From Bacteroidota bacterium (GTDB taxonomy: Bacteria > Bacteroidota > Bacteroidia > 2-12-FULL-35-15), in NCBI GenBank assembly GCA_947449315.1, contig CANFRC010000015.1, positions 1-44,086 on the forward strand: a stretch of DNA of 44,086 nt, written 5' to 3'. The translations under genes were made by a program, and so were the position numbers. The notes under the pieces were generated by a model, which saw only the letters and a list, made by a program, of their open reading frames with translations, was not told the origin of the DNA and made no database searches. Position 1 is the stretch's first letter, and every line of letters starts with the position of its first letter. Positions 1 to 44,086 of the stretch are shown piece after piece.

Positions 1-1
1 A

Positions 2-1147
2 GGTACACCACCTTATACGATTGATTGGTTGCCTGGCGCTCCTGTCGGAGATGGTTCAACAACAATTAGCTCCTTGTGTGCTGGAACGTATACGGTTAAT
101 ATTACCGATTTTAAAGGATGTACTGCAACACAAACAGTGACCATAACAAATCCTGTAGCATTGACCATCAGCACTGTGTCAACATCAGCAAGTTGTAATA
201 CAATTCCTGATGGAGCAATTGATGTCACCGTTGGTGGTGGAACACTTCCATATGCGTATCAATGGAGTGGCGGTTCGGCAGCTACTATAGAAGATTTAGC
301 TGCGATATTAAGTGGATCCTATACGATTACAGTTACCGATTCTAATTCATGTACTATTGCTGATACGATTCTATTACCTGCAAATGCAATAGTAATAGCC
401 GTTGCCGGCAATGATACCAGCTTTTGTCAATCAGAATCATTAACACTGAGTGCGGCCTCAAGTGTGAACGGTTTAAATTATCAGTGGTTTGAAATGCCTG
501 GTAATACAAGTGTCGGCAATACGGATTCTGTTTCGGTGAATCCTCCAACTGGTTTAACCAGTTATTATGTAACGGTGGATAATGGCTCGGGATGTTCCGA
601 TAATGATACGGTTGTTGTTGCATCCAATGCTCTGCCTGTGGTAAGTGCAGGACCTGATGTGATATTATTTGTGGGTACTTCATCACCTATTGGCGGTAGT
701 CCAACAACTACGAGTCCTGGAGCAACCTACCAATGGATGCCAACACCAGGTGCACTCGATAACTCAACAGTTTCTAATCCAACCGCTTCTCCTATAGCAA
801 CAGCAACCTATACGGTAACTGTTACCTCAGCACAGGGCTGTACAGCAAGTGATTCAATGGTCGTAAATGTTAGACCAACCATTGTTTTCCCTGATGGAAT
901 TTCTCCGAATGGTGATGGTGCAAATGATGAATGGATTATTGATGGAATTGAATTATTTCCTGATTGTGTGGTGGAGGTGTATAACCGTTGGGGTGAACTA
1001 TTATTCCAATCAGTCGGATACAAAGAACATTGGAAGGGAATCTTTAAAAATAAACCGTTGCCTGTGGGCACCTATTATTATGTGATCAATCTGAAAGATC
1101 CAATTTTTCCGGATACATACACAGGTCCAATTACCATAATGAGATAG
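2..1147 (+). CDS. T9SS type B (gliding motility-associated C-terminal) surface protein, 5'-truncated
   Basis: The frame is already open at the left edge, so this is the C-terminal ~380 residues of a longer secreted protein. The visible part contains SprB-like beta-sandwich repeats (sequence styles such as GTPPYTIDWLPG, GTYTVNITDFKGCTATQTVT and GSYTITVTDSNSCT) and a PKD/Ig-like segment. The last ~87 residues form a CHU_C / type B sorting domain (SPNGDGANDEW, then VEVYNRWGELLFQ, ending in GPITIMR). Proteins of this kind are exported by the type IX secretion system and displayed on or released from the cell surface, often as adhesins. The stop lies 12 nt before a PorP/SprF gene, the usual partner of type B cargo. 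Any ATG/TTG inside the visible segment is not the true start. The function beyond adhesion-like architecture cannot be told. Confidence 0.93.
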   Translation, partial: GTPPYTIDWLPGAPVGDGSTTISSLCAGTYTVNITDFKGCTATQTVTITNPVALTISTVSTSASCNTIPDGAIDVTVGGGTLPYAYQWSGGSAATIEDLAAILSGSYTITVTDSNSCTIADTILLPANAIVIAVAGNDTSFCQSESLTLSAASSVNGLNYQWFEMPGNTSVGNTDSVSVNPPTGLTSYYVTVDNGSGCSDNDTVVVASNALPVVSAGPDVILFVGTSSPIGGSPTTTSPGATYQWMPTPGALDNSTVSNPTASPIATATYTVTVTSAQGCTASDSMVVNVRPTIVFPDGISPNGDGANDEWIIDGIELFPDCVVEVYNRWGELLFQSVGYKEHWKGIFKNKPLPVGTYYYVINLKDPIFPDTYTGPITIMR

Positions 1148-1159
1148 ATAATAAAAAGA

Positions 1160-2086
1160 ATGAAAAAAAGTATTTACATCTTTATTTTTACGATTAGCAT
1201 AATTGCTGTTAGGGCCCAGCAGTTGCCGCAATACAGTAATTATATGGTCAACGATTATGTAATGAATCCTGCTATTGGCGGCACAAACAATTACGTTGAA
1301 GGTAAATCAAATAACCGTTATCAGTGGATGGGTATTACTGATGCTCCTCGAACATATATCCTAAGTGTGAACGCTCCGACAAAAAATTTAAAGATGGGAT
1401 TGGGAGGAACATTATTTACGGATATCGTTGGACCAACGCGGAGAACAGGTTTCTATCTTTCTTATGCCTATCATATTCAAGTGGCTGAAAAAGTAAAAGT
1501 GTCCATGGGCATTTCTGCAGGTTTATTACAATTCATGTTGGATGGCTCTAAAATAACCTTGCATGATCCGGGTGATATGGTCATCAGTAACGGATTGCAA
1601 TCGGTACTGATCCCTGATTTTGGAGCAGGTATTTATGTGTATTCTACAGATCATAAATGGTATGCAGGTGCAAGTGTTCCTCAGATCCTTCAAAACCGCT
1701 TGAAATTTTTTGATAATACCACAACTGTGTTAAGCAGATTAGCCACTCACTATTATGCATCTGCTGGATATAAATTCAATGTTGGAGAAAATTTTAAAAT
1801 AGAACCTTCCACTTGTATTAAATTTGTAAATCCCGCTCCATTGCAATTTGATCTAGGCGTTCGAGGAATTTATAAAGATAAATTTTGGCTAGGTGGTGCA
1901 TTTCGCTACTTAGATGCAGTTTCTGCAATGGTCGGATATGTAATGCAAGATAATATCACATTCGCCTATAGTTATGATTTTACAACTACCAACATAAAAA
2001 AATACAGCACTGGAACGCATGAATTTATGATCGGTATTAGGTTTCATAAAGCAGAAGACACCGGCAAGGGCTTCAGAACGAAATAG
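1160..2086 (+). CDS. PorP/SprF family type IX secretion outer-membrane protein
   Basis: A 308-residue protein with a signal peptide (about residues 1-19, ending near VRAQ) followed by the family hallmark QLPQYSNYMVNDYVMNPA and alternating beta-strand sequence to the C terminus, as expected for a PorP/SprF outer-membrane barrel of about 300 residues. In Flavobacterium johnsoniae SprF is required for secretion of the adhesin SprB, and SprF-like proteins serve cognate cargo with type B C-terminal domains. The start is 12 nt after the stop of an upstream type B protein, so the two are almost certainly one transcript and one cargo/partner pair. An ATG at 1160 is followed directly by the lysine-rich signal peptide, supporting this start. 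A good hairpin terminator follows. Confidence 0.95.
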   Translation: MKKSIYIFIFTISIIAVRAQQLPQYSNYMVNDYVMNPAIGGTNNYVEGKSNNRYQWMGITDAPRTYILSVNAPTKNLKMGLGGTLFTDIVGPTRRTGFYLSYAYHIQVAEKVKVSMGISAGLLQFMLDGSKITLHDPGDMVISNGLQSVLIPDFGAGIYVYSTDHKWYAGASVPQILQNRLKFFDNTTTVLSRLATHYYASAGYKFNVGENFKIEPSTCIKFVNPAPLQFDLGVRGIYKDKFWLGGAFRYLDAVSAMVGYVMQDNITFAYSYDFTTTNIKKYSTGTHEFMIGIRFHKAEDTGKGFRTK

Positions 2087-2105
2087 TTTTTTTCTCCAAC
2101 ATACA

Positions 2106-2142
2106 ACGATTCAGGATTTTATCTTGGATCGTTTTTCTTTTT
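2106..2142 (+). terminator. Intrinsic terminator after the PorP/SprF gene
   Basis: A 12-bp stem (2106-2117 with 2121-2132, two G-U pairs) around a 3-nt loop is followed by a T-rich tail (ttttctttttag). It lies 20 nt after the stop of the PorP/SprF gene. Confidence 0.7.
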
Positions 2143-2228
2143 AGATGCTCTTTGTTGAACAATCCCCTCCATTTAAGATGTATGACAATCGTCATAACGA
2201 ATATGTTTTCAGTTATTCATAGAAAGTT

Positions 2229-2236
2229 TATATTTG
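2229..2236 (+). promoter_or_regulatory. TAnnTTTG -7 promoter element before the DUF6268-like gene
   Basis: TATATTTG matches the Bacteroidota -7 consensus exactly. A TTTT run at 2206-2209 lies 19 nt upstream where the TTTG -33 element is expected. The ATG at 2241 is only 4 nt downstream, so a transcript from here would have almost no leader. Confidence 0.5.
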
Positions 2237-2240
2237 TTAG

Positions 2241-3155
2241 ATGAAAAGAAATATACTCCTGATAATTACATTGATTAGTTTATTTTCAGCAAAAATTGTT
2301 GCGCAACCTTTTGCTGATATCCTCAGCTTTAATTGTCAGACATTTTCATCCAGCTATAAAGACAGCAATCATTGGAAAAATAAAACAGACGATTATTTTC
2401 TTAATTTATTCTTACCGAAACAATTTAAGAATGGTAACACTTTGTTGATCCGTTTGAATAGTGAATTGTTAAACGCCACCATTAAACCTGATTCTTCCTA
2501 TTCTTCGCGCTTGTCAAGTGTCTCGATGCCTTTGGGGATGAAGTTTGTTTCTAAAAACAAAAAATGGGAAACAGTAGCATTGGTCATCCCTAAAGTAGCA
2601 TCCGATTTTAAAAATAAAATAAATCCCTACGATTATCAGTTGGGTGGAATATTCATTGAAAATTATGTAGTGAATTCTGATTTGAAAATTAAAGCAGGAT
2701 TGTATTATAACCGCGAAGCATTTGGTGATTTTTATGTGCCCTTGGTGGGAGTCGACTGGAGGGTAAATGACCGAATCAATTTTTACGGCATACTTCCCAC
2801 GAATTATAAAGTGGAGTTCAACCTCATCAGAAATAAGTTATATACCGGTTTGAATTTTAAATCTTTTACCCGCTCATTCCGCTTAAGTGCGAAAGACAAT
2901 AAAGATTATGTGCGTTATGACGAGATGCAAGTGAAATTATTTGTCGATTGTTTTGTTGCACCTAAGATTCTTGTTTTTGGTGAAGTAGGTTATTCGATTG
3001 GAAAGAGTCCTTGGCAATATACATACAATACAAAAGATGTTACTGCTTTGAATCCTTTGTTTACTGCTGTTAAAAGTTACCCGACCTTTAATATAGGGGT
3101 CGCTTATCGCGTTCGTTTGGATCTGAAGAAAAAAGAAGAAGCGGCGACGAATTAA
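2241..3155 (+). CDS. Outer-membrane beta-barrel protein, DUF6268-like
   Basis: A 304-residue protein with a signal peptide (about 1-21, ending KIVAQ) and then amphipathic beta-strand sequence throughout, with aromatic girdle-type residues and a final strand ending in VAYRVRLDL before a charged tail. The middle segment (YYNREAFGDFYVPLVGVDW, RINFYGILP) resembles the DUF6268 outer-membrane barrels common in Bacteroidota. The role of that family is not established. It stands between a terminator and a haem-binding-domain gene 15 nt downstream, with which it is probably co-transcribed. I am confident of the export and barrel nature and less sure of the exact family. Confidence 0.8.
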   Translation: MKRNILLIITLISLFSAKIVAQPFADILSFNCQTFSSSYKDSNHWKNKTDDYFLNLFLPKQFKNGNTLLIRLNSELLNATIKPDSSYSSRLSSVSMPLGMKFVSKNKKWETVALVIPKVASDFKNKINPYDYQLGGIFIENYVVNSDLKIKAGLYYNREAFGDFYVPLVGVDWRVNDRINFYGILPTNYKVEFNLIRNKLYTGLNFKSFTRSFRLSAKDNKDYVRYDEMQVKLFVDCFVAPKILVFGEVGYSIGKSPWQYTYNTKDVTALNPLFTAVKSYPTFNIGVAYRVRLDLKKKEEAATN

Positions 3156-3170
3156 TGTTTTAAAAATAAT

Positions 3171-3641
3171 ATGATGAGCAAGAAAAAGAAAATTCTCTAC
3201 GGAGTTTTAATTGTTTTGGTGGTGATACAATTCATTCGTCCTGCTCGGAATAATGGGGAGTTGGATAATGAAAATGCAATTTTTACTTCTTTAGAAGTTG
3301 GAAAAGTATTGCAGACATCTTGTTTCGATTGTCATTCCGATAAAACCAATTATCCTTGGTATACCAATATTCAGCCTTTAGGTTGGTGGCTAAATAATCA
3401 TATAACTGAAGGGAAAAGAGAGTTGAATTTTTCTCAATTTGAAAGTTATTCTTTAAAAAGAAAGCTTAAAAAATTAAAAGAAATTAGAGAACAAATACAA
3501 GAAGGAGATATGCCTTTGAGTTCTTACACGCTTATTCATTCGTATGCTAAGTTAAGCGCAGAACAGAAAGATTTGTTGATCAAATGGACAGAAGTAACTA
3601 CAAATTATTTGTCGGATACGATTACGCAAGGTAAAGAGTAG
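3171..3641 (+). CDS. Haem-binding domain (Haem_bd-type) membrane-anchored protein
   Basis: A 156-residue protein with a single N-terminal membrane segment (about residues 7-20, ILYGVLIVLVVIQF) and a periplasmic domain carrying a c-type cytochrome motif CFDCH, followed by SDKTNYPWYTNIQPLGWWL, a pattern typical of the haem-binding domain family in Bacteroidota. The CxxCH motif would bind haem c covalently after export. Redox partner and role are unknown. It starts 15 nt after the stop of the DUF6268-like gene. Two adjacent ATGs (3171 and 3174) are both possible starts. Confidence 0.88.
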   Translation: MMSKKKKILYGVLIVLVVIQFIRPARNNGELDNENAIFTSLEVGKVLQTSCFDCHSDKTNYPWYTNIQPLGWWLNNHITEGKRELNFSQFESYSLKRKLKKLKEIREQIQEGDMPLSSYTLIHSYAKLSAEQKDLLIKWTEVTTNYLSDTITQGKE

Positions 3642-3875
3642 TTTTTTAACCACTAGTTTTTTAATTATACATTCAAATTTTTAGCAGCTGCAGAGAAACA
3701 CTGGAACTTTCCATAATCTAACACATAGAAATAGTGTGGTGGTTGTTACAAGACTTGACCGACTCCCATTTAATTGATAAGCAGAAAGGAATATTTCACC
3801 AATTAAATCTAGGGTGCGTTCATCTAAAATATTTTTGATTAAAATTTAGTATATTCATTTCAAAATAAAATAGCG
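3642..3875. other. Noncoding gap with a 9-bp inverted repeat
   Basis: No open frame of note is seen in these 234 bases. They hold a perfect 9-bp inverted repeat (ATTTAATTG at 3768-3776 and its complement at 3800-3808), with CCC and GGG further out. There is no T-tract after it, so it is not a standard terminator. It may be a small structured RNA, an operator or a decayed element; nothing decides between these. Confidence 0.4.
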
Positions 3876-4334
3876 ATGAAATTTTTAGTGTTTTTAGTGA
3901 TTAATTTTGCTGCTTTAGGACTTGGCGGTTTTTTAATTGGAAATCCTGGGGATAATAGCTGGTATCAATCTCTTCATAAAGCGCCATGGACACCTCCAGG
4001 ATGGGTTTTTGGCGCAGCTTGGTTTACGATTATGCTTTGTTTTTCTTTTTATATGTATTATGTATCAAATAAATTAAATCCTAAGGCTGTCAACACCTTT
4101 TATATATTATTTGTAATTCAGTTTGTCTTAAATGTTATTTGGAATCCCATTTTCTTCAAATGGCATTTTGTATTGGGTGGCTTAGTTGTCATAATAATGT
4201 TAACACTTTTGGTGGCATGGTTCACCTACTTTGGATTCAAAAATAATGGTAGGCTTGGCCTTTGGGCTTTGCCCTATATGGCTTGGTTAGTAATAGCAAC
4301 TTCGCTTAATGCATACATTTTTTTTAAAAATTAA
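3876..4334 (+). CDS. tspO: TspO/MBR family tryptophan-rich sensory protein
   Basis: A 152-residue integral membrane protein with five predicted transmembrane helices, the normal size for TspO. The family hallmark WTPPGWVFGAAW is present at about residues 37-48, together with a downstream NVIWNPIFFKWH helix and the C-terminal ATSLNAYIF helix. TspO proteins bind porphyrins and related ligands and are tied to tetrapyrrole and stress responses. The gene stands alone on the plus strand after a 234-nt gap. The start is supported by the typical first helix beginning immediately after the initiator Met. Confidence 0.95.
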   Translation: MKFLVFLVINFAALGLGGFLIGNPGDNSWYQSLHKAPWTPPGWVFGAAWFTIMLCFSFYMYYVSNKLNPKAVNTFYILFVIQFVLNVIWNPIFFKWHFVLGGLVVIIMLTLLVAWFTYFGFKNNGRLGLWALPYMAWLVIATSLNAYIFFKN

Positions 4335-4430
4335 TTTTGATCTATCCTCTTGTTTTATTAGCTTTTTCTCTCTGTTTTCAATTACATTTTTACTTATATT
4401 TACCCTACGAAAAATTCAAAAATTAAGGTA

Positions 4431-4437
4431 GAGGAGA
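4431..4437 (+). promoter_or_regulatory. Shine-Dalgarno-like ribosome binding site of mrp
   Basis: GAGGAGA lies 5 nt upstream of the ATG at 4443. A purine-rich site this good is uncommon in Bacteroidota and fixes the start of the mrp gene. Confidence 0.6.
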
Positions 4438-4442
4438 CGTAT

Positions 4443-5531
4443 ATGAGTATTACAGCGAATCAAGTTTTAGAAGCATTAAAAAATGTAGATGATCCCGATC
4501 TGAAAAAGGATCTGGTAACGCTTGGCATGATCAAAGATCTGGTAGTGAATGGTAAGAATGTCGATTTTACTGTTGTCCTTACCACACCTGCATGTCCGAT
4601 GAAAGAGATGATTCACAAAGCATGCGTAAATGCTGTTTTGCATTTTGTAGATAAAGAAGCTGTTGTGAATGTGAAAATGACATCCAATGTTACAGCAGGA
4701 AAAACAAACTCAGGTCCTTTATTACCAAAAGTAAAAAATATAATTGCTGTCGCTTCCGGAAAAGGAGGAGTAGGTAAATCAACCATCGCATCTAACTTAG
4801 CTGCAGCACTCGCAAAACAAGGCGCTTCGGTAGGTTTGGTAGATGCCGATATTTATGGTCCCTCTCAAACGATCATGTTTGATGTGGTACACGAAAAGCC
4901 GATGATCAAAGTGATCAACGGAGTAAATAAAATTATTCCTGTTGAAAGCTATGGTGTAAAATTATTGTCGATCGGTTTTTTTGCTGATACCTCGCAAGCT
5001 ATTGTATGGCGCGGACCTATGGCAGCAAAAGCGCTCACACAAATGTTTTCGGATGCCGATTGGGGCGACTTGGATTATATGATTATCGATCTTCCTCCGG
5101 GAACAGGTGATATCCATTTATCCCTGGTGGGGGCTATTCCATTGAATGGAGTTGTGATTGTGAGTACACCTCAGAATGTTGCCTTGGCAGATGCACAAAA
5201 AGGTGTAGGCATGTTTCAGCTTCCACAGATCAATGTTCCTGTTTTAGGGATCGTTGAGAACATGGCGTATTTCACACCGGCAGAATTGCCAAACAATAAA
5301 TATTATATCTTTGGTAAGGATGGCGCAAAAACACTGGCAGAAAAATTAAATGTGCCTTTGCTTGGAGAAATTCCTTTGGTGCAAAGTATATGTGAAGCAG
5401 GTGATGCAGGCCGCCCTGCAGTGTTGCAAGAAAATACACCGCAAGCCATTGCATTCATGGAAATGGCAAGTAAAATAGCACAACAAGTATCGATTGTAAA
5501 TAGTAAAAAAGAATTAGTAACAAATAACTAG
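4443..5531 (+). CDS. mrp: Mrp/ApbC family iron-sulfur cluster carrier ATPase
   Basis: A 362-residue protein with an N-terminal MIP18/DUF59 domain (about 1-85, including TTPACPMK with Cys51) and a ParA/MinD-type ATPase domain. The deviant Walker A motif GKGGVGKST is at residues 106-114, the VDADIYGPS switch follows, and IIDLPPGTGD is the Walker B region. Mrp/ApbC proteins bind and pass on Fe-S clusters. The CxxC pair that bridges a cluster in E. coli Mrp is absent; the equivalent stretch reads ENMAYFTPAELP, which I recall as common in this phylum. The next gene, 17 nt downstream, encodes a NifU C-terminal-domain scaffold, which supports a role in Fe-S assembly. Confidence 0.95.
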   Translation: MSITANQVLEALKNVDDPDLKKDLVTLGMIKDLVVNGKNVDFTVVLTTPACPMKEMIHKACVNAVLHFVDKEAVVNVKMTSNVTAGKTNSGPLLPKVKNIIAVASGKGGVGKSTIASNLAAALAKQGASVGLVDADIYGPSQTIMFDVVHEKPMIKVINGVNKIIPVESYGVKLLSIGFFADTSQAIVWRGPMAAKALTQMFSDADWGDLDYMIIDLPPGTGDIHLSLVGAIPLNGVVIVSTPQNVALADAQKGVGMFQLPQINVPVLGIVENMAYFTPAELPNNKYYIFGKDGAKTLAEKLNVPLLGEIPLVQSICEAGDAGRPAVLQENTPQAIAFMEMASKIAQQVSIVNSKKELVTNN

Positions 5532-5548
5532 TTTTATAAATCCATTAT

Positions 5549-5797
5549 ATGAGCAATTTATCAAAAAGAGTAGAAGAGGCGTTAGATCAGATCCGTCCTT
5601 ATTTACAGGCGGATGGAGGGAATGTTTCCTTAGTGGAAATTACAGATGAACATATTGTAAGAGTGGAATTACTTGGTGCTTGCAAAACATGTTCGATGAG
5701 CATGATGACCATGAAAGCCGGGATTGAAGAGTCAATCAAAAGAGCTGTCCCCGAAATTTTAAGTGTGGAAGCAGTGAATCTCATAGCAATGGTTTAA
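5549..5797 (+). CDS. NifU C-terminal-domain iron-sulfur scaffold protein
   Basis: An 82-residue single-domain protein of the NifU-C/Nfu type. The cluster-binding CxxC motif is visible as GACKTCSMS (Cys45 and Cys48), with the usual helix and strand pattern around it (ALDQIRPYLQADGGN near the start). Such proteins hold a 4Fe-4S cluster at a dimer interface and deliver it to target enzymes. It sits 17 nt after mrp and 10 nt before a lipoprotein gene, so the three are one operon. The length is normal for the short Nfu form, with no A-type N-terminal domain. Confidence 0.94.
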   Translation: MSNLSKRVEEALDQIRPYLQADGGNVSLVEITDEHIVRVELLGACKTCSMSMMTMKAGIEESIKRAVPEILSVEAVNLIAMV

Positions 5798-5807
5798 TGA
5801 TTTATCA

Positions 5808-7163
5808 ATGAAAAATATATTCACTCGCTCTCTTATTTCTAGTTGTCTGTTACTTGCATCCTGCGTGCCCAAATTGGATATTCCGGAGCCGAGTGCAGGC
5901 GAGGCAAATTTTTCTAAAACAATTGCTATCGGTGGCGATTTTATGGCGGGCTACCAGGACGATGCCTTGTATTTAAAAGGTCAGCAATATTGTATTCCTG
6001 CTTTGCTTGCCGAACAATTTAAACTCGTAGGCGGAACAGCTTTCGGTCAAGCCTTGATGCCTGATAATAACGGTATAGGATTAAATCCTAAAGTATGGGA
6101 AAGCTGGTTTGTTACACCTGCTCATTTAGGATATAAAACAGATTGTGCCGGAGTTACTTCTTTATTTCCAAATAAAAGCACGATGACTGTTTCTGCAGCG
6201 ACCTCTTATTTAACAGGTGTTGCAGGGAACACCGTTCAGAATATGTCGGTGCCATTTGCAAATACCGCAGATTATTTTAATCCTGCATTTGGAACAGCAT
6301 TTTCTACTACTGGAAATAAAAATCCTTATTACAATCGCTTTGCTAGTTTGCCGGGAACATCCACCCTGTATGAAGATGCAAAACATCAGGATGCTTCTTT
6401 CATAACAGCATGGTTGGGTATGGAAGATATTTTTAATTATGCCAGCTCCGGTGGAACAAGCGCAGCGATTCCTTCTTCAACTACTTTCAGTAATTACTTA
6501 GATACCTTGTTAGGTGGATTAACAGCCAATGGCGCAAAAGGAGTAATCGCCAATATTCCCGACTTCCGAAATTTCCCTTACTATACCTTAGTAGCCTGGG
6601 ACAATGCAGATATAAAACAGACACAAGCTGATTCATTGAATGATATTTATTCAGCAGCAGGAATGCCGCAGATCTTTTTTAAAGAAGGTCGCAATGGCTT
6701 TCTAATCAATGATGCGGCTGCTGTGGGCGGTTTTCGTCAGCTTCACAAAGGAGAATACATCACACTGGGTGTGCCTATCGATTCAATGAAATGCAATAAA
6801 TACGGATTGTTGGTGCAGGTCATCAATAACAGATACGCATTGGATAGTACCGAAGTATTTGCTCTTGATAATGCGATCAGTTCGTACAATGCGGTGATCG
6901 CTCAAAAAGCTGCACAATATAATTTAGCGTTGGTGGATATGCATAGCTTTTTTAATTCGGTAACATCCGGAATTAAATGGAATGGTGTTGACTTCAATGC
7001 AGCATTTATCAGCGGTGGTTTTTTTAGTTTAGATGCGTATCATCCCAACCAAAAAGGATATGCGATCATAGCGAATGAATTTATAAAAGCCATCAATATA
7101 AAATATCATTCATTTGTTCCAACGGTATATTGTACAGCGTGTGATGGTGTGATCTTTCCATAG
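5808..7163 (+). CDS. SGNH/GDSL hydrolase-like lipoprotein with altered nucleophile
   Basis: A 451-residue lipoprotein with a signal peptide and lipobox LLASC (Cys19). After the lipidated Cys the protein follows the Bacteroidota SGNH/GDSL lipoprotein pattern: block I is IAIGGDFMAGYQDDALY at about 40-56, and the C-terminal catalytic block is SLDAYHPNQKGYA (Asp409, His412). In related proteins block I reads like GNSLTAG, with Ser as nucleophile; here the position is Asp44. The Asp/His pair is kept, so the protein may be a non-catalytic binding protein or use different chemistry. A CTAC pair lies near the C terminus. It is the last gene of the mrp operon, 10 nt after the Nfu-type gene, and ends before a bidirectional terminator. 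Confidence 0.85.
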   Translation: MKNIFTRSLISSCLLLASCVPKLDIPEPSAGEANFSKTIAIGGDFMAGYQDDALYLKGQQYCIPALLAEQFKLVGGTAFGQALMPDNNGIGLNPKVWESWFVTPAHLGYKTDCAGVTSLFPNKSTMTVSAATSYLTGVAGNTVQNMSVPFANTADYFNPAFGTAFSTTGNKNPYYNRFASLPGTSTLYEDAKHQDASFITAWLGMEDIFNYASSGGTSAAIPSSTTFSNYLDTLLGGLTANGAKGVIANIPDFRNFPYYTLVAWDNADIKQTQADSLNDIYSAAGMPQIFFKEGRNGFLINDAAAVGGFRQLHKGEYITLGVPIDSMKCNKYGLLVQVINNRYALDSTEVFALDNAISSYNAVIAQKAAQYNLALVDMHSFFNSVTSGIKWNGVDFNAAFISGGFFSLDAYHPNQKGYAIIANEFIKAINIKYHSFVPTVYCTACDGVIFP

Positions 7164-7256
7164 ATAACATTCACCCCAATGATTTCTCAAGAAATTAAGA
7201 TTCCTTTTTACTATGTTTCTTTTTCGCGCTCATCAATTGAGATTTTCCGTAAAATA

Positions 7257-7295
7257 AAAAAATCCTCAGCAAGTTGAACCGGCTGAGGATTTTTT
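7257..7295. terminator. Bidirectional intrinsic terminator
   Basis: A perfect 14-bp inverted repeat (7257-7270 and 7282-7295; core TCCTCAGC/GCTGAGGA) with A-tract on the left and T-tract on the right. It lies between convergent genes and can serve both the SGNH lipoprotein gene (plus) and the T9SS type A gene (minus). Confidence 0.9.
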
Positions 7296-7311
7296 GAAAT
7301 GGATTATTCTT

Positions 7312-7959
7312 TTATTCCAGAACTATTTTTTTCGTTAGCTGCTTATCACCTATCAAAACGGTAATGAAATAAATGCCACTCGGCAGATCGTCTCTGTCAA
7401 TAGAATTCTCGGCAGCAAATGAACTAAATGATTTTACTCTTTTTCCTGTAGCATCATACATCGTAAAATGGGCTTGGTTGTTTTTTAGTTCGCTCAGCGA
7501 AATATTAATTGTTGTAGTGGCTGGATTCGGATAAATGCTCATGGCGCTGTTTGTTGCCAATTCATCTATTCCTAGAGTAGTACACGTCATAGGGTACGAA
7601 AAAGCACAGGTAGATGAATAGATTCGGTCTGTTAAATAAACAGTACCTGTGAATCCTGCCGGAATGCTGTCTAATGAAGTAGGAATTGTTTGCGTAAGCG
7701 TATCGCCAGGCATGTGAGCAAACAAATAAAAATAATCTTCAATATTAGCAACTGTATCGCCCAATGCATTTGTAACGACAATGGTTGGGTAATTTACCTG
7801 ATGGCTGTCGCCATTGTAAATGGTAACATCCAACGTATTTACTCCGATGGTGTCAATGTTATTGATACCAATAACACAAAAATTACCGCAGTACACTTGA
7901 GCTTTGCTTGAAAATGCAAATACTGAAATAAAAATAAAAAGAAGTGTGATTTTTTTCAT
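7312..7959 (-). CDS. Small secreted protein with T9SS type A C-terminal signal
   Basis: A 215-residue protein with a signal peptide (about 1-20, ending SSKAQ), a central beta-rich region of ~115 residues with four cysteines, and a C-terminal T9SS type A sorting domain (SIYPNPATTTINISL, then FTMYDATGKRV, LPSGIYFITV and the KKIVLE tail). It is thus exported by the type IX system and probably cleaved and surface-attached or released. The central region was not recognised. The gene begins 15 nt after the pyrG stop and is probably read from the pyrG transcript, an unusual pairing of a housekeeping enzyme with secreted cargo. Confidence 0.9.
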   Translation of the reverse strand: MKKITLLFIFISVFAFSSKAQVYCGNFCVIGINNIDTIGVNTLDVTIYNGDSHQVNYPTIVVTNALGDTVANIEDYFYLFAHMPGDTLTQTIPTSLDSIPAGFTGTVYLTDRIYSSTCAFSYPMTCTTLGIDELATNSAMSIYPNPATTTINISLSELKNNQAHFTMYDATGKRVKSFSSFAAENSIDRDDLPSGIYFITVLIGDKQLTKKIVLE

Positions 7960-7974
7960 AAGATGTTTGTGACG

Positions 7975-9742
<1,768 letters not shown>

Positions 9743-9764
9743 AGAAAATTTTGCAAGTACTCGA

Positions 9765-12119
9765 TTAGAACGTCATCACCAAGCTTACAGAAGGTAAGAA
9801 AGGCAATTGGTCTACACGTTTATATCTGATACGGTCAAAATAGAAAACATTTTTGCGGGCATATACATTTGTTGCCCCTGCAGATGCTTCCAATTTTGTG
9901 TTTTCAAAAAAGTGGAACGTTTTCTTAATGTTTATATCCAAACGGTGGTACCATGGTAATTCATGAACAGGGCCTGTAAAGAAGTAGTTCAATTGACCAT
10001 TGTCGGAAATATAATTGGTATTTATACCATTTGTAAAGTTCTGATCTTCATAAAAACCACCGGTAGGTTTATATGGAAAACCTGATCCGATATTCCATCG
10101 GGCACCAAATTCCCAATCGCGGTTCTTTCCGAACGTGTAGGAAGCAACAATGTTGCCATTGTGTCTTCTGTCGTAAAACGGACGATACGTTTCAATTCCA
10201 TCCCAATGTGTTACGTATCCCAATGAGTAAACAACCCAGATGTACATTCGTTTGTAATCGTATTTTAGAACTACGTCTAATCCTTGTGCTGTACCAGTTT
10301 CAATGATAAAATCTTTTTTCAATTCATCTGCGATATAAGAATTGTCGGGAGTGTCGTCATAAATCTTATGTGTATTAAGGTTGGTTAATTGCTTGAAATC
10401 TTTACGGTATCCTTCAATGTTTAAATCAAGGTGTTTCGCTAAATCGAATTCAAAACCACCAACATAATGGTTGGCTAATTGCAATTTTTGTTTTACTTCT
10501 TTTACATTTCCATTTTGATCGTTGTATTGTTCCGGCAAATTATCAGGACCAGAAAGGAAACCATAAAATAAATTTACAACATCTCTGTCGGAGTTGGCTG
10601 AAATAAGGTTTTGAGAATATCTTCCTGCAGCAAACTTAAAGCGTATACGTGATGCGATATTCCATTTAATACCAATACGAGGCTCGGGAGAGAAGTTCGC
10701 TAAGGATGCATAATATTGAGTTCTGAAACTTGGTTCTAATACCAGTTTCTTATGTTTGGAAACCCATTTGTATTTAATGAATCCCCCAATTTCTGTTGTA
10801 TTGTCATTCTGAGAAATGTGTCTATTCAAAGAGTTGTAGAAATCGAAATCCGTTCGGAATCCTAGTACTTCTAATCCATAATCAATTTCATTATTACCTG
10901 TGAAATAGGTGAAGTTGATACCCATGTTAAATCCTTTGATAGCACTTGTTTTTGGAGTTTCTCCTTCAGGAGCCAATTTGATCTTGTATTGAGAATAAGC
11001 AAAATTTCCGCTTACTAAAATCGGAGAATTCTGGGGAACCAATAAGAAATTTCCGCCTCCGCCATAGGAATCCCAATTCATATCTTGTACCGCTTTGTAG
11101 CTTACTTTGTCGTTGAAATTAAATCCGAATAAATTTAATTTACTTCCATTGTTTGCGTTGAAAGAAACTTTCCCATAGTAATCATTAAAGCTAAAAGGCA
11201 AACCATTCGGGTCAATGTAGGTGTAAAGTAATTTAGATGTAGTTGGTAAATAGGATGTTTTAGCAGAAAAAATATACGATGCAGTTGCTTTGGAACCTTC
11301 CTTGTATCTGATCAATGGCCCTTCAACCAATGCTTTTGCACCAAATGGGCTGACTGCCAATTTTCCTGAAACTCTTTTTTTGTTTCCATCTCTGGTAGTA
11401 ATATCCATGATCGAAGAAATTCTACCGCCATATTCAGCACCAAATCCACCACTATAAACATCAGCGTTTCTGATAATGTCTGCATCAAAAACAGAAAATA
11501 AACCGATGGAGTGAAAAGGATTATAAACGATCATTCCATCCAGTAGTACTTTGTTCTGAATAGGCGAGCCACCTCGGATGTATAATTGTCCTCCCTGGTC
11601 ACCTGTAAAAATAACTCCGGGTAATACCTGTAAGTATTGAGCTAGATCGGGCTCCCCACCAACGGATGGAAGTCTTTTAATGGAGATGGGGTCGATCTTA
11701 TTAACAGATACTTGCGTTTCTGTCTTTTTCGCTTCCTGAACGGCAGAGATCTCTACTACTTTCAGTTTCACGTCGGACTTCACCATGTATAATTTTTTTG
11801 TGATGATTTCGCCTGCTTTAATGGTTACCGATTCTTGCAAGCTGTCATAGCCTAAGGTGGAGGTGATCATTAAGGTGTAGGTTCCTGGAGGAATTTTTGT
11901 GATGGAATAGTATCCATTTACGTCTGTTGCGTTACCAATGGTTGTTCCTTTCAGAATAACATTCGTAAATAATACCGGTTCTCCGGAATCTTTTAAATAT
12001 ACAAAACCTCTGATTGTACCTGTTTGCTGCTGTGCAAATGCAACAGACGAAAAAAGTAGAACTAGGGTGAAAAATATTCTTTTTATGGCGGTAAATTTTG
12101 GACTCATATAGAAAAGCAT
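9765..12119 (-). CDS. TonB-dependent outer-membrane receptor with CarboxypepD_reg-like domain
   Basis: A 784-residue outer-membrane receptor. After a signal peptide (ending VAFAQ) there is a carboxypeptidase-regulatory-like beta-sandwich (about 33-115; GTIRGFVYLKDSGEPV, GYYSITKIPPGTYTL), then the plug (about 145-245; LPGVIFTGDQGGQLYIRGGS, GGFGAEYGGRISSIMDI), then a 22-strand-type barrel ending in SLVMTF. Such receptors import bulky ligands with TonB energy. No SusD-like lipoprotein or substrate-specific enzyme is beside it, so the ligand is unknown. The start could be 12119 or the Met four codons later (12107), which gives a more usual signal peptide. A second receptor lies 136 nt upstream on the same strand. 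Confidence 0.93.
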   Translation of the reverse strand: MLFYMSPKFTAIKRIFFTLVLLFSSVAFAQQQTGTIRGFVYLKDSGEPVLFTNVILKGTTIGNATDVNGYYSITKIPPGTYTLMITSTLGYDSLQESVTIKAGEIITKKLYMVKSDVKLKVVEISAVQEAKKTETQVSVNKIDPISIKRLPSVGGEPDLAQYLQVLPGVIFTGDQGGQLYIRGGSPIQNKVLLDGMIVYNPFHSIGLFSVFDADIIRNADVYSGGFGAEYGGRISSIMDITTRDGNKKRVSGKLAVSPFGAKALVEGPLIRYKEGSKATASYIFSAKTSYLPTTSKLLYTYIDPNGLPFSFNDYYGKVSFNANNGSKLNLFGFNFNDKVSYKAVQDMNWDSYGGGGNFLLVPQNSPILVSGNFAYSQYKIKLAPEGETPKTSAIKGFNMGINFTYFTGNNEIDYGLEVLGFRTDFDFYNSLNRHISQNDNTTEIGGFIKYKWVSKHKKLVLEPSFRTQYYASLANFSPEPRIGIKWNIASRIRFKFAAGRYSQNLISANSDRDVVNLFYGFLSGPDNLPEQYNDQNGNVKEVKQKLQLANHYVGGFEFDLAKHLDLNIEGYRKDFKQLTNLNTHKIYDDTPDNSYIADELKKDFIIETGTAQGLDVVLKYDYKRMYIWVVYSLGYVTHWDGIETYRPFYDRRHNGNIVASYTFGKNRDWEFGARWNIGSGFPYKPTGGFYEDQNFTNGINTNYISDNGQLNYFFTGPVHELPWYHRLDINIKKTFHFFENTKLEASAGATNVYARKNVFYFDRIRYKRVDQLPFLPSVSLVMTF

Positions 12120-12255
12120 TTTATAAAGTATAGTACCTGTTTTTTTTAGGTTCGTAAATGTAATAATTTATTGCTTTTAAAAGGAGGCAATTTTTCAGAT
12201 TACTTATTCTTTCTGATAATTGGTCGTTTTTTTAGGGTAAGTGGTGGGGAAATGT

Positions 12256-14634
12256 TTAAAATTCGATCTTATATCCAAAATAAGGGAACAATCCCAATTG
12301 ATATTCTTTTTGAATAAGTTGGGTGGTCGGATCATAGGATTCTCTCAAGACGTTCGAGTTGTCGAAAATATTTTCTACCACTACAAATAAACTTTGGGAG
12401 GTTTTTTTTCTATTTGATTTGTATGAAAGTTTGATGTCAAAACGGGAATACGCTTTAAGTTTTCTGGAAAATGCCTCATCGTCTATATAAATTGCTCGGT
12501 TTGCGATCTTCGATTTTTCAAGATCAATGGGAGTATACCGGTTTCCTCCGGCATCAGTAAATTTCAGATCCAATGAAAGCGCCTTATTCTTGTTTTTTCC
12601 TAAAGTTAATTCATATCCCGCCAATGTGTTAAAAACATATCCTCCATCATAACTGGTATGATGTTCCTTGTGATTGCTCCCTTTGTAAGTGGATTGATAA
12701 ATGGAAGCTGTTGCTAGATAATAAAAATGTTTGCTGAAAAATTTCTCTAAGGTAATTTCAATGCCTGCATTTTGCCCGTCACCTTTATTTTCTAAACTGT
12801 CAACAAGCGGGATTCCTTCTAAAGCATTTCCAACATTAATCATGGAGAAGGAGGAGCTGTAATTTTTTTGCACCGGAACGTTGTATAAATACTGATAATA
12901 GCTTTCAAATTTTAATCTGAAATCTTTTGTAAAATTATTATCATACGCTAAAATAATATGTTGACTTTTCGATAGATCTAAATTTCGGTTGCTTCTGTAG
13001 TAGCTGTCGGTAGAGGGGATATAGGTTTCGTAAAAATAATAAATGGTCGGCTGCATTTGGCTGTGCATACCATAACCCATACTGATGTTTTGTTTTGAGT
13101 TCAATTGAAAACGGACGCCAAAGCGCGGTTCAATAGCCCAGGTAGTGTTTAGTAAAAAATTCTGATAATGTACTCCCGAGTTGAACGTAATCCTATCTGT
13201 AGGTCGGAACTGCCATTCGCCAAAGGCTTGAAATAATCCTGCCGTAGAATTTTTCACATCTAATTCGTGAATGTATTTTCCTGCAGTAGCTTTATATCTA
13301 AAGGATAGTGCATCAAAATAAAGAGTTTGATAGGTCACTCCGATCTTTATTAAATGACTTGCATTGATTTTGTCGGTTACCGTATAGTTGGCAATAAAAT
13401 TTGCTTCCGTTGATTTGTTTTTGCTTCTTAAAAAGGAAGAGCGGTCTATCGGAGAAAGTGTATCAATATAGGCATCTAGTAATGTTCCTGAGGCTGATAA
13501 AGAAAGCTTGCCTGTGATTTTATTATTAAAAAAATACAAATTGGAAAGACCCGCTACACCCATACTTGTTTTGTATATAAGGTCTTGTCCACCTTTAATA
13601 TAGGACCAATCTCCCGATTTTCTTTCGCTATCTAAAAGTGATAGTTTACTCATTCCCCCTAATCCCCAAAATGTAAAGACACCTGTTTTCTGAGTAGGGA
13701 TATTTACTTTAAAAGATAGATCCTGATATTGAGGAGTGGCTGAAACACCAAAACGTATTCCGAGTTTATTAAAAACTTCTAATGTTGAATATCTATAATT
13801 TAAGAGAAACGAGCTGCCGTTCTTTTTTGAAATAGGGCCCTCGGCACCTAATTCTATTCCATTTATACCGACCTGTCCAGTATATTCATTCTTTTCATTG
13901 TTTCCGTTTCTTAATTTAATATCAAAAACCGCGGCTGTTTTATTTCCATATTCAGCAGGAAATGCACCCGTTAAAAAGTCGGAGTTACCTAATATATTAT
14001 TGTTTAACATACTTATTGGGCCGCCCGTAGATCCTTGTGCAGAAAAGTGGTTGGGGTTAGGAATATCAACTCCTTCCATGCGCCACAGAACTCCTAAAGG
14101 TGAATTTCCACGAACAATAATATCGTTTCTAGCATCATTACCGGAGGAAACACCGGCATAGTTGGCCACCATTTTACTAGGATCGCCACGGCTACCTGCA
14201 TACCTTCCTGTTTCTTCTGCTTTGAAATTTCTTGAGCTAACAGTTACCAAATCATTATTTGCTTTTGTCTTATCTGTTTGTGCAACCATCTCCACCGTTT
14301 GAGAGGTATATACTTTTTCGCGAAGTTCGATGGTAAGAACAACTTCTTTTCCAGAAGTAACAATGATGTTGTTTAGCACAGCATCTTCGTATCCTAGAGA
14401 TGAAACTTTTATGGAATGCCTTCCAACTGGTATTGTTTTCAGCCGAAATTTTCCGTCTACATCGGTTGTTGAACCGATCAGGGTATCACTATTTAAGAGA
14501 ATAATGTTTGCTCCAAATAAAATGGATTTGGAATCAGCATCTACTACTTTCCCTCGAATGGTTTGGGTATAGGTCTGTGCGTTTGCTTTGATGAAGCAAA
14601 AAAAGGTTAATAAAATGAAAAGGTTTTTTTTCAC
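12256..14634 (-). CDS. TonB-dependent outer-membrane receptor with CarboxypepD_reg-like domain (GTG start)
   Basis: A 792-residue receptor starting with GTG at 14634: signal peptide (about 1-19, ending KANAQ), a carboxypeptidase-regulatory-like domain (about 24-110; IRGKVVDADSKSILFGANI), a plug (about 135-235; GRYAGSRGDPSKMVANYAGV, IIVRGNSPLGVLWRMEGVD, GAFPAEYGNKTAAVFDI) and a barrel ending in LGLFPYFGYKIEF. The ligand is unknown; no SusD gene is adjacent. Sequence similarity to the neighbouring receptor is limited to the shared domain plan, so these are not recent duplicates. A TAnnTTTG element lies only 4 nt before the GTG. It is divergent from mqnA. Confidence 0.92.
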   Translation of the reverse strand: MKKNLFILLTFFCFIKANAQTYTQTIRGKVVDADSKSILFGANIILLNSDTLIGSTTDVDGKFRLKTIPVGRHSIKVSSLGYEDAVLNNIIVTSGKEVVLTIELREKVYTSQTVEMVAQTDKTKANNDLVTVSSRNFKAEETGRYAGSRGDPSKMVANYAGVSSGNDARNDIIVRGNSPLGVLWRMEGVDIPNPNHFSAQGSTGGPISMLNNNILGNSDFLTGAFPAEYGNKTAAVFDIKLRNGNNEKNEYTGQVGINGIELGAEGPISKKNGSSFLLNYRYSTLEVFNKLGIRFGVSATPQYQDLSFKVNIPTQKTGVFTFWGLGGMSKLSLLDSERKSGDWSYIKGGQDLIYKTSMGVAGLSNLYFFNNKITGKLSLSASGTLLDAYIDTLSPIDRSSFLRSKNKSTEANFIANYTVTDKINASHLIKIGVTYQTLYFDALSFRYKATAGKYIHELDVKNSTAGLFQAFGEWQFRPTDRITFNSGVHYQNFLLNTTWAIEPRFGVRFQLNSKQNISMGYGMHSQMQPTIYYFYETYIPSTDSYYRSNRNLDLSKSQHIILAYDNNFTKDFRLKFESYYQYLYNVPVQKNYSSSFSMINVGNALEGIPLVDSLENKGDGQNAGIEITLEKFFSKHFYYLATASIYQSTYKGSNHKEHHTSYDGGYVFNTLAGYELTLGKNKNKALSLDLKFTDAGGNRYTPIDLEKSKIANRAIYIDDEAFSRKLKAYSRFDIKLSYKSNRKKTSQSLFVVVENIFDNSNVLRESYDPTTQLIQKEYQLGLFPYFGYKIEF

Positions 14635-14638
14635 CTTG

Positions 14639-14646
14639 CAAAAGTA
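14639..14646 (-). promoter_or_regulatory. TAnnTTTG -7 element before the second TonB receptor
   Basis: Minus-strand TACTTTTG matches the consensus and ends 4 nt before the GTG start at 14634, again implying a nearly leaderless transcript. A convincing -33 element was not seen. Confidence 0.4.
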
Positions 14647-14725
14647 AGATTTTATTCAATCTATTATTTTGACATTTTGAGATTAAATGAATCTAGAGCA
14701 GACAGCCTCAATAAATTAATATTGT

Positions 14726-14733
14726 TAATTTTG
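14726..14733 (+). promoter_or_regulatory. TAnnTTTG -7 element of mqnA
   Basis: TAATTTTG lies 40 nt upstream of the mqnA ATG in the divergent intergenic region. The -33 side is not convincing. Confidence 0.4.
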
Positions 14734-14773
14734 CACCTAGGAAGCGAAAAAGGGCTAGTCCTAAAAAAGTGTT

Positions 14774-15526
14774 ATGGATAAAATAAAAGTTTCGATTGTT
14801 TCCTATTTAAATTCTAAGCCATTTGTTTACGGAATAGCACATTCCGAAATTTTTAATACGATTGAACTTCAGCAGGACATACCTTCTGTTTGCGCCAAAA
14901 AATTGATGGATGGGACAGTAGATGTGGGCTTGATACCTGTTGCCGTTCTGCCTTTGCTCAAGGAGAAGTATATCATCAGTGATTATTGCATTGGTGCTGT
15001 TGGCAAGGTGGCTTCCGTGATGCTTTACAGCCATGTTCCATTGGAGGAAATTAGCACTGTTTTATTGGATTATCAATCACGCACATCTGTTACATTGGTA
15101 AAAGTGTTGGCTCAGAATTTTTGGAAGATAAAGCCGAAGTGGATTTCAGCGGAAGTGGATTTTGAGCGTAAAATCAATGGATCGACAGCTGCAGTAATTA
15201 TTGGAGATAGAACATTTGCTATCGGTGATACATATAAGTATGTATACGATTTGGCAGAGGAGTGGCAGAAATTCACCCAATTGCCCTTTGTGTTTGCCTG
15301 CTGGGTAGCCAATAAAAAACTACCTGATTCTTTTCTTCATGATTTTAATTCAGCGCTTAAGTATGGACTGGATAACCGTACGTCATTAATCGCGGAACTT
15401 CAGAAGGATCTCAATTACTCTTCAGATATTGAAACCTACCTCACCAAAAACATCGATTACGACTACAATAGCGCTAAAAAAGAAGCCTTGGAACTGTTTT
15501 TGACGTATCTGTCAAAACTTGAATAA
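14774..15526 (+). CDS. mqnA: Chorismate dehydratase of the futalosine menaquinone pathway
   Basis: A 250-residue cytoplasmic protein of the MqnA family, which dehydrates chorismate to 3-enolpyruvylbenzoate, the first committed step of the futalosine route to menaquinone. The start VSIVSYLNSKPFVYGI and the following KLMDGTVDVGLIPVAVL are typical of the family, which has a periplasmic-binding-protein-like fold. Length is normal (about 250-280). No other mqn gene is in the window. Having MqnA rather than MenD/MenF-type enzymes suggests the organism is not a typical Flavobacteriaceae. It is divergent from a TonB receptor. Confidence 0.93.
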   Translation: MDKIKVSIVSYLNSKPFVYGIAHSEIFNTIELQQDIPSVCAKKLMDGTVDVGLIPVAVLPLLKEKYIISDYCIGAVGKVASVMLYSHVPLEEISTVLLDYQSRTSVTLVKVLAQNFWKIKPKWISAEVDFERKINGSTAAVIIGDRTFAIGDTYKYVYDLAEEWQKFTQLPFVFACWVANKKLPDSFLHDFNSALKYGLDNRTSLIAELQKDLNYSSDIETYLTKNIDYDYNSAKKEALELFLTYLSKLE

Positions 15527-15553
15527 TATTTTTTTTAGTTTAGTTTAAATCAA

Positions 15554-15561
15554 TATATTTG
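15554..15561 (+). promoter_or_regulatory. TAnnTTTG -7 element upstream of the PorE-like gene
   Basis: TATATTTG lies 115 nt before the PorE-like ATG, with a T-rich stretch about 19 nt upstream. If used, it places the hairpin at 15602-15624 inside the transcript leader. Confidence 0.45.
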
Positions 15562-15601
15562 TTCGTGAGACTAGCCTTTTAAAACTAGACGCTTTTCGAG
15601 C

Positions 15602-15634
15602 AATCCCGCTTAATTGGCGGGATTATTTGTTTTT
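15602..15634 (+). terminator. Hairpin downstream of mqnA, possible terminator or leader structure
   Basis: An 8-bp GC-rich stem (AATCCCGC at 15602-15609 with its complement at 15617-15624) is followed by a T-rich stretch (atttgttttt). It may end mqnA transcription or, since a promoter element lies upstream of it, act in the leader of the PorE-like gene. Confidence 0.55.
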
Positions 15635-15676
15635 GAATTGTGATCATTACATCGTTAATTAATTAATATCGTTCGT

Positions 15677-17311
15677 ATGAAAAAGATAAAATATTTTTTG
15701 GTGTTTTTTGTGTTTATCCTAGGAAGTGTTTCTGCTCAGAAAAAGCAAAATGTTATTGATAAAACCGGAGACATTGGCAAAATGGTTATTGCTCAGCAGA
15801 AATTTTATGCAGCGGACTATAAAGGCGCTTTAATAATTTATCAAGATGTTCTCTCGGGAAACCCAAATGATGCTGATGCGATAGCTCATATTGCATTGTG
15901 TTATTTTGAAATGGGGCAATTGAAAGAAGCGTTGGAGAATTCTGAAAAAGCAAAAAGCATTGATCCGAAAGCCAATATTGATAATTCACTATTATTAGGA
16001 AAGCTCTATCAGCTGGATGGAAAATTAGATGAGGCCTTAGCTGAATTTACCACCTTTAAAACAGCAGTTGGTAATGGAAATAAAGCTTCAGAAAGTGATA
16101 TAGATATGTATATTTTACAGGTAAACACCGCTAAAGAATTAATTGCAAAACCGGTAGATGTAACGATTGAAAACATAGGAGCTGTTGTGAATTCTGAATA
16201 CGAAGAAAAAGCTCCAATGGTAAGTATCGATGGAAAAACATTACTCTTCACTTCTCGGAGGCCAGGAAAGTCAAGTGCTCTTAACCCCGATGATAACAAG
16301 TATTACGAAGATATTTATATTTCGCATTGGGATACGATCAAAAAGGTTTGGGGAGTTGCAGCGTTGATTCCAGGTGATTTAAACTCTGTAGGGCAGGACG
16401 CTGCAACAAGTATTTCTCCTGACGGCAAGCAAATTTTCCTTTTTAAAAATAATGTAGATGATGAATCACGTGGTGGTGATATCTATGTTTCCCGCTTAAG
16501 TTCTTCCGGTAAATGGGGCGCTCCGAAATCGATAGGAAAGCCTGTTAATACATCATATGCAGAAGTAGGTGCTTGCATCTCTCCGGATGGTAAAACACTT
16601 TATTTTTCTTCTGAACGTCAAGGTGGTTTTGGAAGTTTGGATATTTGGATGTGTAAAAAGGAAGCCCACAATTTATGGGGTAAACCAGTCAACCTTGGAG
16701 ATGCAGTAAATACAGCAGAAGATGAAGCAGGTATGTTTCTTGCTCCGGATGGAAAAACATTGTTCTTTACTTCTAAAGGGCATAATTCAATGGGTGGCTA
16801 TGATATGTTCAAAACAACACTGGAAAAAGGGAAATGGTCCACACCTGTGAATTTAGGATATCCAATAAATTCGATCTATAATGATAAGTGTTTCAGCTTG
16901 TCCATTGATGCAAAGAAAGGTTATTTTTCCAGTGACAGAAAAGGAGGCTTAGGCGAGTTCGATGTATATCAAGTGGATCTAACCCACTATTCGGTTCTTG
17001 AAAAGGAAATGAAAAAAGCGCAGAACAATGGACCTGTCATGGCGATTTTAAAAGGAGATATTTTTGATGCAAGCGCAGGTTCTGGAATTGAAGCTGAAGT
17101 AATTGTATATGACGAAACAGGTGTAAAAGTAGGTAGTACTACCTCAGGTGATGGAAGCGGTGAATATTTCATGACATTACTTGCAGGTAAAACCTACCAA
17201 GTGAAAATTGAAGTAAAAGGATACAAACCGATTGATGAAAAAGTAGAAATTAAAACAGCTAAAGAAGGTGCTACAACTGTTGTAAAACATTACTTGTTGT
17301 ACAAAAAATAA
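15677..17311 (+). CDS. PorE-like TPR / PD40 beta-propeller / CRD protein lacking the OmpA domain
   Basis: A 544-residue exported protein: signal peptide (about 1-20, ending GSVSAQ), TPR-type helical repeats (about 35-130), a WD40-like PD40 propeller (about 175-430, with recurring blades such as SISPDGKQIFLF, CISPDGKTLYFSS and FLAPDGKTLFFTS) and a C-terminal carboxypeptidase-regulatory-like domain (about 450-540). This is the order seen in the T9SS protein PorE and relatives, but those end in an OmpA-like peptidoglycan-binding domain, which is missing here. The gene ends cleanly before a strong terminator, so the loss is not from a visible frameshift. It may be a T9SS or envelope scaffold without a wall anchor. 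No lipobox is seen. Confidence 0.87.
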   Translation: MKKIKYFLVFFVFILGSVSAQKKQNVIDKTGDIGKMVIAQQKFYAADYKGALIIYQDVLSGNPNDADAIAHIALCYFEMGQLKEALENSEKAKSIDPKANIDNSLLLGKLYQLDGKLDEALAEFTTFKTAVGNGNKASESDIDMYILQVNTAKELIAKPVDVTIENIGAVVNSEYEEKAPMVSIDGKTLLFTSRRPGKSSALNPDDNKYYEDIYISHWDTIKKVWGVAALIPGDLNSVGQDAATSISPDGKQIFLFKNNVDDESRGGDIYVSRLSSSGKWGAPKSIGKPVNTSYAEVGACISPDGKTLYFSSERQGGFGSLDIWMCKKEAHNLWGKPVNLGDAVNTAEDEAGMFLAPDGKTLFFTSKGHNSMGGYDMFKTTLEKGKWSTPVNLGYPINSIYNDKCFSLSIDAKKGYFSSDRKGGLGEFDVYQVDLTHYSVLEKEMKKAQNNGPVMAILKGDIFDASAGSGIEAEVIVYDETGVKVGSTTSGDGSGEYFMTLLAGKTYQVKIEVKGYKPIDEKVEIKTAKEGATTVVKHYLLYKK

Positions 17312-17336
17312 CTTTCTAAGATTAGTAATAACAACT

Positions 17337-17379
17337 AAAAAAAATCCCGCTCCGTAATTTACGGAGCGGGATTTTTTTT
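17337..17379. terminator. Long bidirectional intrinsic terminator
   Basis: A perfect 21-bp inverted repeat around a single central base at 17358, including flanking A8 and T8 tracts (core TCCCGCTCCG). It separates convergent genes and can serve both the PorE-like gene (plus) and the small lipoprotein gene (minus). Confidence 0.92.
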
Positions 17380-17392
17380 GATGATAGACGGC

Positions 17393-17605
17393 TTAATTTA
17401 TAGCGCAACTGGTTTCATTAAAAGGAATGTTTCCATAATGCTGATCATAATACTGACTGCATTGTTCCCCGGCTTTTCCTTTTGTATTTTTATAAGTGGT
17501 GACTACTATAACTGCTCCCGATGGATCTTTGCAAGTGCAGTCGTAATTTTTTTTACAACTTGCCAACGAAACAGCAATAGTGCAAATAAGAAATACTTTT
17601 TTCAT
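17393..17605 (-). CDS. Small Cys-rich lipoprotein
   Basis: A 70-residue protein with a signal peptide and a clear lipobox (VSLASC), followed by KKNYDCTCKDPSGA and two more cysteines near the C terminus (GEQCSQY, NETSCAIN). The mature part is about 55 residues with five cysteines counting the lipidated one, leaving four that could pair. Tiny KK.-CTC lipoproteins of this sort are widespread in Bacteroidota, but I know no function for them. It has its own space between two terminators, which argues that it is a real single-gene unit. The antisense frame over it is a shadow. Confidence 0.8.
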   Translation of the reverse strand: MKKVFLICTIAVSLASCKKNYDCTCKDPSGAVIVVTTYKNTKGKAGEQCSQYYDQHYGNIPFNETSCAIN

Positions 17606-17630
17606 GTTTTGTTATTAGATAGAAAAAAAT

Positions 17631-17659
17631 AAAACACCTCTGGAGAGCAGAAGTGTTTT
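17631..17659 (-). terminator. Intrinsic terminator after glutamate dehydrogenase
   Basis: An 11-bp stem (17631-17641 with 17649-17659) pairs fully on the minus strand with one G-U pair, and the minus strand then has a T7 tract. It lies 14 nt after the stop of the dehydrogenase gene. Confidence 0.8.
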
Positions 17660-17673
17660 GTTAAATAATCTTT

Positions 17674-18951
17674 TTAGTAATTACCTCTTGCTTTGATACC
17701 TAATTCTACTTTTTTCAAAGCAGTAATGTATGCACCGATACGCATAGTGGTTTTATATTGTTGTCCGTTATTCCAAACATGTTCAAAAGCAGAATTCATA
17801 GAAGCATCATGTTTTGTGTTTACTTCATCTTCTGACCAGTAATAACCTTGGTTATTTTGTACCCACTCAAAATAAGAAACCGTAACACCACCGCCATTGG
17901 CTAAAATATCCGGAACAACAATAATCTTTTTCTCTTGAAGAATAGCATCTGCTTCCGGTGTTGTTGGTCCATTTGCACCTTCAATGATTAATTTTGCTTT
18001 AATGCTATGAGCAATTTCTTCTGTAATTACATTTTGCAAAGCAGCAGGAACTAATACATCTACATTAGCAGTTAAAAGTTCAGAAGGTTTTATTTCAACA
18101 CCACCTGTAAATCCTTTTAAGACATTCCCATTTGTTTTTGCATATTCTAATGCAGCTTTGATATCAATTCCTTTTTCGTTCCAAAGTGTAACCGTATGAT
18201 CTCCGATTGCGCAGATCTTAATTCCTTTTTCATTTAATAAACGTGCAGCATGCGAACCAACGTTTCCGAATCCTTGAACAGCACATGTTACTTTACTTGC
18301 ATCCATGTTCATTTTTTTCAATGCAGCCAATGTAGCTACCATCACCCCGCGGCCTGTTGCAGCATCGCGGCCCAATGAACCACCTAATCCAACAGGTTTT
18401 CCGGTTGTAACACCTGGAAAATTTCCACGGTGCACTTTATTGTAAGCATCTACCAACCAAGCCATTTCTCTTCCGCTTGTTCCCATATCTGGAGCAGGTA
18501 TGTCTGTTTGTGGCCCAAATACATCAGCCATTGCTACCGTATACGCTTTTGTTAAACGCTCTAATTCTCCTACACTCATCGCTCTTGGGTCACATTTGAT
18601 GCCGCCTTTTGCTCCACCATACGGTAAATTAGCAACAGCACATTTAAATGTCATCCAAGCAGAAAGTGCTTTTACTTCATCATCACATACGTCTAATGCA
18701 TAACGTATTCCACCTTTTGATGGCCCTAATACGGTTGAGTGAATCGTTCTGAATCCTTCAAAAACTTGCATCTTGCCATTATCCATCATAACAGGGATAC
18801 TAACTTTTACTTGCTTTTGAGGGTTTCTTAAAACTGTTGTAACATCATCGGATAAACCATAAATTTTTGCAGCAACATCAAGTCTGGCAAGAACTGCATC
18901 AAACATACTGTCGTGATTTTCTACTGTTGTCGAATTTGTTTTAGTTGTCAT
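17674..18951 (-). CDS. gdhA: Glu/Leu/Phe/Val dehydrogenase family, probable glutamate dehydrogenase
   Basis: A 425-residue protein of the hexameric amino-acid dehydrogenase family, which interconverts glutamate and 2-oxoglutarate plus ammonia. The substrate-site glycine-rich motif LPYGGAKGGI is present, followed by PAPDMGTSGREMAWLVDAY, and the Rossmann nucleotide motif is CAVQGFGNVGSHAARLL. Length matches the ~420-residue class, which is often NAD-dependent, but cofactor choice cannot be read with certainty. It is a single-gene unit: a 188-nt gap lies upstream and a terminator downstream. All expected motifs are intact. Confidence 0.93.
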   Translation of the reverse strand: MTTKTNSTTVENHDSMFDAVLARLDVAAKIYGLSDDVTTVLRNPQKQVKVSIPVMMDNGKMQVFEGFRTIHSTVLGPSKGGIRYALDVCDDEVKALSAWMTFKCAVANLPYGGAKGGIKCDPRAMSVGELERLTKAYTVAMADVFGPQTDIPAPDMGTSGREMAWLVDAYNKVHRGNFPGVTTGKPVGLGGSLGRDAATGRGVMVATLAALKKMNMDASKVTCAVQGFGNVGSHAARLLNEKGIKICAIGDHTVTLWNEKGIDIKAALEYAKTNGNVLKGFTGGVEIKPSELLTANVDVLVPAALQNVITEEIAHSIKAKLIIEGANGPTTPEADAILQEKKIIVVPDILANGGGVTVSYFEWVQNNQGYYWSEDEVNTKHDASMNSAFEHVWNNGQQYKTTMRIGAYITALKKVELGIKARGNY

Positions 18952-19139
18952 AATTTTTATGTTAGGTTCCTGTTAATTTTTATGTCGGAACACATTAAGG
19001 TTTGCGAAATTAAAAAAAATAATAAACTATGAAAAAAGTAATCGTTAAATATAAGTTTTATATCGCTTAAAAACGTCTTTTTTCCTTTTTTTTGCATTTT
19101 AAAAGGGTGTCTCCTTTTATTTAAAATACGAGCCATCAT

Positions 19140-19958
19140 TTAATGATGAAAGTTTTTTACCAGATACAAGTAGGTAAACACAAATGGTGTTGCCATCAGC
19201 AGACTGTCGAATCGGTCTAAAATGCCTCCATGTCCGGGCAATAATGTACCTGAATCCTTCACATGGATGCTTCTTTTTAATAACGATTCTGTCAGATCTC
19301 CAAAGGTTCCAATGATCACCAAAATTCCTGCGATCACCATCCAGTCAATGGTGTCAATGGTGGTAAACCATTTGGAGATAAAAAATGCAACTGTAAAACT
19401 TAAAATGGCTCCTCCGATACTTCCTTCCCATGTTTTTCCTGGAGAAACGCGCGGAAATAATTTATTTTTTCCAAATGCAGAACCTGCCAAATACGCTCCA
19501 GAGTCGCTTGACCAAAGGATAAAGAAAAATCCGAACATTAATTCGTAGCTGTAATTTCCCGAATCGGCAACCAAATAGTTTAAAAGCGAAAATGGAACAG
19601 CCACGTAAACAATTCCTAAAATAGTAAAGGCTATATTTTTAAAAGGATTGACAGCTTTTGTGTACAACTCGGCAATGAAAATTACAAAAACAAGAGGGAT
19701 GGAAATGACCAGAATGTTAGCACTGTATCCCTTACAAACTAGTACGTTTGATAAAAAGAAAACAGCTCCTGTAATAGTGCCCAAGTATTTTTGAGGTTGG
19801 TTATCTCCTTTCTCAGATAGGGTATAGAATTCCCATATTCCTAAAATGGTGATAACGAAAAACAAAATAGTGAATGAAAGATAACTATAATAGGTGCAAC
19901 CCAATAAAACAGCTACAAATGCTACTCCTGTTAATGTACGTTTTAAAAAATTATTCAT
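19140..19958 (-). CDS. cdsA: Phosphatidate cytidylyltransferase
   Basis: A 272-residue membrane enzyme that makes CDP-diacylglycerol from CTP and phosphatidic acid, the branch point of phospholipid synthesis. It has about eight hydrophobic helices and the CDP-diglyceride synthase signature near the C terminus: SDSGAYLAGSAFGKNKLFPR, SPGKTWEGSIGG, then KDSGTLLPGHGGILDRFDSL. Length is normal. It lies 74 nt after the LUD-domain gene on the same strand, in the rsfS-ftsH-LUD-cdsA order that I recognise from many Bacteroidota. Confidence 0.96.
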   Translation of the reverse strand: MNNFLKRTLTGVAFVAVLLGCTYYSYLSFTILFFVITILGIWEFYTLSEKGDNQPQKYLGTITGAVFFLSNVLVCKGYSANILVISIPLVFVIFIAELYTKAVNPFKNIAFTILGIVYVAVPFSLLNYLVADSGNYSYELMFGFFFILWSSDSGAYLAGSAFGKNKLFPRVSPGKTWEGSIGGAILSFTVAFFISKWFTTIDTIDWMVIAGILVIIGTFGDLTESLLKRSIHVKDSGTLLPGHGGILDRFDSLLMATPFVFTYLYLVKNFHH

Positions 19959-20032
19959 ATCTCTTTTATCGTTCTCAACTCCTTAGAAGTGGAAATTTTT
20001 TCTTCCATCTGAATTTAAGTGCTTTGATTTTT

Positions 20033-20686
20033 TTAGTTTAAGGGCACATCGTCAATTAAAAACACGATGATCTCTCTTGGGCCGTGCGCGCCCTGAACAA
20101 GCGTTTTTTCAATATCTGCAGTTTTGCTCGGACCTGTTATTGTTGAGATCATTGATGGTAATTGATCGTTGTATTTTTCACGGATATATTTTAAGCCATC
20201 TTTAACATTATTCATGAGTTGAGAGGTATAAGCTACAACAATATGGAAATTTGCATAGATAGGTAATCGTCTTCCGGAGGCCTGTTTGGATGTGATCATA
20301 ACACTTCCTGTTCGAGCGATCAAGCATTCGCAATAGGTTAGTCCAATGTCTGTAGCTAATAGATTTTCTTCTTTGTCAGAAAATTTGATTTTCCCTTTTT
20401 TCAGAAGTTCTTTTAATTTGGGTTCTAGGCAGAATAAATTTTCCCATTCATTATCTTTTGCAATAAAGTCGAAGTTTTCAAGAAATTCTTCTTCGTTTTC
20501 ACAAAAAATAAATTTCCCATTAAGGGCAGAAAAATTTTGAGCGAATTGAATTTCTAGAGGTTCGTCAGATGGGGTGAATATCTCCGAATCGTTATCGATG
20601 TCGCCCATTTCCTGGGGCGATTTGTGAATTAAAGCTTTGCGTATTTTTTTTAGTATTTTTTCTTTGGAAGTAGTACTGTCTCTCAT
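20033..20686 (-). CDS. LutC/YkgG-type LUD domain protein
   Basis: A 217-residue cytoplasmic protein. The C-terminal half carries the LUD signature: LIARTGSVMITSKQASGRR and, near the end, TGPSKTADIEKTLVQGAHGPRE. In Bacillus, LutC works with LutA/LutB in lactate oxidation, but no LutA or LutB gene is nearby. In Bacteroidota this gene is commonly found alone between ftsH and cdsA, and its role there is unclear. Expression may be limited by the hairpin that lies 15 nt before its ATG and after ftsH. Confidence 0.9.
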   Translation of the reverse strand: MRDSTTSKEKILKKIRKALIHKSPQEMGDIDNDSEIFTPSDEPLEIQFAQNFSALNGKFIFCENEEEFLENFDFIAKDNEWENLFCLEPKLKELLKKGKIKFSDKEENLLATDIGLTYCECLIARTGSVMITSKQASGRRLPIYANFHIVVAYTSQLMNNVKDGLKYIREKYNDQLPSMISTITGPSKTADIEKTLVQGAHGPREIIVFLIDDVPLN

Positions 20687-20701
20687 GCGAAAAAAATTTA
20701 G

Positions 20702-20732
20702 AAAGGCGCAACATCATTTATGTTGCGCCTTT
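20702..20732 (-). terminator. Hairpin between ftsH and the LUD-domain gene
   Basis: A perfect 13-bp stem (20702-20714 with 20720-20732; AGGCGCAACAT/ATGTTGCGCCT) with a 5-nt loop begins 5 nt after the ftsH stop. On the minus strand the T run comes a few bases after the stem and abuts the LUD-gene start, so it may be a terminator or a leaky attenuator. Confidence 0.75.
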
Positions 20733-20737
20733 TATTT

Positions 20738-22819
20738 TTAAAACAATGTGTTTAAAGATTTTTCTGATTCTCCATCCGCACGCTGTTCATTATCTGCTTT
20801 CTCTTCTTTTGTTTCCGATTTCACTTCTGTTGTTGAAGTAGTATTCGGATCTAATTTGATCAGCAGGTTTTCTTCTTTATCGAATGGACGTTTACCAAAA
20901 ATAATTTCAAGATCTTCCTTAAAGATAACTTCTTTGTCTAATAATTTCTCTGCCAATTGTGTTAAAAGATTTTTATTTTTGGTAAGAATATCCTTAGCTC
21001 GTTTGTAAGCTGTTTCAATTAATTTGCTTACTTCTTCGTCAATTGTCTGTGCTGTTTTTTCACTGTATGGTTTTGTGAATCCATATTCGTTTGCACCGGT
21101 AGAGTCGTAGTAGCTTATGTTACCAATCTTGTCATTTAATCCATAAATGGTAATCATTGCATACGCTTGTTTTGTTACTTTTTCTAAATCGCTTAATGCA
21201 CCTGTAGAAATCTTACCGAACATGATTTCTTCTGCAGCTCTTCCTCCAAGTGTTGCACACATTTCATCCATCAATTGTTCTGTAGTAGTGATCTGACGTT
21301 CTTCCGGCAAATACCATGCAGCACCAAGTGAGCGACCACGAGGAACAATAGTAACTTTGATCAAAGGGTGAGCGTGCTCCAATAACCAACTGGTTGCAGC
21401 ATGTCCAGCTTCATGGTAGGCAATTACTTTTTTCTCTTGAACGGAGATGATTTTATTTTTCTTTTCTAATCCGCCAATGATACGATCAACAGCATCTAGG
21501 AAATCTTGTTTTTCAATTACTGTTTTGTCGTGACGCGCTGCTATCAATGCTGCTTCATTACATATGTTTGCAATGTCAGCGCCAGAGAATCCAGGAGTTT
21601 GTTTAGCTAAAAAATCAACATCAACAGAAGCATCTAACTTTAAAGGTTTTAAATGTACTTTAAAGATGTCTTTTCGTTCATTTAGATCTGGCATGTCCAC
21701 GTATATCTGTCTGTCAAAGCGACCTGCACGCATCAAGGCTCTGTCTAAAATGTCGGCACGGTTTGTTGCTGCTAAAATAATGACACCGCTGTTTGTACCG
21801 AAACCATCCATCTCAGTTAATAACTGATTAAGGGTGTTTTCACGTTCATCATTTCCACCTTGTGCAGGATTTTTTCCTCGGGCGCGCCCGATAGCATCAA
21901 TTTCATCAATAAAGATGATACAGGGAGATTTCTCTTTTGCTTGACGGAATAGATCGCGTACACGGGAAGCACCTACTCCTACAAACATTTCCACGAAATC
22001 CGAACCTGATAGCGAGAAGAATGGAACTTTTGCTTCTCCAGCAACAGCTTTTGCTAAAAGTGTTTTACCGGTCCCCGGAGGTCCAACTAATAATGCACCT
22101 TTTGGAATTTTAGCACCAAGAGCCGTATATTTTTTTGGGTTTTTTAAGAAGTCAACAATCTCTTTAATTTCAATTTTTGCGCCTTCTAAACCAGCAACAT
22201 CATTGAATGTAATATTCACATTTGTGTTTTTATCAAATAAGGTTGCTTTCGATTTTCCGATATTGAAAATTTGTCCGCCACCTGCTCCGCCACCCATTCT
22301 GCGCATGATTATGATCCAGATTACAATCATAAGAACGATTGGTAATATCCAACTTAACGTGTCGCCCCAGTTTTGACGTGTTTCACTAACGGCATCAATT
22401 CGCTCGTTTGGAAGAAAGTCTTTTTGTGCTTCATTTAATCGTGCATTGAAAGAATCAACACTTGAAATTTTTACGCGGTAATGCGGACCATTCTCATGTT
22501 TTTGAAGATTGTCTGCAGTATATTGAGGTAGTTTTAAAAAATCTTTACCGATAGTAATCTCAGCGATATTATCAGAAGGAATAAGCACAATTTTCACAAC
22601 CTGATGTTGCTTTAGCATTGTTTCGATGAATTCCGTAGTTGTTTTTTCTTTTAAACTGGAACCCATGCTATTCATCATTTGCATCGCAATTAATCCAACT
22701 GCAATGATACCATAGATCCAATAAAAATTAAATGGACTTTTGGGCATGTTCGGTTTTTTAGGAAATTTATTATTCTTCGGTGAAGAATTATTGTCCTGTG
22801 GTGTTTCTTGCTCGCTCAT
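20738..22819 (-). CDS. ftsH: ATP-dependent zinc metalloprotease FtsH
   Basis: A 693-residue membrane-bound AAA+ protease for quality control of membrane and short-lived cytoplasmic proteins. Two transmembrane helices (about 32-50 and 155-172) flank a periplasmic domain. The AAA domain has Walker A GPPGTGKT (246-253), Walker B IIFIDEID (302-309) and the second region of homology [19 protein letters not shown]. The protease domain carries the zinc site HEAGH (469-473). A low-complexity acidic tail follows about residue 650. It starts 17 nt after the rsfS stop and is probably co-transcribed with it. Confidence 0.98.
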
Positions 22820-22836
22820 ATTTTCTTTCTTGTGTT

Positions 22837-23466
22837 TTATTTGTCAAAGGCTATTTCCGTAACTTCAGCATCAGCCCATAACGATTCTAAGTTATAAAAA
22901 TTACGTATTTGTGTTTGGAAAATATGTACTACAACGGTAACGTAATCAACCAGGATCCATTCTGAATTTTCAAATCCTTCTTTTCTATATGGTCGCTCAC
23001 CGGTAAGTTTTTTCACCATTTCTTCAACAGAGCCAGCAATAGCATTTACTTGAGTGTTAGAATCTGCTTGGCAAATGATGAAATAATCACAAACCCGATT
23101 GTGTATTCCTCTAAGATCTAGCACAGAAATATTTCGGCCTTTTACTTCCAAGATTCCTTCCACAATTGAATCTGCAAGAATCTGCGTTTCATCTTTAATT
23201 ACTTTTGGAGTAATTTTTCCTACAGCTTTATTTGGTTTAGCAACTTGTTTTTTTGCTGCTGCCGCTTTTTTAGGAGCCGCTTTCTTTTTTACGGGTGCTG
23301 TCTTTTTAGCAACGGGTGTTTTTTTTGTTGCTGTCTTTACAGTTGCTAGAGCTGTTTTAGCCTTAGTTTTTGCAGTTTTTGGAGCTGTTTTCTTTGTTTC
23401 TTTCCCGCTTTTTGTAGGTGTTTTTGCTGCTGTTTTCTTTACAGGAGCTGCTTTCTTTTTAGCCAT
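22837..23466 (-). CDS. rsfS: Ribosome silencing factor RsfS with a Lys/Ala-rich N-terminal tail
   Basis: A 209-residue protein in two parts. Residues about 92-209 are a complete RsfS/DUF143 domain (LDLRGIHNRVCDYFIICQAD, then YRKEGFENSEWILVDYVTVVVHIF); this domain binds ribosomal protein uL14 and blocks subunit joining when nutrients are short. Residues 1-90 are an unusual low-complexity tail made almost only of Lys, Ala, Pro, Thr and Val (starting MAKKKAAPVKKTAAKTPTK), like histone H1 or AlgP-type tails. The usual length of RsfS is about 105-130. There is no internal Met between residue 1 and the domain, so the tail is most likely translated. The tail may bind rRNA or DNA. It is the first gene of the rsfS-ftsH unit and divergent from birA. 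Confidence 0.94.
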   Translation of the reverse strand: MAKKKAAPVKKTAAKTPTKSGKETKKTAPKTAKTKAKTALATVKTATKKTPVAKKTAPVKKKAAPKKAAAAKKQVAKPNKAVGKITPKVIKDETQILADSIVEGILEVKGRNISVLDLRGIHNRVCDYFIICQADSNTQVNAIAGSVEEMVKKLTGERPYRKEGFENSEWILVDYVTVVVHIFQTQIRNFYNLESLWADAEVTEIAFDK

Positions 23467-23521
23467 TTAAGGGTTTTATCTATTTTATTTCGTTCTTTGC
23501 AGAACAGTTTAAGATTCTATA

Positions 23522-23529
23522 CAAAAATA
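23522..23529 (-). promoter_or_regulatory. TAnnTTTG -7 element of rsfS-ftsH
   Basis: Minus-strand TATTTTTG lies 55 nt before the rsfS ATG in the 88-nt gap shared with birA. The -33 side is not clear. Confidence 0.4.
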
Positions 23530-23554
23530 ATCAAATCTTTCGCATAAACTCTCA

Positions 23555-24316
23555 ATGAAAACATTATTTGTAGGGCAAAATAGCATTCATTTAAAGTCGG
23601 TTGATTCTACCAACAGTTATGCCATTGAATTGTTGCGACAAATTAAAGTTTCTGAGGGGACCATTATTTACACCTTTGATCAGGAAAAAGGCCGAGGGCA
23701 ACGTGGTAACCGTTGGGAGAGCGAACCCAATAAAAACGTAGCTTTGAGTCTTATTCTATACCCCACTTTTTTGAATGCTGAAAAGCAATTTTTGCTCACT
23801 AAAATGTGCTCCGTTGCGCTTTCTGACTTAATGGCAGAATTGGTTGGCTTTACCGACAAACCACAACAAATTAGCATAAAATGGCCGAATGATATTTATG
23901 TGAACGATAAAAAAATTGCAGGAATACTGATCGAAAACAATTTAAGGGATAATACGATCCAATCAACAGTTATTGGAGTCGGACTAAATGTAAATCAGCT
24001 GAAATTCTATTCAACAAAAAATGCAACATCTTTGAAGCAGATTGCTGACTCAGCGTTTGACTTAATGCAAGTGCTTGAGCGTTTATGTAAATTTATGGAA
24101 GCCAGATACCTTCAATTGAAAGGCAGTAAATTTGAACAAATTGATTCCGATTATTTTGATCGACTTTACAGGTTGAATTTTTGGGCTATGTACAGGTCTA
24201 ATGAGTTGTTGTTCGAGGGTAAAATTATTGGCGTTTCAGCGGCAGGGAAATTACGAATCGAATTAAGGACGGGTGAAGTCAAAGCGTTTGATCTGAAAGA
24301 GATTACGTTTATTTAA
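23555..24316 (+). CDS. birA: Biotin--[acetyl-CoA-carboxylase] ligase
   Basis: A 253-residue biotin protein ligase that activates biotin with ATP and attaches it to the carboxyl-carrier protein of acetyl-CoA carboxylase. The catalytic loop GRGQRGNRW is present (about residues 47-55), with STNSYA before it and IKWPNDIYVNDKKIAGILIE after. There is no N-terminal winged helix, so it is the monofunctional form and not a repressor. It is divergent from rsfS, and its 3' end overlaps the convergent SRPBCC gene by 8 nt. Confidence 0.96.
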   Translation: MKTLFVGQNSIHLKSVDSTNSYAIELLRQIKVSEGTIIYTFDQEKGRGQRGNRWESEPNKNVALSLILYPTFLNAEKQFLLTKMCSVALSDLMAELVGFTDKPQQISIKWPNDIYVNDKKIAGILIENNLRDNTIQSTVIGVGLNVNQLKFYSTKNATSLKQIADSAFDLMQVLERLCKFMEARYLQLKGSKFEQIDSDYFDRLYRLNFWAMYRSNELLFEGKIIGVSAAGKLRIELRTGEVKAFDLKEITFI

Positions 24317-24713
24317 TCTCCTTCATTTTCTGGGCAAGCATATTAAAGAAGTTGCCTAAAGGTTTTTCCACCATCATTTTAATCATTGGATTCATATCCG
24401 ATTCAAAAGTAAGCTGCCCGATACAATTGGTAGCATCTTTTTCCGTAAGCAAAACAAATAATTTAAATTCAAATGGAACTTTACCATGTGAAGTGATGGT
24501 GATTTTAGTGAAAGGAGTTTTCTCAATGATCTTCATTCCAATTGTAGCCATTCCGTTGATTGTGAAGGTGCATTCTTCGGAAGTAGAACTCCAGTTTGTA
24601 ACCTGAGAAGGCATTAGCTTTTCGAAATTGTTGAAATCGCTTAAGTAGTTAAAAATAGTTGAAGCAGAATTATTGATTTCTACTTTATCACTTTCTAGTT
24701 TAGTTATTGACAT
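24309..24713 (-). CDS. SRPBCC (START-like) family protein
   Basis: A 134-residue single-domain protein with the SRPBCC pattern: KVEINNSASTIFNYLSDFNN at the start, strands through the middle (ECTFTINGMATIGMKI, ITSHGKVPFEFKLFVLL) and a long C-terminal helix (MVEKPLGNFFNMLAQKM). The fold binds hydrophobic ligands in a deep cavity; the ligand here is unknown. It follows pyrE after 32 nt on the same strand, an arrangement I know from other Bacteroidota. Its stop overlaps the end of birA by 8 nt. Confidence 0.87.
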   Translation of the reverse strand: MSITKLESDKVEINNSASTIFNYLSDFNNFEKLMPSQVTNWSSTSEECTFTINGMATIGMKIIEKTPFTKITITSHGKVPFEFKLFVLLTEKDATNCIGQLTFESDMNPMIKMMVEKPLGNFFNMLAQKMKEIK

Positions 24714-24745
24714 AATTTCGAATTTTTAAATGAAGATTTTTAAAA

Positions 24746-25387
24746 TTAGATTCCCCATTCAGCAGGGTTTTCTCGCCATGCTTGTAATGATTTCAGGTCA
24801 TTGTCTGTTACGTAATTTGATTGTAACGCTTGCGTGATCATCGTATCATAATTACTCAATGTCACCAATTTACATTTTGCTTTTTTGAAATTATCTGTTG
24901 CTGTTTTAAATCCGTATGTGAAAATTGCAGCCATTCCTTTTACTTCACAACCAGCCTCTCTTAATGCTTCAACCGCTTTTAAACTACTTCCTCCAGTTGA
25001 TATTAGGTCTTCTATGACTACAACTGATTGTCCTGTTTCAACCACTCCTTCAATCATATTTGTAAGGCCGTGTTTTTTAGCTTCGGATCGAACATAAACA
25101 AATGGCAGTCCCATTTCTTGAGCTACCAAAGCACCTTGCGCAATTCCTCCTGTAGCAACCCCTGCAATAACATCCGGTTTGCCGAAATTTTCCATAATTG
25201 CATTTACAAATTCCTGACGGATATAGGTTCGCACTCCCGGGTATGACAGCGTCACTCTGTTATCGCAATATATCGGAGATTTCCATCCGGATGCCCAAGT
25301 GTAAGGATTTTGTGGTTGTAATTTTATTGCTTTTACCTGTAATAGAAATTCAGCAATTTTTAATGCTGATTCATTATTCTTCTTCAT
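24746..25387 (-). CDS. pyrE: Orotate phosphoribosyltransferase
   Basis: A 213-residue enzyme that joins orotate to PRPP to make OMP in pyrimidine synthesis. The PRPP-binding motif VVVIEDLISTGGSS is complete, and upstream are NPYTWASGWKSPIYCDNR and AGVATGGIAQGALVA, both typical. Length is normal. It heads a pyrE-SRPBCC unit and is divergent from the NUDIX gene, with closely placed back-to-back promoter elements between them. Confidence 0.97.
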   Translation of the reverse strand: MKKNNESALKIAEFLLQVKAIKLQPQNPYTWASGWKSPIYCDNRVTLSYPGVRTYIRQEFVNAIMENFGKPDVIAGVATGGIAQGALVAQEMGLPFVYVRSEAKKHGLTNMIEGVVETGQSVVVIEDLISTGGSSLKAVEALREAGCEVKGMAAIFTYGFKTATDNFKKAKCKLVTLSNYDTMITQALQSNYVTDNDLKSLQAWRENPAEWGI

Positions 25388-25412
25388 TAGAATCGTTCCG
25401 TTATTTATGCGG

Positions 25413-25420
25413 CAAAAATA
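25413..25420 (-). promoter_or_regulatory. TAnnTTTG -7 element of pyrE
   Basis: Minus-strand TATTTTTG, 25 nt upstream of the pyrE ATG. It is separated by only 3 nt from the oppositely oriented element of the NUDIX gene. Confidence 0.45.
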
Positions 25421-25423
25421 AGC

Positions 25424-25431
25424 TAAATTTG
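25424..25431 (+). promoter_or_regulatory. TAnnTTTG -7 element of the NUDIX gene
   Basis: TAAATTTG, 35 nt upstream of the NUDIX ATG. It is back to back with the pyrE element, so polymerases starting in the two directions would compete for the same DNA. Confidence 0.45.
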
Positions 25432-25466
25432 CAGACGCGGTCTATTTTTATGTAACAAAATTAACA

Positions 25467-26078
25467 ATGGTAAAAGTATTTTCTCAAAATAAAACAATTT
25501 ACTTCGTAAACAGTCAGAAGCTTTGTACGTCTAAGGAAGATACCATTATAGTTCGTATTCAATCTCAAGACGAAATGCGTTTGATGTACGATGAACTCGT
25601 TCATAAAAATAATCTGACAGAAATTTATTTTATTCATAAAGATGTAAAGGTGCTATTCTCTTATTTTACATCTATGTTTCGGATCATTGAAGCTGCCGGT
25701 GGTTTGGTTAAAAATAATAAAAATGAATGGTTGTTTATTTTTCGGAATGGTAAATGGGATCTTCCTAAAGGAAAAGTTGAAAAAAATGAAGCGTTAACTG
25801 TTGCAGCCATTCGAGAAGTGGAAGAGGAGTGCGGAGTGAAAGGTTTATCCATTAGCAGAGAATTGCCATCTACCTATCATACCTATTTTATGGAGGAAAA
25901 AGCAATTTTGAAACGAACTTATTGGTATGAAATGTTTTGCAAAGATGTTTCAGTTTTAGTGCCTCAGTTGGAGGAGGGAATTACAGATGCAAAATGGTTA
26001 TCCGAAAGTAAATTCAATCTGGTAAAAGAAAACACATATGTATCAGTGGTGGAAGTAATGAAAGAAATAAATAATTAG
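25467..26078 (+). CDS. NUDIX hydrolase
   Basis: A 203-residue protein with an N-terminal extension of ~65 residues and a NUDIX domain. The NUDIX box is complete: GKVEKNEALTVAAIREVEEE followed by CGV, matching GX5EX7REUXEEXGU. Enzymes with this box hydrolyse nucleoside diphosphates linked to another group; the substrate here is unknown. In Bacteroidota a NUDIX gene is often placed beside pyrE, as here. The stop overlaps the end of the convergent TlpA-like gene by 4 nt. Confidence 0.93.
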   Translation: MVKVFSQNKTIYFVNSQKLCTSKEDTIIVRIQSQDEMRLMYDELVHKNNLTEIYFIHKDVKVLFSYFTSMFRIIEAAGGLVKNNKNEWLFIFRNGKWDLPKGKVEKNEALTVAAIREVEEECGVKGLSISRELPSTYHTYFMEEKAILKRTYWYEMFCKDVSVLVPQLEEGITDAKWLSESKFNLVKENTYVSVVEVMKEINN

Positions 26079-27499
26079 TGATTTTTCTTGTCACCCACCT
26101 GGTGGTTATTCCCTTTTGGTTTTGTGATGTCAAAAATTGCTCTTTCAATATCTTCATCAGGGCTTTCTGCGGGCACTTGTACAAATCTGCCATCCGGATT
26201 TATTAAAAAATAGGCTGGCAGCGATTTTATTTCATAATCACTTTTTAATTTTTCTCCACTATTATCATAAAAGAATAACCAATCATATTTTGGGTTTTTA
26301 CTGCAGAAATTTTTTAAGTCTGTATTAGATTTTTTTGTTGAGACACTTACAAATGTTATGCGTTCTCCAAATTGTTTTTTTAGGGAAGGTATTATTTTCA
26401 TTTGCTGTAAGCAAGAAGAGCAATCCTCATCGAAAAACATAAGGTAAACATATTTTTTTGATCTTAATTCATCGAGGCTGAGGGTAAGTCCGGTTTTGTC
26501 AGGTAATTCAAAATAAGGGGCTATTCCACCTACTTTAAGTTTCGAAAACGAATTTAAAATATTCTGAGCGATTCGTTTGTGTTCGGCAATTTTACTTTCA
26601 TTGGTTGCTTGTTGCAGCATGGCAACAACGCTCTCTCTTTTGAATGTGCCATCGTAATATGCTTCGTAAAGACCTTTGATAAGCACCAATTCACGTATGG
26701 TGTCATTTTTCAGGTAGGGGTCACGTATTAAAACATCTTTAGCTCCTAGAAAACTGCCTCTGTAGTTGATCTGAAATTTTAAAGGTAAGCCATCTTTCGA
26801 TAATGAAAAATTCTCAACTTTCTGTTTGTAAAAATCATTGAAAAAGTTCATGTATTCTGGGTTATTATAGATCACTGGTTTTTTATCAATGTAATTAGCA
26901 AATAATTTCTTTTCACTCATTTTTGTCTTTTCCTCGAGTGCGGCAATAGTATAAGTTATATAAGCGTCAAAGTATTTATTATTCACGGTAGCGTAAAAAC
27001 TTCTCATTGCTAACTTAAAGGAATCAATTTTTGGTAAGGGTGCTCTTTTAACAAATGCGATATAATCCAGCGTTAAAAAATCATCAAAACGTTTGTCGTA
27101 ATCCATTGTCAATGAATTGATCTCGGTTTTGCTTTTGAGTTTGATTGAAAGTTTAACATCATGTTCCAGGTTCGGATTTTGGTATGTTGTTGAGTCCGGA
27201 GGCAGAAACATTACTTCGAAGTGACTGTATGGTTCTACATACATTGAAGCAATGCATTTTTCAACTTTCAAAGTGATGTATTGGATTTCTTTTGTATTGA
27301 ATTCCAGTTTAAAATTCCCGACCGAATCTATTGTGGCATAGGTTAATTCTTTCTGCGTGTTTGAGATATAGTCGTTATTGACCCAAACACCAATTTCTTT
27401 GTATTCATAAGATTTTGCATTTCCAATGATCGTCACATTTTGTGCTTGTGAGAGAAATGAAAAAATAATGAAAGCTATTGTTGAAATGAGTTTGTTCAT
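26075..27499 (-). CDS. Secreted TlpA-like thiol-disulfide oxidoreductase
   Basis: A 474-residue exported protein: signal peptide (about 1-19, ending SQAQ), a ~300-residue N-terminal region of beta and helical segments that I do not recognise with certainty (a DUF4369-like start is possible), and a C-terminal thioredoxin-fold AhpC/TSA-TlpA domain from about residue 330. The redox-active motif is CSSC (360-363), with the cis-proline loop SLPAY (Pro428). Such proteins act in periplasmic disulfide reduction or cytochrome maturation. It follows coaD after 55 nt on the same strand and may be the last gene of that unit. Its stop overlaps the NUDIX gene by 4 nt. Confidence 0.88.
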   Translation of the reverse strand: MNKLISTIAFIIFSFLSQAQNVTIIGNAKSYEYKEIGVWVNNDYISNTQKELTYATIDSVGNFKLEFNTKEIQYITLKVEKCIASMYVEPYSHFEVMFLPPDSTTYQNPNLEHDVKLSIKLKSKTEINSLTMDYDKRFDDFLTLDYIAFVKRAPLPKIDSFKLAMRSFYATVNNKYFDAYITYTIAALEEKTKMSEKKLFANYIDKKPVIYNNPEYMNFFNDFYKQKVENFSLSKDGLPLKFQINYRGSFLGAKDVLIRDPYLKNDTIRELVLIKGLYEAYYDGTFKRESVVAMLQQATNESKIAEHKRIAQNILNSFSKLKVGGIAPYFELPDKTGLTLSLDELRSKKYVYLMFFDEDCSSCLQQMKIIPSLKKQFGERITFVSVSTKKSNTDLKNFCSKNPKYDWLFFYDNSGEKLKSDYEIKSLPAYFLINPDGRFVQVPAESPDEDIERAIFDITKPKGNNHQVGDKKNH

Positions 27500-27554
27500 T
27501 TTTGTATTTCTACTTCAGCAAAGAGGTTTAAATGAATGCAACAGTTGTGCCTAA

Positions 27555-28019
27555 TTAATCTTTTAAATTGATTCCTTTTGGGACAAAAGGGGATGCGTCG
27601 CCGCCATTGCGAACGATATCACGCACAATTGTTGAATTTATTGCAGATAGTTCAGGAATTGGCAAAATAAATATAGTCTCAATTTCAGGAGCCATCACAT
27701 TGTTATTTTGAGCAATGGACTTTTCAAATTCAAAATCTGCTGAAGTTCTTAGTCCGCGAAGAATATAACGCGCATTCATTTTTTTGCAGAAGTCAATCGT
27801 AAGTCCTGAATATGTTTCGATTCGAACTTTTGGTTCATTTGAAAATACTTGATGTATCCATTTTTCGCGTTGCTCAATCGTGAAGTAGCTTTGTTTGCTG
27901 CTATTTTTTCCAATAGCAATGATTATTTCATCAAAAAGCGGTAAGGCTCTCCGTAAAATATTTTCATGTCCTTTTGTTATTGGATCAAATGAGCCGGGAA
28001 ATAATGCGATACGTTTCAT
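27555..28019 (-). CDS. coaD: Phosphopantetheine adenylyltransferase
   Basis: A 154-residue enzyme for the fourth step of coenzyme A synthesis, making dephospho-CoA from 4'-phosphopantetheine and ATP. The nucleotidyltransferase motif is visible as FPGSFDPITKGHENILRRAL (T-x-GH form), and RGLRTSADFEFE followed by ELSAINSTIVRDIVRNGGD are typical. Length is normal for the family (about 150-165). It starts 27 nt after rsmD, and the pair is a common bacterial arrangement. Confidence 0.97.
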   Translation of the reverse strand: MKRIALFPGSFDPITKGHENILRRALPLFDEIIIAIGKNSSKQSYFTIEQREKWIHQVFSNEPKVRIETYSGLTIDFCKKMNARYILRGLRTSADFEFEKSIAQNNNVMAPEIETIFILPIPELSAINSTIVRDIVRNGGDASPFVPKGINLKD

Positions 28020-28046
28020 ATGTGTGTGTATGATCTTAATACGAAT

Positions 28047-28589
28047 TTACGAAATCTTTTTAGAGAAAATGCTAAAATTGACATTGCCGTAGCTGCGGTG
28101 TTCTTTAAAGTGTTCGCGTTTCGACAAATCAGTATGCGGTCCATGCTCAACGATAAGCCAGCCTTCTGGTTTTAAAAGGTCTTTGCTGAAAACAAGTTCG
28201 GGCAATAGCTCAAAGTTTTCCATATCGTATGGAGGGTCACAAAAAATAATATGATACTTAGTTGCTGTTCGTTTCAGGAAAGTAAATGCATCAGATTTAA
28301 TTACTTTTACCTGATCCATTTGAAATGCATGGATTGTTTTTTTTACAAATTCACAACATGTGTAATTGTTGTCAATGCTGGTGATATCTCCACACCCTCT
28401 TGAAGCAAATTCATAACTCATATTTCCAGTACCGCAGAAAAGGTCTAAGATCTTTAATCCGTCAAACTCGAAATAATTATTTAAAATATTGAAGATGCTT
28501 TCTTTTGCAAAATCAGTTGTAGGTCGAACGGGTAAGTTTTTGGGAGCATTAATTACTCGTCCTTTATGCGTTCCGCTTATTATACGCAT
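28047..28589 (-). CDS. rsmD: RsmD family 16S rRNA (guanine-N2) methyltransferase
   Basis: A 180-residue SAM-dependent methyltransferase; RsmD modifies G966 of 16S rRNA in E. coli. The family start RIISGTHKGR is present, with the SAM-binding motif LDLFCGTGNMSYEFASRG and the catalytic DPPYD motif in place of the more usual NPPY-like form; DPPY is normal for this family. The start ATG shares a base with the stop of the DUF3822 gene (TAATG), so translation of the two is probably coupled. Confidence 0.95.
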   Translation of the reverse strand: MRIISGTHKGRVINAPKNLPVRPTTDFAKESIFNILNNYFEFDGLKILDLFCGTGNMSYEFASRGCGDITSIDNNYTCCEFVKKTIHAFQMDQVKVIKSDAFTFLKRTATKYHIIFCDPPYDMENFELLPELVFSKDLLKPEGWLIVEHGPHTDLSKREHFKEHRSYGNVNFSIFSKKIS

Positions 28590-29470
28590 TAGGCTGTAAA
28601 GCTATTAAACAATGTGAAATAAAAGTGTTTTGGTAACGTTTGAAGTTGGTAACTGTAATCAGAACTTTCGGTCCTTTCACCAAATTTTATGTTACGAATG
28701 TATTTTTGAGTAAGTGAATAAATGCTAGCGTTTTTTTCTATTTCACCAATAAAGATGAATTCAATTTTCTCTGGGTTGAGTTGAAGTTGTTCGCAAACAA
28801 ACAGCAGATAATAGATAAAGTCTTCAGCGGAATGGTGATTGAAAGTATTGTAGAATAATAGATTTTTACCATCGAGCACGATTATTTCAAAATGAGTCGC
28901 CTGAATATGAGCGTATAGTTTCTTGCCTGTTTGGTTTTTATTATTAGCCACAAGGCTGTCAATTAATGCACTCGAGAAATGATGGTAAGTAATGTTTTTG
29001 AATTGATAATCCAATTTTGCTTTAATTGAAAATGGAAGTGCGAATATGTTTTTCGCTTCTAAACTTTTTACTTCATCCGTAACTACTAATTCATCTCCTT
29101 CTAATGAAGCATTAAATTTTAGATACATTTTTTTTCTGTCTGCTTCATATAAAGCTTCAGGGACTAATGTCGATAGATTGTTTACAATCTGGCAGGACAC
29201 CGATTGATAACGGAGTGTATGATCTAATAATTTGCTATCTTTTAAGAGTGTTTCAAGCAATTCGGCTGCAGATTCAAAGTTGTAGCTATTCTGAAAGCTG
29301 TACGTTTCAAGTGCAATAAACTTGTTTGTCGATTTGTCTACAACCACAATTTCCAATCCGCTTAATCCTAGTTGAAGAATTAACTTAAAAGAAGGTGTTT
29401 TAGAAGCATCAAAAGCTTCATCTATAAATGAATTGATCGGAATGATCTTGTTTCTGATTTCGGTTGTCAT
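28589..29470 (-). CDS. DUF3822 family protein
   Basis: A 293-residue protein of the Bacteroidota-specific DUF3822 family, recognised by overall sequence and by its neighbours rsmD and coaD. It looks cytoplasmic, with no signal peptide. The sequence pattern (strand-rich segments such as LILQLGLSGLEIVVVD and KLYAHIQATHFEIIVLDGKN) is compatible with an actin/Hsp70-like ATPase-fold relative, but that is inference. I chose Met at 29470 because a longer in-frame start (29503) would run over a promoter element at 29478-29485. Its stop overlaps the rsmD start. Confidence 0.85.
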   Translation of the reverse strand: MTTEIRNKIIPINSFIDEAFDASKTPSFKLILQLGLSGLEIVVVDKSTNKFIALETYSFQNSYNFESAAELLETLLKDSKLLDHTLRYQSVSCQIVNNLSTLVPEALYEADRKKMYLKFNASLEGDELVVTDEVKSLEAKNIFALPFSIKAKLDYQFKNITYHHFSSALIDSLVANNKNQTGKKLYAHIQATHFEIIVLDGKNLLFYNTFNHHSAEDFIYYLLFVCEQLQLNPEKIEFIFIGEIEKNASIYSLTQKYIRNIKFGERTESSDYSYQLQTLPKHFYFTLFNSFTA

Positions 29471-29477
29471 TGAAAGG

Positions 29478-29485
29478 CAAAGATA
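29478..29485 (-). promoter_or_regulatory. TAnnTTTG -7 element of the DUF3822-rsmD-coaD unit
   Basis: Minus-strand TATCTTTG lies 7 nt before the chosen DUF3822 ATG at 29470. It implies a very short leader and supports the shorter start. Confidence 0.45.
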
Positions 29486-29509
29486 TAAATTTTTAATCCT
29501 CAAGCCTTC

Positions 29510-29538
29510 TTTGTGTCAACAAGGTTTGTTTATCTTTA
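29510..29538 (+). promoter_or_regulatory. Promoter of the RecD-like helicase gene
   Basis: TTTG at 29510-29513 and TATCTTTA at 29531-29538 (one mismatch to TAnnTTTG) are separated by 17 nt. The chosen ATG at 29544 is 5 nt downstream, so the message would be almost leaderless. Confidence 0.45.
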
Positions 29539-29543
29539 CCCAT

Positions 29544-30971
29544 ATGAATCAGCAAGAGTTTAGTACTATATTATTGCAGCATTTCCCATTTGAGGCCAAA
29601 GGCGGGCAAAGGCAATTATTTACGAAGCTCTCAGCGTTTATTTTAGGTAAAAATTCGGATCAGATATTTGTCATCAAAGGGTACGCAGGTACGGGTAAAA
29701 CAACGATTGTACGTTCATTAGTACAGAGTCTTCCTGCAGTAAATGGTAAAACCGTTTTGTTGGCACCAACAGGTCGAGCAGCAAAGGTGCTTTCTAACTA
29801 TACCAAAAAACAAGCGTACACCATTCATAAAAAAATATATTATAGAAAGCCCGAAAATGACGGAGGTTTGGCTTTTACGCTCCAACAGAATTTACATACC
29901 GATACCATTTTTGTTGTAGATGAAGCATCTATGATCTCTAGTTCCGGAGGATTGAATGACAATGGGTTTTTTGGTGGAGGTAGTTTATTAGATGATCTGA
30001 TTCGTTATGTTTTTAGTGGCACAAATTGTAAACTGATCTTTATCGGTGATACCGCCCAGCTTCCTCCTGTTGGTTTAGATGTAAGTCCTGCATTGGACAT
30101 AGATTTTTTGAAAGCATCGTATTATTTTCAAGTTGATTGGTTAGAGTTAACGGAAGTGGTTCGGCAGACAGAGAACTCTGGAATTTTAACCAATGCCACA
30201 GCAATAAGGAATCAGATTAATGAAGACAGGAATAGCAAGCCGAATTTTATTTTAAATTCATTTAAAGATATTGTCCGGCTTGGTGGCGATGAGTTGGAAG
30301 ATGCTTTGAATGATGCATATAATAAATATGGGGCAGAAGATACTATGGTGATTAGTCGCTCCAATAAACGAGCAAATATCTTCAATCAGCAGATACGGGC
30401 ACGTATTCGTTGGCAAGAGAATGAGTTGTCGTCAGGAGATTACATGATGGTGGTGAAAAATAATTATTTCTGGCTACCAGAGGAATCGAAAGCTGGGTTT
30501 ATTGCGAATGGTGATATCATTCAATTGATGAGTATTGGAAAAATTCAGGAGATGCATGGTTTTCGATTTGCAGATGTCAGGATGCGCATGATCGATTATC
30601 CAGATGAGCCGGAATTAGAAACCAGATTGCTGTTGGATACGATCATGAGTGAATCTCCGGCTTTATCACAAACAGAAAACAAACGATTGTATGAATCGGT
30701 TTCTGCTGATTATGGCGATATTGCTGATAAAAGGCTTCGCTTGAAAAAGGTAAAGGAAGATGGTTTTTTTAATGCGTTACAAGTGAAGTTTTCATATGCG
30801 GTAACCTGTCATAAGGCCCAAGGTGGACAGTGGCCATGTGTATTTGTGGAGCAAGGATATTTAACGGATGAAATGATCAATACGGAGTATCTGCGTTGGC
30901 TATATACAGCGGTATCTCGGGCTTCTGAAAAATTATATCTGGTGAATTTTAATAAAGATTTTTTTGAATAG
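29544..30971 (+). CDS. RecD-like ATP-dependent DNA helicase (AAA family)
   Basis: A 475-residue superfamily 1 helicase-like ATPase. Walker A is GYAGTGKTT (about residues 45-53), Walker B is FVVDEASM, a Q-GDTAQLPPVG motif follows, and the C-terminal UvrD_C_2-type motif is YAVTCHKAQGGQW with AVSRASEKLYLVN at the end. It resembles the short RecD-like helicases that in Bacteroidota sit next to the coaD cluster. RecB or RecC genes are not nearby. I chose Met at 29544 over an in-frame start at 29433, which would overlap the divergent DUF3822 gene and its promoter. It ends 2 nt from the convergent GldM-C-like gene, with no terminator between. Confidence 0.92.
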   Translation: MNQQEFSTILLQHFPFEAKGGQRQLFTKLSAFILGKNSDQIFVIKGYAGTGKTTIVRSLVQSLPAVNGKTVLLAPTGRAAKVLSNYTKKQAYTIHKKIYYRKPENDGGLAFTLQQNLHTDTIFVVDEASMISSSGGLNDNGFFGGGSLLDDLIRYVFSGTNCKLIFIGDTAQLPPVGLDVSPALDIDFLKASYYFQVDWLELTEVVRQTENSGILTNATAIRNQINEDRNSKPNFILNSFKDIVRLGGDELEDALNDAYNKYGAEDTMVISRSNKRANIFNQQIRARIRWQENELSSGDYMMVVKNNYFWLPEESKAGFIANGDIIQLMSIGKIQEMHGFRFADVRMRMIDYPDEPELETRLLLDTIMSESPALSQTENKRLYESVSADYGDIADKRLRLKKVKEDGFFNALQVKFSYAVTCHKAQGGQWPCVFVEQGYLTDEMINTEYLRWLYTAVSRASEKLYLVNFNKDFFE

Positions 30972-30973
30972 CG

Positions 30974-31378
30974 CTATTCATTGTTCTCATCTGCATATCC
31001 AAAATTGTATTGAAATCTTTGCATTTTCACAATCGTTCCGTTTTTATCTTTTGCTTTAATGTTCTCAAAAAATATTTTCGATGTTCGGTCGCATTTGCTC
31101 AGTAGCTGTTGCATCTCATAGGTAAGAGAAGGGCCGATAGTGTTTTCTGAATACGCAATTCCTTTTATGGTGACATTCATTTGGAACGCTACAACAGCAC
31201 TGTCTAAAATATTTCCATATTGGTCGATGCCTATCAGTCGGTAGTTAACATCATCAAATTGGATATTTACTAATTGTCCCTTTTTCTTAATTTTAATGGT
31301 TCCTCTGTTATCGCCTTCTTGTGCAAAAAGCGAAAATGAAGCAATGAAAAGTAAAAAGAAAAAAAGATTTTTTTTCAT
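30974..31378 (-). CDS. Small secreted protein resembling the C-terminal domain of GldM
   Basis: A 134-residue protein with a signal peptide (about 1-19, ending SLFAQ) and a mature part of ~115 residues. The last 60 residues (YEMQQLLSKCDRTSKIFFEN, then IKAKDKNGTIVKMQRFQYNF) resemble the final beta domain of GldM/PorM, the periplasmic part of the type IX secretion motor, where a similar RGxxxYFExIKAxGPDG pattern occurs. There is no membrane helix as in full GldM. It is a single-gene unit with a textbook Bacteroidota promoter. It could interact with T9SS partners or only share the fold. The domain match is from memory and should be tested. Confidence 0.68.
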   Translation of the reverse strand: MKKNLFFFLLFIASFSLFAQEGDNRGTIKIKKKGQLVNIQFDDVNYRLIGIDQYGNILDSAVVAFQMNVTIKGIAYSENTIGPSLTYEMQQLLSKCDRTSKIFFENIKAKDKNGTIVKMQRFQYNFGYADENNE

Positions 31379-31392
31379 GGTAGTTTAAAGTT

Positions 31393-31423
31393 CAAATATA
31401 AAGCCATAATTCGATTAAACAAA
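31393..31423 (-). promoter_or_regulatory. Bacteroidota-type promoter of the GldM-C-like gene
   Basis: On the minus strand TTTG (31420-31423) and TATATTTG (31393-31400) match the -33 and -7 consensus exactly, with 19 nt between. The ATG is 14 nt downstream. It is the best promoter match in the window; the -33 part overlaps the mscL terminator. Confidence 0.65.
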
Positions 31424-31456
31424 AAGCCTTGTCCAAATAATAGGGACAAGGCTTTT
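31422..31456 (-). terminator. Intrinsic terminator after mscL
   Basis: A perfect 13-bp inverted repeat (31422-31434 with 31444-31456; AAGCCTTGTCC/GGACAAGGCTT) and a 9-nt loop, with A/T tracts on both sides. It lies 36 nt after the mscL stop. Confidence 0.88.
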
Positions 31457-31492
31457 AACAATAGAATTTGTGTATTAGAATTTATAAGTAGA

Positions 31493-31873
31493 TTATTTTT
31501 TTAATAAATCGCGTATCTCAGCAAGCAATTGTTCTTGTGTTGGTCCTGCTGGTGCGGGAGGAGTAGCCGCATCTTGTTTTTTCTTAGCCGCATTTAATCC
31601 TTTGATCACCATAAATAAAACAAAAGCGACAATGATAAAATTGATTACCGCCGATAAGAATACTCCATATTTAACAGATCCAAACGCGGTAAGTTCCGAT
31701 AGGTTGGTAAGGTGTGCTGCATTTAATGCAGGTTTCAATAAAATGGGTGTTATTACATCCTCAATTAAGGAGTTCACAATCTTTCCGAAAGCACCACCAA
31801 TAACAACACCAATTGCAAGGTCAATAACGTTGCCTTTCATGGCAAACTCTTTAAATTCTTTGAACATTCCCAT
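31493..31873 (-). CDS. mscL: Large-conductance mechanosensitive channel
   Basis: A 126-residue membrane protein that opens under membrane tension to release solutes during osmotic downshock. The N-terminal amphipathic helix and TM1 are clear (MFKEFKEFAMKGNVIDLAIG, VVIGGAFGKIVNSLIEDVI), then a periplasmic loop, TM2 (about 75-97) and a C-terminal helix (EQLLAEIRDLLKK). I chose Met at 31873: a frame extension to 31942 adds 23 residues not found in the family and overlaps a hairpin. An alternative is Met two codons later. Confidence 0.95.
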   Translation of the reverse strand: MGMFKEFKEFAMKGNVIDLAIGVVIGGAFGKIVNSLIEDVITPILLKPALNAAHLTNLSELTAFGSVKYGVFLSAVINFIIVAFVLFMVIKGLNAAKKKQDAATPPAPAGPTQEQLLAEIRDLLKK

Positions 31874-31936
31874 CTTTATTTTTTTAGTAGTTAATTTTAA
31901 ATAGTAGTATCGTCGTGTTGGGTGTAAAATAAATGC

Positions 31937-31980
31937 GCTCACTTAAAAATTAAATGAGCACATTCTATAAGAGGAGAATG
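31937..31980 (-). terminator. Tandem hairpins after isocitrate dehydrogenase
   Basis: Two small hairpins lie between icd and mscL: 31961-31966 with 31975-31980 (6 bp) and 31937-31945 with 31951-31959 (9 bp, one G-U on the minus strand), followed on the minus strand by a T-rich stretch. This is a weaker terminator than the others. Confidence 0.45.
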
Positions 31981-31982
31981 AA

Positions 31983-33215
31983 TTATTTGCCTAGTTTAGC
32001 TTTTAAGTTAGTATCTAGCGCTGTTAAGAATTCTTCTGTGTATAAATAATGTTCACCATGATTCACTTTGTTTCCATGGATACATACAGCAAGATCTTTT
32101 GTCATTTTACCTGACTCAACTGTCTCAACACAAACTTGTTCTAATGCGTGACAGAAATTAATTAATTCCTGATTGTTATCAAGTTTACCTCGGAATTCCA
32201 ATCCACGTGTCCATGCAAATATGGATGCGATAGGGTTTGTTGATGTTGGTTTTCCGGCTTGGTGATCACGGTAGTGACGAGTAACAGTTCCATGAGCAGC
32301 TTCTGCTTCCATTGTTTTTCCATCTGGAGTAACAAGCACAGAAGTCATTAAACCTAACGAGCCAAATCCTTGAGCCACGGTATCCGATTGAACATCGCCA
32401 TCATAATTTTTACAAGCCCAAACGAAATTTCCATTCCATTTTAATGCTGATGCAACCATGTCATCGATCAAGCGGTGTTCGTAAACGATTCCAGCAGCAG
32501 CAAATTTTGCTTTGTAATCTGCTAGGTAAATTTCTTCAAAAATATCTTTGAAACGGCCATCGTATTTTTTTAAGATGGTATTTTTAGTAGATAAGTATAA
32601 AGGCCATTTTTTTGCTAATGCGGTATTAAAACAAGAGTGAGCAAATCCTTTGATGGATTCGTCCGTATTATACATAGCCAATGCAACACCATCACCTTTA
32701 AAGTTGAACACTTCAAAAGATTGAGGAGCGCTTCCGTCTTCTGGAGTAAAGCTGATTGTTAATTTTCCTTTTCCTTTTGTTACGAAATCCGTAGCACGGT
32801 ATTGATCACCAAAAGCATGTCGGCCGATACAAATAGGAGCAGTCCAGTTTGGAACCAAACGAGGGACATTTTTACAAACAATCGGCTCACGGAAAACAGT
32901 TCCATCCAAAATATTACGGATTGTACCATTTGGGGATTTCCACATTTGTTTTAATTTGAACTCGATAACACGCTCTTCATCAGGAGTGATGGTTGCACAT
33001 TTGATACCTACGTTGTATTTTTTTATTGCTTCAGCAGAATCAATGGTAACTTGATCGTTAGTTGCATCGCGGTGTTCTACACCAAGGTCATAATATTTAA
33101 TATCCAAATCCAAGTAAGGAAGGATTAATTTGTCTTTAATGAATTTCCAGATGATACGCGTCATTTCATCGCCATCTAATTCAACTACCGGGTTTGCTAC
33201 TTTAATTTTGCTCAT
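31983..33215 (-). CDS. icd: NADP-dependent isocitrate dehydrogenase, eukaryotic-like type
   Basis: A 410-residue TCA-cycle enzyme that converts isocitrate to 2-oxoglutarate. Start [19 protein letters not shown] and the segment [17 protein letters not shown] mark the homodimeric type found in eukaryotes and many Bacteroidota, unlike the E. coli Icd. The substrate serine segment [20 protein letters not shown] and the NADP site [18 protein letters not shown] are intact. Length is normal. It has its own promoter element 50 nt upstream and a weak hairpin pair downstream. Confidence 0.97.
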
Positions 33216-33265
33216 GTTGACTATTGTTTATTGTTTTTGTTTTGAATGCTTTTTTTTACGAGGTA

Positions 33266-33273
33266 CAAATATA
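33266..33273 (-). promoter_or_regulatory. TAnnTTTG -7 element of icd
   Basis: Minus-strand TATATTTG, 50 nt before the icd ATG. It sits just after the terminator of the upstream M16 gene. The -33 side is not clear. Confidence 0.45.
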
Positions 33274-33288
33274 GCATTTTGTATGAAT

Positions 33289-33326
33289 AAAAAAGAGCCG
33301 AAAACATGAAGTTTCGACTCTTTTTT
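33289..33326 (-). terminator. Intrinsic terminator after the M16 peptidase gene
   Basis: A 16-bp stem (33289-33305 with 33311-33326, with one bulge and one G-U pair on the minus strand) flanked by A and T tracts. It ends the M16 gene, which stops at 33364. Confidence 0.8.
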
Positions 33327-33363
33327 ATGTCTGAAATCTAAAGACTAAAAACTAACGACTAGA

Positions 33364-36291
33364 TCAGTACCCAAATATATCTTGCAAAGTTAGGAACGTC
33401 ACTTTGCCATATTTTTCTAGTGTTTTCATATCCAAACTTTCCTTTTTACCTACAACTAACACGGTGTATTTTTTGTCCTTCAAATGCGTTTGCTCAAATG
33501 ATTTTATGTCAGTCATGGTCATATTCGGAACATTTTTAAAAATATCTTTACGGATATCATAATCCAGTCCGAGTTTTTGTGCATTTTCATAATTGAATAA
33601 AATGCCCGATTTGGTGATACGTTCAGAACGGATTCCTTGAATAATAGCTTCTTTGGATGCTTTAAAATTATTTTCTGATTCCGGCATATTGTTAATCAAT
33701 TCCATCATGCCAGCCATTGCTTCGGGCAATTTGTCTGCTTGTGTTCCGATGTAAGAAAATACATAATTGTAATCTTCTTTTTTTCTTGCACTGCTATAAC
33801 TTGAATAAACAGAATAAGCCAATGCTTTTGATTCTCGCATTTCCTGGAAAACAACAGACGACATGCCTCCTCCAAAGTACTCATTAAAAATACGAGCTAT
33901 AGAGGCGTTGTCTTTATTGTATTGTCCATCTTTGGCCAACAAAATAACTTCAGCTTGTTTCATGTCATAATCTATAACATATACATTGGTATTTGCATCC
34001 GTCTCTGTAAATTTTACAGGAGCTGGTATTGGTTTTATCGTTGCTGGAACCTTATGTAAATTATTCAGCATCGCTGAAAGCTCTGTAGGAGTATTACTAC
34101 CATAATATAAAATGCGATGCTGATAAGAAGTGACATTATTTATCAATGAAATCAGATCAGCAGACTTCAGGTTCTTTAATTCATCACTTGAAAGAATATT
34201 GGTATAAGGTGATGTTTTCCCATATTTCCCGTATGCGTATAAGCCACCATATAATATTTCGCTTTTATTCAATTTGGTATCATCACGTTTTTTTAACAGA
34301 TCTGATACAACATTTTTTAGCGCATCATCATTTGGTTGAGCGTTTGCTAATAGATCTTCAAATAATTTGGTTGCTTTCTCTATGTTTTCTGTTAATCCGC
34401 TTAAACTTACCCATACTTGTTCGTCACTAGAAAACACATCGAAAGAACATCCTAGTTTGTAGAACTCTTGTTGCAGCGCTGCTGCAGTCAGATTTTTTGT
34501 TCCAAGATATTTTAAATAGTTAATGGCAACACCTAAATTCTTGTTGTGTTTGGTTCCCATATCCAGGACATAATACATGTCGAAGGTTTTGTTTTCAGTA
34601 TTTGCATTGTAAAAAACAGGAATGCCATTTTTAAGATTGATCTTTTGGATGTCTTTGTTGTAATCCAGGAAAACTGGTTCAATATCTTTTGATTTGCCAT
34701 TGATTATATTTTTTACAAAATCACTTTGGTCGTCTCGATTTACACTTACTGGAGTGATAGTAGGTTTTTCTACTTTTTGAACACTCTTATCTTCGCCAGT
34801 TCGTTTGTAAACTACAACATAATTATTTGTATAATTTGCTTTTGCGAAGTCGATCACTTGTTGTTTTGTAATCATAGATAAGCGATCCATCGTGCTGACA
34901 TAATCTTGCCATTTTGTACCAGTAATGAAGGCACCCACAAAAGCATCTGCTCGTGCACTGTTATTTTCGAAGGTTTTTGTTTGTTGTAATTTCATGTCTG
35001 TAATAATTGCACTAAGCAACCAATCAGGGAAATCACCGCTTTTAATTTTTTCAATTTGAGCCAACAATAAATCTTTTACTTGTTCTAATGTCTGCCCTTC
35101 TTTTGCTGTTCCGCTAATGATGTGAGCAGAATAATCTTTACATTCCATATCAAACGCACTTGCTTCTAATACTTTTTGTTGTTGATTCAGATTCAAGTCA
35201 ATTAGTCCTACTTTACCATTTGATAATATTTTGTTAAGAAGCATTATCATGTCCGCATCTTTACTTCCAGCACCGGCAAAGCGATATCCGATGATAACAC
35301 TTTCTGCATCCGGCCCAATTACTTCTTTAACAACGGGTTCTGTAATTGGTTTTTCGATATAGGGTTGATAAACAGGAACAGGTTTATTTTGCCACATACT
35401 GAATTTCTGATCGATCATTTTGATGGTTGCGTCCGGATCAAAATCACCGGATAAACAGATTGCCATATTATTGGGCACATAATACGTGTTGAAATATTTT
35501 CTTATTTCAGTAAGAGATGGGTTTTTTAAATGTTCAATTGTTCCGATGGTGGTTTGAGAACCGTAAGTATTGTTTGGGAATAATCCATGAAATAAAGCTT
35601 CCCATGATTTTTCTCCATCATTATCCAATCCTCTGTTTTTCTCTTCATACACCGCTTCTAATTCGGTGTGAAATAAACGCATCACAGGATGGCGATAACG
35701 TTCTGCTTCAATGGTGGTCCATTTGTCGAGTTGATTGGAAGGAATATCATTTACATAAACAGTTTGCTCTAACCAGGTGTATGCATTTGTTCCTTTGGCA
35801 CCAATGTTAGACATCATTTTATCATATTCATTTGCAATTGCGAATGTAGAAGCATAACCCGAAACACTATCAATTTGATGATAGATCGTTTTACGTTTTG
35901 CATCATCAGTTGTTTTACGATACACTTCATAAAGCGCTTCTATTTTATCAAGTTCTACTTTTTCTTTTGCATAATCTTTACTTCCGTATTTATCGGTGCC
36001 TTTAAAAAGCATATGTTCCAAATAATGCGCTAATCCTGTTGCGTCTTTAGGGTCATTCTTACTTCCTGCTCGTGTAGCAATATATGTTTGAATGCGAGGC
36101 GCATCTTTATATACGGTCATGTATACCGTCAAGCCATTATCCAAATGGTAAATGCGGGCATTTAAAGGATCGTTTGGAACACTTTCGTATTTGTAGGTTT
36201 TTGTAGCTGTTTGTGAAAAGCTAATGGGACTGTTTACGAAAAGCAATAATGCAAACGCAGCAATAAGTTTAGTAGCAATTGATTTTTTCAT
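33364..36291 (-). CDS. Secreted M16 family zinc metallopeptidase, two-repeat form
   Basis: A 975-residue exported protein with a signal peptide (about 1-26, ending ISFSQ) and two M16 halves (about 30-500 and 530-970), like pitrilysin-type enzymes in one chain. The active first half has the inverted zinc motif HYLEH (89-93) and a downstream Glu-rich segment ELEAVYEEKNRG (about 210-221) that supplies the third ligand. The second half has no HxxEH motif, as usual. M16 enzymes degrade peptides; this one acts in the periplasm or at the surface. It appears as a single-gene unit. Confidence 0.95.
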   Translation of the reverse strand: MKKSIATKLIAAFALLLFVNSPISFSQTATKTYKYESVPNDPLNARIYHLDNGLTVYMTVYKDAPRIQTYIATRAGSKNDPKDATGLAHYLEHMLFKGTDKYGSKDYAKEKVELDKIEALYEVYRKTTDDAKRKTIYHQIDSVSGYASTFAIANEYDKMMSNIGAKGTNAYTWLEQTVYVNDIPSNQLDKWTTIEAERYRHPVMRLFHTELEAVYEEKNRGLDNDGEKSWEALFHGLFPNNTYGSQTTIGTIEHLKNPSLTEIRKYFNTYYVPNNMAICLSGDFDPDATIKMIDQKFSMWQNKPVPVYQPYIEKPITEPVVKEVIGPDAESVIIGYRFAGAGSKDADMIMLLNKILSNGKVGLIDLNLNQQQKVLEASAFDMECKDYSAHIISGTAKEGQTLEQVKDLLLAQIEKIKSGDFPDWLLSAIITDMKLQQTKTFENNSARADAFVGAFITGTKWQDYVSTMDRLSMITKQQVIDFAKANYTNNYVVVYKRTGEDKSVQKVEKPTITPVSVNRDDQSDFVKNIINGKSKDIEPVFLDYNKDIQKINLKNGIPVFYNANTENKTFDMYYVLDMGTKHNKNLGVAINYLKYLGTKNLTAAALQQEFYKLGCSFDVFSSDEQVWVSLSGLTENIEKATKLFEDLLANAQPNDDALKNVVSDLLKKRDDTKLNKSEILYGGLYAYGKYGKTSPYTNILSSDELKNLKSADLISLINNVTSYQHRILYYGSNTPTELSAMLNNLHKVPATIKPIPAPVKFTETDANTNVYVIDYDMKQAEVILLAKDGQYNKDNASIARIFNEYFGGGMSSVVFQEMRESKALAYSVYSSYSSARKKEDYNYVFSYIGTQADKLPEAMAGMMELINNMPESENNFKASKEAIIQGIRSERITKSGILFNYENAQKLGLDYDIRKDIFKNVPNMTMTDIKSFEQTHLKDKKYTVLVVGKKESLDMKTLEKYGKVTFLTLQDIFGY

Positions 36292-36420
36292 TTGTATGGT
36301 ATATTAATTTATATAAATGTACTACTTCTATATTCCACATTTTAAAAATAAATAATGGGAGGTAATACATTGGTTAAAAATGGTTTTCTGTTTGTTTGCA
36401 AATTTACTCGATGTAAATTT

Positions 36421-37647
36421 TTAAGATAAATTAAAATGTTCGGATGCCATTTGTTCAATAGCGCTTCCTATTGCTAATGAGGATGTAGCAGCAGGAGAGG
36501 GAGCATTCAAAACATGGATCGCATTTCCATTTACTTCTATTTTAAAATCATCAATCATTTCTCCTTCAGGTGCTAATGCCATCGCGCGCACTCCTGCACG
36601 ACCAGGTTTTAGATCATCCATTTCAAGTGACGGGATTAAAGTGCGCAAACGTTTCAAGAAAAATCTTTTTGAAAAAGCACCGCGGTATTCATCCACACCA
36701 AATTTCATGTTTTTTGCAAAAAACTTCCATGTGCCAGCAAATCCAAGTGCTTCAGAAGTATCTTTCCATGAAAAATCAGTTTTCCCATAGCCTTCACGTT
36801 TAAAAACAAAAACAGCGTTTGGTCCGCATTCTGTTCCACCGTGTATCATACGCGTAAAGTGAACGCCAAGAAATGGGTATTTGGGATTCGGAACGGGATA
36901 AATTAAATTTTTTACTTTGCTTAATCCTTTATCCGTTAGGTCAAAATAGTCGCCACGGAACCCAACAATAGCAGTATCAATCTTGGCTCCTTCTTTTTTG
37001 GCGATGCGGTCGCTTTGCAATCCTGCACAAGTAATAATATATGTTCCCTTGAATTTCCCTTTCGGTGTAATTACATAAGTATAATCAGAATGCTTTTCAA
37101 ATGCCGTTACTTCATGTTCCGTTAGTACTTTACTTTGTGTAAATTTAGAATGAATGAGTTCAACATATTTACGAGACACATCTGCATAATCAATAATTCC
37201 GGTACAAGGCACCCATAAGCCTTCAATGCCTACAACATACGGTTCAATTTCTTTAATTCGTTTCGCATCAATTTTTTCTACGCCTTCCACACCATTTGCT
37301 AAGCCATTGTTAAAAACTTTATTCATGTGAGCCAATTCCGATGGATTGGTAGCCACAACAATTTTTCCGCAAATATCATGTGGAATCTTATGTTCCTTTG
37401 CAAAAGCGACCAGTTCTCTTCGTCCATCGACACAATTTTTTGCTTTGTACGAACCCGGTTTGTAGTACAAGCCAGAATGGATCACCCCAGAGTTGTGGCC
37501 AGTTTGATGAGCAGCTACTTCTTTTTCTTTTTCTAGAACAAGAATTTTTTTGTTCGGATATTTTATATTGAGTTTGTATGCCGATGCTAATCCAACAATA
37601 CCTCCTCCTACAATTATGATATCAAATTGATTGTTTTCCACGTGCAT
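36421..37647 (-). CDS. lhgO: L-2-hydroxyglutarate oxidase
   Basis: A 408-residue FAD-dependent oxidoreductase of the DAO family that oxidises L-2-hydroxyglutarate to 2-oxoglutarate. The FAD-binding motif IIIVGGGIVGLASAYKL is at the N terminus (about 9-25). HQTGHNSGVIHSGLYYKPGS, PNPKYPFLGVHFTRMIHGG and the C-terminal NAPSPAATSSLAIG are typical of LhgO. Such an enzyme clears a side product of 2-oxoglutarate-using dehydrogenases, or feeds electrons to quinone. The gene is between the M16 gene (same strand, 129 nt away) and pdhB (divergent). Confidence 0.93.
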   Translation of the reverse strand: MHVENNQFDIIIVGGGIVGLASAYKLNIKYPNKKILVLEKEKEVAAHQTGHNSGVIHSGLYYKPGSYKAKNCVDGRRELVAFAKEHKIPHDICGKIVVATNPSELAHMNKVFNNGLANGVEGVEKIDAKRIKEIEPYVVGIEGLWVPCTGIIDYADVSRKYVELIHSKFTQSKVLTEHEVTAFEKHSDYTYVITPKGKFKGTYIITCAGLQSDRIAKKEGAKIDTAIVGFRGDYFDLTDKGLSKVKNLIYPVPNPKYPFLGVHFTRMIHGGTECGPNAVFVFKREGYGKTDFSWKDTSEALGFAGTWKFFAKNMKFGVDEYRGAFSKRFFLKRLRTLIPSLEMDDLKPGRAGVRAMALAPEGEMIDDFKIEVNGNAIHVLNAPSPAATSSLAIGSAIEQMASEHFNLS

Positions 37648-37800
37648 TTAATTTTTGTAAAAATAATGAATTGTTTCGAGTTGTGTTATTATCCTTCTGA
37701 TAATGAAAAATTTATAATTGTTCTATATTATTGGCTAATGCGTTACATTCAGTACAGAATTCTATATTTTTATAAATTCGTATTCGTATAAAAAAATCAT

Positions 37801-37824
37801 TAAATTTGTGATTCAATAAATTTG
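37801..37824 (+). promoter_or_regulatory. Two tandem TAnnTTTG elements before pdhB
   Basis: TAAATTTG occurs at 37801-37808 and again at 37817-37824, 16 nt apart. The second is 5 nt before the ATG. The first has a partial -33 match (TTCG, 37777-37780). They may be two start points or one promoter and a chance copy. Confidence 0.4.
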
Positions 37825-37829
37825 AAGCT

Positions 37830-38813
37830 ATGAGAACAATCGAATTTCGTGAAGCACTTCGTGAAGCAATGAATGAAGAAATGCGCAGAGATGAAAAAGT
37901 ATATTTGATGGGGGAAGAAGTTGCCGAATACAATGGTGCTTATAAAGTGAGTAAAGGTATGTTAGAAGAGTTTGGTGAAAAAAGGATAATTGACACTCCT
38001 ATTGCTGAGCTTGGTTTCACTGGTATTGCAATTGGTTCAGCGGTTAATGGACTACGTCCGATCGTTGAGTTTATGACCTTTAACTTTTCATTGGTGGCTA
38101 TTGATCAAATCATTAATTCCGCTGCAAAAATGATGAGTATGAGTGGTGGTCAATTTTCTGTTCCAATTGTTTTTCGCGGTGCAACAGCATCAGCAGGAAT
38201 GCTTAGTTCTCAGCATTCGCAAGCTTTTGATAATTGGTATGCCAACTGTCCCGGATTAAAAGTAATTGTTCCTTCTAACCCTTATGATGCAAAAGGCCTT
38301 TTGAAATCTGCTATCCGCGATAATGATCCTGTGATCTTTATGGAAAGCGAACAGATGTATGGTGAAAAAGGGGAAGTACCGGAAGGTGAATACTTGATTC
38401 CAATTGGTGTTGCAGACATCAAGCGTGAAGGTAAAGATGTAACGATTGTTTCATTCGGTAAAATAATTAAACAAGCGCTTGCAGCTGCTGTAGAGCTTGA
38501 AAAAGAAGGCATCAGTGTGGAAGTCGTTGATCTTCGCACCATTCGCCCTATTGATTATGATACGGTTATTGCTTCTGTAAAAAAGACGAACCGTTTGGTG
38601 ATTGTAGAAGAAGCTTGGCCTCTTGGCTCTATAGCAACTGAAGTAGCTTTTAAAGTTCAGAAGGAAGCATTCGATTATTTAGATGCTCCAGTATTACGCA
38701 TCACAACTGCCGATGTGCCATTGCCTTATGCACCTACTTTAATAGAAGCATCATTGCCAAATGTTGCTCGCGTTGTTAAGGCGGTGAAAGAAGTTATGTA
38801 TGTTAAAAAGTAA
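37830..38813 (+). CDS. pdhB: Pyruvate dehydrogenase E1 component beta subunit
   Basis: A 327-residue transketolase-like protein forming the beta half of an alpha2beta2 E1 enzyme that decarboxylates pyruvate with thiamine diphosphate. Family landmarks include REALREAMNEEMRRDEKVYL, GEEVAEYNGAYKVSKG, DTPIAELGFTGIAIGSA and a C-terminal domain with RTIRPIDYDTV. Length is normal (about 325). The alpha subunit, E2 and E3 genes are not in the window, so the complex is encoded at scattered sites. A branched-chain 2-oxo acid enzyme is a less likely alternative. It ends at a bidirectional terminator. Confidence 0.94.
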   Translation: MRTIEFREALREAMNEEMRRDEKVYLMGEEVAEYNGAYKVSKGMLEEFGEKRIIDTPIAELGFTGIAIGSAVNGLRPIVEFMTFNFSLVAIDQIINSAAKMMSMSGGQFSVPIVFRGATASAGMLSSQHSQAFDNWYANCPGLKVIVPSNPYDAKGLLKSAIRDNDPVIFMESEQMYGEKGEVPEGEYLIPIGVADIKREGKDVTIVSFGKIIKQALAAAVELEKEGISVEVVDLRTIRPIDYDTVIASVKKTNRLVIVEEAWPLGSIATEVAFKVQKEAFDYLDAPVLRITTADVPLPYAPTLIEASLPNVARVVKAVKEVMYVKK

Positions 38814-38828
38814 GTACTACTTTATCAT

Positions 38829-38865
38829 AAAAAAGCTCGGAAGAAATAATCTTCCGAGCTTTTTT
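38829..38865. terminator. Bidirectional intrinsic terminator
   Basis: A perfect 15-bp inverted repeat (38829-38843 with 38851-38865; AGCTCGGAAG/CTTCCGAGCT) with a 7-nt loop and A/T tracts on each side. It serves pdhB (plus) and the giant T9SS type B gene (minus), which converge here. Confidence 0.92.
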
Positions 38866-38882
38866 ATTGCGTTAACGGGTAA

Positions 38883-41800
38883 CTATTTTACAATAGTTAC
38901 TGTTCCTATGTAATTGTGTTTTTTATCGAATACATCGGTCAATTTCACTTTCCATACATAAACATCTATTTCTGCGACATCACTTCCATGATTCGCTTTT
39001 CCATCCCAACCGTTATTGATATCGTCAGCGTTGAAAATTAAATTACCCCAACGGTCGAAAATAAATAGTTCATATTTCTTGATGCCCACGCCCTTCCCAA
39101 AGAAAAGATCATTGACTCCATCGCCGTTAGGTGAAAATGCATTTGGAATATAAAAGGAGAATTGAGGGTCAATAATAATAGTATGTGTTACGGAGGAAAC
39201 GCAGCCAAAAATATTATGCACAGTTAACACTGCATTGTAATTTGATGCAAAATCATTCGGATAGGAATGGGTTGGATCAGAAGTGGTATATCCCAATGAA
39301 TCACCATCACCAAAACTCCAGAACCAATAATTGACATCTGAAGAAGATTGGTTGTTAAAAGTGACAACAGGATCCACCACAGAAGCAGGGTTAGGAGTTG
39401 CGCTAAATTCTGCAATAGGATCGGGGTTGACAGTAATGTAATTTGGAATGGTTAAAGTTGCTGTACATCCGGCAGATGAAACAACAGTTAATCCAACATT
39501 ATAACTTGTAGGTAAACTATAGCAATGGTAATGAGCGGTATCGTTTGGCGTTCCATCACCATAGTTGAATAACCAAGAAGCAATAGTGCCACCCGCAACA
39601 GTTGAATTATTTGTAAATGTCACACACAATGGAGAACAACCTGAAGTGAGATCTGCAACAAAAGCAGCAACGGGTAATGGTTGAACCGTTACAGTTACTG
39701 TAGCTGTTACAGCTGGAGAGCAGCCGTCATTAGCTGTTACAGTATACGTTGTAGTTACAGCTGGTGAAGCAGATGGATTGGAAATAGCAGCATTGCTTAA
39801 ACCGATTGCTGGTGACCATGAATACGTATAAGGTCCACCATTTCCTAAGGAAGCAGTCGAAGTTATTGGAGTTGATCCACCTGGACATATTGTTGTTGAA
39901 CCAGCAGCTACCAAAGCAAGTGGAGGATAAATAGTAACGGTAACATTTACTGGGGCTGCAGGGCAACCATTCGCATCAGTAGCGTTAACAGTATACACAG
40001 TAGTGGCAGCTGGAGTTGCTGTTGGGTTTGCAACATTTGTAGCACTTAATCCGGTTGCTGGTGACCATGTATAAACATACGCCCCTCCATTTCCACCTGA
40101 AGCATTAGCCGTGATCGTTGTGCTAGCGCCAATACAAATGGATGGAGAAACGATCGGAGCAATTACAACTATGGTCGGTTCTGTGATTACAGCAACTGCT
40201 GTTGATGTACAAGCATTTGCATCTGTGACAGTGCATGTATACGATCCAGCACATAATCCTGTTGCTGTTGCTGTTGTTTGAACAGGAGTTGTGTTCCATG
40301 AATAGGTATATCCCCCAACAACAGTTCCGCCAGAACCTGCAGCTGTTGCTGTTCCATCGCAAATGCCATGGCAACTCGCAGGGGTTGTTGCTGTAATTGA
40401 ATTCGTTAATAAAGTAGGCTGACCAACTGTTGCGCTTCCTGTTGCAGTACATCCCCAAGAGTCGGAAACAGTAACTGTATAAGTGCCAGCGCAAGCAGCA
40501 GTGCAAGCAGCACTTGTACATCCTCCTGTCCAGTTATACGTAAATCCGGGCGTTCCTCCAGTTGGAATAACAATCGTTTGGCCATTACATGATCCAAAAC
40601 AACTCGCATCAATACCTGCAAGGGCCAATGTTATTTGAGGATCAGCATAAATTTTAACACTGTCTGTTCCCACACATCCTCCCGGATCCGTTACAGTCAA
40701 AGTATAGGTGGTGGTAGTGGTAGGACTTGCAACAGGATTGAATATGCTAGCACTGCTCAATGTTCCTGCAGGTGACCATAGATAGGAATAACCTACTCCA
40801 TTCGGAATTACACTCAAATTTGCAGTCGCCCCGAAACAAACAGTGTCGTCAAGCCCAGCATTCACCGTTAATGCAGAAGTAACAGTTACGGTTACAGGTG
40901 TGAAAGGTCCGGTGCATCCTAATAATGTTGTTTGCACATAATAGGTAGTAGAAGTCGTTAATAGGGGTGTTGTATAACTTGCATTTGTAACAAGTAAAGT
41001 TCCTGCTACAGGTGCACTGTACCAATCATATGTTCCACCCGGAGCCGTTGCGGTTAATGTTGCACTATTGTTTGTACAGATAGTAGCTCCCAAAGCTGTT
41101 GGAGCAACAGGTGTCGGATTAATTGTAATGGTATACGTGCTTGGTGTTCCCGGACAACCAGCTACTGTTGGGGTTACCGTTATTGTAGCAGTAATTGCTG
41201 CGGTAGTAAGATTTGTTCCTGTGAATGCAGGGACGTTCCCCGTTCCATTGGCAGCAAGGCCGATAGCCGTATTGGAGTTGGTCCATGCGAATGTTCCTCC
41301 TGCAGGTGTGCTTACAAACGCAGCAGCAGGAATTGCTGTACCATTACATACGGTAATGTTTGCAGGGACTGTTACTGTTGGAGTAGGGTTAACTGTTATT
41401 GTATAGGTGTTTGGTGTTCCCGGACATCCTGCTACGGTGGGTGTAACAGTTATTGTTCCTGTGATGGCAGCGCTTGTTAAATTGGTTGCGGTAAATACTG
41501 GCACATTCCCTGTTCCGCTTGCAGCAAGGCCAATAGCCGTATTGGAGTTGGTCCATGCGAATGTTCCTCCTGCGGGTGTACTCACAAATGTTGAAGCAGA
41601 AACACTTCCTCCATTACATACGGTAATGTTTGCAGGCACAGTAACCGTTGGAGTAGGATTAACTGTTATTGTATAGGTGCTTGGCGTTCCGGGACATCCG
41701 GCCAAAGTAGGTGTAACTGTTATTGTTCCCGAAATGGCAGCTGTAGTTCCATTGGTTGCAGTAAAGGAGGGTATATTTCCTGTTCCTGATGCACCAATTC

Positions 41801-43469
41801 CAATTGCTGTATTTGAATTCGACCAAGCAAATGTTGCTCCTGCAGGTGTACTCGTGAAAGTGGTTGCAGGTACTGTTCCTCCATTACAAACCGTAATGGC
41901 TGGTGGAACTGTTACTGTTGGTATAGGGTTAATTACAACTGTTACTGTTGAAGAAGATGTGCAACCACCTGAAGTAGCAATTACAGTATATGTTCCAGCA
42001 GCAGCTGCTGTAACGCCTGTTATACTTGGGTTTTGAGTTGGTGAGGTGTATGCACTCGGACCTGTCCAAGCGTATGTAGCTCCTGAAACAGTTGCTGCTG
42101 TTAAGTTTAAGGTTCCTCCCACACAAATCGGACTGTTACTTCCCGCTGTTGGTGTTCCAATCGAACTACCTCCCACCACAACAGTGTTTGTAATCATGCA
42201 ATTAAATGCGTTAGTCAATTCTACCGTATACGTTCCCGGTGCTAAACCTGTTGCTGTATTAGCACCCGCTACTCCTGTAGAGGTTGATACAACAGTTCCT
42301 GCTGCGTTTGTCCAAACATAGGTGTATGGTCCTGATGATCCGATTGGTGTTGCGGTAGCTGATCCTGTGATTCCCGAACATCCTGAAGGTGTTGATGTCA
42401 TGGTCGGCGGACAACAACTTCCTACCGCAGGTAATATTGTTGCAGGGTCACCTGCACAACCAATACTCGACCAAGAACCTGTTTCTCCATCTCCGCTCGT
42501 ATTAATTGTTACATCAAGGTTTGAGCCTGGACTGCAACCAGCGGCCACGGTTATTGTAAAACAAAAATTCCATGTTCCTGCGCCTAATGCCCCTGAACAA
42601 TTGTCACCAAAATTATCTCCAGGGTTTGTTCCTGCATCCGGTGTGTCAAAATAAAATCCTGGTCCAAAGTGCACACCTGTTGCACTTGATGTACAACCTG
42701 CCGGATAATATGCCCATGTTCCACCTACAGGTGTTGTTTGACATGCTGGCGGAGGTGTTGTTGTTAACGAAGCTAAATTCCATCCTGATCCAAAAGTCAA
42801 TTGAACGCCATGCAACCAATTTGTATTTACCTGAGAATAATTAGACACGTGATAACAAAAACTAACAACTTGTCCTGGATCATACATTCCATTAACAGGG
42901 AGTGGTGTCACAGTAGCTGTCGATCCTATCAAACAATTGTTACAATCCTGGTTATTATGAATGGCCATGTTGAATGTCCCTGTTTGTCCTGTATTTCCGC
43001 TTACTTGAAGATAATAGGTGGTTCCAATAACCATTTGGTCTACTGTCAGTGTAACTGTTCCCCCTGTCCCCACAGCGCAACCGCCAACACCGCCACCTAA
43101 AGCAGCACATGTTCCTGAATACATTGCTACATTGGGATTGGCGAATGTACTGTTGATAGTAATTACTGCTTGGTAACTACTTGCTGTGAACATATACCAA
43201 ACATCATTGGCAGGAACGCCCATTGAGGGCCCACCAGCTCCGCTACATCCTGGCTGATAAACATACGGACTAGCAGGTGTTGCACCTACCAAAGTTCCAG
43301 CGATATTAACATTCGCACCTACCTGTAATGTTCCTGCACCAGTGCAGGCTGCAGGCGCAGGAAGTGTTCCAATATTCTGAGCGGTAGTACAATCATCATT
43401 AGCAGGCTGAGCAAATGCTTGCTTGCTAATTAAGCTTATGATTGCGGTTAGTAATAGGAGTTTTTTCAT
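38883..43469 (-). CDS. Giant modular PKD/SprB-like surface protein with T9SS type B signal
   Basis: A 1528-residue secreted protein. In order: signal peptide (1-20); a PPC-like beta-sandwich (about 22-170, with NDVWYMFTASSYQAVITIN); a Cys-containing domain (about 175-355); an SprB-like repeat; an Ig-like domain; three near-identical 90-residue repeats (about 508-778; each with VTVPANITVCNG and AGGTFAWTNSNTAIG); another Ig-like and several SprB-like repeats (TYTVTVSDSWGCTATG type); two PKD domains (about 1255-1435; WLFNYGDGTPND and WFWSFGDGDS); and a type B sorting domain (1437-1528; SPNGDGVNDLFF, FDRWGNLIFN, ending GTVTIVK). It is a probable adhesin. No PorP/SprF gene is adjacent; a small unknown secreted protein is encoded 26 nt upstream. 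The gene is visibly more GC-rich than its neighbours. Confidence 0.94.
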   Translation of the reverse strand: MKKLLLLTAIISLISKQAFAQPANDDCTTAQNIGTLPAPAACTGAGTLQVGANVNIAGTLVGATPASPYVYQPGCSGAGGPSMGVPANDVWYMFTASSYQAVITINSTFANPNVAMYSGTCAALGGGVGGCAVGTGGTVTLTVDQMVIGTTYYLQVSGNTGQTGTFNMAIHNNQDCNNCLIGSTATVTPLPVNGMYDPGQVVSFCYHVSNYSQVNTNWLHGVQLTFGSGWNLASLTTTPPPACQTTPVGGTWAYYPAGCTSSATGVHFGPGFYFDTPDAGTNPGDNFGDNCSGALGAGTWNFCFTITVAAGCSPGSNLDVTINTSGDGETGSWSSIGCAGDPATILPAVGSCCPPTMTSTPSGCSGITGSATATPIGSSGPYTYVWTNAAGTVVSTSTGVAGANTATGLAPGTYTVELTNAFNCMITNTVVVGGSSIGTPTAGSNSPICVGGTLNLTAATVSGATYAWTGPSAYTSPTQNPSITGVTAAAAGTYTVIATSGGCTSSSTVTVVINPIPTVTVPPAITVCNGGTVPATTFTSTPAGATFAWSNSNTAIGIGASGTGNIPSFTATNGTTAAISGTITVTPTLAGCPGTPSTYTITVNPTPTVTVPANITVCNGGSVSASTFVSTPAGGTFAWTNSNTAIGLAASGTGNVPVFTATNLTSAAITGTITVTPTVAGCPGTPNTYTITVNPTPTVTVPANITVCNGTAIPAAAFVSTPAGGTFAWTNSNTAIGLAANGTGNVPAFTGTNLTTAAITATITVTPTVAGCPGTPSTYTITINPTPVAPTALGATICTNNSATLTATAPGGTYDWYSAPVAGTLLVTNASYTTPLLTTSTTYYVQTTLLGCTGPFTPVTVTVTSALTVNAGLDDTVCFGATANLSVIPNGVGYSYLWSPAGTLSSASIFNPVASPTTTTTYTLTVTDPGGCVGTDSVKIYADPQITLALAGIDASCFGSCNGQTIVIPTGGTPGFTYNWTGGCTSAACTAACAGTYTVTVSDSWGCTATGSATVGQPTLLTNSITATTPASCHGICDGTATAAGSGGTVVGGYTYSWNTTPVQTTATATGLCAGSYTCTVTDANACTSTAVAVITEPTIVVIAPIVSPSICIGASTTITANASGGNGGAYVYTWSPATGLSATNVANPTATPAATTVYTVNATDANGCPAAPVNVTVTIYPPLALVAAGSTTICPGGSTPITSTASLGNGGPYTYSWSPAIGLSNAAISNPSASPAVTTTYTVTANDGCSPAVTATVTVTVQPLPVAAFVADLTSGCSPLCVTFTNNSTVAGGTIASWLFNYGDGTPNDTAHYHCYSLPTSYNVGLTVVSSAGCTATLTIPNYITVNPDPIAEFSATPNPASVVDPVVTFNNQSSSDVNYWFWSFGDGDSLGYTTSDPTHSYPNDFASNYNAVLTVHNIFGCVSSVTHTIIIDPQFSFYIPNAFSPNGDGVNDLFFGKGVGIKKYELFIFDRWGNLIFNADDINNGWDGKANHGSDVAEIDVYVWKVKLTDVFDKKHNYIGTVTIVK
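41137..41946 (-). repeat. Three 270-bp tandem repeats inside the giant surface-protein gene
   Basis: Units at about 41137-41406, 41407-41676 and 41677-41946 each encode one 90-residue repeat. The first two are closest: 41251-41303 and 41521-41573 differ at one base in 53. The third unit is more diverged. Near-identity at DNA level points to recent duplication or gene conversion. Confidence 0.85.
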
Positions 43470-43495
43470 TGTTGCTAAAATAAGTTGAAATTATT

Positions 43496-43876
43496 TTAAT
43501 GGTATTTTGAATTCACATGGTGTTGTTCCATGATGTAGTTATTTATTCCTAAAGAAAAAACTGGAATATCTCTGCTTGGTTCAAAGCTTTCAGGGTATTC
43601 CGATAAAACAAGTGGATGTACACTCGTGTTAATTTCTGTTGCAGAAAACAACTGAACAGTAACACCTGTATTGAAAACGATTGTATTTCTTGAATTTCTC
43701 AATCGATGATATCTCATATTTGAATTATTTAATGCATCGATATAGGGCTGAACATCAGACACACTTCCATTGTCTGTGATCATATATGTTTGTCCTTTGA
43801 TCTCTTGAGCTTTTATTGAAAAGCTGAATATTATTCCGACAATTAAAAGCGAAATTTTATTTGTTCTAGATTTCAT
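43496..43876 (-). CDS. Small secreted protein of unknown function
   Basis: A 126-residue protein with a signal peptide (about 1-23, ending SIKAQ) and a mature part of ~100 residues with no cysteine and no domain I recognise (segments QTYMITDNGSVSDVQPYIDA and SRNTIVFNTGVTVQLFSATE). The gene stops 26 nt before the giant type B protein begins, on the same strand, so the two are probably one transcript. It is too small to be a PorP/SprF barrel. It may assist or accompany the giant protein, but that is inference from position only. Confidence 0.72.
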   Translation of the reverse strand: MKSRTNKISLLIVGIIFSFSIKAQEIKGQTYMITDNGSVSDVQPYIDALNNSNMRYHRLRNSRNTIVFNTGVTVQLFSATEINTSVHPLVLSEYPESFEPSRDIPVFSLGINNYIMEQHHVNSKYH

Positions 43877-44015
43877 GTGTATTAATGTATTAAGAATTCA
43901 AATTTCTACAAAGTAACAAAAAAAATAAAGCAAATACCATTTGTTATTTTCTTAAATCAGCTTTCTAGGTTATAGCGTAGACATCAAAAATGTTATTTTA
44001 GTTGCATGCATAAAC

Positions 44016-44046
44016 AAAAAAAGGAACGTATAAGGTTCCTTTTTTT
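44016..44046 (-). terminator. Intrinsic terminator at the right edge
   Basis: A 12-bp inverted repeat (44016-44027 with 44035-44046; AAAGGAAC/GTTCCTTT) with A7 and T7 tracts. It lies 18 nt after the stop of the minus-strand gene that enters from the right edge, and upstream of the small secreted protein gene. Confidence 0.8.
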
Positions 44047-44064
44047 AGTGTTTCTTTCGGTGTT

Positions 44065-44086
44065 TTATTTTGCGATAGTCACCGTA
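44065..44086 (-). CDS. C-terminal end of a gene entering from the right edge, probably T9SS type B
   Basis: On the minus strand the last 22 bases read T-V-T-I-A-K followed by TAA at 44065-44067. This is nearly the same ending as the giant protein of this window (GTVTIVK) and fits a type B sorting domain. A terminator follows at the right distance. Only six residues are visible, so the identification rests on this ending and on context. Confidence 0.5.

Follow-up and report, generated by a model that had tools for sequence, protein, structure and literature searches.

The ribosome silencing factor RsfS encoded in the 44,086-nt stretch of Bacteroidota DNA analyzed here (contig CANFRC010000015.1 of assembly GCA_947449315.1, hereafter the window) carries a long lysine-rich tail ahead of an otherwise ordinary RsfS domain, and, judging from the related loci compared, this tailed form is a lineage-wide and recurrent elaboration of a known protein and not a one-off fusion. 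RsfS, which occurs very widely among bacteria, docks on uL14 and acts on the 50S subunit as an anti-association and late-assembly factor.

The rsfS gene (22837..23466, reverse strand, with its ATG at 23466) encodes a protein of 209 amino acids, which is the single RsfS of the 2.61-Mb genome; a second, tail-less RsfS was sought in the same genome and not found. The RsfS domain occupies residues 93–209 (22840..23190, reverse strand). An hmmscan search of Pfam-A assigned residues 100–197 to PF02410 (E 2.4e-31), covering positions 2–98 of the 98 in the model at 108.3 bits against a cut-off of 21.6, and TIGR00090 matched residues 98–197 over model positions 2–99 of 99 (109.6 bits against a cut-off of 56.9), so that both family models were matched over their full length and above their curated cut-offs. 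The four residues of Staphylococcus aureus RsfS reported in PMC9503621 to touch uL14 (E70, W77, D81, and Y98) align with E163, W170, D174, and Y191 of the window protein, the first three being invariant and the last at least 90% conserved in an alignment of 46 sequences. Residues 91–200 were modeled by AlphaFold with pLDDT values of 90–98, and the best Foldseek match of the model was chain 9 of 6sj6, the S. aureus 50S-RsfS complex (E 3.4e-11, TM 0.89 by target length), placing the domain in the fold of 50S-bound RsfS. Because the domain is complete, the 50S-bound fold is matched, and the uL14-contact residues are kept, we judge the head to be an ordinary and probably working RsfS, the working state being predicted from sequence and model. 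Among plasmid records, 51 had RsfS-like matches, none of which covered 80% of the query.

Downstream of rsfS lies ftsH (20738..22819, reverse strand; PF01434 plus an AAA domain), which adjoins rsfS in 29 of the 30 genus loci examined, the exception being a locus of 1,925 bases, and the divergent neighbor is a birA-like biotin/lipoate protein ligase gene (23555..24316, forward strand; PF03099), which adjoins rsfS in all 30. Elsewhere in the window, the open reading frame list includes large repetitive proteins rich in Thr, Ser, Val, and Gly at 38883–43469 (reverse strand) and 29–1147 (forward strand), whose C-terminal ends we take to be of a gliding or secretion type.

The tail comprises residues 1–92 (23191..23466, reverse strand) and has a net charge of +29, with 31 Lys or Arg against 2 Asp or Glu residues and 89% of its positions occupied by Lys, Ala, Pro, Val, Thr, or Ser. 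AlphaFold, run on the 46-sequence alignment, gave residues 1–80 pLDDT values of 50–57 and placed no secondary structure before residue 93; together with the composition and the lysine retention described below, this marks the tail as a predicted disordered, Lys/Ala/Pro-rich, and strongly cationic segment. The first-pass annotation had thus placed the reading frame correctly and had rightly described a complete RsfS behind ∼90 residues of mostly Lys, Ala, Pro, Thr, and Val. Its further description of the tail as histone-H1-like stands for composition only and fails as a statement of homology to histone H1 or Hc1: the full protein matched only RsfS in Pfam-A at E ≤ 1, and the tail alone had no match in the PDB at the same threshold. 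"H1-like" is therefore a description of composition and not of family membership. Fusion to a known histone-like gene was likewise rejected, given a tail with no Pfam or PDB match.

On codon evidence, the tail is translated from its ATG, because no in-frame ATG, GTG, or TTG lies between codons 1 and 102. The tail lacks internal ATG codons, an in-frame GTG first occurs at codon 102, already inside the domain, no TTG comes earlier, and the start codon is immediately preceded by an in-frame TAA, all of which bears out the earlier remark that a tail with no internal Met should be translated. An in-frame stop also lies 0–38 codons (mostly 0–6) upstream of the ATG in all 32 RsfS genes of the genus. 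For the reading that the tail is untranslated and that a codon other than ATG around residue 90 serves as the start, which the same annotation had allowed, we found nothing in favor: the window gene has no alternative start before the domain, four genus relatives (L031, L040, L043, and L046) have none up to approximately domain position 10, and the tail is constrained at the level of its codons. We regard a start of this kind as hardly credible.

RsfS was found in 32 of the 36 genomes in the pool that served for the genus, family, and order searches alike (the other four gave no RsfS match), and every one of the 32 has the tail, with lengths of 54–109 residues and net charges of +16 to +35; therefore, the tail in the window is not a chance occurrence. 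The statement that the usual protein lacks a tail of this type is consequently true of RsfS from outside the tailed lineages and untrue within this one, and tails on most RsfS of the order, which the annotation had said would reduce the case to known variation, are what the pool contains, pointing to lineage-wide variation.

In a survey of the class, 380 of 395 genomes had an RsfS match. Frame lengths beyond the genus come from 150 listed and 80 chosen entries, with 136 matched genomes outside the genus having no listed length. Outside the genus we examined 118 loci from 57 other Bacteroidia families, a choice biased toward long frames and toward families already seen to be tailed, so the 32 N-terminal and seven C-terminal tails among them do not represent a frequency. 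N-terminal basic tails of at least 30 residues occurred in eight of the 57 families (f11, f12, f14, f22, f29, f37, f41, and f71) and C-terminal basic tails in two (f16 and f55). For these family counts, one locus (L147) was recoded from an N- to a C-terminal tail and another (L190) from an N-terminal tail to none, an upstream open frame having been taken as a tail; L097, with ∼37 basic residues that lack an in-frame ATG, L135, with a C-terminal stretch of ∼24 residues, and L050, with 24 residues, were left out. The longest RsfS tail reached 246 residues (L063). Family f16 had a C-terminal tail of about 30–61 residues at each of the six loci examined (L068, L087, L088, L089, L134, and L147), and an alphaproteobacterial metagenome-assembled genome encodes an RsfS with a 58-residue Lys/Ala/Thr tail (L018:2815-3318, forward strand). 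Many other Bacteroidia RsfS open with no more than a short basic stub (about 8–10 residues, e.g., MAKKKK).

A unique fusion, as implied by the first-pass annotation, is excluded by the presence of the tail on all genus RsfS and its recurrence in other families, and similar tails also occur on at least six other identified proteins of the same genome (see below). How often the tail arose is a separate matter. A tree of the RsfS domain built from 94 rows and 112 columns left 47 of its 90 inner branches unresolved; labeling rows as N-tailed, C-tailed, or tail-less required at least 11 changes, starred branches alone force only one per label, and the grouping of family f41 with the window's genus stands at only 81. 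Such a tree lacks the length to count how many times tails were gained independently.

Comparison of close relatives indicates that purifying selection preserves the lysines of the tail, and with them its positive charge; the spacers shift from one small residue to another, and the length varies. Five of the seven pairs tested needed gaps, and the retention of lysines rests on the two that aligned gap-free, L035/L037 and L021/L028. In these, dN/dS of the tail was 0.18 and 0.53, respectively, against about 0.02 in the domain. All tail lysines were kept (31/31 and 26/26, or 57/57 in total), whereas 13 of 60 and 22 of 55 other residues, in total 35 of 115, had changed (Fisher p 1.2e-7), nearly always among Ala, Thr, Val, Pro, Ser, and Ile. 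Over all seven pairs, including the five gapped ones, 34 of 215 lysine positions had changed vs. 158 of 352 others. As an internal guard against mutation bias, we compared positions within the same lysine codons: AAA/AAG third-position differences were present at 5 of the 57 kept codons and first- or second-position differences at 0 of 114 (p 0.004), although AT-biased mutation could in part spare AAA codons. Acidic residues made up 3.9% of the residues at changed tail positions, compared with the 12.3% expected from neutral single mutations.

These data bear on two readings in which the peptide itself matters little. Low-complexity drift, by which a slippage-prone Lys/Ala repeat grew from a basic stub with little function, would fit the freely varying length and order of the tail, the MAKKKK-type stubs common in other families, and the Lys/Ala tails on unrelated proteins, but it should not have spared every lysine in the gap-free pairs, held dN/dS below 1, or kept acidic residues so far below expectation, nor would one expect the absence of any loss among the 32 species with an RsfS; we consider it distinctly unlikely. 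Alternatively, what matters could be translation of the gene's 5′ end, where A-rich lysine codons would act through slow poly-lysine decoding or the initiation context, with the peptide as a by-product. The lysine codons of the window gene, which follow straight after the start, are indeed mostly AAA (24 AAA and 7 AAG), yet lysine is kept as an amino acid while AAA and AAG interchange, and the basic tails of two families are C-terminal, where they are unable to affect initiation, making such an effect highly improbable.

Similar tails were found on other proteins of the same genome. A DNA pattern for Lys-Lys spacing gave 100 hits there compared with 102 in a reversed control, and for this reason only clusters of hits, chosen by eye, were used. 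The clusters fell at eight loci, one of them rsfS itself and the others encoding bTHX, a START-like protein, a DksA-like protein, adenylate kinase, a 44-residue Lys/Ala protein, topoisomerase I, and bL21. Position 6971–7039 of contig C6 was a two-hit spot of the pattern, and a further locus with two overlapping hits (L127) had no such tail. As a protein query, the RsfS tail recovered only its own locus in the genome, perhaps owing to its low complexity. The adenylate kinase, encoded beside obgE (L123:1180-2190, forward strand, contig C6), has a Lys/Ala/Val-rich C-terminal tail of about 149 residues; the DksA/TraR-like zinc-finger protein (L122:1654-2667, forward strand, contig C4) has a Lys/Ala/Pro-rich N-terminal tail of about 170 residues; and the START-like protein (PF19569; L121:1013-2152, reverse strand, contig C1) has an N-terminal extension of about 250 residues that is largely lysine-rich. 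The stand-alone 44-residue protein (L124:1947-2078, reverse strand, contig C8) consists almost only of Lys, Ala, and Pro, had no match in Pfam or NCBIfam, and resembles the RsfS tail in composition only.

The recurrence of such tails on seven other products, adenylate kinase among them, raises the possibility that they form a general nucleic-acid or nucleoid tether, or a condensate driver, that concentrates RsfS near DNA or nascent ribosomes with no particular rRNA site. Adenylate kinase is not a known nucleic-acid binder, and the tails may therefore have a more general role. However, a tail of 104–258 residues was present on adenylate kinase at only 16 of the 30 genus loci examined (among them L161, with an incomplete C-terminus), most of the others ending normally. 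Retention of the RsfS tail (32 of 32) is far stricter, and this difference suggests a need particular to RsfS. Moreover, two of the tailed proteins, bTHX and bL21, belong to the ribosome, which leaves rRNA as the simplest target for the tails to share. Foremost among the rivals to rRNA tethering is a nucleoid or condensate role, which the first-pass annotation had also suggested and which is in our estimation possible, if on the doubtful side; the retention of lysines makes a neutral repeat less likely.

With moderate confidence, and by analogy, we propose instead that the disordered polycationic tail slows the dissociation of RsfS from the 50S or pre-50S subunit by binding rRNA, a plausible form of the rRNA tether that the first-pass annotation had suggested. 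An ordinary RsfS would have gained the tail most likely through expansion of the short basic MAKKKK-type stub seen on many Bacteroidia RsfS, and the tail would work by charge and not by sequence. According to PMC7125091, S. aureus RsfS touches bL19 and 23S rRNA beside uL14, and the head of the tailed protein would likewise sit on uL14, with bL19 and helix H95 as neighbors and the tail lying along the nearby 23S rRNA. Release from the 50S subunit or its precursor would then be slowed much as lysine repeats slow that of actinobacterial topoisomerase I (TopA) from DNA, and it is because of this analogy that we take rRNA to be the target. According to PMC7398561, TopA without these repeats retains high-affinity DNA binding but dissociates more easily. 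The proposal accords with an intact head, a translated tail, selected lysines, the presence of the tail on all 32 genus RsfS, and the occurrence elsewhere of basic tails at one or the other RsfS terminus; the variation in length within the genus and the similar tail on adenylate kinase speak against it.

A broader scenario can be drawn only tentatively, and we think it unlikely to hold in full: across Bacteroidota, RsfS may have repeatedly acquired an RNA tether selected for its charge (N-terminal in eight other sampled families, C-terminal in two), and the cationic tails shared in this lineage would bring ribosomal proteins, transcription and topology factors, and the energy enzyme adenylate kinase to one RNA- or nucleoid-rich compartment. 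The occurrence of tails at either end of RsfS and on other proteins of the same genome points to a little-studied charge-based tethering in Bacteroidota. The 50S binding mode of RsfS is known only from short forms; the tailed protein would also make it possible to test directly whether silencing is limited by residence time on the 50S and not by affinity at the uL14 interface.

No description of RsfS tails turned up in searches of open-licence PubMed Central full text or in passages of PMC7125091, PMC9503621, and PMC13246957. The NCBIfam model for RsfS, TIGR00090, spans the domain only, whereas two models for other proteins, NF010381 (PRK13808; adenylate kinase) and NF008916 (PRK12278; bL21), run through similar long C-terminal extensions. 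The tailed adenylate kinase and bL21 of the present genome matched these over positions 3–336 and 1–152, respectively, both below the model cut-offs.

Compared with S. aureus RsfS (6sj6) and the YbeB/iojap proteins, the window RsfS shares the complete domain, the fold, and the Glu, Trp, Asp, and Tyr residues that contact uL14, but differs from the solved bacterial RsfS chains that it matched, all of 105–152 residues, in its 92-residue polycationic N-terminal tail; the match to one of these (28ye_G, 152 residues) begins at residue 65 of the window protein. MALSU1, the mitochondrial homologue (5ool, 7o9k), matches in fold and likewise has its RsfS domain behind a long N-terminal segment, with the domain at residues 97–195 of a 234-residue chain that is found on large-subunit assembly intermediates. 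The N-terminal segment of MALSU1 includes a mitochondrial targeting part. The closest parallels to the tail itself are actinobacterial TopA and HupB, which have in common with the window RsfS an H1-like lysine-rich tail on a nucleic-acid-associated protein, but which differ in the head protein, in their target (DNA as opposed to the presumed rRNA), and in being found mainly in Actinobacteria.
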